From positions 1 through 50,329 of the forward strand of contig VGTI01000027.1 of assembly GCA_016874735.1 (NCBI GenBank): a stretch of DNA of 50,329 bases. The letters run 5' to 3'. Positions 1-50,329 of the stretch are shown here, piece after piece; the stretch's first letter is position 1, and each line of letters starts with the position of its first letter. Source of the DNA: Deltaproteobacteria bacterium. GTDB taxonomy: Bacteria; Bdellovibrionota_B; Oligoflexia; Oligoflexales; CAIYRB01. A model generated the notes under the pieces. That model ran no database searches. It was given only the letters and a program-made list of their open reading frames with translations, and was not told where the DNA came from. The position numbers were made by a program, and so were the translations under genes.

Positions 1-2
1 CC

Positions 3-155
3 CAATACTGTGTGTTGGTAGGTGAACCGGGAGTCCCGGAGAGATTGTTGGCGACGCTTTTCGTTATAGCAGCCATTGCCGGTTGGCAACAGCTTAAATT
101 CCTGAATAAATACAGCGTTAAGGAAGCCTCGCGGGATCGCGCAGTCAAGCAATAA
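3..155 (+). CDS. 3' end of an unidentified gene (partial)
   Basis: An open frame runs from the window edge to a TAA at 153-155, giving about 50 residues. It contains one hydrophobic stretch (LLATLFVIAAIAGW) followed by a basic, charged tail ending RAVKQ, which is how a membrane protein with a cytoplasmic C-terminus often ends. The other two plus-strand frames hit stops within the first 25 bases. It converges on the crystallin-like gene whose stop lies 38 bases further on. No family can be named from this fragment, and an open frame this short could be chance. Confidence 0.4.
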   Translation, partial: QYCVLVGEPGVPERLLATLFVIAAIAGWQQLKFLNKYSVKEASRDRAVKQ

Positions 156-193
156 TCCCAAGTGATTACGGCACGTTTTCCGAACCAACCACA

Positions 194-1015
194 TTACAGC
201 GTGGCAAAAAATGCTGCTAATTCGATTAGCTCAGGGGCTGGTGGCGCTGCTTTGTCGGCATGTGGCCGGTAAAAACCCTGCGCGATCACCTTCATAGTAG
301 CCACAAGTTCATCGAGCATGCCGTGAAAGTCACTGCGTGCGGCTGCCATTTTGAAGGCAAATTCCGTAACGCCGGTGACCCCGCCGTAGGCCTTAAAGCG
401 GATTTTGACCAAGCCCTCTGTCAGGTCAATTTCGTAATCCTGAACATTGATGGAATAGGTATCGTCAGAGTGCGCCGTAACGATTGCATGACCGTTGATG
501 GTCTGCATTTTCAGCCACTTCTCGTCGTAATGATTCCCTCCCGAGTACCAGTAGTACGAGGCTCCCTCCACCCAAGGGGCATCGCCCACGGGTGTCTCGA
601 TCCGCGTCGTCGCTACGCGGCAACGGTAGGACGCGACTTCTTTAGAAAACCCAAGATCTTGGAGGTTGATACTCAGACCTCCAGCCACCGTAACGCCTTG
701 CATGAGCCCCGGCTGGAGGGCCATGAATCGGCCGGTAAAATAGGGCGCTGCGTAAAGCTCAAGCACATAGCCCTGCCGCACGTAGATGCTCGTCACACGG
801 CCCTGCCACCAGTCTGTGAGTTTTGGAGCGTAGGGATCCTTGCCGGCGACTCGTGCAGTCCAGCTTGCCCCTGTCATATTCTCTTGGGAGTAGAGCGCGC
901 AATCAGCGTCCACTGCTGCGTCGCCATCGGAGGCCAGAGCCTGTCCGGTCATCATCGCGGGTGCAAAGACCCACAACGCCAAAATGACACGCACTACAGC
1001 CGCCCACAATTTCAT
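194..1015 (-). CDS. secreted protein with a beta/gamma-crystallin-like domain
   Basis: A 273-residue protein of unknown role, probably exported: residues 1-28 form a signal peptide (MKLWAAVVRVILALWVF, then an A-x-A type site near GQALAS). Residues about 35-130 look like a beta/gamma-crystallin Greek-key module. Two half-motifs are visible, CALYSQENMTGASW and LELYAAPYFTGRFMALQPG, matching the usual aromatic-x5-F/Y-x-G pattern. The C-terminal half has no recognised fold. The ATG at 1015 is chosen because GGAGGTG sits 6 bases upstream and the signal peptide begins there; the frame is open further upstream without a better start. Crystallin-like bacterial proteins often bind calcium or inhibit proteases, but neither is shown here. 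The gene stands alone, divergent from the kinase gene. Confidence 0.7.
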   Translation of the reverse strand: MKLWAAVVRVILALWVFAPAMMTGQALASDGDAAVDADCALYSQENMTGASWTARVAGKDPYAPKLTDWWQGRVTSIYVRQGYVLELYAAPYFTGRFMALQPGLMQGVTVAGGLSINLQDLGFSKEVASYRCRVATTRIETPVGDAPWVEGASYYWYSGGNHYDEKWLKMQTINGHAIVTAHSDDTYSINVQDYEIDLTEGLVKIRFKAYGGVTGVTEFAFKMAAARSDFHGMLDELVATMKVIAQGFYRPHADKAAPPAPELIELAAFFATL

Positions 1016-1036
1016 GCTGACACCTCCGCCGGTTAC

Positions 1037-1086
1037 GGCTCCGCTCGGAGCCGCTATCGCAATTATGTGGATTACCGCCAATCCAC
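1037..1086. promoter_or_regulatory. two inverted repeats in the divergent intergenic region
   Basis: The 218 bases between the crystallin-like gene and the kinase gene contain two inverted repeats: GGCTCC-gctc-GGAGCC at 1037-1052 and GTGGATT-accgcc-AATCCAC at 1067-1086. The first lies about 10 bases upstream of the ribosome binding site of the minus-strand gene, so it could fold in that leader. No convincing -35/-10 pair was found in this gap. The function, operator or RNA hairpin, is unknown. Confidence 0.35.
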
Positions 1087-1233
1087 AGGAAACTCAATCA
1101 CCAAGAGTCGTCACGTAAGGTTTACTGCCACGGAAGTTCGCTGTCATCGTGATTCACAGACTGCTTGGCCCTTGATCCACAAAGCGGTAGAACTAAACTA
1201 GGCGATCGGCTCCGACTAAGCGCGGTGATAGCC

Positions 1234-2274
1234 ATGAGGATAGACACAAGAAAACCGAGGCAAGCCGAAGCATCTACTTTTCTTGAGCTGCCTCAAGCCC
1301 TCAGCCAACCGGGCATTCTCAGCGCACGCCATGCATGTACCGAGGTGCGTGAGACCCATCTTTCCTATCTCTTTTTCACTGAACACGAAGTCTACAAACT
1401 GAAAAAGTCTGTGCGGCGACCCTTTGTCGATCTATCGTCGGTTGCTGCGAGACTTCACAACGCCCAACTTGAGATCCTGCTTAACCGACGGCTAGCACCG
1501 CAGCTCTACCTCGGGCTCAGTCAAGTTACACACCGTTCAGACCGTGTGATTGCCCTTGACGGGCAAGGTGAAACCATTGACTGGCTGGTACGCATGCACC
1601 GTCTTCCAGCTGATCGCATGCTCGATTGCCTCATCGACTCCCATGCAGTAGCCAACGACGATCTCGCATGCCTGACGACTACCCTGGACTCGTTTTACGC
1701 AGGAGCAAAACGTATCTCCGTTTCGCCAACGGATTACCTAGCCTCCTGGCACCGCCGTTTACACGAGGAGAGATCGTTACTCCTGCGGCCTGAACTAGCG
1801 TTACCAGAACAACTCATAACAGTGCTCACCCACGAACTTGAGACCATGCTGCTAACAGACGAAAACCTGTTTAGCGTTCGTGTCCATGGTGGCCATATTG
1901 TCGACGGGCACGGCGACCTACGACCAGAACATATCTGCCTGACCGACACCTGTACCATCTTTGACTGCCTCGAGTTCTCGGCCTCCCTGCGTACCCTGGA
2001 TACTGCCGACGAACTTGCTTATCTAGCCATGGAACTCCGGGTGCTAGGCGCAGACGACCTAGCGGCGGCAGTAGTCGCGACCTGTCACGCCCTAGGTGGT
2101 GATGTCGTTCCACCGCTCGTTCATAGCTTTTACACCTGCTACCGCGCACTGCTAAGAGCGCGCCTTTGCGTCTGGCATCTCTACGACTGTTCCACAACGG
2201 AGGAGGAAAAGTGGCGCCGCAAGACCCATGCCTACCTCAGCCTAGCGAGTGAGGAGTTAGGCAAGAATCGGTGA
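1234..2274 (+). CDS. phosphotransferase-fold kinase, COG2187 type
   Basis: About 346 residues. The N-terminal part has the COG2187 signature THLSYLFFTEHEVYKLKK and then LNRRLAP, known as the phosphotransferase module that often precedes a P-loop kinase in longer relatives. The C-terminal half has HGDLRPEHI (the aminoglycoside-phosphotransferase-like catalytic loop, HGDxxxxH) and IFDCLEF, where the Asp would bind metal. No P-loop kinase domain follows, so this is the short form. The substrate is unknown. The frame is open from a TTG at 1165; the ATG at 1234 is preferred because the upstream residues do not look like family sequence, but no strong ribosome binding site decides it. Its 3' end overlaps the convergent PRPP synthase gene by 18 bases, so transcripts of the two are antisense at their ends. 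Confidence 0.75.
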   Translation: MRIDTRKPRQAEASTFLELPQALSQPGILSARHACTEVRETHLSYLFFTEHEVYKLKKSVRRPFVDLSSVAARLHNAQLEILLNRRLAPQLYLGLSQVTHRSDRVIALDGQGETIDWLVRMHRLPADRMLDCLIDSHAVANDDLACLTTTLDSFYAGAKRISVSPTDYLASWHRRLHEERSLLLRPELALPEQLITVLTHELETMLLTDENLFSVRVHGGHIVDGHGDLRPEHICLTDTCTIFDCLEFSASLRTLDTADELAYLAMELRVLGADDLAAAVVATCHALGGDVVPPLVHSFYTCYRALLRARLCVWHLYDCSTTEEEKWRRKTHAYLSLASEELGKNR

Positions 2275-3237
2275 ATCAATCTGCAACGTGCTCCGGTGAC
2301 TACACTCAGTAGTTTTCGCAAACACGCGCGATACATCTAAAAGCTCGCATTTACCGGTTAGATGGTCTGGCAATTCTTTGAGCGCTAACGTAGTGTTGGT
2401 GCCAATAATAAAGTCAATCGCGGCGTCACTCAAACGACTCACCGTCTCGGTGCCTAGGACAATATGGGTAGCGGCAAGTATTACTTTACGTGCTCCCAAG
2501 TCGAGGCAGGTACGAGCAGCTTTCTGCGCAGTAGCTCCCGAGCTAATTAAATCATCAAAAATAATTGCCACGCGCCCATCGACATCGCCGAGTAAAGGAC
2601 CGCCCCTGACCTCGCCCGCGCTGCGCTCTTTGATGACGAGACCAAATTTAGTGTCATCAGATCCACGTAATTTATTGATCTGCCCTTGCAGACTGAAGAC
2701 ACGCTTAGCGCCGCCAAAATCGGGAGTGATCAGTGTCAGGGGCTCCTTGCCTACTAGCGTAGCGAGGCGCGCCGCTAGTAGTTCTCTAGCACTCAGATGC
2801 TCTACCGGCACACGAAAGGCTGATTCAAAGGCTGATGCATTATGTACATCTAAAGCCGAGATAGACGTGTATCCCGCCGTCTCGATCAAGGACGCAACGT
2901 ACTTCAGCGTCAGGGGATCGCGAGACTTCGTGCGCTGATCTTTACGTGCGTAGCATAGATAGGGTGCAACCAAATGCACGCTCCGCGCATGGGAGTCTCT
3001 GAGGGCGCCTCCCAGAAAAAGCGCCAAACACAACTTATCGTGCACACCGAGATCACCTTCGCGGATAAAGGTTGCGACGACGCTAACGTCATCACCACTG
3101 ACACTAACGAGCGGCCTTACTTTATATTCGCCGTCGCTAAATTTTCTGATTTCCAGCGGCGAAAGCTCGATACCTAAACGCTCAGCCAAGGCGTAACTAA
3201 GATCCTGAGACTGATCTAGAGAGAATATTTTCATCAT
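2257..3237 (-). CDS. prs: ribose-phosphate pyrophosphokinase (PRPP synthase), divergent type
   Basis: Makes phosphoribosyl pyrophosphate from ribose 5-phosphate and ATP, feeding nucleotide, NAD, His and Trp synthesis. The 326 residues match the family from end to end: FSDGE near residue 35, YLCYARKDQR near 95 (canonical YFGYARQDR), DVHNASAFESAF near 130 (canonical DLHAxQIQGFF), ITPDFGGAKR, and the ribose-phosphate loop IFDDLISSGAT near 215 (canonical VDDMIDTGGT). These changes place it away from the standard bacterial Prs, so it may be a paralogue, perhaps closer to archaeal-type enzymes. ATG at 3237 is preferred over the upstream GTG at 3249 because GGGGTGG ends 8 bases before it, and ATG follows ATG here. 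The next gene upstream on this strand ends 100 bases away. Confidence 0.85.
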   Translation of the reverse strand: MMKIFSLDQSQDLSYALAERLGIELSPLEIRKFSDGEYKVRPLVSVSGDDVSVVATFIREGDLGVHDKLCLALFLGGALRDSHARSVHLVAPYLCYARKDQRTKSRDPLTLKYVASLIETAGYTSISALDVHNASAFESAFRVPVEHLSARELLAARLATLVGKEPLTLITPDFGGAKRVFSLQGQINKLRGSDDTKFGLVIKERSAGEVRGGPLLGDVDGRVAIIFDDLISSGATAQKAARTCLDLGARKVILAATHIVLGTETVSRLSDAAIDFIIGTNTTLALKELPDHLTGKCELLDVSRVFAKTTECSHRSTLQIDSPILA

Positions 3238-3337
3238 AAAGAAAGCCACCCCTATTCAGCTGCGCGCAGTCACGCAGTGACGACGTCTCTGACGAGGTGG
3301 CATGCATAAAATGAGCCAGCTAGGACGCTACGACTGG

Positions 3338-4237
3338 TTAGTAAAGCAGGCCCACTTGCACTCCGTATAGACCAGCACTTTTGTCGCCAAAACCTTGCAG
3401 CACTGGGCGATAGCTGGCAGCAACATACATCGACGTGTCTGCCGTACGCATGATAGCGTAGCCGACGGTAGCACTCAGCGTGAACCCAGACCGGAACATC
3501 GGGCGCCCATCTTTGGTCTCGCTGTTTGATGCGCGGTGGAATCCGCCCAAGCCCACATCAGCACCGATAAAAGGCGCGTGCTTGCCGTTAGTTAAATAGT
3601 AGTCGAGGCCAAGCCCCGCGCTCACGGCAAAAGCCTCTTTGATCCCAGGTCCGATGTTGAACTCTGAGTAGGCCCGAGGCGCAAGTTGGTCGCGTTCCCA
3701 CACATAGCCCAGTTCAAAATTGTAGAGTGTCTCGTCAGTGCCAAAACCATGTGCCTTGGTCGGTCCCAGCGCCACCTGAACCCGCTTAACCGTCACTTGT
3801 CGCGCAATGCCTGCACGCACCTCGTTCGAGGTCACGTCATCGACAGTGGCCGACTTTTCCGCTGCCCTTTCACTGAGCACTGAGCTCACGAGGCGCTTGA
3901 CGCCGGTGTCGAGTTCGTTCTCATTAGCCACTTTGAAGCTATCTTCGTAAGAGTCGCCATCGGCAGATTTCTTCTCTAAACCGAGGATGTAGCCCTCACC
4001 CACTTTGGTGATGCTGGGTGCAAATGTGAGCTCGGGTTGTTGCCCATCTTTGGCAATCGTATGTTTAGCTTGGCGTAGGTATAATCTGATTAACTCAGCG
4101 TAGGTCTTGACCAGTTCATCACTCACGCCTATACCGCGCGGGGTCAGTACTTTCGCCGTGGACGCCAGAGCATTCCCGGCGATGCTGGTGCTAACCACTA
4201 AGATGAGTCCAAACATGATGCGGACGAAGTTACTCAC
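3338..4237 (-). CDS. outer-membrane beta-barrel protein, function unknown
   Basis: A 299-residue exported protein. Residues 1-25 are a signal peptide ending in GNALAS. Residues about 30-115 form a soluble part with alternating hydrophobic strands (LTFAPSITKVGEGYILGLE) that loosely recalls periplasmic domains of lipoprotein cofactors. From about 140 the sequence alternates polar and hydrophobic residues with aromatic girdles and glycine-rich turns (FIGADVGLGGF, YVAASYRPVL), and it ends in VQVGLLY, a typical beta-barrel C-terminus ending in an aromatic residue. The start is GTG at 4237, with GGAG 8 bases upstream. That binding site is the right arm of a long inverted repeat (4246-4291), so translation is probably controlled by RNA folding. 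The porin gene lies 89 bases upstream on the same strand. Confidence 0.7.
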   Translation of the reverse strand: MSNFVRIMFGLILVVSTSIAGNALASTAKVLTPRGIGVSDELVKTYAELIRLYLRQAKHTIAKDGQQPELTFAPSITKVGEGYILGLEKKSADGDSYEDSFKVANENELDTGVKRLVSSVLSERAAEKSATVDDVTSNEVRAGIARQVTVKRVQVALGPTKAHGFGTDETLYNFELGYVWERDQLAPRAYSEFNIGPGIKEAFAVSAGLGLDYYLTNGKHAPFIGADVGLGGFHRASNSETKDGRPMFRSGFTLSATVGYAIMRTADTSMYVAASYRPVLQGFGDKSAGLYGVQVGLLY

Positions 4238-4245
4238 GACTTCTT

Positions 4246-4291
4246 CTCCTATATGAGCAGGTCTCTCTAAGACCTGCTATTTATATAGGAG
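4246..4291 (-). promoter_or_regulatory. extended hairpin sequestering a ribosome binding site
   Basis: Two nested inverted repeats share one axis: CTCCTATAT (4246-4254) pairs with ATATAGGAG (4283-4291), and GCAGGTCT (4257-4264) pairs with AGACCTGC (4270-4277), loop ctcta. In the minus-strand transcript the arm AUAUAGGAG holds the GGAG used by the GTG at 4237, so the folded RNA hides the ribosome binding site. No run of U follows on either strand, which argues against an intrinsic terminator. An RNA thermometer, a protein-binding leader or insulation from porin readthrough are all possible. Confidence 0.65.
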
Positions 4292-4326
4292 ATCTCAAGC
4301 ATTAGCCACTACCGACTCCGGTATGA

Positions 4327-5526
4327 TCAGTAGTTCCACTGCACCTGTAGGCGGGCTAGGCGGCCATGCTCGCGCTTTGGCGCCGTTTTGGTATTGGTAC
4401 GACGCGAGTCCACGTATGCGGCAGTGAACTCAAGGGATTTCTCTACCTGCCACTCGACGCCGACTTCGGCTTCATCCACTTCATAACGTACGGCGTTGAC
4501 GTCATGCTTGCGACCACCGCGGTAAGTCTGAGCCCTGATAAAAGGGATAAACTCACCCTCTTTGTAGCTCACCAGGACGTAGCCACCCTCTAAGTCCTTG
4601 ACCTCGACAGTATTCAGAGCAGCGTTGTACTGCGGCCCCTTACCCTTGGTGTACTCCGCCTGAAAGCCAAAGGGTTGCGGGTAGTAAATGAGTGATGCCG
4701 CGACTCTTTGGTCAAGTGACTCCGATGGACCGCCCGTACCGTCTTTTTTAGTCACGACGTAGCGACCCGTGTAGGCTTGAATGCTGGTCTCAAGGATTTG
4801 TTCGCCAAAAATCTGAAACGGATAGGTCAAACGTGCCACGCTGTGAAGTGAATGATTCGCCTCGGGTTGGTTAGCCGTTTGCCCGTTGTACGCGCCAATG
4901 GCAAATACACCGTAATCTCCCGAGCCCTTAAGCCCACTATCCACTAACATTTTAAAGCGCTGGCGAATTTCTGGAGGTGCCCACATGTAGTAGACGCCCA
5001 GATCACGTTCATCCTTAGCGGCGGAGTTGATCGCATCATCGCGATCGAGCGGTAAACGATTCTGGCTAGACTGCAAGTTTTCAAAACCAAACGGCACTTT
5101 GGACTGACCAAAGCGTAAACGTGAGGACTTGTCTGCAGTTAGCGCATAGTCTGCATATAAATCGCGAATTTGTAGGAAATGTCCAGCACCGCCGCTAACC
5201 GGAGTTACCGCAAAGTCAGGTTGCACGTAGACCATGGTGCGATCTGAAGGATTAGCCGTCACAATAAGGCGCGCGCGACGCAGGAACAGACTATTGTTGC
5301 CACCGATAGACTTGTCGCCCTGATCAGACGTCAGATTTTTATTGGTGACACCAAGCTGATTGTAACGCAACTGGGCGTAACCACGGAGGCTGATCGTCTC
5401 GTACCAGGCCTTATGGGCAGTCTGGTGTGCAACTGGCCCTTGGCCGGCGGCTGCTTGGCCAAAGGCATTAGCGCTCATGATGGTTAGAGCAAGAATACAT
5501 CCAAGATTAGCGCATTTTTTTTGCAT
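4327..5526 (-). CDS. porin, phosphate-selective O/P (OprO/OprP) type
   Basis: A 399-residue outer-membrane porin. Residues 1-23 are a signal peptide (ILALTIMSANAFGQA). The barrel begins with SLRGYAQLRY and carries the OprP-family landmarks NSLFLRRARL, VYVQPDF, IRDLYADYAL, LRFGQSKVPFGFENLQSS and a run ending GVEWQVEKSLEFTAAY. The length is usual for the family, and the last residues LQVQWNY end in an aromatic residue as barrels do. OprP-like proteins pass phosphate or other anions. Lying downstream of the sulfur operon on the same strand, 125 bases after the TauE gene, it could instead serve sulfur oxyanions; that is inference from position only. ATG at 5526 starts the signal peptide. The ORF ends 36 bases before the buried-RBS hairpin. 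Confidence 0.88.
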   Translation of the reverse strand: MQKKCANLGCILALTIMSANAFGQAAAGQGPVAHQTAHKAWYETISLRGYAQLRYNQLGVTNKNLTSDQGDKSIGGNNSLFLRRARLIVTANPSDRTMVYVQPDFAVTPVSGGAGHFLQIRDLYADYALTADKSSRLRFGQSKVPFGFENLQSSQNRLPLDRDDAINSAAKDERDLGVYYMWAPPEIRQRFKMLVDSGLKGSGDYGVFAIGAYNGQTANQPEANHSLHSVARLTYPFQIFGEQILETSIQAYTGRYVVTKKDGTGGPSESLDQRVAASLIYYPQPFGFQAEYTKGKGPQYNAALNTVEVKDLEGGYVLVSYKEGEFIPFIRAQTYRGGRKHDVNAVRYEVDEAEVGVEWQVEKSLEFTAAYVDSRRTNTKTAPKREHGRLARLQVQWNY

Positions 5527-5622
5527 AGGACGGAGGCCTCGGCAGGAAGTTGAAAAATCGTCCTAAGGTGTACAGTTATCGCTACTGCAAGGGAACTCTG
5601 CTGCCTCAAGATTTTTAGATTC

Positions 5623-5637
5623 TTAACATGTCGTTAA
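5623..5637. promoter_or_regulatory. inverted repeat upstream of the porin
   Basis: TTAAC-atgtc-GTTAA lies about 100 bases upstream of the porin start and 15 bases past the TauE/SafE stop. The 5-5-5 spacing suits a dimeric regulator, while AT-rich arms make it a poor terminator. No clear promoter hexamers were matched to it. Confidence 0.3.
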
Positions 5638-5651
5638 ATTTAGACATCGCC

Positions 5652-6464
5652 CTAGCCACCGCTAGCTGCACCTGTGGCGAGAATCTGGCGGATCAGTATG
5701 TAACAGCCATTGGCGAGAATGAACCAGCCAAAGCCTTTTTTAAGGCGGCTAGGTTCCACACGCTTGGAGACATTAACCCCAAAAATAATGCCAATGAGCG
5801 CCACTCCTGTGACCTTCATTAAGAAAAACCATTCCAGGGTCACGGCGGCGAGCACATCGCCTATAAAGCCGATGAGGGAATTGGCTGCGACTATGAGCAA
5901 TGAGGTACCAACAGCGACGGCCATAGGCATACCGACTACCACAACTAACGCTGGGATAATGAGGAAGCCACCACCTGCACCGATAAAGCCCGCCACCGAG
6001 CCGACTAAAAAACCCAAACTGGCCAAGAGAAGCCGGTCACTTACGCTCCCACTCTGACGTGGATGTGGCGCGTGGCTTTTGATCATGGACACCGATGCCG
6101 CTAACATGACAAGGGCAAAGACAGTCAGGATTATTTGATCTTTATCAATAACGGCTAAATTACCGATCGATATTTTATCGGGTATGAGCGGCAGGAGCCC
6201 TCTGCGCGTAACGTATGTTCCGACGATCGATGGCACGGCAAAAACTGTGGCCGTCTTGTAATCGATCAGCCGCTCACGATGATAACGAGTGAGGCCGAAT
6301 ACACTCGACGTGCCGACTATGAACAGGGAATAACTTGTCGCCAGCAATGCGGGTATATCGAACAAGTAGACCATAATCGGGACGGTGAGAATGGCGCCAC
6401 CGGCACCGATCAGGCCGATGGTTAATCCTACCGCCAACATACTGAGGTAACCAATCATCAACAC
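5652..6464 (-). CDS. sulfite exporter TauE/SafE family permease
   Basis: A 270-residue inner-membrane permease with about eight hydrophobic segments. It has the two-fold repeat of the family, each half opening with a glycine-rich loop: GLIGAGGAILTVPIMVYLF near residue 20 and GFIGAGGGFLIIPALVVV near 160. The family exports sulfite, sulfoacetate or related anions. Here it closes a run of YeeE/YedE, persulfide dioxygenase and exporter genes. Persulfide oxidation yields sulfite, so sulfite removal is the obvious job; this is established for similar clusters and inferred here. GTG at 6464 is preferred because AGAGG lies 8 bases upstream; an ATG two codons later is too far from it. Only 16 bases separate it from the dioxygenase gene. 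Confidence 0.9.
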   Translation of the reverse strand: MLMIGYLSMLAVGLTIGLIGAGGAILTVPIMVYLFDIPALLATSYSLFIVGTSSVFGLTRYHRERLIDYKTATVFAVPSIVGTYVTRRGLLPLIPDKISIGNLAVIDKDQIILTVFALVMLAASVSMIKSHAPHPRQSGSVSDRLLLASLGFLVGSVAGFIGAGGGFLIIPALVVVVGMPMAVAVGTSLLIVAANSLIGFIGDVLAAVTLEWFFLMKVTGVALIGIIFGVNVSKRVEPSRLKKGFGWFILANGCYILIRQILATGAASGG

Positions 6465-6480
6465 GAATGCGGCCTCTTAG

Positions 6481-7350
6481 TTAGGAGTGACCAAAGGTTA
6501 CCGGCAATTTGATATATGTTTTCCCATTGTCCTCAGGTGGCAAAAACTGGCCGGCAGCAATATTCACCTGCACACTCGGGTAAAGCAAACGCGGAGCACT
6601 CAGCGTGGCATCGCGTGTGGTCCTGAACTTGATGAAGTCAGCCTGCGATGTATCGCTTTTGATATGGATATTTTGCGCCTTAGACGCGGCAACAGTGGTC
6701 TCAAACTTGAGCGCTCTGCCACCTGGTTGATAGTCATGACCCACGAATATTCTCGTGCTGTCGGGCTGTCCGTAGATTCGCTTGGTCACCGACTGAAATA
6801 ACACGGCTGCATCACCCATGGGGAAATCGCACCGTCCCGTGCCGTAGTCGGGCATAAAAAGCGAGTCACCGACAAAGAGCGCATCTCCAAAAAGATAACT
6901 CGCACAGGCTGGTGTATGACCTGGAGTAAATAACACCTCGAAGCGCAGAGTCCCGGCGGTCACAAGCTGATGATCCCTGAGCAGGGAGTGAAACTGGCTG
7001 CCGTCAGTTTTAAAATCAGCTGGAAGATTAAATATTTTTTTGAACGTGTCCTGAACCAAAGTGATCTTTTCCCCAATACCAATTTTGGCCTCGGGCCAGT
7101 AATTTTGGACAAGAACCAAGGCGCTGGACAGGTGATCAGCGTGGGCATGGGTTTCTAGGATCAGCCGCACGCGGAGCTGTTTTTCCCGAACAAAGTTGAT
7201 CAGCAACGCAACAGACTGACCACTGGTGCGCACGCTTGCTGGGTCAAAATCCAGGACTGGATCGATGATCACAGCATCACGCGAACTACCGTCATACACG
7301 ACGTAGGTCAAAGTAGAGGTGGCCTGATCGAAAAAGTGCTGGATCTCCAT
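6481..7350 (-). CDS. persulfide dioxygenase, MBL fold (ETHE1/Blh type)
   Basis: Oxidises glutathione persulfide to sulfite using mononuclear iron, as the last detoxifying step of sulfide handling. The 289 residues carry the metallo-beta-lactamase metal motifs THAHADHL near residue 70, GHTPACASY near 145, GDSLFM near 160 and GHDYQPGG near 220. The C-terminus has the PPEDNGKTYIKLPV tail seen in the Blh branch of the family. ATG at 7350 has AGGAG 7 bases upstream; the open frame reaches 7461 but the extra residues match nothing. The gene sits between two YeeE/YedE genes and the TauE/SafE exporter, the arrangement known from bigR-type operons, but no BigR-like repressor gene is next to it. Confidence 0.9.
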   Translation of the reverse strand: MEIQHFFDQATSTLTYVVYDGSSRDAVIIDPVLDFDPASVRTSGQSVALLINFVREKQLRVRLILETHAHADHLSSALVLVQNYWPEAKIGIGEKITLVQDTFKKIFNLPADFKTDGSQFHSLLRDHQLVTAGTLRFEVLFTPGHTPACASYLFGDALFVGDSLFMPDYGTGRCDFPMGDAAVLFQSVTKRIYGQPDSTRIFVGHDYQPGGRALKFETTVAASKAQNIHIKSDTSQADFIKFRTTRDATLSAPRLLYPSVQVNIAAGQFLPPEDNGKTYIKLPVTFGHS

Positions 7351-7393
7351 ACGAGACTCCTGTCGCATGCGATGACCGCGATAAGCTCGAGGG

Positions 7394-7822
7394 CTAAACT
7401 TTGGCCGATGTCCACTTAATGTAAAGTCTGTGCAGGACGATGCCACCACACATAGAGGCAACGAACACCACGACTTTGAGATTTCCAGTGGCTAGGGCGA
7501 CAAGGGCAGGACCGGGACACAAACCACCAAGCCCCCACCCCACTCCGAATAGCAGCGAACCTACCACCAGTTGGGCGTCCAGATCGCGACGCGTTGGCAC
7601 AAGAAATTTGGCACTAAGGATGGGGCTCGGCCTTTTCATGATGAGGCGGTAGGTTACCGCGTGCACGGCAATCGCACCGACCATGACTAGCGCCAAGCTT
7701 GGGTCCCACGTACCTGTGATATCCAAAAACCCGACCACTTTTGCTGGCAAGGTCATGCCTGCCAGGGCCAACCCGATCCCGAACACAAACGCGGACAAGA
7801 ACGCGGCAAAAAGCACCTTCAT
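7394..7822 (-). CDS. YeeE/YedE family membrane protein, second half (PmpB-like)
   Basis: A 142-residue inner-membrane protein with four hydrophobic segments and the signature WGLGGLCPGPALVALATG. The conserved Cys is thought to relay thiosulfate or sulfide-derived sulfur across the membrane in YeeE/YedE proteins. The start is ATG at 7822, inside the stop of the preceding YeeE/YedE gene (ATGA overlap), so the two halves are translationally coupled and probably act together. The frame is open upstream to 8104, but that part only shadows the other gene. The persulfide dioxygenase starts 43 bases downstream. Small split YeeE/YedE pairs next to Blh-type dioxygenases are a known arrangement. Confidence 0.88.
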   Translation of the reverse strand: MKVLFAAFLSAFVFGIGLALAGMTLPAKVVGFLDITGTWDPSLALVMVGAIAVHAVTYRLIMKRPSPILSAKFLVPTRRDLDAQLVVGSLLFGVGWGLGGLCPGPALVALATGNLKVVVFVASMCGGIVLHRLYIKWTSAKV

Positions 7823-8265
7823 GGTAGTGGCCCTCCTAGCGCACGCACCGCTGCGACCGTGGCCATGCCGGTCGCCATGAAGCATAAAGTCGCCACTATC
7901 GACCGCGGCGACAAGCGGCTGATGCCGCAAACTCCATGCCCACTGGTACAGCCGCTGCCCATTTGCGTACCAAATCCAACGAGCACCCCCGCCAGGGCGT
8001 AAACCCAAATTTCGCTTGGGGTCACGGCTGCCATGGTGGCAGGCATGAATTCCACCATAAATAAACCAGCGACGGGGAACCCGACGAGTGCAGCGAGACG
8101 CCAATCCGTGTCCCCTTTTACTGGAAACAACGCACCTCCAAGGATCCCACTGACACCAAAAACCCGACCCAACAAAAGCAGCAGCAGTGACACCGCCACG
8201 CCGATGACAGCCCCACCTAATGCGGGCATCAGCATTTGTTCCGAACTTAAGGCAACCAAAGTCAC
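7819..8265 (-). CDS. YeeE/YedE family membrane protein, first half (PmpA-like)
   Basis: A 148-residue inner-membrane protein with about four hydrophobic segments and the signature QMGSGCTSGHGVCGISRLS near residue 105, which carries the conserved Cys of the YeeE/YedE sulfur-transport family. The start is GTG at 8265, with GGGAGGAAG about 7 bases upstream. Its TGA overlaps the ATG of the partner gene by 4 bases. It is the first gene of the sulfur operon (YeeE/YedE pair, persulfide dioxygenase, TauE/SafE). fabF ends only 43 bases upstream on the same strand, so readthrough from fabF is possible; I saw no terminator between them. Confidence 0.88.
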   Translation of the reverse strand: MTLVALSSEQMLMPALGGAVIGVAVSLLLLLLGRVFGVSGILGGALFPVKGDTDWRLAALVGFPVAGLFMVEFMPATMAAVTPSEIWVYALAGVLVGFGTQMGSGCTSGHGVCGISRLSPRSIVATLCFMATGMATVAAVRALGGPLP

Positions 8266-8308
8266 AGCTCTTCCTCCCCCGCTGTTACTTTGGCTAGTAT
8301 TTCATGGA

Positions 8309-9550
8309 TCAGCTGTGAGGCATACTCTTGAAAACGACAGTCCCATTGGTGCCGCCGAACCCGAACGAGTTAGACAACGCGTAGCGCAGTTTACGCTCCC
8401 GTAGTTTGAGAGGGGTATAGTCTAGAGGACAGTCCGGATCGCGCGTCCGTAAATTAGCCGTTGGTGGTACGAGCCCATGGTGCAGTGCTAGTGCCGTAAA
8501 CACAGCCTCAATACCTCCCGCAGCGCCCAAGCAATGACCCGTGACGCCCTTGGTAGATGAGACTGAGATGTCGAGGGCACGCGAACCAAAAACCTTACCG
8601 ATGGCAGCGCTTTCGTAACGGTCGTTGAGCTCCGTTGAGGTGCCATGAGCATTGATATAGTCAACCTGATCATAGGGGACCTGACCCATATCTAGGGCCA
8701 TGCGCATACAGCGCTGGGCACCCTCACCTTCCGGTGCCGGCGCTGTGATGTGATGCGCATCACCTGACATGCCGTATCCGACTAGCTCAGCGTAAATACG
8801 CGCACCGCGACGAAGCGCATGCTCCAGTTCCTCAAGCACAAGGACCCCGGCACCCTCGCCCATCACAAATCCATTCCGGTTAAGGTCAAAGGGACGCGAT
8901 GCCTCTTCGGGAGGGTCATTATGGGTGCTCAGCGCCTTCATAGATGCAAAGGCACCAATCGATAATTTTGTAATCCCACTCTCGACACCGCCAGCAAACA
9001 TCATATCGGCCATGCCGCTGCGGATATAGAGAAAGGCCTCACCAACTCCGTGAGTGCCGCTCGTGCAAGCCGTCGTCGTGCAAATGTTTGGGCCTTTGAG
9101 ATCATTGAGTCGTGACACAACGCCAGCGGCCATGTTGGCAATGGCATACGGCATGAAGAACGGCGAGATACGCCGGGGGCCGTGATCTCTCAGGATATTT
9201 GCATTGGCTTCGATCTCAGCAATCCCACCGATGCCTACACCCAAGCTCACACCGTAGCGATCGCGATCGCCGCCAAAATCCTTAAGACCTGCGTCCAGCA
9301 TGGCTTCGTGAGCAGCCACGCCAGCAAACTGAACGAAACGACTGGTGCGTCGCAGCTCCTTACCCTCAAAAACATCACCCGTCGTAAAGTCTTTAACCTC
9401 GGCGGCTGCATGCACACTGAGGTCGCTCGAATCAAATACAGTGATGGGTCCGACACCGGTTCTGGCATGCAACGCAGCATCCCAGGCAGCCGGGACATTA
9501 TTGCCGCAAGGAGTCACCAGACCAAGACCTGTTACAACCACCCTTCTCAT
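8309..9550 (-). CDS. fabF: 3-oxoacyl-ACP synthase II
   Basis: Condenses malonyl-ACP with acyl-ACP in fatty acid elongation (cytosol). The 413 residues are full length for FabF. The Cys-His-His triad is visible: TTACTSGTHG near residue 160, NAHGTSTELND near 300 and KGVTGHCLGAAGG near 335, with the C-terminal NSFGFGGTN loop. ATG at 9550 begins MRRVVVTGLG, the standard N-terminus, with AAGGA 3 bases upstream; the frame extends to 9577 without a reason to use it. It is not next to acpP or other fab genes: lptF lies upstream and the sulfur operon downstream. A stand-alone KS of this type could also serve another lipid, but the sequence looks like housekeeping FabF. Confidence 0.93.
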   Translation of the reverse strand: MRRVVVTGLGLVTPCGNNVPAAWDAALHARTGVGPITVFDSSDLSVHAAAEVKDFTTGDVFEGKELRRTSRFVQFAGVAAHEAMLDAGLKDFGGDRDRYGVSLGVGIGGIAEIEANANILRDHGPRRISPFFMPYAIANMAAGVVSRLNDLKGPNICTTTACTSGTHGVGEAFLYIRSGMADMMFAGGVESGITKLSIGAFASMKALSTHNDPPEEASRPFDLNRNGFVMGEGAGVLVLEELEHALRRGARIYAELVGYGMSGDAHHITAPAPEGEGAQRCMRMALDMGQVPYDQVDYINAHGTSTELNDRYESAAIGKVFGSRALDISVSSTKGVTGHCLGAAGGIEAVFTALALHHGLVPPTANLRTRDPDCPLDYTPLKLRERKLRYALSNSFGFGGTNGTVVFKSMPHS

Positions 9551-9665
9551 CGTCCTTACCCCTCGCTCAAGCCGCATGGCTTTGATTTCTCATAGATCAG
9601 CGTAAAGCATAGATTGGGCTGCAGTATAGAAGTGAGCCATTACTAGACTCAAGCCCTTTCGCCGC

Positions 9666-10859
9666 TTAATTTACCTGTTTTTTATATTTTTTAATAAACG
9701 GTAGATTTTGTAGATCGAGGGTCCCTTCCGATGGCGGCAGGCGATTTTTCTGGTAGAGAAGAAAAAAGCCCATCACGCCCAAGATTAAATTGGGAACCCA
9801 GGCCGCTACCAAAACCGGTATCGCGCCCATTTCAGCCCAATTTTTAAAGGCCATCATTAGTACGTACCCGACCATGATGACGAGAATCGCACCAATGTAA
9901 GCCATGCTCTTACCACGTCGCGGATCGGACACGCCAAGCACCATGCCGCATAGTGCGAACGTAATCACCGAAAAAGGGGCTGCGATTCGTTGATGCCACA
10001 GAAAATGAGCGCGCCTTAGCATAGCGTCTTGCTCGGTGCTGCGACTAGGCATCGCTGCCATAGCGGCAATAAAACGGCGGAGCTCGCGCGGCGTGAGACT
10101 GCGGTAATCATCGTCAGCAGCATCGGCTCCAACAATCTGCTCGCGAAAAATCCGAAGGAGATCGATATCCGCCCGGTTGAATTTAACCACCGAGACGGTG
10201 TGATCCTGCCTTTGCCCCATCGCATAAGCCATACCGTCATTTAAAGTCAGTCTCAGATCGCCCGTCTGGACCGAGCCGCTGATATGGCCAGACGGGGCAA
10301 GCAGTGTGAAGGATGATTGACGCATCTCACCACCGGGGGCGAGTAGTACGTTCTCAAAGTGCGAATGGTCTTGCGACACCTGCTCGGCGTAGAGCACGTA
10401 CCCGAGGAAATCATCGAGAAAGACGCCAGACTGAAGCTTATACTTGATCATGTTATCCAGCTCCGTCTGGGACTTACGGTAGAGGAACTGGACTAGCTCG
10501 CGACGGCCCCAAGCCTCGAGGTTGATCGAAGAGGCAGCTGCCACCCCGTAGAGTACTGCCCCCAAGGCCAACACGATCACTGCCGAACGGCGCAAGGGGT
10601 AGCCCGCAGCAAGGAGCGCCGCGTACTCGCCGTCGGCCGACAGCCGGCCGTAGGTCAACACCACTGCGAACAAGTAGGCCATCGGTATGGTCAACGACAC
10701 AAAGGGCAAGATGATGAAAAGAAATGGCAGAAAGACGTTTTCTACCGAAATGCCAAAAGTCACTAAGACCTCAGACAGTCGCACCAACTGCGAAACCACG
10801 ATAATGGCGCATATGATGATCAGCGCCGACAGAAACTGCGGCACCAACTCTTTAATCAA
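9666..10859 (-). CDS. lptF: LptF/LptG family LPS export permease
   Basis: Inner-membrane permease of the Lpt machine that pulls lipopolysaccharide out of the membrane. About 397 residues show the family layout: hydrophobic segments near residues 10-35, 45-75 and 90-115, a periplasmic beta-jellyroll region of about 150 residues, then three C-terminal segments. It includes ALCGMVLGVSDPRRGKSMAY, which aligns with the E. coli LptF segment around VVPLSVVNPRQGR. The only standard start codon is TTG at 10859, without a ribosome binding site. The frame continues upstream as LLIPRYLIKE, which matches family N-termini, so translation may begin at a CTG (10876) or ATT (10870) behind GGAGAGAG. No second Lpt permease gene is adjacent. 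Fits LptF better than LptG, but the choice is not certain. Confidence 0.85.
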   Translation of the reverse strand: MIKELVPQFLSALIIICAIIVVSQLVRLSEVLVTFGISVENVFLPFLFIILPFVSLTIPMAYLFAVVLTYGRLSADGEYAALLAAGYPLRRSAVIVLALGAVLYGVAAASSINLEAWGRRELVQFLYRKSQTELDNMIKYKLQSGVFLDDFLGYVLYAEQVSQDHSHFENVLLAPGGEMRQSSFTLLAPSGHISGSVQTGDLRLTLNDGMAYAMGQRQDHTVSVVKFNRADIDLLRIFREQIVGADAADDDYRSLTPRELRRFIAAMAAMPSRSTEQDAMLRRAHFLWHQRIAAPFSVITFALCGMVLGVSDPRRGKSMAYIGAILVIMVGYVLMMAFKNWAEMGAIPVLVAAWVPNLILGVMGFFLLYQKNRLPPSEGTLDLQNLPFIKKYKKQVN

Positions 10860-10902
10860 GTATCGAGGAATTAACAGGAGCTCTCTCCAAATTTGAAACG
10901 AA

Positions 10903-10938
10903 TTTAAAGTCTCTTAGATTTTTGGTATGATACCATCA
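10903..10938 (+). promoter_or_regulatory. extended -10 promoter abutting the start codon (leaderless mRNA)
   Basis: TTTAAA (10903-10908), a 17-base spacer and TATGAT (10926-10931) preceded by TGG form an extended -10 promoter. Six bases later comes the ATG at 10938, so the expected first transcribed base is the A of the start codon. No ribosome binding site precedes that ATG, which agrees. The -10 lies in a perfect palindrome TGGTATGATACCA (10923-10935) and so reads TATCAT on the other strand, where it could also serve the divergent lptF gene. Confidence 0.6.
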
Positions 10939-12194
10939 TGACCTGGACCACATCGTACAACATACGACGCGGAATCGCTGCCGCTTTGCTGGCACATTCT
11001 GTAGTTACTACCGGCTTCAGCGCTGCTCACGCCGAAGAAGCTAAAGCCCTGGGTGGTGCCCCGGTTCTACCCCAGGAAGTCCCTGAACCCAGTGCCGACG
11101 GTATCATCTACCTCCCCGGCGCCGATGGTCAGCCTCGGGCTTCGACTCTAGTTCCTCACATCCAGAGTTATCTGACCAGCTATTTGATCGATGCGCAGTC
11201 GCCGATTGCCGCACTGGTGATGGCCGACGTGCATACTGGTAACATCTTGGCTTTGGTACAAGGACGGAAGCCTGACAACTGGGGCGGCCACACCCATAGC
11301 GCACTGCATCCCTCGTTCCCTGCCGCCTCTGTGTTCAAGACGGTAGTCACTACGGCGGCTTTTGAAGTGACCGAAATGGACAGTCACCTTCCCATCGGCC
11401 TCACGGGAGGTTGTTCTCACGTGCGGGAGACCGGTGACTGGATGCGCGACCACACCCCAGGCCGCCACGACAGCATGACGCTCAGAACCGCTTTCGGTAA
11501 GTCCTGTAATGGTTTTTACGCCAAGATCGGCGTCAACAACCTGGGGCTCGGTATCATCACCGAGTTTGCCAGACGCTTTGGCTGGGACACGGGTGTCCCT
11601 GCCGACTTTCATGTCGATCGCAGCCCCTTCGTGCCGCCGGTGCCTCAGTATTCGAGCACTCACACTGTCGGCAGCTTTGCTGCGGGCTTCGGTAAAGTCG
11701 GACTCAGCGCTGCCCACGCAGCCTACATGATGCTGACCGTGGCCAACAGCGGCGCGACCACGCCACTGCGTCTTTTTCGCGACTCTCCAGCTCTACCGCC
11801 AGTGTCCCAAAGGCCGCGCATTTACAGCGCAGCAACGGCCGAGAGGCTCCACGAAATCCTCGACTCTTCGGTTCGCGGCGGCACCGCTGGCTTCGCGTTT
11901 AAGCGCGGTAAGTACCGGAAACTCCACGACATCGTCGGTGGTAAGACCGGCACTCTGACAGGTAGCTCCCCCAAAGGCCTGACCACCTGGTTTGCCGGCC
12001 TCGCTCCGACGAACGACCCTGAGGTGGTGGTGGCTGCCGTTGTCGTGCTCGAAGATCGCTGGCGCATCAAGGGCCCCAATCTTGCCGCAGAGGCGCTATC
12101 TATTTATTTTGACAGACAATATGATCGCAAGGCCATGAGTGCTGCTCGACTGATCCCCGTGGCCAAAGGGCGTGGCAAGTACTCCGTAAAGTGA
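10938..12194 (+). CDS. penicillin-binding transpeptidase-domain protein, periplasmic
   Basis: A 418-residue exported D,D-transpeptidase-like protein that would cross-link or edit peptidoglycan. Residues 1-32 are a signal peptide (GIAAALLAHSVVTTG, then SAAHAEE). The three active-site motifs are present: SVFK near 131, SCN near 188 and KTGTL near 335, with GLTTWFAGLAP after the last. The N-terminal dimerisation (pedestal) domain of class B PBPs is absent, leaving only about 70 residues before the catalytic domain, and no membrane anchor remains after cleavage. It is thus a stand-alone transpeptidase domain; a beta-lactamase-like or sensor role is possible. Transcription appears leaderless from the palindromic promoter just upstream. 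The oxygenase gene follows 75 bases later on the same strand. Confidence 0.85.
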   Translation: MTWTTSYNIRRGIAAALLAHSVVTTGFSAAHAEEAKALGGAPVLPQEVPEPSADGIIYLPGADGQPRASTLVPHIQSYLTSYLIDAQSPIAALVMADVHTGNILALVQGRKPDNWGGHTHSALHPSFPAASVFKTVVTTAAFEVTEMDSHLPIGLTGGCSHVRETGDWMRDHTPGRHDSMTLRTAFGKSCNGFYAKIGVNNLGLGIITEFARRFGWDTGVPADFHVDRSPFVPPVPQYSSTHTVGSFAAGFGKVGLSAAHAAYMMLTVANSGATTPLRLFRDSPALPPVSQRPRIYSAATAERLHEILDSSVRGGTAGFAFKRGKYRKLHDIVGGKTGTLTGSSPKGLTTWFAGLAPTNDPEVVVAAVVVLEDRWRIKGPNLAAEALSIYFDRQYDRKAMSAARLIPVAKGRGKYSVK

Positions 12195-12198
12195 CTCA

Positions 12199-12246
12199 GC
12201 CCTTATTTCCCCATGGCCGAATGCCCGAAAGCTTCGGTATAAGGGC
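12199..12246 (+). other. structured intergenic RNA element between the PBP and oxygenase genes
   Basis: GCCCTTAT (12199-12206) pairs with ATAAGGGC (12239-12246), and inside it CCGAA (12217-12221) pairs with TTCGG (12233-12237). The fold occupies most of the 75-base gap and ends about 10 bases before the ribosome binding site of the oxygenase gene. No U run follows, so it is not a standard terminator. It may be an RNA processing or stability element that sets expression of the second gene. Confidence 0.45.
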
Positions 12247-12269
12247 GCCAATGCAACAAGGGGGAAATC

Positions 12270-13247
12270 ATGGCCAAGCAGAGCATACCTGTCGTCAACC
12301 TGAACGATTTTCACGCCGGTGGTGACCGCCGGACCCAGTTTGTGCAGACCGTGGGCAGCGCCCTAGTCGATATCGGCTTTTTTGCCCTCGAGGGCCACGG
12401 CATCAGCGACACGCTGATTAAGTCGGCCTATAGCCTGGCGACAGAACTTTTCTTGCTGCCAGATGCGGCCAAGCAACGGTACGAGAATGCGCAGCTCAAG
12501 GGCCAACGCGGCTATACGAGCTTCGGACGTGAGCACGCCAAGGACGCCGTGGCGCCGGATCTCAAGGAGTTTTGGCACGTAGGCCAGGAGCTAACTGCGG
12601 AGCATCCATTATTCCATGCTTACCCGCGTAATATTTGGCCGGCTGAGCTCGCTACGTTCAAGCAAGTTTATTCTGAACTCTACCGTCAGCTCGAGGCATG
12701 CTCGCTAGAGTTGCTCCAGGCCTGTGCGCTTTATGTAGGCGAAGAACCTGATCGGTTCGCAGGCATCGCGCGCGACGGTAATTCCATTTTACGCGTGATC
12801 CACTACCCGCCGGTCGCTGAGAACGCTCATCCGCAAAGCATCCGCGCTGCGGCCCATGAGGACATCAATCTGATTACTCTGCTTTGTGAGGCAACCGCCG
12901 GGGGTCTCGAATTACTCGAGCGCGATGGTTCTTGGCGCGCGATTGAGGCTCACCCGGGACAAATCATCGTCGACTCCGGTGATATGCTGCAAAACATCAC
13001 GAACGGTTACTTCAGGAGTACGACACACCGCGTCGTCAATCCTGACAACTCACGGGATCGGCGTTTTTCCATGCCATTCTTCGTACATCCAAAATCGGAG
13101 GCAAGTTTGGCCCCGTTAGCAAGCTGCGTGGCAAAAACCGGGGGATTGATGCGCTACCCACCAATCACTGCAGGTGTCTACCTGCAGCAGCGCCTGCGTG
13201 AGATCGGACTCGCAGATGACAAGACGACCCTGATCGCTCAAAAATGA
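12270..13247 (+). CDS. isopenicillin N synthase-like Fe(II)/2-oxoglutarate oxygenase
   Basis: A 325-residue cytosolic non-haem iron oxygenase of the IPNS/2OG family. The N-terminal DIOX_N-type module runs from IPVVNLNDF to about residue 130. The iron ligands are His and Asp in AAHEDINLITLL near 196 and a distal His in RSTTHRVVNP near 253; RRFSMPFFVHP supplies the Arg-x-Ser that binds 2-oxoglutarate. GGLELLERDGSW and the GDMLQNITNGYF stretch are also typical. ATG at 12270 has AAGGGGGAAA 5 bases upstream. It probably shares a transcript with the PBP gene. The family acts on many small molecules, so the substrate cannot be read; pairing with a PBP gene does not make it a penicillin enzyme. Confidence 0.85.
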   Translation: MAKQSIPVVNLNDFHAGGDRRTQFVQTVGSALVDIGFFALEGHGISDTLIKSAYSLATELFLLPDAAKQRYENAQLKGQRGYTSFGREHAKDAVAPDLKEFWHVGQELTAEHPLFHAYPRNIWPAELATFKQVYSELYRQLEACSLELLQACALYVGEEPDRFAGIARDGNSILRVIHYPPVAENAHPQSIRAAAHEDINLITLLCEATAGGLELLERDGSWRAIEAHPGQIIVDSGDMLQNITNGYFRSTTHRVVNPDNSRDRRFSMPFFVHPKSEASLAPLASCVAKTGGLMRYPPITAGVYLQQRLREIGLADDKTTLIAQK

Positions 13248-13277
13248 ACCAACGCGGTGCATCAACTTGGTCGCTGT

Positions 13278-14657
13278 TCATTGCTGGCAGGTAAGATCAC
13301 CGCGGAACCAAGTCGTGGCATAGACGGGGAAGTATTTACGAACGGCTTGGCATCCAGCCGCCGCCATGGTGCCATTGGGGGCAGCTGCTTTCATGGCTTC
13401 TAGGATCAGCTTGGCCAGGTTGTTTTTACCGCCGCTACTATCGGCTCCCAGCGTCCGGAAGACACGCCCTAACTTTTGGGCCCAAACTAGCAGCAAACGC
13501 CCCTTCTCTCGCTCAGCGTTGAGTGACTGTGTGGCCGGGAGCGCGGCCTGAAACACCTGGTCGACACCGTAGGCAATGATGGCACCAATCGCATGCACTT
13601 CTTGAAACGAAGGCGACTGACAGGTCGATGGTGAACTCAACGTGCGACTCGCGGTAAAGGCCGACAAGACCTCCTGTGACAGAATTTTTTCTGTCCCGTC
13701 AGCAAAGGTTGCAGACCCCGTATCGCGAGATTTCTGAAAACAATCCAGCGAACTCGTCACGCCGGGATCGCCACCAAGAGTGTAGTAGGCAAAAATATCG
13801 GCAAATCCTTCGTTCACAGCGACGAGAAGATCGTCATTGGTAATTTGCCGCTCCTCTCCCGCTACGATCCCGAGCGTGCTACCGTAGAGCGGCAGGTCCT
13901 TGAATATACCCTGCGTGCTACCCGATACACCCGAATGGTTGTTAAAGACGTGATGCCCGAATTCATGAGCGATAGCCCACGGCACTTCCCAAAAGTTGAC
14001 ATTGACCCAACGCCCTTCCCGTACCGACCTTGAGCCTTTGGGATAAATGACAAAGGTCGGCATACCGCGGAAGTTTGGCGCATAAGCAAGGTTATCGACC
14101 GTAACCGACACCTTACTTGAGTCTTTGTAGACGGTTTCAATCCGCGGCAGCACCAGTAGCGCACTATGCGGCAGGGTGGTGCTTGCGGTCGGAATCGAAT
14201 CGTAAAATTTGCTCGCTGTACCGACGTTAGCTAGTGCCGTACGTCCGACGCCTTCGACGGAATTGCGTGGGAAGCTCTTAGTCGCAGGACAGATCCGCAG
14301 ATGCTCGGGACTGTTGACGACCTCCCCATCGTCACACGCGTCAGAGCCTGACTGGGACTGGCAAGTCGTGCGCTGATAGAAATTATAGTAAGAAACGCCA
14401 ATACCTTTGCCGGCTAAAATCGGACCCTCGTTACTCGCCTGACAATCCGAATCCGCAACAAAATACTGCGCTGCGTAGGCACTATCGGAAAGGACACCGG
14501 TAGTGAGCGGATCGCCGCCATTGTCGCTGGGCCGACGTTCGTCACCACTGGAGCAGCCAGTCTGTAATTGCATGATCATCAGACCGAGCACCATTAAACA
14601 GGATCGACCTAGAGTTAATGCGGGAACAGGAGTAACAGCAGGAGCGATGGCAAACAT
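13278..14657 (-). CDS. lipoprotein zinc metallopeptidase (gluzincin-like)
   Basis: A 459-residue predicted lipoprotein. The signal sequence ends in the lipobox LQTGC near residue 35, followed by a Ser/Gly/Asp-rich linker. The catalytic motif is HEFGHHVFNNHSG near 230. VNEGFADIFAYY near 280 supplies the downstream Glu (E-x3-D), the gluzincin pattern. About ten cysteines after the lipobox suggest disulfides, which fits an envelope location. Residues after 330 are mostly helical and unassigned. The target is unknown. ATG at 14657 has a weak GAGG upstream and gives an unusually long n-region; an internal ATG nearer the hydrophobic core is possible. It follows the NERD-helicase gene by 65 bases, separated by a perfect 8-bp hairpin, and converges on the oxygenase gene. 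Confidence 0.8.
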   Translation of the reverse strand: MFAIAPAVTPVPALTLGRSCLMVLGLMIMQLQTGCSSGDERRPSDNGGDPLTTGVLSDSAYAAQYFVADSDCQASNEGPILAGKGIGVSYYNFYQRTTCQSQSGSDACDDGEVVNSPEHLRICPATKSFPRNSVEGVGRTALANVGTASKFYDSIPTASTTLPHSALLVLPRIETVYKDSSKVSVTVDNLAYAPNFRGMPTFVIYPKGSRSVREGRWVNVNFWEVPWAIAHEFGHHVFNNHSGVSGSTQGIFKDLPLYGSTLGIVAGEERQITNDDLLVAVNEGFADIFAYYTLGGDPGVTSSLDCFQKSRDTGSATFADGTEKILSQEVLSAFTASRTLSSPSTCQSPSFQEVHAIGAIIAYGVDQVFQAALPATQSLNAEREKGRLLLVWAQKLGRVFRTLGADSSGGKNNLAKLILEAMKAAAPNGTMAAAGCQAVRKYFPVYATTWFRGDLTCQQ

Positions 14658-14691
14658 GGGGAGCCTCAGGCGGGACGAACCGAAGGAGCAC

Positions 14692-14711
14692 GGGTCACCG
14701 GGCGGTGACCC
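14692..14711. other. 8-bp stem hairpin in the NERD/peptidase gap
   Basis: GGGTCACC (14692-14699) and GGTGACCC (14704-14711) form a perfect 8-bp stem with a 4-base loop between the NERD-helicase stop and the lipoprotein peptidase start. No U tract follows on either strand, so it is unlikely to be a complete intrinsic terminator. It may lower readthrough into the peptidase gene or protect RNA ends. Confidence 0.45.
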
Positions 14712-14722
14712 AAGAGATGGGA

Positions 14723-16777
14723 CTAGAAACCACTGGGACGAGCTAATTCACAGGCTATGGTAACTCCACCCTCGGCACGAGGACGGAACTTAATCTTGGC
14801 ACCGATCTGCAGATCGCGCAGATTAGCTTTTGCAACGTCAGACGGAAAGAACATGACACTACCTAGTTCAAAAGCTGGATCTTCGACCGCCAACCAACCC
14901 ACACGATCTGGATTGTAGTGTGTCACGCGGCCGATAAATTCAAAGTCACCGTGCGATCCACCACCGATCACCATGGTGCCAGTGGTCTTAATAGCCGCAA
15001 GCGCTTTTTCAAAGGCCTGACGTTTAGGATCGTCCTCACGGACAAAGACGTAAAGCATATGCTTGGCGCGCGTGCAGGCTACGTAGATCAAGCTGGCCAT
15101 AATCGGATGATCGACAGGTAGGTTATACTCGCTCACATTGAGCAGAATGCCGACCGACGTTTCCAGTCCCTTGAATCCAGCAATGGTGCTTATCGCTAGC
15201 GATTCTTTCGGCGCTTTAGCTTCGCGCCAGCTCTTCTTCTGCGTATGAGTCAGCTTGTAGAGTGGAATTTTGACGATTTCGTCAGTCTGGTAAAGCACTG
15301 ACTCTTTAGCCGCTGGGTTACGCGCCGATAGTATCGTGAGGTCAGAATTTTTGAGACCCTCCTCGCGCGTCAGATTCCGCACCAACTTGCCGAGTAACCG
15401 CCTTGCATCCTCGGCATCTTTATAAACTACAAGCTCGGGCACGTAGCCCAGGCGACCTGAGTGGCTATGCATCATGCCACTGGTGCGGCGGAAGCTACGC
15501 GAGAAGGCCGCGATTTCACGTGTCGTTCGGTAATTATGCACCAAGGGGAAATAGGGGGGCTTTATCGGTAAGGTATCAGCGGCGACAAAAGCTTCGTCGC
15601 CGCTACCCGAGCCAAAGACGCCTTGGCTACTATCGAAGAACAAGTAGAAGCGCGCCTCGTCCCCTGGTGTCAGCAGCATTTCTAGCGCTTCCCACCAGAA
15701 TGGCTGCACATCTTGCGCCTCGTCGCAGATCACCACATCGTAGCGCTCTGTTGATGCCGCTACGGCTTTCTTGAGTTTATCTGGTGCCTCGTACTGCACC
15801 CAGTCTTCACGCGCTCCAGTGAACTCGCTTGGTGGAATCAAGAGATTGAGTCCATAATTGGCAGCGACGTCCTGATAGGTCATAGCTGCGATACCGTCGC
15901 CAAGCTCTCTTTGCAGCAATAGATTTAATAAACCATTGGATCCAAGCACAGCGACCTTTTTACCCTGATCACGAAAATGCTTAGCCAGCATCATGGCTAG
16001 CATGGTCTTACCGGTACCAGCCTCGCCCTCGATACCCAGCCTGTTTACACTCGCAATGGGCATAATCAAGGTATTGTGTATAGTCTCGACGTCGCGCACC
16101 CTATTTTCATGACCGTCGATATAGTCCTTCAGATAAAGGCGTGTCGTAAAAGCTGCGCCAATCAGTAAGCGGTCGAGGTCCTCACTCACATCGGCGAATC
16201 GTCGATACTGCTCGGGCTGTGATTTACAAGCAATCTCGGCCAGACTGCGACCCAGGTCCCTAATGCGATCACGACCGATAATGATTTCAGGGACAATGCT
16301 CGACGATGCGGGAAAGTCCGCCTCACTTGCTGTAGGGAAAGATACGGCATGGCTTACAGGAACTTTGACATTGTGCTGCCTTAGGAACCGGAGAAAACGT
16401 CCCTTCCAGACTAACGATTGTTGGAAAGGATCCTTGATCGCAAAGCTCTCGCCGTGCCTATTAACCGAGTAAAATTTACCTGTCTCACCATCATGACGGA
16501 TGCGTCCGCCTTTCACTTCCACCACGACCACACCGTAGTTTGGGTGGTAGCAAACAAAATCAATCTCGTTATCTCTCAGGCCCTCGTCGCCCTCCATAGT
16601 CGACAGCGTGCACGAATAATAAACCTGCCAATCGCTCCCTAGGGTCGCACGGCACTGCTCGTAAAACTGCTCCTCAGCTGGACTGGCAAATACGACTCTA
16701 GTTTGTTCGCTGTCGGGATGAAGCTTGACGCGATTGGACGATGGTGATTTTTGGGTAGGCTTGGTTGCATCGCTCAT
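14723..16777 (-). CDS. NERD nuclease-like / SF1 helicase protein with C-terminal cold-shock-like domain
   Basis: A 684-residue cytosolic protein with three parts. Residues about 25-130 are a NERD domain (PD-(D/E)xK-like), with NEIDFVCYHP and VVVVEVKGG giving the acidic and ExK residues. Residues about 235-600 are a UvrD/DUF2075-like superfamily 1 motor: Walker A GEAGTGKTML near 249, Walker B VICDEAQD near 347, VHNYRTT, and the end motif YVACTRAKHMLYVFV near 569. Residues about 612-684 resemble a cold-shock OB fold (GRVTHYNPDRVGWL, VMFFPSDV, LQIGAKIKFRPR). Nucleic-acid cleavage or remodelling is likely; DNA repair or defence would be inference. Its ATG overlaps the ftsK stop (ATGA), so the two are translationally coupled. 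Confidence 0.85.
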   Translation of the reverse strand: MSDATKPTQKSPSSNRVKLHPDSEQTRVVFASPAEEQFYEQCRATLGSDWQVYYSCTLSTMEGDEGLRDNEIDFVCYHPNYGVVVVEVKGGRIRHDGETGKFYSVNRHGESFAIKDPFQQSLVWKGRFLRFLRQHNVKVPVSHAVSFPTASEADFPASSSIVPEIIIGRDRIRDLGRSLAEIACKSQPEQYRRFADVSEDLDRLLIGAAFTTRLYLKDYIDGHENRVRDVETIHNTLIMPIASVNRLGIEGEAGTGKTMLAMMLAKHFRDQGKKVAVLGSNGLLNLLLQRELGDGIAAMTYQDVAANYGLNLLIPPSEFTGAREDWVQYEAPDKLKKAVAASTERYDVVICDEAQDVQPFWWEALEMLLTPGDEARFYLFFDSSQGVFGSGSGDEAFVAADTLPIKPPYFPLVHNYRTTREIAAFSRSFRRTSGMMHSHSGRLGYVPELVVYKDAEDARRLLGKLVRNLTREEGLKNSDLTILSARNPAAKESVLYQTDEIVKIPLYKLTHTQKKSWREAKAPKESLAISTIAGFKGLETSVGILLNVSEYNLPVDHPIMASLIYVACTRAKHMLYVFVREDDPKRQAFEKALAAIKTTGTMVIGGGSHGDFEFIGRVTHYNPDRVGWLAVEDPAFELGSVMFFPSDVAKANLRDLQIGAKIKFRPRAEGGVTIACELARPSGF

Positions 16778-18729
16778 CGCTTCTTCGTCCTCGCTGCTGT
16801 TACCATGGATTGAACTTCAGACTCAGGCAAGAAGGCACCATGCAGACGCTTGGCTTTGCCAGCTGCGAGATAAATCATATCACCTTTACCAAGTAGAGTC
16901 TCAGCTCCGTTTTGGTCAAGTATGGTCCGCGAGTCAATACCGCTCATGACGCGGAAGGCAACACGCGTTGGAAAGTTGGCTTTGATCAGTCCAGTCACCA
17001 CATCAGCCGACGGCCTTTGCGTTGCAATCACCATATGGATGCCTGAGGCGCGCGCCTTTTGTGCGAGTCGCGTGATGGGCGTTTCGATCTCTTTACCAAG
17101 TAGCATCATCATGTCGGCCATCTCGTCGATGATCAGCACGATATATGGCATAATAGCCCATTTACCCTCGAAGGTAAGAAACTCACTCTTCTTGCGGTTA
17201 CGAATAATGTCATTGAACGAGTCGATATTACGCGCGCCAACCGCTTGCATTTGGCGGTAGCGATCATCCATCTCTTGTACAAGACGACTCAGGGCAGCTT
17301 TGGCTTCGCCAGCGGGATCGGTAATGACCTTGCAGGCCATGTGTGGCAGGTCATTATAGGCCGCCATCTCCACCATTTTGGGATCGATCATAATCAGGCG
17401 CAGGGTTGAGGCTGAATGGCGTGCAATCAGGCTACCTATGAGCGTGTTCATGAATACGGATTTACCAGCACCCGTCGAACCAGCCACAAGTAAGTGAGGC
17501 ATTTCCGCTAGGTCTTCCACTACAGGTTCACCGAAAATATCGACACCCATGGCAATCGGTAGACGGCGTTTAGTGGACTTAAAGTCTGCGCTGGCCAGTA
17601 AATCAGAAAATCCGATCACGGCCCTCTCGGCATTGGGCACTTCAAAACCGACGGTGTCTTTGCCCGGTATTGGTGCGAGGACGCGCAGGCTCTGTGCTTT
17701 TAGCATCCGCGCCAGGTCTTCACCTAGGGCCGAAATCTTACTGAGTTTAGTGCCAGGTGCTGGTTTAAATTCGAAAGTAGTCACGACAGGGCCCTGGGTG
17801 ACACCGGTGATCTCACCGAAAATTTTAAATTGAGCCAGTTGCTCGACGAGATGTGCCGACAGTTGACGGAAGGTACTACTGCGATCAGGCGCCTTCTTGG
17901 TGCCAGAGAAAAGGCTAGCGTCTGGCTTACCGTGTGCTGGTCCGTCGTAGTGGAGTTCGAGGTCAAAGTACCCACCTTCCGGCTGGGCTGCGGGTGCAGC
18001 TGCCGCGGCGGCCTTGGCCTTACCGGGTGCCGATGACTGAGCCGCACCTGAGTTTGATGTTACGGGCATAGCTGCTTTTGCAGCGCTGGGCATTTTACCA
18101 CCGAGATTGTGACGTATCTTTTTAAACTGGCGGTAGAAAAAGCGTTTTACATAATACACGAGCTCGCCCATCAGCGGCGCTGTCTGCGACATCTTCAGAT
18201 TGCCCGAGAGCACTAAACCGACAAAGCCGACCACTGCAAGAGCGGTCAGCGTGCCGCCAAAGCCAAGTTGCGGCATAAACATGCGATGGAAATTGCGTCC
18301 GATAAGTCCGCCAAAACCAAAACTCGGTACAGAAAAATTCGTACGCGGTAGCAGAATCTCGGCAAAACCTGCCGCATCGGCAGCGAGGATCAAAAGGCCG
18401 ACCACGCGCCGTGCATGGGGCCAGAGGACAAATCCAGTGACGGTGAGTGATCCCCATACCGCCAAGGCTACGGGCCAGATCATACCGATGACACCAAAGC
18501 GCCCAAGGATATGCGCGGCAGCTGCTGCACCGAGAGGACCGGCTAGGTTGGTGACACCCCTTGGATTGACACCCAAGGTCGTATAGTCATAGGGGTTGAA
18601 GCTATAACAAGCGAGCGCCAGGAAGCAGCCGATACCGAGCAGCACGAAGCCCCAAGCCTCTAACCAAGCAGACTTAACAGGGACAGCAGCATGCAGCTTA
18701 CGTTCAAATACAGTGGGGATACTGATCAC
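16774..18729 (-). CDS. ftsK: FtsK/SpoIIIE DNA translocase lacking the gamma domain
   Basis: Membrane-anchored DNA pump that clears chromosome DNA from the division septum. The 651 residues show an N-terminal membrane part (hydrophobic segments near 25-45, 65-105, 110-130 and 155-180), a short Ala-rich linker near 220-245, then the alpha/beta motor with Walker A GSTGAGKSVFMN near 413, IDPKMVEMAAYNDLPHM, Walker B LIIDEMADMMM near 531, and ATQRPSADVVTGLIKANFP. It stops at TAARTKKR just after the motor, where FtsK usually continues into the winged-helix gamma domain that reads KOPS sites and activates XerD. GTG at 18729 has GGAGAG 8 bases upstream. The stop overlaps the NERD-helicase start. Confidence 0.9.
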   Translation of the reverse strand: MISIPTVFERKLHAAVPVKSAWLEAWGFVLLGIGCFLALACYSFNPYDYTTLGVNPRGVTNLAGPLGAAAAAHILGRFGVIGMIWPVALAVWGSLTVTGFVLWPHARRVVGLLILAADAAGFAEILLPRTNFSVPSFGFGGLIGRNFHRMFMPQLGFGGTLTALAVVGFVGLVLSGNLKMSQTAPLMGELVYYVKRFFYRQFKKIRHNLGGKMPSAAKAAMPVTSNSGAAQSSAPGKAKAAAAAAPAAQPEGGYFDLELHYDGPAHGKPDASLFSGTKKAPDRSSTFRQLSAHLVEQLAQFKIFGEITGVTQGPVVTTFEFKPAPGTKLSKISALGEDLARMLKAQSLRVLAPIPGKDTVGFEVPNAERAVIGFSDLLASADFKSTKRRLPIAMGVDIFGEPVVEDLAEMPHLLVAGSTGAGKSVFMNTLIGSLIARHSASTLRLIMIDPKMVEMAAYNDLPHMACKVITDPAGEAKAALSRLVQEMDDRYRQMQAVGARNIDSFNDIIRNRKKSEFLTFEGKWAIMPYIVLIIDEMADMMMLLGKEIETPITRLAQKARASGIHMVIATQRPSADVVTGLIKANFPTRVAFRVMSGIDSRTILDQNGAETLLGKGDMIYLAAGKAKRLHGAFLPESEVQSMVTAARTKKR

Positions 18730-18930
18730 AGGCGTCTCTCCGTTTGTTTACAAGCGCGGCTTCCCGCACCTGCCACTATTCAAGGGCCGGTCCAGGCCCC
18801 GGGGTACACGGCAAGCACCTAAAACCTATCGACTTTTGAACAAGATCGCGATGTCCTGGAGCGTCCAGAAAATTGACACTGACACCGCCACCTGACAGGG
18901 CGGCGCCCGTAGCAGTACAAAAACAGAGAC

Positions 18931-18957
18931 AAAAAAAGCCCTGCTCGCGCCGGGCTT
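18931..18957 (-). terminator. intrinsic terminator after typA
   Basis: Read on the minus strand: AAGCCC, a loop of about 10 bases rich in G and C, GGGCTT, then a run of seven T. It begins 26 bases past the typA stop, the expected place, and separates typA from ftsK. Confidence 0.85.
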
Positions 18958-18982
18958 CAACAACGATCAACTTAGTATCAGG

Positions 18983-20848
18983 TCACTCAGTTTTGCGTAG
19001 GCCACGCATGTTGCCTGCGAGGATCTTTTTGCGTAGACGCACGGACTTAGGCGTTACTTCAATCCACTCATCGTCGTCGATCCACTCGATACAACGCTCT
19101 AGGCTCATCTTTTTGATGCCGTAAAGGTTTGTCAAACCATCGGAGCTCGTGGTCCTGATGTTAGTCAGCTTTTTCGGTTTAATCGGATTGACGTTAAGGT
19201 CGTTGTCCTTAGCGCATTCACCGATGATCATACCTTCATAAACTTCCACACCCTCACCGATAAAGAGAACACCACGCTCCTGCACCGACGACAATGCATA
19301 CTCGGTGGTTTTACCAGTACGATCGGCAATCAAACTACCGCACAGACGGTGCGCAATCAGCCCTACGTGTGGTCGGTAGCCCAGAGGTTCGGAGCTAATC
19401 AAGCCGCCGCCACGGGTAGCCGTTTTGTACATGGAGTTGGTACCTAAAATGCCACGTGTCGGGATTTCAAAGGTGAGCCTGACGCGTTGCTCTTCGTTAC
19501 CAGTCACAGTTGCCGCCTCGTAGGCGAGGAGCACGCCTTTGCGCTGCTGATACATTTTGGTCACATCACCTGAGTAGGCCTCAGGTAGATCCAGAGTCAA
19601 CTTCTCGAAAGGCTCGAGCTTGACGCCGTTTTCCGTACGCATCAACACGTTGGGACGGCCGACCATGAATTCGAAGCCCTCGCGGCGCATCTTCTCGATC
19701 AGGACGCCAAATTGCAACTCACCACGTCCAAGTACGTAGAACTGGTCTGGCACCTCTGTATCTTCAAGACGGAGTGCCACGTTGTTGCGCGTCTCGTTCA
19801 GCAGACGCTGACGCAACTCACGCGATTGGATAGCCTTGCCTTCTTTGCCCGAGTTAGGCGTGGTGTTGATGGAGAAGATCATGCGCATGGTTGGTTCTTC
19901 AACCTTAATGCGCTTAAGCGCCTTACCGTTGAGACCGCTTAGCGTGTCACCAATCTCCAAGTACTCGGATCCAGCGATGAGACCAATGTCACCCGCCTCG
20001 AGTTTATCAATCTCGATCTGCTTCATCCCGTCGTAGGACAGGAGCCGCGTGACCTGAAACTTCTTGATAACAGGCTCGCCCTTCTCGTTAACGCCGTGAC
20101 GCAGCAGCTCCTGTGCTTTACGTACGGTGCCCATAGCCACACGCCCGAGTGCCAGAGTGCCAAGATACTCGGAGTAGGCAATGTTGGAGACGAGGAGCTG
20201 CACCTCTGCCGTTGGATCGGTTGCAGGCGCCGGAATTTTGATAATTTCGTCGTAGAGCGCCTTCAGGCTGCGATCGCCGCCACCCTCGAGGTACTGCGGG
20301 ATGGCATTCTGATCACCGGTACACCAACCCTGACGCGCGCAAGCATAAATAATTGGGAATTCGCACTGCTCTTCCGAGGCACCGAGCTCCACAAATAGGT
20401 CGAAAGCCTTATCCACACACTCAGCAACAAGCGTGCTACCAACAGCCTCAGGACGGTCTACCTTATTGATGCAAAGGATAACCTTGAGGTTCTTCTCGAT
20501 CGCCTTTTGCAATACAAAGCGCGTCTGCGGCAGCGGTCCCTCGACGGCGTCGACGAGCAAAATAGCACCGTCGACCATGTCCATGATCCGCTCAACCTCA
20601 CCACCGAAGTCGGCGTGACCCGGGGTATCGACTACGTTTACTTTCACATCACCGAGCCAAAAACAGGCATTTTTAGCCGAGATGGTGATCCCCCGCTCCC
20701 GCTCTTGCGAGTCCGAGTCCATCATGCGATCGGCAGTATTTTCGTGCGCTTGGAACGTGCCCGCCTGTTTCAGCAGGTGGTCTACCAATGTCGTCTTGCC
20801 GTGGTCAACGTGGGCAATGATACAGATATTGCGTAAATGCTCGGACAT
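18983..20848 (-). CDS. typA: ribosome-associated GTPase TypA/BipA
   Basis: Translational GTPase acting in 50S subunit assembly, stress and cold response. Its 621 residues are about usual for TypA. The G motifs are clear: [16 protein letters not shown] (G1), RGITISAKN (G2), [14 protein letters not shown] (G3) and NKVDRPEA (G4). The C-terminal TypA-specific region includes [28 protein letters not shown] and the final [15 protein letters not shown] at 20848 has GAGGAAC 4 bases upstream. The prolyl-hydroxylase-like gene ends 11 bases before this start, so the two form one operon; a strong terminator follows typA. Confidence 0.97.
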
Positions 20849-20859
20849 GAGTTCCTCTA

Positions 20860-21477
20860 TTAACTTGAATGGACGACAAAGTTGGGATCAGTGATCCAGG
20901 TCTGAACTATATAACGTGGACTAGACGCCGCCAGAACTTCATGGGGGTGAGTATAGCCGACGGGAAACACCACTGCGCGCCCCTGCCTCGGGCTGACTTT
21001 CAGATCCTGCTCCGGAAAATAAGTCTCACCACCAACTGGGACATCATTTAGGTACATCACTACCGTAGCAATTCTAAGCGCATTATGAGGTTCGACTGCA
21101 GTTTGTCCGTCGATGTGGAGGATGCAGGTATCACCCACATCATAACGACAGGCCACGTAGCCGTCGTCACTCCACTCATGATAGGTCCCGTGTGCTAGGT
21201 GCTCCGGCCTCTCAAAGTAGCGCGCCATCAGTGAGTTCACGACCCGACATACATCGCGCGATATGGGAAGCCAATCCGCCTCCTGCGAAATGTTCAGGTA
21301 CGATCTCGTGCTGTAGTCTGGCTGTGGGTCTGGTGACACGCGCTTATCCTGGTCAAAGCGCTGTATGATACGCTCACAAAGGTCAGCCGGTACAGCTTGA
21401 TCGTAAATCTTAACATGCTGAGGCACGGCTGGCTCCGCAATCTCTTCATTAGGGTCTGGCGGCCTCGCTCTTAGCAC
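20860..21477 (-). CDS. prolyl 4-hydroxylase-like Fe(II)/2-oxoglutarate dioxygenase
   Basis: A 205-residue cytosolic dioxygenase of the P4H superfamily. It has the iron ligands His and Asp in CILHIDGQ near residue 120 and the distal His in YTHPHEVLA near 172, with SPRYIVQTWI near 188 supplying the basic residue that holds 2-oxoglutarate. VMYLNDVPVGGETYFPEQDLKVSPRQG is split over the typical P4H core strands. The likely substrate is a protein. Lying 11 bases before typA it may modify the translation machinery, as known ribosomal oxygenases do; that is inference from position only. The GTG at 21477 has only a distant GGGGAGG about 14 bases upstream, so the exact start is unsure. Confidence 0.82.
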   Translation of the reverse strand: MLRARPPDPNEEIAEPAVPQHVKIYDQAVPADLCERIIQRFDQDKRVSPDPQPDYSTRSYLNISQEADWLPISRDVCRVVNSLMARYFERPEHLAHGTYHEWSDDGYVACRYDVGDTCILHIDGQTAVEPHNALRIATVVMYLNDVPVGGETYFPEQDLKVSPRQGRAVVFPVGYTHPHEVLAASSPRYIVQTWITDPNFVVHSS

Positions 21478-21603
21478 ACTCGGGTTTGCCTCCCCAAGCC
21501 TTAAGTGCCGGCGCCTGCGGGGCGCGTTCGTCAGAAAACGCTAACCCCCAGGGAAGACTGAGTCTTTGGGCGGGATCAAGCAGATGCCGCTGGGACGGCA
21601 TGA

Positions 21604-21629
21604 ATAAAAAACCCGCCTTGGCGGCGGGT
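21604..21629 (-). terminator. intrinsic terminator after the pilin gene
   Basis: Read on the minus strand: ACCCGCC, a short loop, GGCGGGT, followed by TTTTTATT. It starts 29 bases past the pilin stop and separates that gene from the oxygenase-typA operon. Confidence 0.85.
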
Positions 21630-21657
21630 AGTTTGGTCAATGCGCTAGGATGAGGGA

Positions 21658-22116
21658 TCATCCAGGTCTGTCGATGCCCTTTTTACCGCTGACACAGTCA
21701 TCTTTCACTTTCAGCTCTTTCTTATCGTTAATCTCCCAGAGGTCCTTGAATTGGCAGTCTGCGGCGATAATGGAGTTCTTTGTGGCCGTAGCGGTGGCAA
21801 TGAAATTAGCATCGGCGTTTTGCGTATCCGCGTCGTAGTTGTACCGTGGGTGTCCAGGTAGTTTCTTATCACTTCCCCAGAATCCAATTTCCTGCAAATT
21901 CTTGTTGTACTTATCTTGGTCGCCATAGTAGCTAAGCTCGAGCGTATAAATATGCGATAAGTTCGACTTAGCCTCCGACTGCTTAGCCTTAGCCTGGAAA
22001 CTCTGGAACTTCGGTACCGCCAAAGCCGCAAGCACGCCTATGATCGCGACGACGATCATTAATTCAACCAAGCTGAAGCCTTGCTCTGCTTTTCTTGATT
22101 TTGCTCCGGTAAACAT
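21658..22116 (-). CDS. pilA: type IV pilin (PilA-like) prepilin
   Basis: A 152-residue prepilin. The leader is MFTGAKSRKAEQG, cut by prepilin peptidase before FSLVELMIVVAIIGVLAAL; Glu at +5 of the mature protein is present, and the long hydrophobic N-terminal helix that packs in the fibre follows. The rest is a globular head with two cysteines, ADCQFKDLW and DDCVSGKKG near the end, that would form the D-loop disulfide of major pilins. It could be a T2SS pseudopilin, but the D-loop favours a pilus subunit. ATG at 22116 has AGGAGGGG 7-8 bases upstream. The gene is monocistronic, with its own terminator and a sigma-28-like promoter upstream. No pilus assembly genes are in the window. Confidence 0.88.
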   Translation of the reverse strand: MFTGAKSRKAEQGFSLVELMIVVAIIGVLAALAVPKFQSFQAKAKQSEAKSNLSHIYTLELSYYGDQDKYNKNLQEIGFWGSDKKLPGHPRYNYDADTQNADANFIATATATKNSIIAADCQFKDLWEINDKKELKVKDDCVSGKKGIDRPG

Positions 22117-22165
22117 ATCTGCCCCCTCCTATCGCGCTTAGACGCTAAGGTGCGTCACATAATTG

Positions 22166-22193
22166 GCGTCGGCAAATTAGGTGGGAAACTTTA
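22166..22193 (-). promoter_or_regulatory. possible sigma-28 (FliA-type) promoter of the pilin gene
   Basis: On the minus strand TAAAGTTT (22193-22186) is followed after 12 bases by GCCGACGC (22173-22166). The flagellar sigma consensus is TAAAGTTT, 11 bases, GCCGATAA. The -35 is a full match, the -10 matches in its GCCGA core, and the spacer is one base long. The start site would fall about 40 bases before the pilin ATG. No good sigma-70 or sigma-54 alternative was seen. Confidence 0.45.
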
Positions 22194-22233
22194 GCCCGGC
22201 TTGAGGCTTGTTATTTTTATATAATAATTTTAA

Positions 22234-24273
22234 TCATTTAACGGATGACTTCCGCATCCCGCCGCCATCCCCAACCTGAAAGGGTGTGCTCAAAATTGGG
22301 AACCTACACCAGGTTTTGGGATCCAAACTTTCGTCATCTATGTGGAAAGCGGGTGCGTAGCGCTCCCGTTTCCACTGATTTCGGGACCACAGGGCGAAAA
22401 ACTTATTGAGGTAACCCGTCAGCACCTTGGGCTCGATTTGCGGGAAATCAAAGCGGAGCGTCGCCAAGATGTCGTCAGCCCCCAGATGATCACGCACCAA
22501 ATAGCGCTCAATACGCTCAAGGATAGCGTAGGGCATGAGGTCATCCTCGTCACGTTGCGTGGCGCTGGGCGGCCTGAGCTCTGCCGTGGGTGCCTGCGCG
22601 TTGACGGCTGCCAAAGCCGCAATGTGTCCTAGGCCGTCCACGCAGCTGTGCTCGGCCCAGCGCAGCCATTCGCGGAGGAAAAGCTTATCAATCCCCGCGA
22701 GCGGTGCGAGGCCACCAGCTGTGTCACCGTCCATAGTCGCATAACCCACAGCCGCTTCACTGCGGTTACTAGTGGTAAGCAAAATGGACTGCCGCACATT
22801 CGCTATCAACCACGCCAGAGGGGCACGAGCACGCGCCTGGATATTTTGCAGACTGAGATCATCTGCAGCCCAGGTCAAAGGGCGTTGCAGTAAACCCTCA
22901 GCTGCCTTGACGTAAGCTTCCACCATCGGTTGAACGGAGGCGTCATACCATGTTGCTCCGAGTTCCTCGGCAAGTGCTTGCGCGGCGCTGTGAGTCACTG
23001 GACCACTGTGCGCTGTACTCTGGTAAATGCAGACCAAGGCAGATGCGATTAGCTCTTTAACACCCGTGCCTTGGTGAGGCTTGGGTAGGTGGAGACGCGC
23101 ACAGGTTGCCTCAAGACCAAGGGCAGCGACCGAGGCCGCGAGCATCTGGGCCACGAGCACGGCACAGCAAGCAGAGTCACAGCCCCCACTGAGCGACACC
23201 ACGTAGCCTTTACTCCGCGTCTTGCGCATGTAATCAAAAAGTCCGAGCATCTCGGCAAAAAGAAATTCCTCGTGACGCGTCAACGGCCGGTAGGAGCTAG
23301 TCGCACAGCGCGATACTTGCTGCGTCGACTTAGTCACGGCCGGTTGACCACTGCTGCGCCGGACGTCACGCGGGTCTCTGGCGACAACCTCTGCCCTGAT
23401 TGCGTCATCGCCGCTAGCTGTGCCTGGACCTTTGGCCTCAGGCTCACGCACGGGCTTCCCCGTCAATTTATTCAGACTGGCCAGCTCAGGATTAATGTCA
23501 CGACAGGTCAGCTCCCCATCGTGGAAACCAAAACGTGCCCCGCGTGTAACAATCTCACCAGCCTCAGCTATGAGGACGCCGCCGTCATAAATAATGCGAC
23601 CAGCCTCTAGTCCGAGCAGGTTTGTGTAGACGTAACTAACACGTAGCGACCGACTACTGTTGGCTACGAGATGCTCTCGTTTTGCGTACTTGCTCAGAGC
23701 AAAATGGGAGGCGCTCGGATTAAGTACGAGTTGCACCGCGTCGGCATGAGCTGCCGATGCCGGCACACTGTCCCAGGCTTCTTCACAAATCTCGACAGCG
23801 ACGCCGAGGCTACCAAAGCGGTACCGAATATCGCCCAGCGGCACGCGCTTGCCCGCCAGCACCGTATCGACCACTTTGCCAAAGGGCCACGGTCTAAACC
23901 AACGCGGCTCGTAATGGACGCCCTCGCGTGGCAGGACGCGCTTAGCATTAAGCCCGAGTATGGCACCGTCTTGTACCATGACGGCGCAGTTATAAAGCGC
24001 CCCGTAATATACGTGCGGCAAACCTAGGAGCACGGTGATACCGCGCGTGTGTGGCAGGATTTCGATCAGAGCCGCCTCGGCCGCAGCCGCCGTGGCCAGA
24101 CTAAAAAAAGTATCTTCGCACCCGTAGCCCGTCAGGCAAAGTTCTGGCAGGCACAGGAGCTCGACCCCACCGGCCTTGGCCGACTCAATCAGGGTGATGA
24201 TGCGATCTCGGTTACCGTTAAAATCAAGTGGTGTTTGATTTACTGTTGCGCCAGCAACCCGCAGCAGTTCCAT
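22234..24273 (-). CDS. nadE: glutamine-dependent NAD+ synthetase
   Basis: Converts deamido-NAD to NAD with ATP, using ammonia cut from glutamine. It is 679 residues in two catalytic parts. Residues about 1-275 are a nitrilase-like glutaminase: Glu in CLPELCLTGYGC near 45, Lys in LNAKRVLPREGVHYEPRWF near 115, and Cys in VAVEICEEAWDS near 175. Residues about 335-640 are the synthetase with the PP-loop SLSGGCDSACC near 361 and TTSNRSEAAVGYATMDGD. A polar linker of about 60 residues, low in complexity, joins them. ATG at 24273 starts MELLRVAGATVNQ. The ComM-like gene ends 51 bases upstream on the same strand. Confidence 0.93.
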   Translation of the reverse strand: MELLRVAGATVNQTPLDFNGNRDRIITLIESAKAGGVELLCLPELCLTGYGCEDTFFSLATAAAAEAALIEILPHTRGITVLLGLPHVYYGALYNCAVMVQDGAILGLNAKRVLPREGVHYEPRWFRPWPFGKVVDTVLAGKRVPLGDIRYRFGSLGVAVEICEEAWDSVPASAAHADAVQLVLNPSASHFALSKYAKREHLVANSSRSLRVSYVYTNLLGLEAGRIIYDGGVLIAEAGEIVTRGARFGFHDGELTCRDINPELASLNKLTGKPVREPEAKGPGTASGDDAIRAEVVARDPRDVRRSSGQPAVTKSTQQVSRCATSSYRPLTRHEEFLFAEMLGLFDYMRKTRSKGYVVSLSGGCDSACCAVLVAQMLAASVAALGLEATCARLHLPKPHQGTGVKELIASALVCIYQSTAHSGPVTHSAAQALAEELGATWYDASVQPMVEAYVKAAEGLLQRPLTWAADDLSLQNIQARARAPLAWLIANVRQSILLTTSNRSEAAVGYATMDGDTAGGLAPLAGIDKLFLREWLRWAEHSCVDGLGHIAALAAVNAQAPTAELRPPSATQRDEDDLMPYAILERIERYLVRDHLGADDILATLRFDFPQIEPKVLTGYLNKFFALWSRNQWKRERYAPAFHIDDESLDPKTWCRFPILSTPFQVGDGGGMRKSSVK

Positions 24274-24324
24274 GCCCGTCCCTCACTCTTTGGTCGCGCT
24301 CAGTCTTCAAGCTAGCATGGTTAC

Positions 24325-25944
24325 TCACTGGAGACTATGCACCATCTCACCGCGCTCATGGGCGGCTGCCTCAGCCTGCCAGCGCCACGCTTGCACCAGA
24401 TCGGACTCCGACAACGTCTCGCGATCATGGATGTCGGCTAAGGTTCTAGCGACGCGTAAACAGCGCATGACCGACCGATTGCTTGCTGAGCTCGGGATGA
24501 CATCGTTCACCACACCAGCAAAATCCGTTGCCGCGAGGCCAGAGGCCTCTAGCAACGTGGTCGCAGGTAGGTCTCTGTTTACGCAACAACCGAACGCCCG
24601 GTTACGCTCATAGGCGCGCTGGCGCGCACGGCTGACTGCCGTCCTCATACGAGCCGTCACCGAGCCCGGCAACCGATGACTAAGTCCCAGCAACAGATCA
24701 GCAGAATTAGCCTGCGTCTCGGGCACATTGATATGGAGATCAATACGGTCAAGCAGCGGGCCCGAAAGGCGCTGACGGTAGGCGGCAATTTTGGTCTGAC
24801 TGCAGTGGCACTCACGACGGCTGCTGCCGTACCAGCCGCACGGACAATTATTGCAGGCCGCCGCGAGCACAACCGCCGTCTGCCAGACAACGCGGTGCTT
24901 GGACCGAGCGACACAAACCGCACCAAGCTCGAGCGGCTCACGCAGAGCCTCGAGTAAATCGCGCCTAAATTCCGGTAGTTCATCGAGAAAGAGGACGCCC
25001 CCGTGGGCCAGAGCTAGCTCTCCGGGCTGATCGGCACTCCCGATGAGTGCCGCCGCGCTCGCTTGGTGGTGCGGCGCCCGATAGGGCGGTCGACCAGCTA
25101 ATAACGCGGGCTGCAGACGCTCGCTCACCATGCTGTGGACGCGTAGGGTCTCGATCCGCTCAGACGGCTCTAGATCGGGCAAAATACTCGCTAGTCGGGA
25201 TGCCAGCATCGATTTGCCCGTGCCTGGGACACCACGGAGCAGGAGACTATGCATTCCGGCACAGGCAGTGATCGCTGCAAGCTCCATCGCCGGACTCAAT
25301 ATCATGTCGTCAAAATTGGGTAGCTGCCCTGCGTCCAGTGATGGGTAATTAGTGGTAAATGTGGTCGTAGATCCGCGCCCAAACATCCAAGACAGAACCG
25401 CTCGCAGATCGCGAAAGCCCAGGACCTGCAGGCTAGCCGACGGTGCCAGGCGTGTCATGACGCTGATTTCCTGAGCGTTATCCGACGCCACCACAATACC
25501 GCGCAGGCCTTTGGCCATCGCCGCCACGGCAAAGGAGACGGCGCCCTTAACTGGGCGCAGCTCACCGGCGAGACCAAGCTCAGCGGCAAACAGCCACTCG
25601 TCGGGCTTGATGGCGGGCGGTGCTTCTCCAATTAATAAGGCTAGGCTGACGGCAATGGGCAAATCAAAGTGACTACCATCTGTTTTAAGATCGGCCGGAG
25701 TCAGATTGATCACCACCCGCTGCGGCGGGATCCAGAGGCCAAGTCCCTCCAGTGCCACGCGCGCCCTCTCTTTCCCGCTGCGGCAGACGTCCGAGGTGTT
25801 GCCAAGCAGTTGCATCCCGGCAAATCCCCGGGTAAAACCGCTCTCGACACGCATCAGGTTGGTGGCAGCAGCATCGCAAACTGCTGTATTCACTAACGTG
25901 GCGGCGATCGGTCGTGAATCCTGTCTGACACTAGCCTCAGTCAT
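24325..25944 (-). CDS. comM: YifB/ComM family AAA+ ATPase (Mg-chelatase-like)
   Basis: A 539-residue cytosolic helicase-like AAA+ ATPase. ComM drives branch migration during natural transformation in several bacteria. The N-terminal ChlI-type region has FAGMQLLGNTSD and LTPADLKTDGSHFDLPIA. The AAA+ core has Walker A GVPGTGKSMLASRL near 245 and Walker B GGVLFLDELPEF near 325. The cysteine set CNNCPCGWYG and CHC near 390 and the LSGPLLDRIDLHINVP motif are family marks. ATG at 25944 is preferred over the open frame to 26010 because GGGAGGAAAG lies 3-5 bases upstream. It is divergent from argS and probably cotranscribed with nadE. Confidence 0.9.
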   Translation of the reverse strand: MTEASVRQDSRPIAATLVNTAVCDAAATNLMRVESGFTRGFAGMQLLGNTSDVCRSGKERARVALEGLGLWIPPQRVVINLTPADLKTDGSHFDLPIAVSLALLIGEAPPAIKPDEWLFAAELGLAGELRPVKGAVSFAVAAMAKGLRGIVVASDNAQEISVMTRLAPSASLQVLGFRDLRAVLSWMFGRGSTTTFTTNYPSLDAGQLPNFDDMILSPAMELAAITACAGMHSLLLRGVPGTGKSMLASRLASILPDLEPSERIETLRVHSMVSERLQPALLAGRPPYRAPHHQASAAALIGSADQPGELALAHGGVLFLDELPEFRRDLLEALREPLELGAVCVARSKHRVVWQTAVVLAAACNNCPCGWYGSSRRECHCSQTKIAAYRQRLSGPLLDRIDLHINVPETQANSADLLLGLSHRLPGSVTARMRTAVSRARQRAYERNRAFGCCVNRDLPATTLLEASGLAATDFAGVVNDVIPSSASNRSVMRCLRVARTLADIHDRETLSESDLVQAWRWQAEAAAHERGEMVHSLQ

Positions 25945-26111
25945 CGTCTTTCCTCCCTCAGTTGGTGGCACTCTGCTACGGATTGCGAGAGCGTTCCAAC
26001 GACATGTCAAAGTCAGGTCGGATCTCGAGCCTAAGTGCAGAAAATATGATGGGAATCACCTGTCAGGGAGTTATCCTGATGGGACTAAGCGACCTCGGAC
26101 GGAGCACCAAC

Positions 26112-27902
26112 ATGGCAACCACATGGACCCAGTACCCACTCGACGCCTGCCGCGCTGAACTCGGCCAGAGACTGCACAGCGCGCTGTTGCATCTGCTGCC
26201 AGATGGGGGTCAGCTCGATTTCACACCTGTCGCCATCGGCCGCCTCTTGGAGCAACCGCCCGAGCGCGAGCTGGGCGACTATGCGCTGCCGTGTTTCCGC
26301 TTTGCCAAAGACACGCGCAAGAAACCGCAGGAAGTCGCTGCCGCGTTGGCGGCTGCGCTTAAAGCTGAGGGCTGGCTGGCGCGTACTGCCGCCGTCGGTG
26401 CCTTTTTGAATATCTTTGTGAACCAGCAAAAACTAGCGGCCGCAGTGCTTCCCGGTATCGCCGATGGCAGTATGTTTCAGGCGCTCACGCAGATCGAGGC
26501 CAACCGCACCCAGCGCGTGATGATTGAGTTTTCCCAGCCCAATACCCACAAGGAATTCCATGTAGGTCACGGCCGTAACGTTTGCCTAGGCAATAGCCTC
26601 GTGCATCTCTTCCGCTACTGCGGCTACGAAGTCGTGAGCGCTAACTACTTCGGCGACGACGGTACCCATATTGCTACCGTGCTGTCCTACTTAACGCGTC
26701 ATAAGCCCACCCCACCAAGCACCAAACGCGGCGAATGGCTGGGCCAAATTTATGTCGCTGCCAAACGCGAACTTGAAGCGGCGGATCCCGACACCAAGAC
26801 ACAGCTACTCGCCGCAATCTCCACCGTCCACCGGCAGATTGAGCAGCGTCAAGGTCAGGTCTACCAAGAGTGGCTGGCGACACGTCAGTGGTCGCTCGAC
26901 GACTTTGCTGCTATCTACGAGTGGCTTAATGTTAAATTTGACGTGCTCTTTTACGAGTCCGAAGTATCTGAGGCAGCGCAGACCATTGTCGATCAATATT
27001 TAGAAAAAGGCGTATTCGCTCTGGATCAAGGCGCCGTCGGGGTAGATCTAAAACCATTCAAACTCGGCTTTTGTATCCTGCGCAAATCTGACGGCAACAC
27101 GCTATACGCAACGAAAGACCTTGCCCTTGCTAAGCGTAAGTTCGAAGACTACGCGATTGATCGCAATGTCTATGTCGTCGCCGATGAGCAGAACCATCAT
27201 TTCCGCCAAGTTTTCAGAGTGCTTGAGCTTATGGGGTTCCCCCAAGCTAAACAGTGCTTCCACTTAAGCTACGGCATGGTCGTGCTGCCCGAGGGAAAAA
27301 TGTCGTCGCGCGACGGCACCGCTGTATCGTTTGTCAGCTTGCGCCAGATGATGCTTGAACATCTAGGCAAGATCCTGGCCAAGTACCAAGGTGAATGGCC
27401 CGATGCAGAGATCGAGGAGACCGCACACCGTCTTTGCGATGGCGCGATCAAATACGGCATGATTGCGACTGATCCAGTGAAAGAAATTGTGTTTAATCTT
27501 GAGGACTGGCTTAGCTTCGAGGGCAACTCCGGTCCATATCTGATGTACAGCTACACGCGCACGCGCTCGATCCTACGTAAAGCCAAAGAGCAAGGCTTGG
27601 CCCCTGATTTGACTTTAGCCACGAGTCAGCTGCAAATGGCATCAGAACATGAGCTCCTGCGTTATCTGTTCGACTTTAATCAAGTGGTCACCGCCGCATG
27701 TGAGCATTGCAAGCCAAGTATGTTGGCGACGCATCTCTTTTATATGTGCAAGTCGTTCAACCGCTTCTACGTCGATGCACCCATCTTGAAGGCCGATACA
27801 CGCGAGCTAGCAGCAGCCAGACTCGCGCTGACGGCTGCATTTGGCGACGCTTTGAAACACGGATTGGCGCTACTAGGCATTACACCGCCCGAGCGCATGT
27901 GA
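26112..27902 (+). CDS. argS: arginyl-tRNA synthetase
   Basis: Class I synthetase that charges tRNA-Arg. 596 residues: an N-terminal additional domain (residues 1-115), the HIGH-type motif HVGHGRN near 151, NYFGDDGTHIA, YATKDLALAKRKFE, the KMSKS-type motif KMSSRDGT near 396, and a C-terminal anticodon-binding helix bundle ending in ALLGITPPERM. ATG at 26112 begins MATTWTQYPL, with GGAG 9 bases upstream. The frame is open back to 25962, but those 50 extra codons lie in the divergent promoter region and match nothing in ArgS. It converges on the ferritin-like gene, with a gap of 20 bases. Confidence 0.95.
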   Translation: MATTWTQYPLDACRAELGQRLHSALLHLLPDGGQLDFTPVAIGRLLEQPPERELGDYALPCFRFAKDTRKKPQEVAAALAAALKAEGWLARTAAVGAFLNIFVNQQKLAAAVLPGIADGSMFQALTQIEANRTQRVMIEFSQPNTHKEFHVGHGRNVCLGNSLVHLFRYCGYEVVSANYFGDDGTHIATVLSYLTRHKPTPPSTKRGEWLGQIYVAAKRELEAADPDTKTQLLAAISTVHRQIEQRQGQVYQEWLATRQWSLDDFAAIYEWLNVKFDVLFYESEVSEAAQTIVDQYLEKGVFALDQGAVGVDLKPFKLGFCILRKSDGNTLYATKDLALAKRKFEDYAIDRNVYVVADEQNHHFRQVFRVLELMGFPQAKQCFHLSYGMVVLPEGKMSSRDGTAVSFVSLRQMMLEHLGKILAKYQGEWPDAEIEETAHRLCDGAIKYGMIATDPVKEIVFNLEDWLSFEGNSGPYLMYSYTRTRSILRKAKEQGLAPDLTLATSQLQMASEHELLRYLFDFNQVVTAACEHCKPSMLATHLFYMCKSFNRFYVDAPILKADTRELAAARLALTAAFGDALKHGLALLGITPPERM

Positions 27903-27922
27903 TCAGATGTAATCAGATGCGA

Positions 27923-28423
27923 TTAGCGTGCAGCGATTTGCATTGTGGACTTGAGGAGCCGCTGGAGATCAGGCCGATCTCTGGCGGGTGCCATCTTGAT
28001 CAGCTTGCGGTAACGCAGCACCAGCCCCAATTCCATGCGCCGCAGTGTCGATGCGCTTACCTTGTCGGTCAATTTAGTTGGCACCATCGTGCACAGCTTC
28101 ACCAACTTTTCTGTCAGACCTAAACTGAGCGCGGTGCGATCTTCCGGTATGCCGCGGTTGCCGATGATGAGGCGCACCAAGTCGCGCGATGCCTGCTGAT
28201 GATGATCGGCGTGTTGATCCCAATCGTGGTTGTCGTGGGGATGAGCCAGCGACCCAGTATAGGTTGCATAGGCGCGCATCTCAGCCTGGAGCGCTCGATT
28301 GAGCCGGTGAATATATTCGTTGGTGCGGAACGTCGTGGCCGACGAGTCGCCACCATCCAAAACGCCGGCGCTGATCTTCAGGCCGCCGGCACATCCGCAT
28401 CCGACTGTTTGGAATATGATCAT
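27923..28423 (-). CDS. small helical protein, possibly ferritin-like
   Basis: A 166-residue protein that is almost all helix. Residues about 35-150 have a ferritin-like spacing: NRALQAEMRAYATYTG gives Glu and Tyr on the first helix, HADHHQQASRDLVRLI gives a His-rich second helix where E-x-x-H is usual, and MELGLVLRYRKLI a Glu on a later helix. A His/Asp-rich loop (HPHDNHDWDQH) lies between and could bind metal. The start of the protein is Cys-rich (GCGCAGG). This may be a DUF2383-like or bacterioferritin-like protein, but the iron ligands are not complete, so the call is tentative. ATG at 28423 has AAGGA 9 bases upstream. Confidence 0.55.
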   Translation of the reverse strand: MIIFQTVGCGCAGGLKISAGVLDGGDSSATTFRTNEYIHRLNRALQAEMRAYATYTGSLAHPHDNHDWDQHADHHQQASRDLVRLIIGNRGIPEDRTALSLGLTEKLVKLCTMVPTKLTDKVSASTLRRMELGLVLRYRKLIKMAPARDRPDLQRLLKSTMQIAAR

Positions 28424-28660
28424 TGCGGGGGTCCTTACACTTAAGTCACATGAAATTGTTTATACAGGATCGGCCTCCAAAGTTAAACAACTAATGAAAC
28501 GTTAATCATCAACTGCGGTCATTGACCGTTTCTTTACAAAAGTTAAACCATCCGCATGGTTAAGTCCGGCATGCCCATCCTCTAAACAGATGCCGCTAAA
28601 TGTCTAATCGTTAGACGCATCGCACACGGCTAACCATCTGAAACCGCTATTTTAAAAACC
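28424..28660. promoter_or_regulatory. intergenic region with repeat motifs upstream of the sigma-54 promoter
   Basis: About 300 bases separate the ferritin-like gene and the secreted protein gene. The direct repeat AAAGTTAAAC occurs at 28479-28488 and 28539-28548, exactly 60 bases apart. A palindrome GTCTAA-tcg-TTAGAC lies at 28602-28616. No open frame with a ribosome binding site was seen in this gap. The palindrome lies about 75-85 bases before the expected start site of the downstream gene, a usual place for an enhancer-binding activator; the direct repeats may belong to either gene. Confidence 0.5.
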
Positions 28661-28676
28661 TGGCCTGGGCTTTGCA
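28661..28676 (+). promoter_or_regulatory. sigma-54 (RpoN) type promoter
   Basis: TGGCCTGGGCTTTGCA matches the -24/-12 consensus TGGCACG-N4-TTGCA at TGGC, G and TTGCA, with exactly 10 bases between the invariant GG and GC. The start site would fall near 28688, giving a leader of about 38 bases before the ATG at 28726. Confidence 0.75.
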
Positions 28677-28725
28677 ACAATCCCTACAAAGACTCGCGCA
28701 ACTCTCAAATCAGGGGATAGGGACC

Positions 28726-29439
28726 ATGATCAACATCAACAAACATTCGATGGCCATCGCGGTGCTTGCTCTCACCGGACTTTCGTTCAGCTCCGGGGTA
28801 GCCGCCAACCCTCAAGCCGCACCGGCAGTTGAGCAGAAACCTCAAGAGCAACGCCAGTCTCTGCCGCTGCGCGTGGTTGATAAAACGCAGTTCTGCACGA
28901 GACTCACCCAGTCGTTCACTAATTTCGCGGCCTCCAACGGTCTCGACAAGATGCATACAGCCCTCCTTTCCACGGGCGCTACCGCCGAGGTGATGCAGGA
29001 GTTTCGCGCTGGTCGTGCCACCGATTTCATGAAGGTTGCTGAGATTCGCAACATCGCAAGGCTTCCTGCGGCGGAAAAGGACGAGGGCTACTTGGCTCTA
29101 TCCGGCATGATTGGCGAAGCGATGGGCATCGGCAATAACATCACTCTAGCCCTCTCAACCGGCGAACTGCGCTACATCCCGAGCGCTCAGCGGGGTGTCG
29201 ATATGGTGGTTGTGGCGCGCAACGGAGCGACTCTGACGCCACCGCGGGCCCAGAAAGTCATTGAAATCGCGCGCGGCTCACAAATCAAAATCCACATCCT
29301 TTGGGTCGGTGAAAACGAGAGCACGCAAGACGTTGAAGAAGCCCGTGCTCTCGCCTGGGTAGCCGCCAACACCGGCGGTGCTTTCGCTAATCTGGGTGGA
29401 TCGGCCGGCGAAAATCCTTGCGCCGGGAAAAGCCTATAA
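28726..29439 (+). CDS. secreted protein with vWA-like C-terminal half, sigma-54 dependent
   Basis: A 237-residue exported protein of unknown function. Residues 1-27 are a signal peptide (MAIAVLALTGLSFSSGVAA). Residues about 50-140 are helical with one Cys (KTQFCTRL), and a second Cys lies at the end (ENPCAGKSL); the pair may form a disulfide. Residues about 165-230, with MVVVARNGATLTP, AQKVIEIARG, IKIHILWVGEN and WVAANTGGAFANLG, follow the last strands and helices of a von Willebrand A fold. The metal-binding DxSxS is not visible, so metal adhesion is doubtful. ATG at 28726 is behind GGGGATAGGG and downstream of the predicted sigma-54 start site; an earlier in-frame TTG at 28672 lies inside the promoter and is excluded. 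It converges on the phosphatase gene, 8 bases apart. Confidence 0.75.
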   Translation: MININKHSMAIAVLALTGLSFSSGVAANPQAAPAVEQKPQEQRQSLPLRVVDKTQFCTRLTQSFTNFAASNGLDKMHTALLSTGATAEVMQEFRAGRATDFMKVAEIRNIARLPAAEKDEGYLALSGMIGEAMGIGNNITLALSTGELRYIPSAQRGVDMVVVARNGATLTPPRAQKVIEIARGSQIKIHILWVGENESTQDVEEARALAWVAANTGGAFANLGGSAGENPCAGKSL

Positions 29440-29447
29440 ACAAATAT

Positions 29448-30419
29448 TTAATTAGACGAGGCTTTAGAGGAGATAGGCTTAGTCACAGAATAGAGTTCGG
29501 CGCCATCGCCCGCGACAAAGCGGGCGTTCACCATTTCAGGACTAAACTCCAGATCAAGGAATCCATGCGTACTGCGCGCGAACTTACTTGCTTCATGGGC
29601 CGGGTTCAGCGGTTGATTGAGATTAGCCCCGCCACCACCGGCAACGAAGATATCCATACGGCATCCCTCTGGGTGCAGGTGCTCCAAATGATGGGAATGA
29701 CCGGACAGGTAAAAATCCGCACGGTCACATAGGTAAGGCCTCAGCCAAATACCGCGCAACCCTCCCTGATAATAAAAACCGCGGTCGCTCGAACTAGCAA
29801 TCGGATGATGGGCCATGACTACAGTCCATTTGGTGTCGTCCTGAGACAGGTTGTCATGCATAAAATCAATGCCACAAAAGGCAGGGTTAAAGCACAACTC
29901 CGACACGTTTGAATCGAGCGCAACCAGCTTCACAAGGTTACCAAAATTAACGCTGTAAAAGCGGTTGGGCAGATACCAACGTGGTTCGACGAGCGTGTAC
30001 TCAATCTGCGCGGATGGATTATCCTTGTAATCATGATTGCCGAGTACGGGATAAACCTTGGCCTGACCTAAACAGTCAGCTGCATAGGGACCTAGGACTT
30101 TTTCCTGCCACTGCTGATCGTGCACAGATGACACGCCGATCGGGTAAGCGTTGTCACCAAGTAGAAAAATGCCGTCAATACCACCGATTTCACGACAGCG
30201 TGCGTTCATAGCAGCGGCCACCTGGAGCTGCTCGGGTCCCCCAGTGCCAGTGTCACCAAGGGCAAAAAAGCGCATCGTCTGCTTTGCCGGAAGGTCAGCG
30301 TGCAGCGAACCCACGCGTACACGTGGCACTCGCAAAATTTCCTGCCGCAATTTTGCCGCGCCCACTAAGGTTGCCAGTAAAACAATGGCCCAAATCAAAC
30401 GTCGTTTTGTCGTGCGCAT
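29448..30419 (-). CDS. purple acid phosphatase-like metallophosphoesterase, exported
   Basis: A 323-residue hydrolase of phosphate esters with a dinuclear metal centre, like mammalian TRAP (ACP5). All five metal motifs are there: FALGDTGTGG near residue 53, LLGDNAYPIG near 90, VLGNHDYKDN near 130, VMAHHPIA near 205 and LSGHSHHLEHL near 240. An N-terminal hydrophobic segment (LIWAIVLLATLVGAA) after KRR exports or anchors it; no lipobox. ATG at 30419 is favoured because AGGTGG lies 6 bases upstream; a GTG three codons earlier is possible. The NYN-domain gene ends 31 bases upstream on the same strand. The likely role is periplasmic phosphate scavenging, but the substrate is not known. Confidence 0.88.
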   Translation of the reverse strand: MRTTKRRLIWAIVLLATLVGAAKLRQEILRVPRVRVGSLHADLPAKQTMRFFALGDTGTGGPEQLQVAAAMNARCREIGGIDGIFLLGDNAYPIGVSSVHDQQWQEKVLGPYAADCLGQAKVYPVLGNHDYKDNPSAQIEYTLVEPRWYLPNRFYSVNFGNLVKLVALDSNVSELCFNPAFCGIDFMHDNLSQDDTKWTVVMAHHPIASSSDRGFYYQGGLRGIWLRPYLCDRADFYLSGHSHHLEHLHPEGCRMDIFVAGGGGANLNQPLNPAHEASKFARSTHGFLDLEFSPEMVNARFVAGDGAELYSVTKPISSKASSN

Positions 30420-30450
30420 AATGACCACCTACCCGATGAACAGCTAAGGC

Positions 30451-31545
30451 CTATTCTGCCACGGGTGGAGTTCCAGAGGAATTTCCATCGGGATTGCCCG
30501 AGTTATTTCCGCCGGTACTTCCAGCGGGACTCTTGCGTCGCCGCCCGCCGCGACCGCCGCGCCGCCGTGGCGCAGCCGGTGCCTCTGCTGCATCAGGGCT
30601 AGGCGCCACCGCGGCAGCCACATCGAGAGTTGGATCTGACGGAGACGGCGCCGGCACCGCCACAACGGCTGCCGGCTCCGGCTGCGTAGTGACCTCGACC
30701 ACCGCTGCAGGACCCGTTGGCTCACGATGGGACTCCCCGCCGCCTGGAACTTCTGGACTTTGCTGATTATCCTGAGGTTTTGACCCCCCACGACGCCGTC
30801 CGCGTCGCCGCCGGGACCGGCCACCGCTGCCTGACGCCCGCGTGCCGCCCTCGACCTGAAGCGCTTCTTGGGCATCGCTGGGACCCGCGTCCTCTGATAC
30901 CACCGGCAACTCCGCAGGAACTACCGCCCCTACCTCTGCTTGCTGTGGTTGAACAGAAGGCTGCGGTTCTGGTGCTACTGGGGGTGGTTGTATTCTCCGC
31001 CCAGGGAAATGACGCCAGTCGATGTAATGGACCTCGTCCGCATGGAGGATCAAATCCCGGTGTACCGACCTATCTTTGTCACACCATAATGTTAGCGTGG
31101 CTCCCGACTGCTTGGTAGCAATCACTGCTGGGATAAAATCACTGTCACCGGCAACTAGTACGGCATGTTGGATGTGCCCAGCGGCAGCGTGCTGTACCAT
31201 ATCGACGCTCAGTTGCACGTCGACTCGCTTCTGCGCAAACACCTCTTTGTCACCGTCGCGGCGACGCTCGAGCTTGCCGAGCCTTACTTGCCAGCGATCA
31301 CATTGCTCTTGCAGTTCCGCCATAAAGCGCTCGTGAGCAGCCATACGGCGCAATTCTGCCTCCGTCGGTCGCTCCGACATCCAGGGCGGGCAGTAATAAA
31401 AGTAACAGCGCATCAGATCTAACTGTACGTTACGTCTAAGCGGTTTTAGGAGATACGCTGCCAGGTTTCGATAATCGGGGGTGAGGCGTGCATCCTGCAC
31501 TTGCTTGAGCAGGTAGCCGCCGTCAATGAAAATTGCCGCTCGCAT
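30451..31545 (-). CDS. NYN-domain (LabA/DUF88) RNase-like protein with RG-rich tail
   Basis: A 364-residue protein. Residues 1-185 are an NYN (PIN-like) domain: AIFIDGGYLLKQ at the N-terminus, KRVDVQLSVDMV near 108 and VLVAGDSDFIPAV near 130 carry the acidic residues of this nuclease fold. The rest is low-complexity, rich in Pro, Ala and Val, with two basic clusters, RRRRGRRRGG near 250 and RRRGGRGGRRRK near 335, likely to bind RNA and be disordered. NYN proteins are thought to cleave or process RNA. ATG at 31545 begins MRAAIFIDGG. It follows the small gene below by 9 bases and probably shares its transcript. Confidence 0.88.
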   Translation of the reverse strand: MRAAIFIDGGYLLKQVQDARLTPDYRNLAAYLLKPLRRNVQLDLMRCYFYYCPPWMSERPTEAELRRMAAHERFMAELQEQCDRWQVRLGKLERRRDGDKEVFAQKRVDVQLSVDMVQHAAAGHIQHAVLVAGDSDFIPAVIATKQSGATLTLWCDKDRSVHRDLILHADEVHYIDWRHFPGRRIQPPPVAPEPQPSVQPQQAEVGAVVPAELPVVSEDAGPSDAQEALQVEGGTRASGSGGRSRRRRGRRRGGSKPQDNQQSPEVPGGGESHREPTGPAAVVEVTTQPEPAAVVAVPAPSPSDPTLDVAAAVAPSPDAAEAPAAPRRRGGRGGRRRKSPAGSTGGNNSGNPDGNSSGTPPVAE

Positions 31546-31554
31546 AGAGCTAAA

Positions 31555-31926
31555 CTATCCTTCCTGAACGGCCCTAATGACGCGGAGCGAAGGTGACCTC
31601 TGGCGCTCTTTGCGGGCGCGCTGAGGAACTTTGCGTAAGCCGCCGCTCACGTGGGCCTGAACATCTGTCATCAGGCCAAATAACGTCCGGTTGATGATAT
31701 CCACTTCTTGCCATAATCGCCGGGCCTGATATTTCGACTCTTCATCCAGAGGAACCACTTGAGCGGCTCCGTCTAGGGCACAGAAGTTTTGATAGGCTGC
31801 CTCGCGCTGGCTCATAAGAGCGAAAAAATCTTCACTCTCCACATCGAGTAACGATGCGAGTGCGGCACGCCCTTGGTTGAGATAAATTGCCAGCGCCTGG
31901 TGCACTCGGTCGTTAAAATCACGCAT
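31555..31926 (-). CDS. small helical protein, function unknown
   Basis: A 123-residue protein that I do not recognise. It is predicted mostly helical in the first 95 residues (heptad-like, EDFFALMSQREAAYQNF and RRLWQEVDIINRTLFGLM), then has a basic tail rich in Arg and Lys (KVPQRARKERQRS). The shape recalls small export chaperones such as FlgN/FliT, but no signature supports that. It sits 9 bases before the NYN-domain gene and is probably cotranscribed, so a link to RNA metabolism is possible. The 154 bases upstream hold no other gene I can see. Confidence 0.55.
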   Translation of the reverse strand: MRDFNDRVHQALAIYLNQGRAALASLLDVESEDFFALMSQREAAYQNFCALDGAAQVVPLDEESKYQARRLWQEVDIINRTLFGLMTDVQAHVSGGLRKVPQRARKERQRSPSLRVIRAVQEG

Positions 31927-32080
31927 GCATACCCACCCGTCAAGCTAAATAAGTTTCCGCTTCCTTATTCGGTCGGTCGAAAACCCGCACAGCTTTACGG
32001 TTGCGGTCGGCAGCGGCCTCCCGCCTGAGCGGGCAAGCCACTGAATTCGTGGGCTAATCATCATCCTTGCAGGCTTTACG

Positions 32081-33451
32081 CTAGGCTACTGTTTTCCTTG
32101 CCTTCACCATCGTGCGCTCCGCCGCCGGGGCCGCCGTGACCGCGTTAGGGACGGGCAAGCTCGTGATCAGTAGCACAGACATCACAGCCATGGTGGCTCC
32201 ACCAAACCATGCCACGACCTGCCACACGTTTTGGACGATGATCTGCGATGCTCCTAACCCAGTGAGCACAAGAAGACTCAGCATATGCGCCCAGGCATAG
32301 GGCCGCCCGTAGCGTCGCACCAGCCCGCTTGATACCCGTGGATTTCCCGTGCGTAACATGTGCCATCCAGTCGCCAGAAAAAGCCAGTCCGTTGGCCAGA
32401 ACAGCATCAGATTAGCGTTATGCCAACCGTCCGGGTGCCCCGAGAAAAACCAGTTAAGCAGTAAAGTTGTACCCAAAAGACCGCTGATGAGCGCCCACCA
32501 ACACGTAGCCACTCCGATCGCCCGGTAGGCCAAGATCTCGCGCCGCGGTCTTAGTACAAGCACAGCCACGGCAAACACCAGGCCCAGCGTCACCGGTAAG
32601 GTGAGAGCCAAGAAATCATTAAAGCGCGCCTTAAACACCTCGGGATGATCGAGTAATACCCGTTCATCACTCAGCAGCTTCTGCTGCGGGATGGGTTGCC
32701 CCTGGTCATCAAAGGCCGGCATAGTGAGTAGCCATCGACGCAAATTATGCGGCAAAAACATATCCTCCCAGGCAGAAATCGGGCGATCGATATTACTGTT
32801 CATCAGCACATCAAGCAGTGGAACAATAAACGGCGCGTAAGCTAGATTGCGCCTTACGTAGTCACGAAAGACGCGCTGGGTTGGCTGTGTTGCCAAACGT
32901 TGGTAAAGCTGATTGCCAAGAATATCGTTGAGATAATCTCGCGGTATCGTCGCACAGTTTTTATACCAATATTGGTAAGAAAATTGCCGATGCTCCGGAA
33001 CCGCGTTCCAAGCAATTTTTGTCATGAGTTTATGTTTTTGCTGCGGGGTCAGATTGAGATGATCCATGACGACGCGACGGTCCATCTCGCCGTACAAGGC
33101 GACGTCGCGCTCGAAAGTTCTGACACCCATGCTGTAATCAAGCTGACCGCGAAAGAACTTCCATAAAAAACCAGGATCATCGAAGGAAAACTTACCCCAG
33201 TTGAACGCTACATCGGTGCCCTCGGCGCGGTTCACGACCCTGATGGCTGTATGTCCGAACCGGTCGTTCACCTCAAACCCTGGACCACCCGTCATCAGGT
33301 AGAAATCTAGATCGTTCATGTCCTGCGGAACTTGCGGCACATAGTAAATAGGTTTTGTTTGATTTTCCGCGGCTTGTGCTGGTCGACCCGCGACCGCCAG
33401 GAGGCTCACTCCTACACACCAGGCTATCAATGGCGCCAGTCCTAAATGCAC
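32081..33451 (-). CDS. DUF4105 (Lnb-type) membrane protein
   Basis: A 456-residue protein with a cleavable or anchoring N-terminal segment (APLIAWCVGVSLLAVA), a periplasmic DUF4105 domain over about residues 45-270, and about five hydrophobic segments from 280 on. DUF4105 marks are FGHTAIRVVN near 68 and a Cys in YWYKNCATIPRDYL near 165, with TGGPGFEVNDRF before them. The family is linked to Lnb, the lipoprotein N-acyltransferase of Bacteroidetes, with a Cys/His centre. By that analogy it would act on lipoproteins or lipids in the periplasm; I infer this from the family only. GTG at 33451 has GGGGAGG 5 bases upstream. Confidence 0.8.
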   Translation of the reverse strand: MHLGLAPLIAWCVGVSLLAVAGRPAQAAENQTKPIYYVPQVPQDMNDLDFYLMTGGPGFEVNDRFGHTAIRVVNRAEGTDVAFNWGKFSFDDPGFLWKFFRGQLDYSMGVRTFERDVALYGEMDRRVVMDHLNLTPQQKHKLMTKIAWNAVPEHRQFSYQYWYKNCATIPRDYLNDILGNQLYQRLATQPTQRVFRDYVRRNLAYAPFIVPLLDVLMNSNIDRPISAWEDMFLPHNLRRWLLTMPAFDDQGQPIPQQKLLSDERVLLDHPEVFKARFNDFLALTLPVTLGLVFAVAVLVLRPRREILAYRAIGVATCWWALISGLLGTTLLLNWFFSGHPDGWHNANLMLFWPTDWLFLATGWHMLRTGNPRVSSGLVRRYGRPYAWAHMLSLLVLTGLGASQIIVQNVWQVVAWFGGATMAVMSVLLITSLPVPNAVTAAPAAERTMVKARKTVA

Positions 33452-33651
33452 GATGCCTCCCCAGTTAGCATTACAACAATCGTCAATAGATTAGCCACTC
33501 TCCGAGGCCAAAGCCAGTCTTCCCAGCACGGGAAATTCCCCATCAACATCAGTTGGTTAATCACATCACCGCAGACCACCTCGGTGGCATGGGGCTTGCT
33601 CCCTAGGTAGGGCGCCTTTGGGCGCTGCGCTGAGGAATAAGGAATACCCCG

Positions 33652-34359
33652 ATGATCGATGGTGATGTCAATCCAATACCCCCAAACCAGGCCCTACCCA
33701 GCCAGGTCGACAAAATCATCACGCTGCAACCCTATATCGGCACCGCTCATCGTCCGGGCAGCGACGCCATGGCTAAACGGTTAGTTGACTTAATCTTGGG
33801 CGGAGCAATTCTCCTTGCTGCTCTCCCCGTCATGCTAGCGCTGATCGTAGCGATTAAAGCCAATGCGGCCGGTCCAATTTTTTTCGTACAACGGCGCGTC
33901 GGTCAGGGCGGCAAAATTTTCAAACTCTACAAGTTCCGCAGCATGATCACCGATGCCGACGCCATCAAATCATCGCTGCAGCTTTTTAACGAAAAAGATG
34001 GGCCCATCTTCAAAATGAAGTCGGACCCTCGCATCACGAGCGTCGGGAGGTTTATGCGCCGCCACAGTCTCGACGAGCTACCGCAATTGTTTAATGTGAT
34101 CACCGGAGACATGAGCCTGGTCGGTCCCCGTCCGCCCTTGCCTGAGGAAGTCCTCAACTACGAATCGTGGCACCTGCGGCGGCTCGCTGTGAAACCCGGC
34201 CTAACCTGCACTTGGCAAATATCGGGACGGAGTCATTTGAGTTTTGACGAATGGATGAAACTCGACATTGCCTACATCGAACAGTGGAGTTTAGGTTTAG
34301 ACCTCACTCTAATTTGGAAGACCATTCGCGTTGTGATCAATGCCGACGGTGCTTATTGA
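33652..34359 (+). CDS. bacterial sugar transferase (undecaprenyl-phosphate glycosyl-1-phosphate transferase)
   Basis: A 235-residue monotopic membrane enzyme that starts a polysaccharide repeat by moving a sugar-1-phosphate to undecaprenyl phosphate. After a short polar leader of about 38 residues comes KRLVDLILGGAILLAALPVM, the re-entrant membrane helix. The catalytic core has QRRVGQGGKIFKLYKFRSM, the DELPQLFNV motif near 145, GDMSLVGPRPPLP, and VKPGLTCTWQISGRS. It is the short form, without the N-terminal membrane domain of WbaP. ATG at 33652 is behind GAGGAATAAGGAA. It lies beside the beta-barrel/lipoprotein genes and converges on them, which suggests a shared envelope-polysaccharide role. 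The 200 bases upstream hold no gene I can see. Confidence 0.9.
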   Translation: MIDGDVNPIPPNQALPSQVDKIITLQPYIGTAHRPGSDAMAKRLVDLILGGAILLAALPVMLALIVAIKANAAGPIFFVQRRVGQGGKIFKLYKFRSMITDADAIKSSLQLFNEKDGPIFKMKSDPRITSVGRFMRRHSLDELPQLFNVITGDMSLVGPRPPLPEEVLNYESWHLRRLAVKPGLTCTWQISGRSHLSFDEWMKLDIAYIEQWSLGLDLTLIWKTIRVVINADGAY

Positions 34360-34360
34360 T

Positions 34361-34380
34361 CCTCAGTCTAAATACTGAGG
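34361..34380. terminator. hairpin between convergent genes
   Basis: CCTCAGT-ctaaat-ACTGAGG lies between the stops of the sugar transferase and TPR/beta-barrel genes. The 7-bp stem suits a two-way terminator, but no T run follows on either strand, so termination would be weak or depend on other factors. Confidence 0.45.
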
Positions 34381-34387
34381 ACAGCAC

Positions 34388-35953
34388 CTAATGGCTGTAG
34401 CTCAATCCCAAAGTAACGTGACTCACCTCGCCGCGACGTCGGACGTACTCGGGATCGAGGGCAAGCGCCAAACGTCCCGTCGCATTTAATGCCCAAAATT
34501 CGTTGAACGGAATTTTGACGGCGCCCTCAGCTAATAACAAGCCCGTTTGGTCTGCGTCAGCACCACCCATGCGGGGCGTCATGAACACGAGATAATAGTC
34601 GCCATTTAGTGTCACATCCCAGCCATTGGCTAACTGCCGGCGCCAACCCATGCCGGCGCCAACGAGTGTCGTAACTTCATAAGTGTCATATTCAGGATTG
34701 GGCTGCGGCTGATTAAAATACTGAACCGGTAGTCTTAGCGTGATTTCATCAGTAGAGGATTCCACGAACGGCCATTTAAAAAGCAATTGGTCCCATTCAT
34801 GGGGCGCATAATATTCTTCCTTGCGCAATTCGATGTGAAATTCAGCGTACCGGGTCAGCTTGCCTCCGATATAGATGGCATCGCGCATATATCCCGACGC
34901 ATCGCTCGTCAGTGGCAACAGCAGTGCGAGTGGCCGTCGATACCCACCTAAAGTCAGCTGGCTCTGCCATTTGAGTGCTATGGTGCCACTCAGATCGCCG
35001 AAAATATTTGAGTCCCCTAAACTAAAGTACCCTATATGCGCTGCGAGTTTGTAAGAGGTAGACTTATTGAGAGTGAATCCAACGGACGCTTCGCTGGCGA
35101 GTTCCAGATCCTGCGTTAGGGCCAAATCTTCAATTTGATGACCAGCGACGCGGACGTCGATTAATCCATTATATGCGGCAAATGCTGTGTGCCGCAGATA
35201 GACGTCGCTGATGGCATGGGCTCCTGCCCCCGCTACCAACGTCCCATCAGATTTAGACGCGACCGCTATGGGATCCGACTGGGTTGATGGTTGACCCCTT
35301 AATTTATGGATTAAATCGTGGCCTCGTTGAACTTGGGATGCAAAACTTGGCCGATTGCGCCAACGACTTGCCGCGGTAAACTGAACATCGGCCGCGACGA
35401 GGTCACCTTGCCAAATCCAAGAATAGAGGAGTTCCGCCGTGACGTCGTCGTCGTCAGGTCTGAGCTTTAAGTAAGTTTGATAAATGTCTCGCCCCCGACC
35501 AAACTGCCCTTTGCGCGTCAGCGACCGTGCTAGCACAAGTAAGGCATCGGCGTTATTTGCGTAGCGGACATCATGCGCGTCTACTTGACGGAGCAAGTTA
35601 TAATAATCACCAGCTTTAGCCTTAGCGATGAATGGATCCGCCTGACTCGCGCCAGTGAGCTTGACATCTAATGCCCGTGCAGCTGTTTGGTTTCCCGTCA
35701 TACTTAGTAAAAATGCCTGCCACTGCACCACTTGCTCCTGCAAGGCTGGACACTGGAGTAGACTAGCACCCTCATTAGTGGCGGCGACACTCAGCACCTG
35801 GGCCGCCGCAACGTAGCTGTCCAAACTCTGGCGGCCACAGTTTAAAGGCGCCGCAAGCGCCGCCTCAGTAACGCCGCACACAAGGCCGCTGATTAGGAGA
35901 GTTCGCTGTAAAAAAACGCGTAAGATCATTGCTAAGTCCCTTTTGCTCACCAT
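34388..35953 (-). CDS. TPR-containing outer-membrane beta-barrel protein, export-porin-like
   Basis: A 521-residue exported protein. Residues 1-35 are a signal peptide (TLLISGLVCGVTEAALAA). Residues about 40-220 are helical repeats of TPR type, with LARSLTRKGQFGRGRDIYQTYLKLRPDD the clearest split motif. Residues about 240-521 are a beta-barrel (alternating strands, Tyr/Trp girdles, LTLGGYRRPL, VTLNGDYYLVF) ending in VTLGLSYSH. Periplasmic TPRs plus a barrel is the plan of PgaA, BcsC and PelB, which pass polysaccharide out, though this barrel is of a size to be judged by modelling. The start ATG at 35953 overlaps the stop of the upstream gene by one base (TGATG). It is the last of three coupled genes. 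Confidence 0.75.
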   Translation of the reverse strand: MVSKRDLAMILRVFLQRTLLISGLVCGVTEAALAAPLNCGRQSLDSYVAAAQVLSVAATNEGASLLQCPALQEQVVQWQAFLLSMTGNQTAARALDVKLTGASQADPFIAKAKAGDYYNLLRQVDAHDVRYANNADALLVLARSLTRKGQFGRGRDIYQTYLKLRPDDDDVTAELLYSWIWQGDLVAADVQFTAASRWRNRPSFASQVQRGHDLIHKLRGQPSTQSDPIAVASKSDGTLVAGAGAHAISDVYLRHTAFAAYNGLIDVRVAGHQIEDLALTQDLELASEASVGFTLNKSTSYKLAAHIGYFSLGDSNIFGDLSGTIALKWQSQLTLGGYRRPLALLLPLTSDASGYMRDAIYIGGKLTRYAEFHIELRKEEYYAPHEWDQLLFKWPFVESSTDEITLRLPVQYFNQPQPNPEYDTYEVTTLVGAGMGWRRQLANGWDVTLNGDYYLVFMTPRMGGADADQTGLLLAEGAVKIPFNEFWALNATGRLALALDPEYVRRRGEVSHVTLGLSYSH

Positions 35954-37095
35954 CAGAAAACACGCTCAACACTGAGACGCACAGCTTGTCTCTGCGCATC
36001 AACACCGTCTTTAAGTTGGATATATTCCCCGTTGAAAGACACAGCGAATTTATATCCAGCTGGAGCAATACCAAATTGGGGATCAATCGCGGGTTCAAAC
36101 GCATAGCGAATGCCACCAGAGGCGCTAGCCGCCGGTGTCCGGCCTGCAAATCCCTGCACCCAGCTTTCATCACGATATTCCACATTGGCCTCAATACCCT
36201 GTGTCGGGGTGAGGAGGTATTTGGTTTTAGCTGTCAGGACATCACTTACAGTGACAACTAAACTGCCGAGTGGTCTAGTCACGCCACGTTGCCAGCCTAT
36301 CCGCCATGAACTTGTAGCACCGTAGTTTGCCAAGGTCAGACCAGCTGTGCCGGTCTCTGAGGGTCCGCTATCGCTCTCGAATATGAGCACACCGCCTTTT
36401 GCCTCTAGGCTGGCAGTGGGGCTTAGTGCATATATGAGGGTAGCTTTCGGTCCACCAGTAGCCACATCAACCAAATCACTGATAAACCTCTGCTGCACGC
36501 CGCCTATGCGCATCTTCGTTCTGGCATCTAGTTCATATTCCAAGTCTACATCACCAAAGTACGCCTCAAAAATACTGGTACCGCGATCTAAACTGCTAGC
36601 AATAAAGTAGGCGATAATGCTGCTGCGGTTCGTAATGGCAAGATAATGATCGCTACTCACGGCACCGTAAAGGTAGCGTTTTCTATCGTCGCTGCCCAAA
36701 GTTTGATTGTCCCACTGCTCGACCAAAGGACGACGCTCGAGACCGGTGGAATCATAGGATGATGTTCCGGTTAGTTCCATATGGTGAGTAAACCGTTGCC
36801 CCTCGATTTTGACACTGGGCTTGGCACTGGCCGTGGCGTAGCGCCCCTCTGCCAGCGGTGCTATCCCCGCTTGACCTGAAAGGTCTAGCCCCCAGGTCCA
36901 GTTGCCACGTTGCACTTGGGAATTCGAGTTAGATTTGAGATTCCAAAAATGCCAATAGGCATCGTTGATTCCCTGAGCGCCGCTAGAGCTCTGATTCATA
37001 CCCTCGTAACTGAGCTCGAGGCTGGTTTGTTGATGATCAGCGTAGGCCTTAGTCACAGAGAGCCACAGGCACAAGATTGTTAGTAGTCGCTGCAC
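35953..37095 (-). CDS. outer-membrane beta-barrel protein, function unknown
   Basis: A 380-residue exported protein. Residues 1-19 are a signal peptide (LLTILCLWLSVTKAYA). All the rest is alternating beta structure with charged turns (TSLELSYEGMN, YLYGAVSSDHYLAI, GIEANVEYRDESWV), and it ends in AVRLSVERVF, a canonical barrel end with terminal Phe. Size fits a barrel of about 16 strands. I recognise no exact family. GTG at 37095 has GGAG 7 bases upstream, inside the end of the lipoprotein gene (16-base overlap); its own stop overlaps the next start. Being locked between a deacetylase-like lipoprotein and a TPR/barrel gene, it most likely works with them in one envelope system. Confidence 0.7.
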   Translation of the reverse strand: MQRLLTILCLWLSVTKAYADHQQTSLELSYEGMNQSSSGAQGINDAYWHFWNLKSNSNSQVQRGNWTWGLDLSGQAGIAPLAEGRYATASAKPSVKIEGQRFTHHMELTGTSSYDSTGLERRPLVEQWDNQTLGSDDRKRYLYGAVSSDHYLAITNRSSIIAYFIASSLDRGTSIFEAYFGDVDLEYELDARTKMRIGGVQQRFISDLVDVATGGPKATLIYALSPTASLEAKGGVLIFESDSGPSETGTAGLTLANYGATSSWRIGWQRGVTRPLGSLVVTVSDVLTAKTKYLLTPTQGIEANVEYRDESWVQGFAGRTPAASASGGIRYAFEPAIDPQFGIAPAGYKFAVSFNGEYIQLKDGVDAQRQAVRLSVERVF

Positions 37096-37901
37096 CCTTG
37101 ATCTCCACCTACAGCGCCTATCGTGGCACCTGATGATTTAAGTGCTGTCTGGATTGTCGAGACGGCATCCAGGCGCACAAACTGATAGTTCGCCTGTTTG
37201 AGCTCGGGTAGCAGTTTTTGCAGCAGTTCCGCACTGCGCGCATCGTCCGCATGGAGGCGGACGATACCCTTATCCGCTTTCTCAATGGCCGCAAGGTAGG
37301 CAGCGGCGCAGTCACTAACGCTCGTGCCTGCTTGCCAACAGGATGCGTCGTCTACCTGATTGGGCGTTTGATCACCTATATCCCACCCTATAGGACCAAC
37401 GTACCGACTTAAACCGGACTTGTTTAGATCGAGCGCAATTTGATCCGAGAGATTGATACTACCGATAGCTCGCAGCAGATATATATTACCGGTAACATAA
37501 GGCTGAATCAGCGCATCGGTCTTGCGTACCTCGCGCTGTGCGTCGAGGGACGATTCCAGGGGGCTATCCGTATACCCCTGATTAGCCACGATGTGGCCGT
37601 GCGCTTTGAGTGCAGCCAGCGTCGTCTCGCGACCGACGATATGTTTACCACTCACAAAAAAGGCCGCCTGCACCGAAGCCGCCGTCAATGCAGCGTCGAT
37701 GGCCAATGTGCCGTCCCCAGGCCCCCCACTGAAGCTTAGCGCCAACTGTTTGGCCTCGAGCGACGTGCCGGTGTAGGCCTGCGACCTTATCCCAATGCCG
37801 CTGGCACAGGTCTTCCCCACCGAGAAAAAGTCACATCCCGCCAGCAGCCATACCAATCCCACCGAGAGCACCGAGAGCGGTACTGTCCGCATTGCCACCA
37901 T
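37080..37901 (-). CDS. NodB-fold (polysaccharide deacetylase) lipoprotein, active site lost
   Basis: A 273-residue predicted lipoprotein (lipobox LLAGC near residue 23). Residues about 50-255 follow the NodB deacetylase fold from end to end, but motif by motif the catalytic residues are changed. TFDDGP is LSFSGGP (both Asp lost), NHTYSHPxL is NQGYTDSPL (both His lost), and RPPYG is RAIGS. Only the last motif (IVRLHADD) keeps its His. It therefore cannot bind the usual Asp-His-His metal and is probably a pseudoenzyme that still binds sugar. PgaB and PelA are active relatives in polysaccharide export. ATG at 37901 opens a run of three overlapping genes. The divergent repeat lipoprotein begins 245 bases away. 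Confidence 0.78.
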   Translation of the reverse strand: MVAMRTVPLSVLSVGLVWLLAGCDFFSVGKTCASGIGIRSQAYTGTSLEAKQLALSFSGGPGDGTLAIDAALTAASVQAAFFVSGKHIVGRETTLAALKAHGHIVANQGYTDSPLESSLDAQREVRKTDALIQPYVTGNIYLLRAIGSINLSDQIALDLNKSGLSRYVGPIGWDIGDQTPNQVDDASCWQAGTSVSDCAAAYLAAIEKADKGIVRLHADDARSAELLQKLLPELKQANYQFVRLDAVSTIQTALKSSGATIGAVGGDQGCSDY

Positions 37902-38146
37902 AGCGTCTGGCCTCCATCTGCCAAAATCGGAAAAACTTCTTTTGATTTTTTGGACTTGTGCCTGTCGAAAATTCTAGCAGGTGTGGTGCCTGTAGGCACC
38001 GAAAAGGCCATCGCCCCCCCTTGGGAACGTCGCTAATCTGCCGAATTTGTTGTGCTTTAAATGATTCCCGCAAGTCCTGGCACTGGCCTTGCACAGTTAG
38101 GAGCAAAGCGGCTGCCCACGGTGGGCCTGCCGCGGAATAGTGATTC
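37902..38146. promoter_or_regulatory. divergent promoter region with a perfect palindrome
   Basis: The 245 bases between the two divergent lipoprotein genes contain GGTGCCT-gt-AGGCACC at 37985-38000, a perfect 16-base palindrome that would suit a dimeric regulator acting on both sides. I could not fix -35/-10 pairs. No gene is seen in the gap. Confidence 0.4.
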
Positions 38147-40702
38147 ATGCCGCGCCTTTCTTTTCACCTACGCATGCTACCGACCAGACTCCAAGTGGTG
38201 GGGGCTCTGATTGCTGCATTGGTTATGGTGAGCGGATGTTTGCGCAAGCCACAGAATTCCTTTGTGAACGCAGCGCCCTCCTCGTTAACCATCCGTGGTG
38301 CCGTCTTGGATGCAGACCAGCCACCAAAGACTGGCGTCCAGATTTACTTGGGTTCAGCTACGACAGCGATCGCCCGGGCGGGGCAAGACGGCAGATACAC
38401 CGTAACTTTGGACGCCGCAGCACTCACGCAGCTGCAAGGCGAACTGCGCTCCCAGACAATCCGCCTTTACGCTGTCTCTGACGATACTGAGGCGCTCCAA
38501 GCAGCTAGCGCTCCCATCAACCTAGCAACGCGCGGGGACATCGAATTAGCCACCATGACGCTCGCAAAGGCAGCAACCATTCATGGTCAGGTGCTACAGA
38601 TGACGAAAGCCCAGCAACAGAGCCAGCCAGCCGCACGGGTGCGTGTCATCGCTGGTCACAGCGTCACGACGACGGGAGATGACGGACGATTCGTCATCAA
38701 AAATGTCGCCGCTGGTAACATCGCCGTGATCGCGGGACCAAATTTAAGCCACGCGGCAACGCAAGCTTTGACGGTCAAGCCCGGCGAGGAACGGCAGCTA
38801 AAAAAGCCGCTCGTGATTTTCCCCCTCGGTGGCCCGCGGGGGCTTGTCGTTCCTGACACCGACATCTCGGTCAACGATCTCGTCAAGCAGGGAAAACCCT
38901 ACACCCGCACATTCGGTGTCGTTGCAGATGAGGACGCAAGATACATCCGTTTTAGTGCAGATGAGAAAGAGCTAGCTTCCGATGGCAGCAGCACGGCTAG
39001 TTGGCAAAAATTATCTGATAGCTTTGATTTCGATTTTCAAAAAACGGGCGCATCGAACCTCTACTATCAATTCGCCGATGCCGGGCGCAAACAGTTTAGT
39101 GACGTGTACACACTAGCCTTGACGCTGGACAATTTTGGCGCCACGACTGGCCTCGTGCTGGGCGATGGATCGGGGCTACTGACCTCAAACGTTGCACCGG
39201 TAAGTGTCGACGTGCCGCCCGCAGCCGTCAGGATGCGCATGGCTCCGTCAGTAGATTTGCTGCAAACCGCGCCTTGGCAGATGCCGCAACCTAGTTTTGT
39301 ATTTCCGTTTCCCCTGAGGCGAGATCCCTCTACCAATTTCCTCCAGGCTTTCGGTACGAAGACACTATATTTGCAGTACTTAGATGCAAGCGGCATGGTC
39401 AGCCCTACCTATACGGCAGTCGCCACGCTCAATATGTTTCCCCCGGTCGTTAGTGGCCAAGTGTTCACGGTAAACGGTGGCGCTGCGGTTTCCCCCACAA
39501 GACTCGTGCAACTCAGTATCAACGTCCCCGCTAATGCACATGAAATGCTTATCTTCGAAGCCGACACACCCATCACCAACAACATTTGGCTAGCGGCACA
39601 GCCGACCAGCTTTTACACTTTTACTTCAACAGGGAGTAAATCGCTGTACTTGCAATTCCGCACCGTCGATCAGGCGGTGAGTCCTGTTTACAAATATCCA
39701 CTCATTGTGCAGCCCTTTCCGGACCCAACTCTAGGCGGCTTCTTGATTAACGACGGCGCACCACTTGCGTTATCGCCGCATTTAACGGTGCGCCTCAAAA
39801 TACCACCAACCGCGACCCAATTTCGCATCATCGACAGTGCGCAGATGGCTCAGCTTAATATCGCTAACTTGGATCTTTGGGGATCACCCGGCAACGCGAT
39901 GGCCGCGGCCAGCGTTGTGCCATGGTTAGAACCACGACCGCTGTTTATTTATACACCGCGCACATCTCGTGGTGTGACTACCATTTATGTTCAATACAAG
40001 AATGCAGATCACGATGTGTCGCCAGTCTACCAACAGACCATCGACATCGATCCCGAACCAGTCGGATCGGGTTACTTTGCCATCAATCCTGAACCACTGA
40101 CGGGCGCTTCGGCCCTGGTGAGCACCTCATCCCTAGTGATGTTGCGCGTCGTCCCTCCACCGGGATATCTGGGTGGCGCTATGATCGTTTATGAGGATCG
40201 TCTGCCAGAGCCACTCGCAACCGCCAATATTATTCCGGTGCCAGTGCCAGATCCCGTGACCGGCGCTATTCCCCTAGTGCCTTATGTTCTGCGTGGAACC
40301 GGTGCTCATAATGTGTACGTCCGCTTTATGACTGTGGATCAAAATAATGTCCCGGTCATTGCCACCCTAAGCCCTACTGCCTATTTGCGCACAGTCGTCC
40401 TAGATCCTTTCCCACTGAATGCAGTGGCGGTGACGATTAATGAAGGTGCCGCCAATCTCACCGCCGCTGAAGCCTTGGACGCAAGATTAAATCTCAGGGC
40501 GCCCGATAACGTCACCAAAATGCGCTATGTGGTCGACGATCAGCCCCAACTCGGTGCCATCAGCATGCAGCCATTTGCCGCCACAGTGACAAATCTATCG
40601 CTGCCCACGGCGGCCGGACTGCACGCCGTTTATGTGCAGTTCGAAAATAGCGATGGTTATCAAAGTCCGGTTTACGAGACGGTCGTGACGGTCTTACCGT
40701 AA
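38147..40702 (+). CDS. large repeat-containing surface lipoprotein
   Basis: An 851-residue predicted lipoprotein (lipobox VMVSGC near residue 31). Two carboxypeptidase-regulatory-like beta-sandwiches come first: LTIRGAVLDAD near 48 and ATIHGQVLQMTKA near 145, each followed by a DGRYTV or DGRFVI strand. Then come six Ig-like repeats of about 93-113 residues. Each ends with a strand of the form L/V-Y-x-Q-F/Y: LYYQF near 304, LYLQY near 406, LYLQF near 499, IYVQY near 612, VYVRF near 722 and VYVQF near 827, most followed by SPVY. It has no catalytic motif, so adhesion, scaffolding or sugar binding is likely. ATG at 38147 has a weak ribosome binding site; an internal ATG at 38174 is possible. It is divergent from the barrel/lipoprotein operon. 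Confidence 0.75.
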   Translation: MPRLSFHLRMLPTRLQVVGALIAALVMVSGCLRKPQNSFVNAAPSSLTIRGAVLDADQPPKTGVQIYLGSATTAIARAGQDGRYTVTLDAAALTQLQGELRSQTIRLYAVSDDTEALQAASAPINLATRGDIELATMTLAKAATIHGQVLQMTKAQQQSQPAARVRVIAGHSVTTTGDDGRFVIKNVAAGNIAVIAGPNLSHAATQALTVKPGEERQLKKPLVIFPLGGPRGLVVPDTDISVNDLVKQGKPYTRTFGVVADEDARYIRFSADEKELASDGSSTASWQKLSDSFDFDFQKTGASNLYYQFADAGRKQFSDVYTLALTLDNFGATTGLVLGDGSGLLTSNVAPVSVDVPPAAVRMRMAPSVDLLQTAPWQMPQPSFVFPFPLRRDPSTNFLQAFGTKTLYLQYLDASGMVSPTYTAVATLNMFPPVVSGQVFTVNGGAAVSPTRLVQLSINVPANAHEMLIFEADTPITNNIWLAAQPTSFYTFTSTGSKSLYLQFRTVDQAVSPVYKYPLIVQPFPDPTLGGFLINDGAPLALSPHLTVRLKIPPTATQFRIIDSAQMAQLNIANLDLWGSPGNAMAAASVVPWLEPRPLFIYTPRTSRGVTTIYVQYKNADHDVSPVYQQTIDIDPEPVGSGYFAINPEPLTGASALVSTSSLVMLRVVPPPGYLGGAMIVYEDRLPEPLATANIIPVPVPDPVTGAIPLVPYVLRGTGAHNVYVRFMTVDQNNVPVIATLSPTAYLRTVVLDPFPLNAVAVTINEGAANLTAAEALDARLNLRAPDNVTKMRYVVDDQPQLGAISMQPFAATVTNLSLPTAAGLHAVYVQFENSDGYQSPVYETVVTVLP

Positions 40703-40707
40703 AGGAG

Positions 40708-40735
40708 ACTGCCGACTTCCGATGGCAGTTGTTGG
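40708..40735 (+). terminator. possible terminator after the repeat lipoprotein
   Basis: ACTGCC (40708-40713) pairs with GGCAGT (40724-40729), followed by the T-rich but broken TGTTGGAATTT. It lies 5 bases past the stop. The stem is short and the tail weak. Confidence 0.4.
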
Positions 40736-40805
40736 AATTTGATACCAACCGTCGGTCCATCGTAGCCCTAGCCAGACTTTCCTGCCTTATGCTAGAAGCA
40801 CCGTT

Positions 40806-43769
40806 ATGGACGGTATCTTTAAACAAATTCGTGCATGTGCCAGCCCGACCACGTGGTCCAAAGGTGTCGAGCTTGCGCGTCAGGACGCAGTGACTGGCGA
40901 GCAGCTTGATGACGAGATCAAGTTGCGTGTGGCTAGTTCTGGAGGAATCAGTCCGACCGTGACCTTAGTGCCCGCCGATGAGGATTGGCACTGCACTTGT
41001 GGTAGTGATGAGGATCCCTGCGCCCATGTCACAGCGGCGGTAATCGCTTGGAAGCGCGCGTGGGAGTCGGGCCAGCCGCTGCCCAAATCGGCAAAGCACA
41101 GTGGCCAGTTGGAGTATCGCTTCCGCCGTGTCCCAGGCGGCCTCAGCTTTGAGCGCGTCGTGGTAAGCGATGCTTTAGCCACCCCTCTACAGGTATCGTT
41201 AGCAGCACTGACCTCTGGACGCGTCGCCGGGCCTAGTCTCACGGCGACTGCGGACGATATGGCGGTGGATCTAGCACTAGGTCATCACAGGCAGGGTCTA
41301 CTACCAGCCGCGGTCATACCGCCTGTGCTGCGAGCCATGACCCCGGCCCTTAAGGTCACGCTAGACGGGGAACCTGTAACTATTGACGCCAAGCCCGTAG
41401 GACTTGCCGCCGAGGTCAGGGACGAGGGTCCGGGGGTCCGGGTACGGATTATTCAAGATCCAGGGATCACCGAGCTTTTTGATAATGGCATCGCTCTTTA
41501 CGACGGTACGCTGCGACCGGTCATACTACCGCAACTGAGCCCGTCCGCGCGTGAACTCGTACGCGACGGGCGTTTTTTTGGTCTACGGGAATTAGCTGAT
41601 CTTGTGGCGACGACACTACCTGATCTGGCTGCGAAAATGCCGTTACTCACGCGCAGTCGCAATTTGCCTTCAAGTCGTGAATATCTGCGCCCCGAGCTCG
41701 AGATCACCGCCGTGAAGCAAGGGTTGCAGCTCAGGCTTGAGGCCGCCATCACTTACGGGCGGGAGCCCTTGGCCCGCTTGCGTGCAGGTCGTTTCACGCC
41801 ACTCGGTGATACCGTGCCAGTGCGCGACATGGCTCGCGAGGCCGAACTCACCGAGCAACTCCAGCGCCTGTGGAGCATGGATCTTGAGGCACCTGTCGTG
41901 CTATCTGGTGAGGCGGCTGTGGCGATGGCCGGGCGTTTGGCGCGGTTTCCTGGCGTCATCAGCGGTGACGGTCTGGCGGCGTTTCGTCTGTACAGCAAAC
42001 TTGAGCCTCGCTTGGAGTGGGCCGGAGATGCGCCTTCTGCGACAGGCTCTCCAAACTTCACGTTCGCCGCCGGAACTTCAAGCCCCGGCGAAGTCAAACA
42101 TGCCACCGCAGACGCAGTAGCCGCGGCCTGGCAACGCGGTGACAGTCTGGTGCCCTTAACTGACGGTGGTTTCGCCCCGCTACCACGAGATTGGCTACGG
42201 CAGCATGGCGATAAGCTACTTGATTTTCTAGCCTGCCGTGGTGAGAACGCAACCACGCCTGCGCGTCTTTCGTGGCCTCACTTGGCCGACTTAGCGGCCT
42301 CGATTGACGGCGGCGCTGAGCAACTCCCGCCCCAGTTCAGAGACTTTTGTCATGGTCTACAAAAAGGCGAGGCCGCACTGGATCTGACAGCCGCTACACC
42401 TGCCGCACTGCGAGCGACCCTACGGCCATATCAGCTACGCGGCTATCAATGGCTACGTTGGCTGCGCGGTCTTGGTCTAGGGGCCTTGCTTGCTGATGAC
42501 ATGGGTCTTGGTAAGACCGTGCAGACCTTGGCGGTGATCGGGCGGAGAACCTTGATTGTGGCTCCGACTAGCGTGCTTTTTAATTGGGCTAAGGAGGCCC
42601 AGCGTTTTCGTCCTGATCTGAAGATTTGCGTCTATCATGGCCCCAGTCGTAGTCTTGACGACGGTGCTGCATTGGTGATCACCAGCTACGCTCTGCTCAG
42701 GTTAGATCTAGCTAAATTTTTGGGCGTGACTTGGGAAACTCTGGTGCTGGACGAAGCCCAGACGCTGAAGAATGCGTCGAGTCAAGCGGCCAAGGCGGCG
42801 CGCCAAATCGCGGCAGGTTTCAAGCTAGGGCTTAGCGGCACACCAGTAGAGAACCGTCTCGATGACCTCTGGAGCTTGATGCACATTTTGAATCCGGGGC
42901 TACTTGGCGATCGGCGTTACTTCCAAGATCGCTATGCACGTCCCATCGAGCAGGGTGACACGGTGCGCACCGAAGCCCTGCGCAGCCGCATCGCACCCTT
43001 TGTATTGCGACGGCGCAAGGCCGATGTGCTTACCGATCTACCGCCACGCACAGAGACCCTCCTTTATGCGGAGCTTTCTCCTGCCGAGCGCGATCGTTAC
43101 GATATCGTTCGGGCCGCGAGCCGCAGGGAAATTATCGAGCAACTTCAGAGTCCCAATGGGGACGGCGACGGCGTCAACATGATCGCAGCGCTAGAGGCGC
43201 TGTTGCGGCTTCGCCAGGCTGCGTGCCATCCTGATCTTCTGCCAGGTGTCAGTGGCGAGGCCTCGAGTAAATTAGCGTTGCTTGTCGAGACTTTGCAGAC
43301 ATCAACTCAGAATGGCCATAAGACTCTAGTATTTTCGCAGTGGACTGGCTTTCTTGACCTAATGGAACCAGCGCTTGAATGTGCTGGCCTGGCTTTTCTA
43401 CGTTTAGACGGCAGTACGCGCGACCGCAGTGGCGTGGTTGAGAGTTTTCAAAAATCTGATGGGCCACCAATCCTGCTGATCTCTCTCAAGGCCGGTGGCG
43501 TTGGCCTAAACCTAACTGCTGCGGATCACGTGATTATTGCTGATCCCTGGTGGAATCCTGCAACGGAAGATCAGGCGGCGGATCGTGCTCACAGGATAGG
43601 CCAAGATCGCCCTGTATTGATCCAAAGATTAGTTGCTCTGGATACGGTCGAGGAGCGCATCTTGCAGCTACAGGAGCGCAAGCGTCAGTTAGCAGCGGCA
43701 GCTATCGACGGTCAGAAAATGACCGGTGCCAGCATAACTAAAGAAGATTTGTTGGCACTCATCGACTAA
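40806..43769 (+). CDS. SWIM zinc finger / SNF2-family helicase
   Basis: A 987-residue ATP-driven nucleic-acid motor. Residues about 60-85 are a SWIM zinc finger (WHCTCGSDEDPCAHVTAAV; CxC...CxH). Residues about 100-530 are a poorly conserved region. Residues about 535-985 are an SNF2 (RapA/HepA-like) engine: DDMGLGKTVQTL near 563, LDEAQTLKN near 647, LSGTPVENRLDDLW near 678, FSQWTGFLDLME, LKAGGVGLNLTAADHVI and WWNPATEDQAADRAHRIGQ near 920. SWIM plus SNF2 is a known bacterial pairing; the exact target, DNA or a transcription complex, is not known. ATG at 40806 lacks a clear ribosome binding site. A strong hairpin follows. Confidence 0.92.
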   Translation: MDGIFKQIRACASPTTWSKGVELARQDAVTGEQLDDEIKLRVASSGGISPTVTLVPADEDWHCTCGSDEDPCAHVTAAVIAWKRAWESGQPLPKSAKHSGQLEYRFRRVPGGLSFERVVVSDALATPLQVSLAALTSGRVAGPSLTATADDMAVDLALGHHRQGLLPAAVIPPVLRAMTPALKVTLDGEPVTIDAKPVGLAAEVRDEGPGVRVRIIQDPGITELFDNGIALYDGTLRPVILPQLSPSARELVRDGRFFGLRELADLVATTLPDLAAKMPLLTRSRNLPSSREYLRPELEITAVKQGLQLRLEAAITYGREPLARLRAGRFTPLGDTVPVRDMAREAELTEQLQRLWSMDLEAPVVLSGEAAVAMAGRLARFPGVISGDGLAAFRLYSKLEPRLEWAGDAPSATGSPNFTFAAGTSSPGEVKHATADAVAAAWQRGDSLVPLTDGGFAPLPRDWLRQHGDKLLDFLACRGENATTPARLSWPHLADLAASIDGGAEQLPPQFRDFCHGLQKGEAALDLTAATPAALRATLRPYQLRGYQWLRWLRGLGLGALLADDMGLGKTVQTLAVIGRRTLIVAPTSVLFNWAKEAQRFRPDLKICVYHGPSRSLDDGAALVITSYALLRLDLAKFLGVTWETLVLDEAQTLKNASSQAAKAARQIAAGFKLGLSGTPVENRLDDLWSLMHILNPGLLGDRRYFQDRYARPIEQGDTVRTEALRSRIAPFVLRRRKADVLTDLPPRTETLLYAELSPAERDRYDIVRAASRREIIEQLQSPNGDGDGVNMIAALEALLRLRQAACHPDLLPGVSGEASSKLALLVETLQTSTQNGHKTLVFSQWTGFLDLMEPALECAGLAFLRLDGSTRDRSGVVESFQKSDGPPILLISLKAGGVGLNLTAADHVIIADPWWNPATEDQAADRAHRIGQDRPVLIQRLVALDTVEERILQLQERKRQLAAAAIDGQKMTGASITKEDLLALID

Positions 43770-43785
43770 CCTTGAGCGCGGTCAA

Positions 43786-43826
43786 AAAATAAAAAGGGTG
43801 GCACATGCCGCAGCATGTGCCACCTC
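43786..43826 (-). terminator. strong terminator of the XRE regulator gene
   Basis: GGTGGCACATGC (43797-43808) pairs perfectly with GCATGTGCCACC (43813-43824) around a 4-base loop. On the minus strand it is followed by CTTTTTATTTTTTG, a full intrinsic terminator 12 bases past the regulator stop. It also faces the SNF2 gene from the other side, where the tail CTCTTCATTTACTT is weaker. Confidence 0.92.
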
Positions 43827-43835
43827 TTCATTTAC

Positions 43836-44144
43836 TTAGCGAGCGCCGTGACGGAAGGTGTCAACGAGCTGCTTTTTCGTTAGCTTCAACACTTGCTCTT
43901 GGTAGTGATGCATGGTGTCGATCACTTCCCGGTTAGGGATACCGAAGAGATTGGTCAGCTTGGGCAAAACTTCGAGTGGTGGCAGCGATACGCCACGCTC
44001 CCAGTTGCTCACAAACTGAGCGGTCGAGTACTTGAGGTGGTGGGCTACGTCCCACTGGGTAAGACCGGCTTTAGCGCGCTTCTCGCGGAGAAAACGGCCA
44101 ACGATCTTTTGCCTTAACACATGTTCGTTTGTTTCTGCCTTCAT
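43836..44144 (-). CDS. XRE-family transcriptional regulator
   Basis: A 102-residue DNA-binding protein. Residues about 13-75 form a Cro/C1 helix-turn-helix (FLREKRAKAGLTQWDVAHHL, then STAQFVSNWERGVSLPP and LPKLTNLFGI). A charged C-terminal helix follows (YQEQVLKLTKKQLVDTF), probably for dimerising. No metabolic or toxin partner is next to it: on one side is the SNF2 gene, on the other, divergently, the iron permease. ATG at 44144 has AAGGA about 6 bases upstream. Its promoter and strong terminator make it a single-gene unit. What it controls cannot be read here. Confidence 0.88.
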   Translation of the reverse strand: MKAETNEHVLRQKIVGRFLREKRAKAGLTQWDVAHHLKYSTAQFVSNWERGVSLPPLEVLPKLTNLFGIPNREVIDTMHHYQEQVLKLTKKQLVDTFRHGAR

Positions 44145-44180
44145 AATCGTCCTTGTCCTTCATTCTGGATACAGCGCATC

Positions 44181-44208
44181 GTCATACCAAAAAAGTTTAG
44201 ACTCTCAA
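44181..44208 (-). promoter_or_regulatory. extended -10 promoter of the XRE gene
   Basis: On the minus strand TTGAGA (44208-44203), a 16-base spacer and TATGAC (44186-44181) preceded by TGG. The start site would be near 44174, leaving a leader of about 30 bases. The TGGTATGA core is the same as in the promoter at 10923. Confidence 0.5.
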
Positions 44209-44349
44209 AGCCCATCTGCACCCTCGTGCCAAAATTTCTCATAGCTAAACAGACAAACAACGGTTTAGGGCAAAAAACCCACCAAAAATTGGCCAGTAAA
44301 CCAACTCAGCTAATAAACATGCGGCACCATTGGCGCCGCGTTAAATTTG

Positions 44350-44364
44350 TGATAACGATTATCA
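44350..44364. promoter_or_regulatory. Fur box upstream of the iron permease
   Basis: TGATAACGATTATCA matches the 7-1-7 Fur consensus TGATAAT-G-ATTATCA at 14 of 15 positions. It lies 52 bases before the permease start, within the likely promoter, so iron-loaded Fur would repress the gene. Confidence 0.85.
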
Positions 44365-44416
44365 ATCTCACCCTGACCGCGCCTCCCCGGCGGGGGTTCC
44401 CTTGGAGTAGGACCAC

Positions 44417-46261
44417 ATGCCCATGCGCCGTCTCGTCAGTTTTGCTGTATTCGGCTTTTTTCTATGTATTTTGGCAGCTTCGCCTCGCTCATTAGAGGCT
44501 GCACCAGATCAGCGGAGTCCGCGCCTGGTGGTCCATCTCCTAAACTATCTGGCCAAAGACTACGGAGGCGCCGTAGGCGCCAACGGTGTGGTCCTATCGG
44601 AGAGTGAGTTCGCAGAGCAGAAGGAATTCAGCCGCGACGTACTAGAAGTCGCGCGCACCCTGCCAGACCTAGCCAGCGATCCATCAATTATCAGTGATCT
44701 CGAACTCTTAGCTAAAACCATTGCCGACCGGGGTGCAGCCACCACGGTGGCCGGCCTAGCAACTAGTCTGCAAGTGCGCGTCATCAAGGCCACCAACATG
44801 CAGACTGCTCCCAGTGCGCCGGTAGATGTGACACAGGGTAAGGCCGTCTTTGAGACATACTGCGTCAGTTGTCACGGAGCTGGTGGTCGCGGCGACGGCC
44901 CCGCCACAGCGGGAACCGGCCCTCGCATGGATCCTCCTCCGGCCAATCTAGCCGATCAAAACCGCATGCACGGCATTGCGGCCATGAACATCTACGACAG
45001 TGTGAAGTTGGGTATACCTGGCACGGCGATGGTGGCACTCCCCCATCTTAGTGACCAGGACGCATGGAATGTCGCCCATTATGTGTTGACCCTATCTGCC
45101 ACTAACGAGGGGACCGCGCCGCACGCTGCAGAGGCCCTAAATCTGGCTAGGTCGAGCCTTGATGGTGCCGCCCGCTCCTACAAAACAGGGGACTTCCGTA
45201 CGGCCAAGGCCTTGGCACTCAGAGCTTATCTTGACGGTATTGAACCCATCGAGCCCCGCATGAGGGCATCCGATCCGGCCGCAGCATTAGCCTTAGAGGA
45301 AAAAATGGCGGCCGTCCGCGCTGCCATCCAGGCACGCGTTTCTGAGGGAGCCCTCGACACCGCCATCACTGAGGCTAAAACGGAGCTAGATCGCGCTCAA
45401 ACATTGCTGCAGGGTAACGAAATGAACCCAAGCGTTGCCTTCATGGCGGCATCATCGATTCTCCTGCGCGAGGGTTTCGAGGCGGTGCTGATGATCCTTG
45501 CGCTGCTTGGTGTATCACGTGCCATGCACTCCAAAACTGCAGCCCTGTGGATTCATGCCGGCTGGATGGCAGCGGTCGGGATTGGTGTGGCAGCTTGGTT
45601 CGGCGCCGGAGCTCTCCTAGACATCAGTGGTGCTAGCAGGGAAATGCTGGAGGCCGTCACTTCGCTGATCGCCGTGGTTGTTTTACTCGGCGTGGGGTTT
45701 TGGCTTCACAGTCGTACCGAAATCGGGCGCTGGAATAAGTTTCTTAAAATAAAAGTGCGCCGCGCAGTCAAAGAAAAAAATCATCTGGGACTAGCATCGA
45801 TCTCGTTTATCGCTGCTTTTAGAGAAGCGCTCGAGACTGTGCTATTTCTGAGAGCGATTTGGGTGGATAGCGGTGAGCAGGCCAAAGCTGCTCTGGGCCT
45901 CGGCGTAGGCCTGACTACGGCGGTCATCCTTCTTGCATCCTGGGCACTTCTGCGGTTTAGCGCTCGTATTCCAATCCGCCGTTTGTTTGGTGTCTCCGCA
46001 GTCATTATGGCGGTTCTTGCCTTAATACTCACAGGTAAGGGGCTGCACGCTCTGCAGGAAGCAGGTCTCCTCACGATCACCACGCCACGGCTGGCGCTCC
46101 GGTGGGACTTGTTTGGCGTGTTTCCCACCTATGAAACACTGCTGGCCCAGCTTGTACTACTTGTGACCATGGTGTGGCTGTGGCAATACGGGCGACGCCC
46201 ATCAAAAAATTCAGGGCAGACACTCGCGCGTGATATTTCTGATACCGCTACGAGTCACTAA
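44417..46261 (+). CDS. cytochrome c / FTR1 family iron permease
   Basis: A 614-residue inner-membrane iron importer. After a signal peptide (FAVFGFFLCILAASP), a periplasmic part holds a c-type haem site CVSCHGAGGRGDG near residue 148 and axial Met candidates beyond it (GIPGTAMVALPHLSDQD). The C-terminal part has about seven membrane segments with both FTR1 motifs, LREGFEAVLM near 352 and FREALETVLFL near 470. Fusion of cytochrome c to FTR1 is known; the haem probably oxidises ferrous iron or takes its electrons before transport. The Fur box upstream supports an iron-starvation role. ATG at 44417 has GGAG 9 bases upstream. The last 51 bases overlap the convergent pepQ gene. Confidence 0.92.
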   Translation: MPMRRLVSFAVFGFFLCILAASPRSLEAAPDQRSPRLVVHLLNYLAKDYGGAVGANGVVLSESEFAEQKEFSRDVLEVARTLPDLASDPSIISDLELLAKTIADRGAATTVAGLATSLQVRVIKATNMQTAPSAPVDVTQGKAVFETYCVSCHGAGGRGDGPATAGTGPRMDPPPANLADQNRMHGIAAMNIYDSVKLGIPGTAMVALPHLSDQDAWNVAHYVLTLSATNEGTAPHAAEALNLARSSLDGAARSYKTGDFRTAKALALRAYLDGIEPIEPRMRASDPAAALALEEKMAAVRAAIQARVSEGALDTAITEAKTELDRAQTLLQGNEMNPSVAFMAASSILLREGFEAVLMILALLGVSRAMHSKTAALWIHAGWMAAVGIGVAAWFGAGALLDISGASREMLEAVTSLIAVVVLLGVGFWLHSRTEIGRWNKFLKIKVRRAVKEKNHLGLASISFIAAFREALETVLFLRAIWVDSGEQAKAALGLGVGLTTAVILLASWALLRFSARIPIRRLFGVSAVIMAVLALILTGKGLHALQEAGLLTITTPRLALRWDLFGVFPTYETLLAQLVLLVTMVWLWQYGRRPSKNSGQTLARDISDTATSH

Positions 46262-47578
46262 GACATCGTCCTCGATGCGGATACCCCCGCAAGACGTAAG
46301 GACATCAACCAGAGGCCAGTTAAAGTGCTGGCTCAGGGCCCCCTGGCGGTGCGGGGCAAGTAGTATCTTGATAAAATAAACGCCTGGCTCGATGGTGATC
46401 ACATTACCAGCGTCGAGGATGCGACGGGTCCTTAGATTCTTGAAGCGTCCCGTCGCCGGTGTCACAGTACCGACGCGGTCTTGCTGCGACCCCCCGACAT
46501 CATGCACACAAAGACCTAGCATATGACCGAGGCCGTGCGGAAAAAATACGGACGACAATTTTTCATCAACCGCCCGCTCTCTATCAATTCCCCGCAAAAT
46601 ATCATGATCGATGAGTAGCTGGGCGATCTCTAAATGAGCTTGCGTGTGCAGATGCTCAAAAGAAATCCCAGGCTTAATCATGGCACAGAGTCTCTGCTGT
46701 AGTTTACTCATGCCGCTCAGGAGCGCTCGAAATTCATCTGGTGCCTCGTCCGCTGCATAGGAGCGGGTGATGTCCGATGCATAGCCCCTATATTGAAAGC
46801 CCGCATCGATCAGAAAGCTCTTACCCATCCGCGTTTTGTCACGTTTGCGCTGATAATGAAGAATGGCCGACTTCTGATCGAGGCAGACAATGGCCTCATA
46901 GGGTAGCGAGTGATCCGTACACCTGATGGCCCTGATGTAAGCATGGTGGATGTCGAGTTCCGAGCCACCAGCAAAAAATGCCTCGCGTGCCGCCACATGG
47001 CCTACGGCCGCTCGTTTCGTCGCGCGTTCGAGACATTTGACTTCGTATTCACTCTTGAAGCTACGCTCCCAGTTGAGCCTAGCCATCAAGTTTGGTACCT
47101 CGGTCTTTAGGCCTAAGGAAGCCGCTTTAACTTTATCTGGTCCGAGATAGGCAGCGTAGGGCATCTCATCGACTTGCTCCCAGATCAGCTCCTCTTCGGC
47201 ATAGACCTTGATATCAAACTCACTGACCCAAGATTCTTCGCTGTGATCGATATGCTCGTGCCAAAAATCCTCGGGTAAGTGCACCAATAATTGCGGCTTT
47301 TGCCCAGGTTTAATGATCAGTATATGATTAGGTCCTTTAAGGGGACACCAATGGCTGAAGTGATGATAGGACCTAAAAGGATACGTACGGTCGTCGTCAG
47401 CATGATAGACCAGAGCGCCCGCTCCAATGACCAGCGCCTCGAAGCGACACTCGCGCAGTGCGGCTTCAGTTGTTTTTTGTCTCTGGCTAATGTGTTGGCG
47501 AAAAAGAGTTGCTAGAGCCAAGTCGTCCCCCAGCGAAAACTGCGTGATACCACGCAAGTTAAGTTCGATTAGCGGCAT
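46211..47578 (-). CDS. pepQ: Xaa-Pro dipeptidase (prolidase)
   Basis: Cytosolic M24 metallopeptidase that splits X-Pro dipeptides and has phosphotriesterase activity in some species. The 455 residues align with E. coli PepQ throughout: YPFRSYHHFSHWCPL near 65, ERSFKSEYEVKCLERA near 170, the first metal Asp in LIDAGFQYRGYASDITR near 260, His in FFPHGLGHMLGLCVHDVGG near 350, Glu in VITIEPGVYFI near 400 and GGIRIEDDVLV near 435. ATG at 47578 begins MPLIELNLRG; this is a little longer than E. coli at the N-terminus. It is divergent from the stress protein gene and overlaps ftr1 by 51 bases at its 3' end. Confidence 0.92.
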   Translation of the reverse strand: MPLIELNLRGITQFSLGDDLALATLFRQHISQRQKTTEAALRECRFEALVIGAGALVYHADDDRTYPFRSYHHFSHWCPLKGPNHILIIKPGQKPQLLVHLPEDFWHEHIDHSEESWVSEFDIKVYAEEELIWEQVDEMPYAAYLGPDKVKAASLGLKTEVPNLMARLNWERSFKSEYEVKCLERATKRAAVGHVAAREAFFAGGSELDIHHAYIRAIRCTDHSLPYEAIVCLDQKSAILHYQRKRDKTRMGKSFLIDAGFQYRGYASDITRSYAADEAPDEFRALLSGMSKLQQRLCAMIKPGISFEHLHTQAHLEIAQLLIDHDILRGIDRERAVDEKLSSVFFPHGLGHMLGLCVHDVGGSQQDRVGTVTPATGRFKNLRTRRILDAGNVITIEPGVYFIKILLAPHRQGALSQHFNWPLVDVLTSCGGIRIEDDVLVTRSGIRNITRECLP

Positions 47579-47674
47579 ACAGTTTGCAACTGCAGACTAT
47601 AGTAGGACCTCACGTGCGTTCTATACTAAAGTGTGACCTCGCTCCATGGCCATAAAAAATAGGGGAGACTTGCC

Positions 47675-48709
47675 ATGACATCCTCCGTCGCCAGCCCTAA
47701 AGGGTGCGCTGTAGTTGGACTTTCGGGTAGTGAAATGGGCCAAGGACTTCTTGGCTCAGCCGTATCCTTAGCGCGGCGCTTTGGCTTAAAACTCCATCTC
47801 GTCAGTGTCGTGGAACCCATTCCCTTCGATCTTGTAGCTTTTGACTCGCCTGCTTACCTGGCCTACCCACCGGTCAATTTGGAGATCGAACTCCAGCGCG
47901 TGAAGGAGCGCGAACAGGCCCTCGCTCAACTCATCCGGGAGTTGAGTGCCAAGCATGGACTCGACGCCACTGCCGCGGTGCGGGTCGGTGCGGCCGGGCC
48001 AAATCTGATAGCTGAGGCCACGGCACGTCACGCTAATTTGATCATGACCGGCTATGATGCTGAGGCATTCCGCATGGGCGCCTCGGGATTTACGACGACG
48101 CTCACACTCATGCACGATGCACCACTGCCGGTGATGGCGGTGCCGCACAGTAAAGCGCTCGATTTCTCTAAACATAATTTGAGAGTGCTCCTAGCAGACG
48201 ATCTACAAGACGGCACGAGAGAGGCCACACGCAAGGCCTATGAACTCGCCGCTAGTGTCCCCGGCTGCCACCTGCGCCATGTACACGTGTTTGCCGACTT
48301 ACAAGAGAAACTGCGGCATGCCTGGAGCATCATCAAGGAACGCTCCCATCTCCAGTATGGAGGCGTTGGTCCAACCTCTGAAGATGAGGTGGTAGCTGAA
48401 GAGATTAAAGCGCGCAAAGAGAAACTCCGTGCTCAAGCTCAGCCATACGCGCGCGCCGCCGAGGATCAACGCGTCAAAATCGAGTACGATCTCCGCAGTG
48501 GCCCCGTCGAACGAGAGCTCAATACTGCCCTTGCTGACCATGCACCTGATATCGTGTTTTTTGGGCGCCACCGCCTGCTCCACACCCGACCGATGCTGGT
48601 TGGACGGATGTCCTTCCGCGCCATGCTGCACAGCGGCAGTGCCGTGGTTGTGGTCCCACCGCGAGGTGAGCTATACGCTGCCATGCCGTTCCCAGCAGCA
48701 CATGTCTGA
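47675..48709 (+). CDS. tandem universal stress protein (UspA family)
   Basis: A 344-residue cytosolic protein made of two Usp domains. The first covers residues about 10-160 (GCAVVGLSGSEMGQGLL, LHLVSVVEP, ADLIMTGYDAEAF-like ANLIMTGYD near 125, VMAVPHS). The second covers about 170-335 (LRVLLADDLQDGTREA, RHVHVF, DIVFFGRH, MLHSGSAVVVVPP). A charged helix of about 45 residues (SEDEVVAEEIKARKEKLRAQ) is inserted in the second. The GxxG-9x-GS/T ATP loop is only partly kept, so nucleotide binding is uncertain. ATG at 47675 has GGGGAG 7 bases upstream. It is monocistronic and followed by a strong hairpin. Confidence 0.88.
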   Translation: MTSSVASPKGCAVVGLSGSEMGQGLLGSAVSLARRFGLKLHLVSVVEPIPFDLVAFDSPAYLAYPPVNLEIELQRVKEREQALAQLIRELSAKHGLDATAAVRVGAAGPNLIAEATARHANLIMTGYDAEAFRMGASGFTTTLTLMHDAPLPVMAVPHSKALDFSKHNLRVLLADDLQDGTREATRKAYELAASVPGCHLRHVHVFADLQEKLRHAWSIIKERSHLQYGGVGPTSEDEVVAEEIKARKEKLRAQAQPYARAAEDQRVKIEYDLRSGPVERELNTALADHAPDIVFFGRHRLLHTRPMLVGRMSFRAMLHSGSAVVVVPPRGELYAAMPFPAAHV

Positions 48710-48749
48710 CTAGACATCAGTCTGCGCTGAGTCGCTCGAGTCACTAAGA

Positions 48750-48790
48750 AGCCCCGAGGCAAACGTGGTGCCTCGGGGCTCTGCATTTTG
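48750..48790. terminator. two-way terminator hairpin
   Basis: AGCCCCGAGGC (48750-48760) pairs perfectly with GCCTCGGGGCT (48770-48780) between two convergent genes. The plus-strand tail is CTGCATTTT and the minus-strand tail TCTTAG, both modest, but the 11-bp GC-rich stem is strong. Confidence 0.8.
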
Positions 48791-48798
48791 GGATTTAC

Positions 48799-49572
48799 TT
48801 AGTGAGACTCATCCGCCGCTGGTTTGCGATCACTGATGTAGTTCAATGACAGACCATTCAGCGTCCGGACATGAATTAAGAATTCACCTTGCGTCTGCAG
48901 CTTGCCCAGATCTTTTTTGATCGTGTAGTGAGTTTTTTGATTTTGTGCTGTGCACTCATCGCCTTCAGTAAACTCTGAAATAGGCTGCACGACTAAAACG
49001 CCATTAGCATCATACTGCGCCTTGACCTCGCGGGTGATCATACAGCCAGTGAGCATGTATGGGTATTCGCCCTCGATACGCAAGACATCGTCGCCGTTGT
49101 CATCGCGTTGCACCGTTGCCGTATCCACGGGCGCATAGAGATAGTCATCTTGAGTGGGCTTTTTTGCCCGCTCAATCTTGAGCTGCAGTGGAGCCACCTG
49201 CGGCGTATCCTGCAATTCAACTGTGTAGGTGCCCTCATCAAGCACACCGAGGTGGACGGGCTGCACAAACCTAATCATGACGTCAGCGCATATAGTCTGC
49301 TGCGCACGGTAGGATTGAGCCGTGATGGTAATCTTACGGCTGGCCTGATCAAGCCGGAACGATACGGGGCCCGCCTTGTAGCAGGTGCTGGGGAACTCAC
49401 CTTTGAGAATGAGTTCAACGTTGTCGTTATCGTCAAAGCCATGCGGTACGAAAATTTTATCGACTGGTGCACGCACTAACTCAGGACGCGGCTGCCGACC
49501 CTCGTTAGCAAGAGCGACGTTGCTTACCAACACCAGCCCCATGGAGATACCAGTCAGACTAAGAACTCTCAT
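48799..49572 (-). CDS. secreted protein with an internal duplication, function unknown
   Basis: A 257-residue exported protein. Residues 1-22 are a signal peptide (MRVLSLTGISMGLVLVSNV, then ALAN). The mature part is two related halves. Half 1 has RAPVDKIFVPHGFDDND, LKGEFPSTCYKAG and HLGVLDEGTYTVEL. Half 2 has YAPVDTATVQRDDNGDD, IEGEYPYMLTGCMI and DLGKLQTQGEFLIHV. Each half has two Cys, one right after the GEFP/GEYP stretch and one before the last strand, so each probably holds a disulfide in a small beta-sandwich. I recognise no family. ATG at 49572 has GGAG 6 bases upstream; the open frame to 49602 adds no signal-like residues. The msrB gene lies 100 bases upstream on the same strand. Confidence 0.72.
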   Translation of the reverse strand: MRVLSLTGISMGLVLVSNVALANEGRQPRPELVRAPVDKIFVPHGFDDNDNVELILKGEFPSTCYKAGPVSFRLDQASRKITITAQSYRAQQTICADVMIRFVQPVHLGVLDEGTYTVELQDTPQVAPLQLKIERAKKPTQDDYLYAPVDTATVQRDDNGDDVLRIEGEYPYMLTGCMITREVKAQYDANGVLVVQPISEFTEGDECTAQNQKTHYTIKKDLGKLQTQGEFLIHVRTLNGLSLNYISDRKPAADESH

Positions 49573-49672
49573 GATTCGCTCCTTATGATGTAATGGGAAC
49601 ACTCAATACCTAGCAAACTTGATGCCAGCCGGAAATGCCACGACTCTGCCTAAACTGCGTCAAATCACACGA

Positions 49673-50140
49673 TCACTTGGCAAAAAGGCTAAGCCACTCA
49701 CCATAGCCCTCGGCCTCCAGTTGATCCTTAGGAATAAAGCGTATGGCCGCTGAATTAATGCAGTATCGGAGCCCAGTTGGTAAAGGACCATCGGAGAATA
49801 CATGCCCCAGATGAGACTCCGCAAGACGCGACCTGACCTCGATGCGCTGCATCCCATGCGACCGATCGTCATGCTCCGTAACCGCCTTATGCTCCAATGG
49901 CCGCGAGAAGCTAGGCCACCCACACCCCGAGTCAAACTTGTCAAAGGAGCTAAAAAGCGGCTCGCCGGAGACTATGTCGACGTAGATACCCTCGCCCTCA
50001 TGATTCCAATATAGGTTGCGAAAGGGTGGCTCCGTCGCTGCCTCTTGCGTCACCGCATACTGCTGTGGTGTGAGTTTCGCCCTGAGTTCAGCTGCCGACG
50101 GTTTCTCAAATGACTGGGAATTTCTTTGACGCGTAGTCAT
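49673..50140 (-). CDS. msrB: peptide-methionine (R)-S-oxide reductase, zinc-less type
   Basis: Reduces methionine-R-sulfoxide in damaged proteins. The 155 residues are full length: [19 protein letters not shown] near 37, [10 protein letters not shown] near 70, [23 protein letters not shown] near 110 and the catalytic Cys in [11 protein letters not shown] near 128. Both CxxC pairs that bind structural zinc in E. coli MsrB are missing, so this is the zinc-free form. The Cys of GCGWPSF is conserved and is a candidate partner in the redox cycle. ATG at 50140 has GAGGA about 10 bases upstream. It lies just downstream of the rRNA operon, in the same direction, behind a terminator. No signal peptide is seen, so it acts in the cytosol. 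Confidence 0.94.
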
Positions 50141-50202
50141 AGTGCTAAGTCCTCATCAAAACTCTCATCAAAAGAGCCGCCCTGAGTGTGGACCTAACGC
50201 GT

Positions 50203-50254
50203 AAAAAAAACAAGAAGCCCCTGAGACCTTTCGGAATCAGGGGCTTCGTTTTTT
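50203..50254. terminator. two-way terminator after the 5S rRNA gene
   Basis: AAGCCCCTGA (50215-50224) pairs with TCAGGGGCTT (50237-50246). On the minus strand CTTGTTTTTTTTA follows, ending the rRNA operon; on the plus strand CGTTTTTTAA follows. Both sides are complete, so it also works the other way. Confidence 0.92.
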
Positions 50255-50256
50255 AA

Positions 50257-50329
50257 GGCTGCATCGTGCTACTCTCCCACTCTTAAAAGAGCAGTACCAT
50301 TGCCGCAGAAGAGCTTGACTTCCGTGTTC
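50257..50329 (-). rRNA. rrf: 5S ribosomal RNA, 3' part (partial)
   Basis: Read on the minus strand, the last 73 bases hold conserved 5S rRNA segments: GAACACGGAAGUCAAGC, then AUGGUACUGC, then GUGGGAGAGUAGCACG, in the right order and spacing for helices III, IV and V. The gene runs off the right edge of the window, and its 3' end, judged from where the match stops, is near 50257. A 16S-23S-5S operon in the minus direction is expected beyond the window. Confidence 0.9.

Follow-up and report, generated by a model that had tools for sequence, protein, structure and literature searches.

A catalytically dead NodB-fold lipoprotein and a TPR-barrel protein in the probable outer-membrane half of a Wzx/Wzy-dependent exopolysaccharide pathway of an Oligoflexales bacterium

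Introduction

A translocon composed of an OPX protein and a beta-barrel has been described in the Wzx/Wzy-dependent pathway (PMC9601211, PMC9603273). In EpsY/EpsX (also named WzaX/WzpX) of Myxococcus xanthus and VpsN/VpsM of Vibrio, a short OPX protein made of periplasmic domains only is coupled to a separate barrel. PgaA of the PNAG system, BcsC of the cellulose system and PelB of the Pel system combine TPRs with a 16-stranded barrel, and PgaA and PelB are paired with the deacetylase-fold proteins PgaB and PelA, respectively. In PgaA, the TPR region is the binding site for the PgaB deacetylase domain (PMC9384988). OPX-based and TPR-barrel-based polysaccharide exits have been described as separate. 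A few full-length PgaA/BcsC-like barrels are encoded beside OPX genes; their cooperation was described as puzzling, because the TPR might block OPX (PMC9603273). Here, we describe a locus that most likely belongs to an export machine joining parts of both kinds of exit. It lies in a 50,329-nucleotide stretch of DNA (the window; contig C27 of genome G000).

Organization of the locus

Three genes on the minus strand encode a lipoprotein of NodB fold whose active site is dead (NODB, 37080-37901, 273 aa), an outer-membrane beta-barrel of about 18 strands by model (BARREL, 35953-37095, 380 aa) and a secretin-like protein with a TPR-like domain and a 16-stranded barrel (TPRB, 34388-35953, 521 aa). 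NODB and BARREL overlap by 16 bases (37080-37095), and BARREL and TPRB by 1 base (35953). An initiating sugar-phosphate transferase gene on the plus strand (33652-34359), which is EpsZ/WbaP-like and covers the catalytic half only, converges on the three genes, and the gene for an 851-residue repeat lipoprotein (REPLIPO, 38147-40702, plus strand) diverges from them. The coordinates of this arrangement, as reported in the initial annotation, are confirmed. The 245-bp divergent intergenic region (37902-38146, no strand) presumably contains the promoters of both units, and a promoter consensus scan of this region gave chance-level results. The overlap lengths differ among species, being 16 and 4 bases in G004 and replaced by small gaps in G002. 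The order and direction of the genes are preserved across species, and purifying selection on them is strong; the gene arrangement is real, and chance is ruled out. A Lnb-like gene is a constant neighbour of the locus within the genus.

The NodB-fold lipoprotein

NODB has the lipobox LAGC and matches Polysacc_deac_1 (PF01522) of Pfam at 5.8e-07. The motifs of active CE4/NodB enzymes are absent from it: S, G, Q and D replace the catalytic D, D, H and H of the motif-1 Asp pair and the motif-2 His pair, in agreement with the earlier description of the deacetylase as dead. An active deacetylase is ruled out by the lost metal site. None of the 16 TPR-barrel-linked NodB rows has the metal Asp or either metal His residue, and nearly all NodB paralogues outside this group retain these residues; dead and intact proteins are split in the tree on a single branch with a support of 100/99. 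The active site was most likely lost long ago. Between the window and G004, pN of NODB is 0.111 and pS is 0.847, dS of this pair being saturated so that no dN/dS ratio can be given, and NODB changes less than the neighbouring SNF2 helicase (pN of 0.111 versus 0.139). Since NODB is strongly conserved despite the lost metal site, it probably serves as a scaffold and not as an enzyme. Both dead NODB and TPRB are present in 14 genomes, dead NODB alone in none, TPRB alone in 1 and neither in 41, and the association is significant at the genus level (p = 1.5e-5).

Like PgaB and PelA, NODB is a deacetylase-fold lipoprotein encoded beside a TPR-barrel protein. Unlike PgaB, it is catalytically dead and consists of the NodB domain only (273 aa), with the glycoside hydrolase domain absent. 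The lipidated Cys of the window protein is followed by Asp at +2. In E. coli, Asp at this position retains a lipoprotein in the inner membrane, a rule that may not be that of this host. BA0330 and BA0331 of Bacillus anthracis are NodB-fold lipoproteins with a structural role, and deacetylase activity has been undetected in them (PMC4505593); unlike NODB, they retain the Asp-His-His metal site and belong to a Gram-positive wall.

The two barrels

TPRs of the 521-aa TPRB are found in Pfam only below threshold, and a sequence search against solved structures returned nothing useful, fold comparison alone being informative. The AlphaFold2 model (pLDDT 83.8) shows a TPR-like domain at residues 41-218 and a 16-stranded barrel at residues 238-520, and its pTM of 0.55 leaves the placement of the TPR relative to the barrel unsure. 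The top five PDB matches in Foldseek are all polysaccharide secretins (BcsC, BcsC, BcsC, PgaA and PelB; best values of 7.6e-16 for BcsC, 1.9e-09 for PgaA and 2.4e-08 for PelB), so that the PgaA/PgaB-like plan seen in the initial annotation proves real. A phylum-wide search of 58 genomes added no firm new holder.

BARREL has no Pfam match over its 380 aa. Its AlphaFold2 model, built from an alignment of 6 sequences, has about 18 strands (pLDDT 79), and the best structural matches in Foldseek are OprD/OccK porins (E 2.5e-10), with AlgE and PgaA not among the top 50. BARREL is present in 6 of 6 genomes of the genus and in 0 of 50 others. Each genome has one copy, placed between NODB and TPRB wherever the locus of a genus member is complete. 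The extra separate barrel that had been pointed out as a distinguishing part is thus present but confined to this genus, and its model resembles a generic porin with 18 strands; BARREL is rejected as a conserved component of the system beyond the genus. Other barrel-like proteins, judged by eye from their sequences, are encoded near TPRB in system B of G001 and G003 and in G033 and G036. Profile comparison of BARREL with the barrel-like TPRB neighbours of other genomes revealed no homology.

The repeat lipoprotein and the sugar transferase

REPLIPO has the lipobox VSGC and matches PF13620 (CarboxypepD_reg, 4.2e-09) in two stretches; these two domains are followed by about six Ig-like repeats, seen as LYxQF..SPVY-type repeats in the C-terminal half. 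REPLIPO homologues diverge from NODB in all 12 examined loci showing the pair. The sugar transferase matches Bac_transf (PF02397) at 1.4e-65 and the NCBIfam models EPS_sugtrans and EpsZ at 6.9e-86 and 5.2e-83, both below cut-offs and over the catalytic half of the models only. It adjoins the locus in all six genomes of the genus. Of the two flanking genes, REPLIPO travels with the unit across the order, and the sugar transferase neighbours it in this genus alone.

Linkage to OPX, co-polymerase and Wzy genes

In relatives from another family, REPLIPO diverges from dead NODB-TPRB, and this unit immediately adjoins the genes encoding a short OPX, a Wzc-like co-polymerase (PCP) and a Wzy polymerase. 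In family f6, the genes are co-directional in the order NODB-TPRB-OPX-(PCP) and overlap or nearly touch. In G036, NODB and TPRB overlap by 14 bases and TPRB and OPX by 1, and OPX and PCP are 4 bases apart; the arrangement in G030 and G033 is similar. TPRB lies at most five genes from OPX in G011, G022, G030, G033, G036 and system B of G001 and G003; in these last two genomes, OPX, TPRB and dead NODB are all present in two copies. TPRB is adjacent repeatedly to OPX, PCP, Wzy, Wzx and WecG genes in several genera. The TPRB-linked OPX copies group in a single subtree (85/80), separate from most of the remaining OPX; two long-branch rows without TPRB (G015 and G007) belong to this subtree as well. 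The TPRB/OPX association is modest at the genus level (p = 0.016), the genomes being non-independent and the counted TPRB matches of G041 and G054 weak. No OPX was detected in G010 and G041 despite TPRB and dead NODB, the G010 assembly being fragmented and 87% complete.

In the window genome, TPRB and the single OPX gene lie on different contigs (C27 and C5), outside the five-gene distance. This OPX has 210 aa, within the limit of 280 aa for a short OPX, contains Poly_export and SLBB, ends at the SLBB domain and has no C-terminal membrane helix. The PCP-Wzy-OPX cluster on C5 is homologous to the f6 cluster; its Wzy matches Wzy_EPS at 2.5e-26, its OPX has a match of 3.7e-21, and its PCP is homologous to the f6 PCPs, whose joint profile with it matches VpsO at 3.4e-06. 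The flippase and glycosyltransferases are at a third locus on C2, which carries EpsA-, EpsU- and Wzx_EPS-like genes (1e-32 for Wzx_EPS). The Wzx/Wzy gene set of initiating transferase, Wzx, Wzy, co-polymerase and OPX is therefore complete, with all pathway gene matches below NCBIfam equivalog cut-offs. No synthase gene is present in the window locus, and the nearest case to a synthase in the same locus is a GT2-WecG fusion encoded close to TPRB in G011. The missing synthase had been taken as a mark of novelty, which does not hold: OPX, co-polymerase and Wzy are joined to the unit in relatives and are elsewhere in this genome.

Plausible mechanism of polysaccharide export

Since the f6 relatives join the unit to OPX, PCP and Wzy, the orthologues of which are at other loci here, the locus is likely to encode that half of a Wzx/Wzy-dependent exopolysaccharide pathway which acts at the outer membrane and the surface, with the other genes elsewhere in the genome. 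It is not a self-contained new system; the earlier view that no named system has this composition gives way to a translocon of the described OPX/beta-barrel kind, and the polysaccharide export reading itself is supported by the secretin fold of TPRB and by the OPX/PCP/Wzy neighbours in relatives. Because the only OPX protein has no membrane-spanning part, it must borrow a barrel, and there is a good chance that the PgaA/PgaB-like pair occupies the position of EpsX in the known composite translocon.

Judging from family matches and neighbourhood, the EpsZ-like transferase would begin the repeat unit on undecaprenyl phosphate, the C2 glycosyltransferases and Wzx would assemble and flip it, and Wzy and the Wzc-like co-polymerase of C5 would produce the chain, which would be passed to the short periplasmic OPX. 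The structure models and neighbourhood suggest that TPRB may be the outer-membrane channel, its TPR domain acting as a periplasmic docking and guide surface. By analogy and co-conservation, dead NODB may sit on the TPR domain, in parallel with the PgaB deacetylase domain on PgaA, and bind or gate the chain there as a scaffold without enzyme activity, and REPLIPO may retain or shape the polymer at the surface. We infer that the translocon parts contact one another and, by orthology across the different contigs, that TPRB and OPX would be linked in the window genome.

The pathway genes match EpsZ, EpsY, Wzy_EPS, Wzx_EPS, EpsA and EpsU models, below equivalog cut-offs. Unlike in EpsY/EpsX and VpsN/VpsM, however, the OPX-linked barrel has 16 strands and its own TPR domain in place of the 18-stranded barrel without TPR of the composite translocon, it is accompanied by two lipoproteins, dead NODB and REPLIPO, and in the genus the window genes and OPX are at separate loci. 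Unlike in synthase-dependent systems, the pathway neighbours of TPRB are OPX, PCP and Wzy and no synthase.

Alternative explanations

BARREL, with about 18 strands like EpsX (PMC9601211), might itself be the channel, TPRB being an accessory secretin or chain guide, or there might be two separate exits. The position of BARREL between NODB and TPRB in complete genus loci at one copy per genome and the unrelated barrel-like proteins near TPRB in other genomes are consistent with this. However, BARREL is restricted to one genus, the constant partner of OPX is TPRB, the best structural matches of BARREL are ordinary OprD/OccK porins, and its model is built from 6 sequences; we regard this explanation as unlikely. 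A synthase-dependent Pga/Pel-like system independent of OPX, in which the C2 GT2 would act as the synthase and the window genes would supply the export part, would agree with the TPRB architecture and fold, with the PgaB-like domain of NODB and with the QRRRW motif and PgaC match (1.1e-18) of this GT2. The GT2, however, matches EpsU far better than PgaC (247 versus 67 bits) and adjoins Wzx, and in f6 genomes TPRB is linked with OPX, PCP and Wzy, components that synthase systems, to our knowledge, do not use; this explanation is quite improbable.

Most structurally solved NodB homologues deacetylate peptidoglycan or chitin, which, together with the structural role of BA0330/BA0331 (PMC4505593) and the Lnb-like neighbour, raises the possibility of another envelope role in peptidoglycan or lipoprotein handling, the proximity to exopolysaccharide genes being incidental. 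The direct adjacency to OPX/PCP/Wzy/Wzx/WecG genes that recurs in several genera and the closeness of the TPRB fold to polysaccharide secretins make this very improbable. In XrtA/PEP-CTERM loci, genes for sugar transferases, chain-length proteins and polysaccharide deacetylases are found close to those for exosortases (PMC1569441). The OPX of the window genome is best matched to TIGR03027, and one C2 gene matches exosortase-associated hydrolases. Such a locus is nevertheless rejected, since exosortase (PF09721) is missing from the window genome and most TPRB genomes, with matches only in G001, G003 and the TPRB-less G016.

Implications

Among the papers searched, none combined an inactive polysaccharide deacetylase with OPX. 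Beyond the probable outer-membrane half of the Wzx/Wzy-dependent pathway, it is tentatively possible, though somewhat short of probable as a whole, that the order has an exit type of its own, in which OPX hands the chain to a synthase-type TPRB, an anciently inactivated PgaB-like lipoprotein links the two as a fixed adaptor or gate, and the co-polymerase carries a dead BY-kinase-like domain, so that scaffolds instead of enzymes would run the machine. At least two families conserve the pairing of TPRB with OPX, and in some members the genes overlap; dead NODB, whose distribution across genomes nearly matches that of TPRB, is a concrete candidate for the missing adaptor. These observations suggest that a PgaB-like domain can persist after its catalytic activity is lost; such persistence would support the view that the domain has a structural role.

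Gene Order of the Locus in Relatives

The initial annotation read 34388-40702 as a possible new envelope-polysaccharide export locus around a dead deacetylase, and its five genes lie where it placed them, with the overlaps of 16 and 1 bases confirmed. They are NODB (37080-37901; NodB/polysaccharide deacetylase fold family), BARREL (35953-37095; 380 amino acids, no family match), TPRB (34388-35953; 521 amino acids, sub-threshold TPRs only), REPLIPO (38147-40702; an 851-residue lipoprotein with two CarboxypepD_reg stretches at its start) and GTF (33652-34359; Bac_transf family, EpsZ-like). Fifty-six genomes of the class were searched with NODB, TPRB, the outer-membrane polysaccharide export (OPX) family and others, and the neighbourhoods were read by all-against-all comparison. 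The order REPLIPO, NODB, BARREL, TPRB and GTF, with the first and last genes pointing against the middle three, is found in the genus members G000 (the window's own genome), G002, G004 and G005. In G003, a gene for an acyl-ligase/ketosynthase/acyltransferase of 1801 amino acids (L035 10526-15931) lies between NODB and BARREL, and BARREL and TPRB are separated by the gene for a WecG-type glycosyltransferase; the arrangement in G001 is the same as far as contigs allow, with the large gene again after NODB (L034).

In another family (f6; G011, G022, G030, G033 and G036), REPLIPO diverges from NODB and TPRB, OPX is directly next or one gene further, and in most of these genomes a Wzc-like co-polymerase (PCP) then comes after OPX; Wzy, Wzx or a fused glycosyltransferase lies among these genes or alongside them. 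NODB/TPRB and TPRB/OPX overlap by 14 bases and 1 base in G036, where the PCP gene begins 4 bases on, and in G033 a distance of 15 bases separates TPRB from the end of OPX (7326-7931 of L041). REPLIPO diverges from NODB at 12 loci, and so the repeat lipoprotein travels with the set, whereas the sugar transferase does so inside the genus but not beyond it.

Other genes adjoin these loci. In G033 (L041 11584-17015) and G036 (L043 11140-16592), a conserved trio of S-adenosylmethionine-decarboxylase-like, LptD_2-like (about 1100 amino acids) and Mur-ligase-like proteins adjoins the repeat lipoprotein. In each of the six genus genomes, the gene immediately past the sugar transferase encodes an Lnb-like lipoprotein N-acyltransferase (32081-33451, minus strand; NCBIfam 7.1e-49, under the cut-off); the nearby locus encodes two lipoproteins. 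An SNF2 helicase of 987 amino acids with a SWIM-like zinc finger (40806-43769, plus strand) comes after the repeat lipoprotein in the genus, with one extra gene between them in G003. By eye, the 614-residue protein at 44417-46261 (plus strand) combines a cytochrome c-type CxxCH region with a membrane part that resembles iron permeases and carries REGFE/REALE motifs.

A Constrained Pseudo-Deacetylase

The deacetylase is dead, as had been claimed: none of the 16 TPRB-linked rows of the NODB alignment retains the metal Asp or either metal His, and most have also lost the catalytic base Asp. Six of the seven other rows retain D, D, H and H, L052 being minus one His, and a pattern search or visual reading finds the motifs in the paralogues L053-L057. 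The two sets split on one branch of the NODB tree (support 100/99). The dead set, but not the other, has an invariant extra Cys at window residue 32; in the dead set a Cys close to the C terminus, at 270, is likewise invariant, and the two perhaps form a disulfide. Compared with G004, NODB has a pN of 0.111 with synonymous sites saturated, and its neighbours have higher values (SNF2 helicase, 0.139; Lnb, 0.143); its dN/dS between G002 and G005 is 0.20. Judged from sequence, NODB is an old pseudo-enzyme under constraint rather than a gene in decay. An Asp at +2 of a lipoprotein keeps it in the inner membrane in E. coli. NODB has this residue in the window and in G004, which would mean inner-membrane retention if the E. 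coli rule applies and is a reason for caution about the mechanism proposed below.

Copy Number and Co-occurrence

G001 and G003 each carry OPX, dead NODB and strong TPRB in two copies, and G000, G002 and G004 have a single copy of each gene; a second NODB match in G002 (L057) keeps the TFDD motif and the His pair by eye. In G005, NODB, TPRB and a strong OPX match each occur once. The second paralogous set of G001 and G003 (L037, L039) lies beside a GH9 cellulase, with an Omp85 protein and a TamB-like protein downstream of NODB. The OPX tree groups the TPRB-linked copies, those of genus types A and B together with five from f6, in one subtree (support 85/80) that also contains two long-branch rows, G007 and G015, and most remaining f6 OPX proteins lie outside it. 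Dead NODB and TPRB occur together in 14 of the 56 genomes, with none having dead NODB only, one TPRB only and 41 neither (p = 1.5e-5 collapsed to genera), and TPRB and OPX give 13 with both, 2 TPRB only, 7 OPX only and 34 neither (p = 0.016 collapsed to genera); these counts, which include weak TPRB matches of G041 and G054 and ignore kinship within the order, support the association without deciding it.

The Remaining Pathway Genes

The single OPX gene of the window's genome is on contig C5, beside genes homologous to those for the co-polymerase and Wzy (NCBIfam Wzy_EPS, 2.5e-26) in f6. The OPX protein (pepcterm_export, 4.5e-32; EpsY, 1.3e-26) has 210 residues and terminates at the SLBB domain. 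A C-terminal helix of the Wza type would have no space there, which puts the protein in the short OPX class, dependent on a separate barrel (PMC9601211, PMC9603273). On contig C2 are genes for an EpsU-like GT2, a WecG transferase resembling EpsA, and a flippase that resembles Wzx_EPS and is one of two flippase-family members in the genome; Bac_transf genes likewise number two, GTF included. Together, GTF and the C5 and C2 genes resemble the Myxococcus EPS pathway, with matches below cut-off; the exit in Myxococcus is the EpsX/EpsY pair. No exosortase was detected in the window's genome, yet a C2 protein of 608 residues (L150 12219-14045) matches each of the two exosortase-A-associated hydrolases (8.4e-32 and 4.4e-23). 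The co-polymerase (L076 5900-7873) has a C-terminal kinase-like domain, and a joint profile of the co-polymerases from f6 and the window's genome matches VpsO at 3.4e-06. By eye, the kinase-like domain seems to be without a Walker A motif in the window's genome and f6 relatives, as in the pseudokinase EcpK (PMC12004946), and so the pathway may contain two pseudo-enzymes.

The Two Barrels and a Possible Export Mechanism

The TPRB model (14 sequences; pLDDT 83.8, pTM 0.55) has helices at 41-218 followed by 16 strands at 238-520. Its five best PDB matches, BcsC (9b8a, 9b8h, 6tzk), PgaA (4y25; TM 0.67 on target) and PelB (9h80), are all polysaccharide secretins and rank ahead of any general porin. 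The BARREL model (6 sequences; pLDDT 79) has about 18 strands, its first structural matches are OprD/OccK porins, and among the 56 genomes it is present in the genus only. Because of these respective matches, the alternative that the barrels are ordinary porins may hold for BARREL but does not fit TPRB.

The pathway type and the principle of a short OPX plus a barrel are already known. Eight full-length PgaA/BcsC-like barrels have been counted near class 3 OPX genes, and their relation to those genes was called unclear (PMC9603273, Table 1). We found no description of a conserved combination that joins a short OPX and a TPR-barrel to a dead NodB lipoprotein and a repeat lipoprotein; the genomes searched for it were those of one class. 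On the established gene content, order, residue loss, constraint and predicted folds, TPRB would be the outer-membrane channel serving the OPX protein. The membrane-proximal TPR region of PgaA binds the deacetylase domain of PgaB (PMC9384988); from this precedent, and from the similar occurrence of TPRB and dead NODB across genomes, we infer that NODB may be a scaffold sitting on the TPR domain of TPRB, and TPRB, OPX and NODB would then be in contact. The Ig-like repeats of REPLIPO number about one in several f6 members and about six in the genus, and it is plausible that this lipoprotein would be located at the surface, bind the polymer and retain it there.
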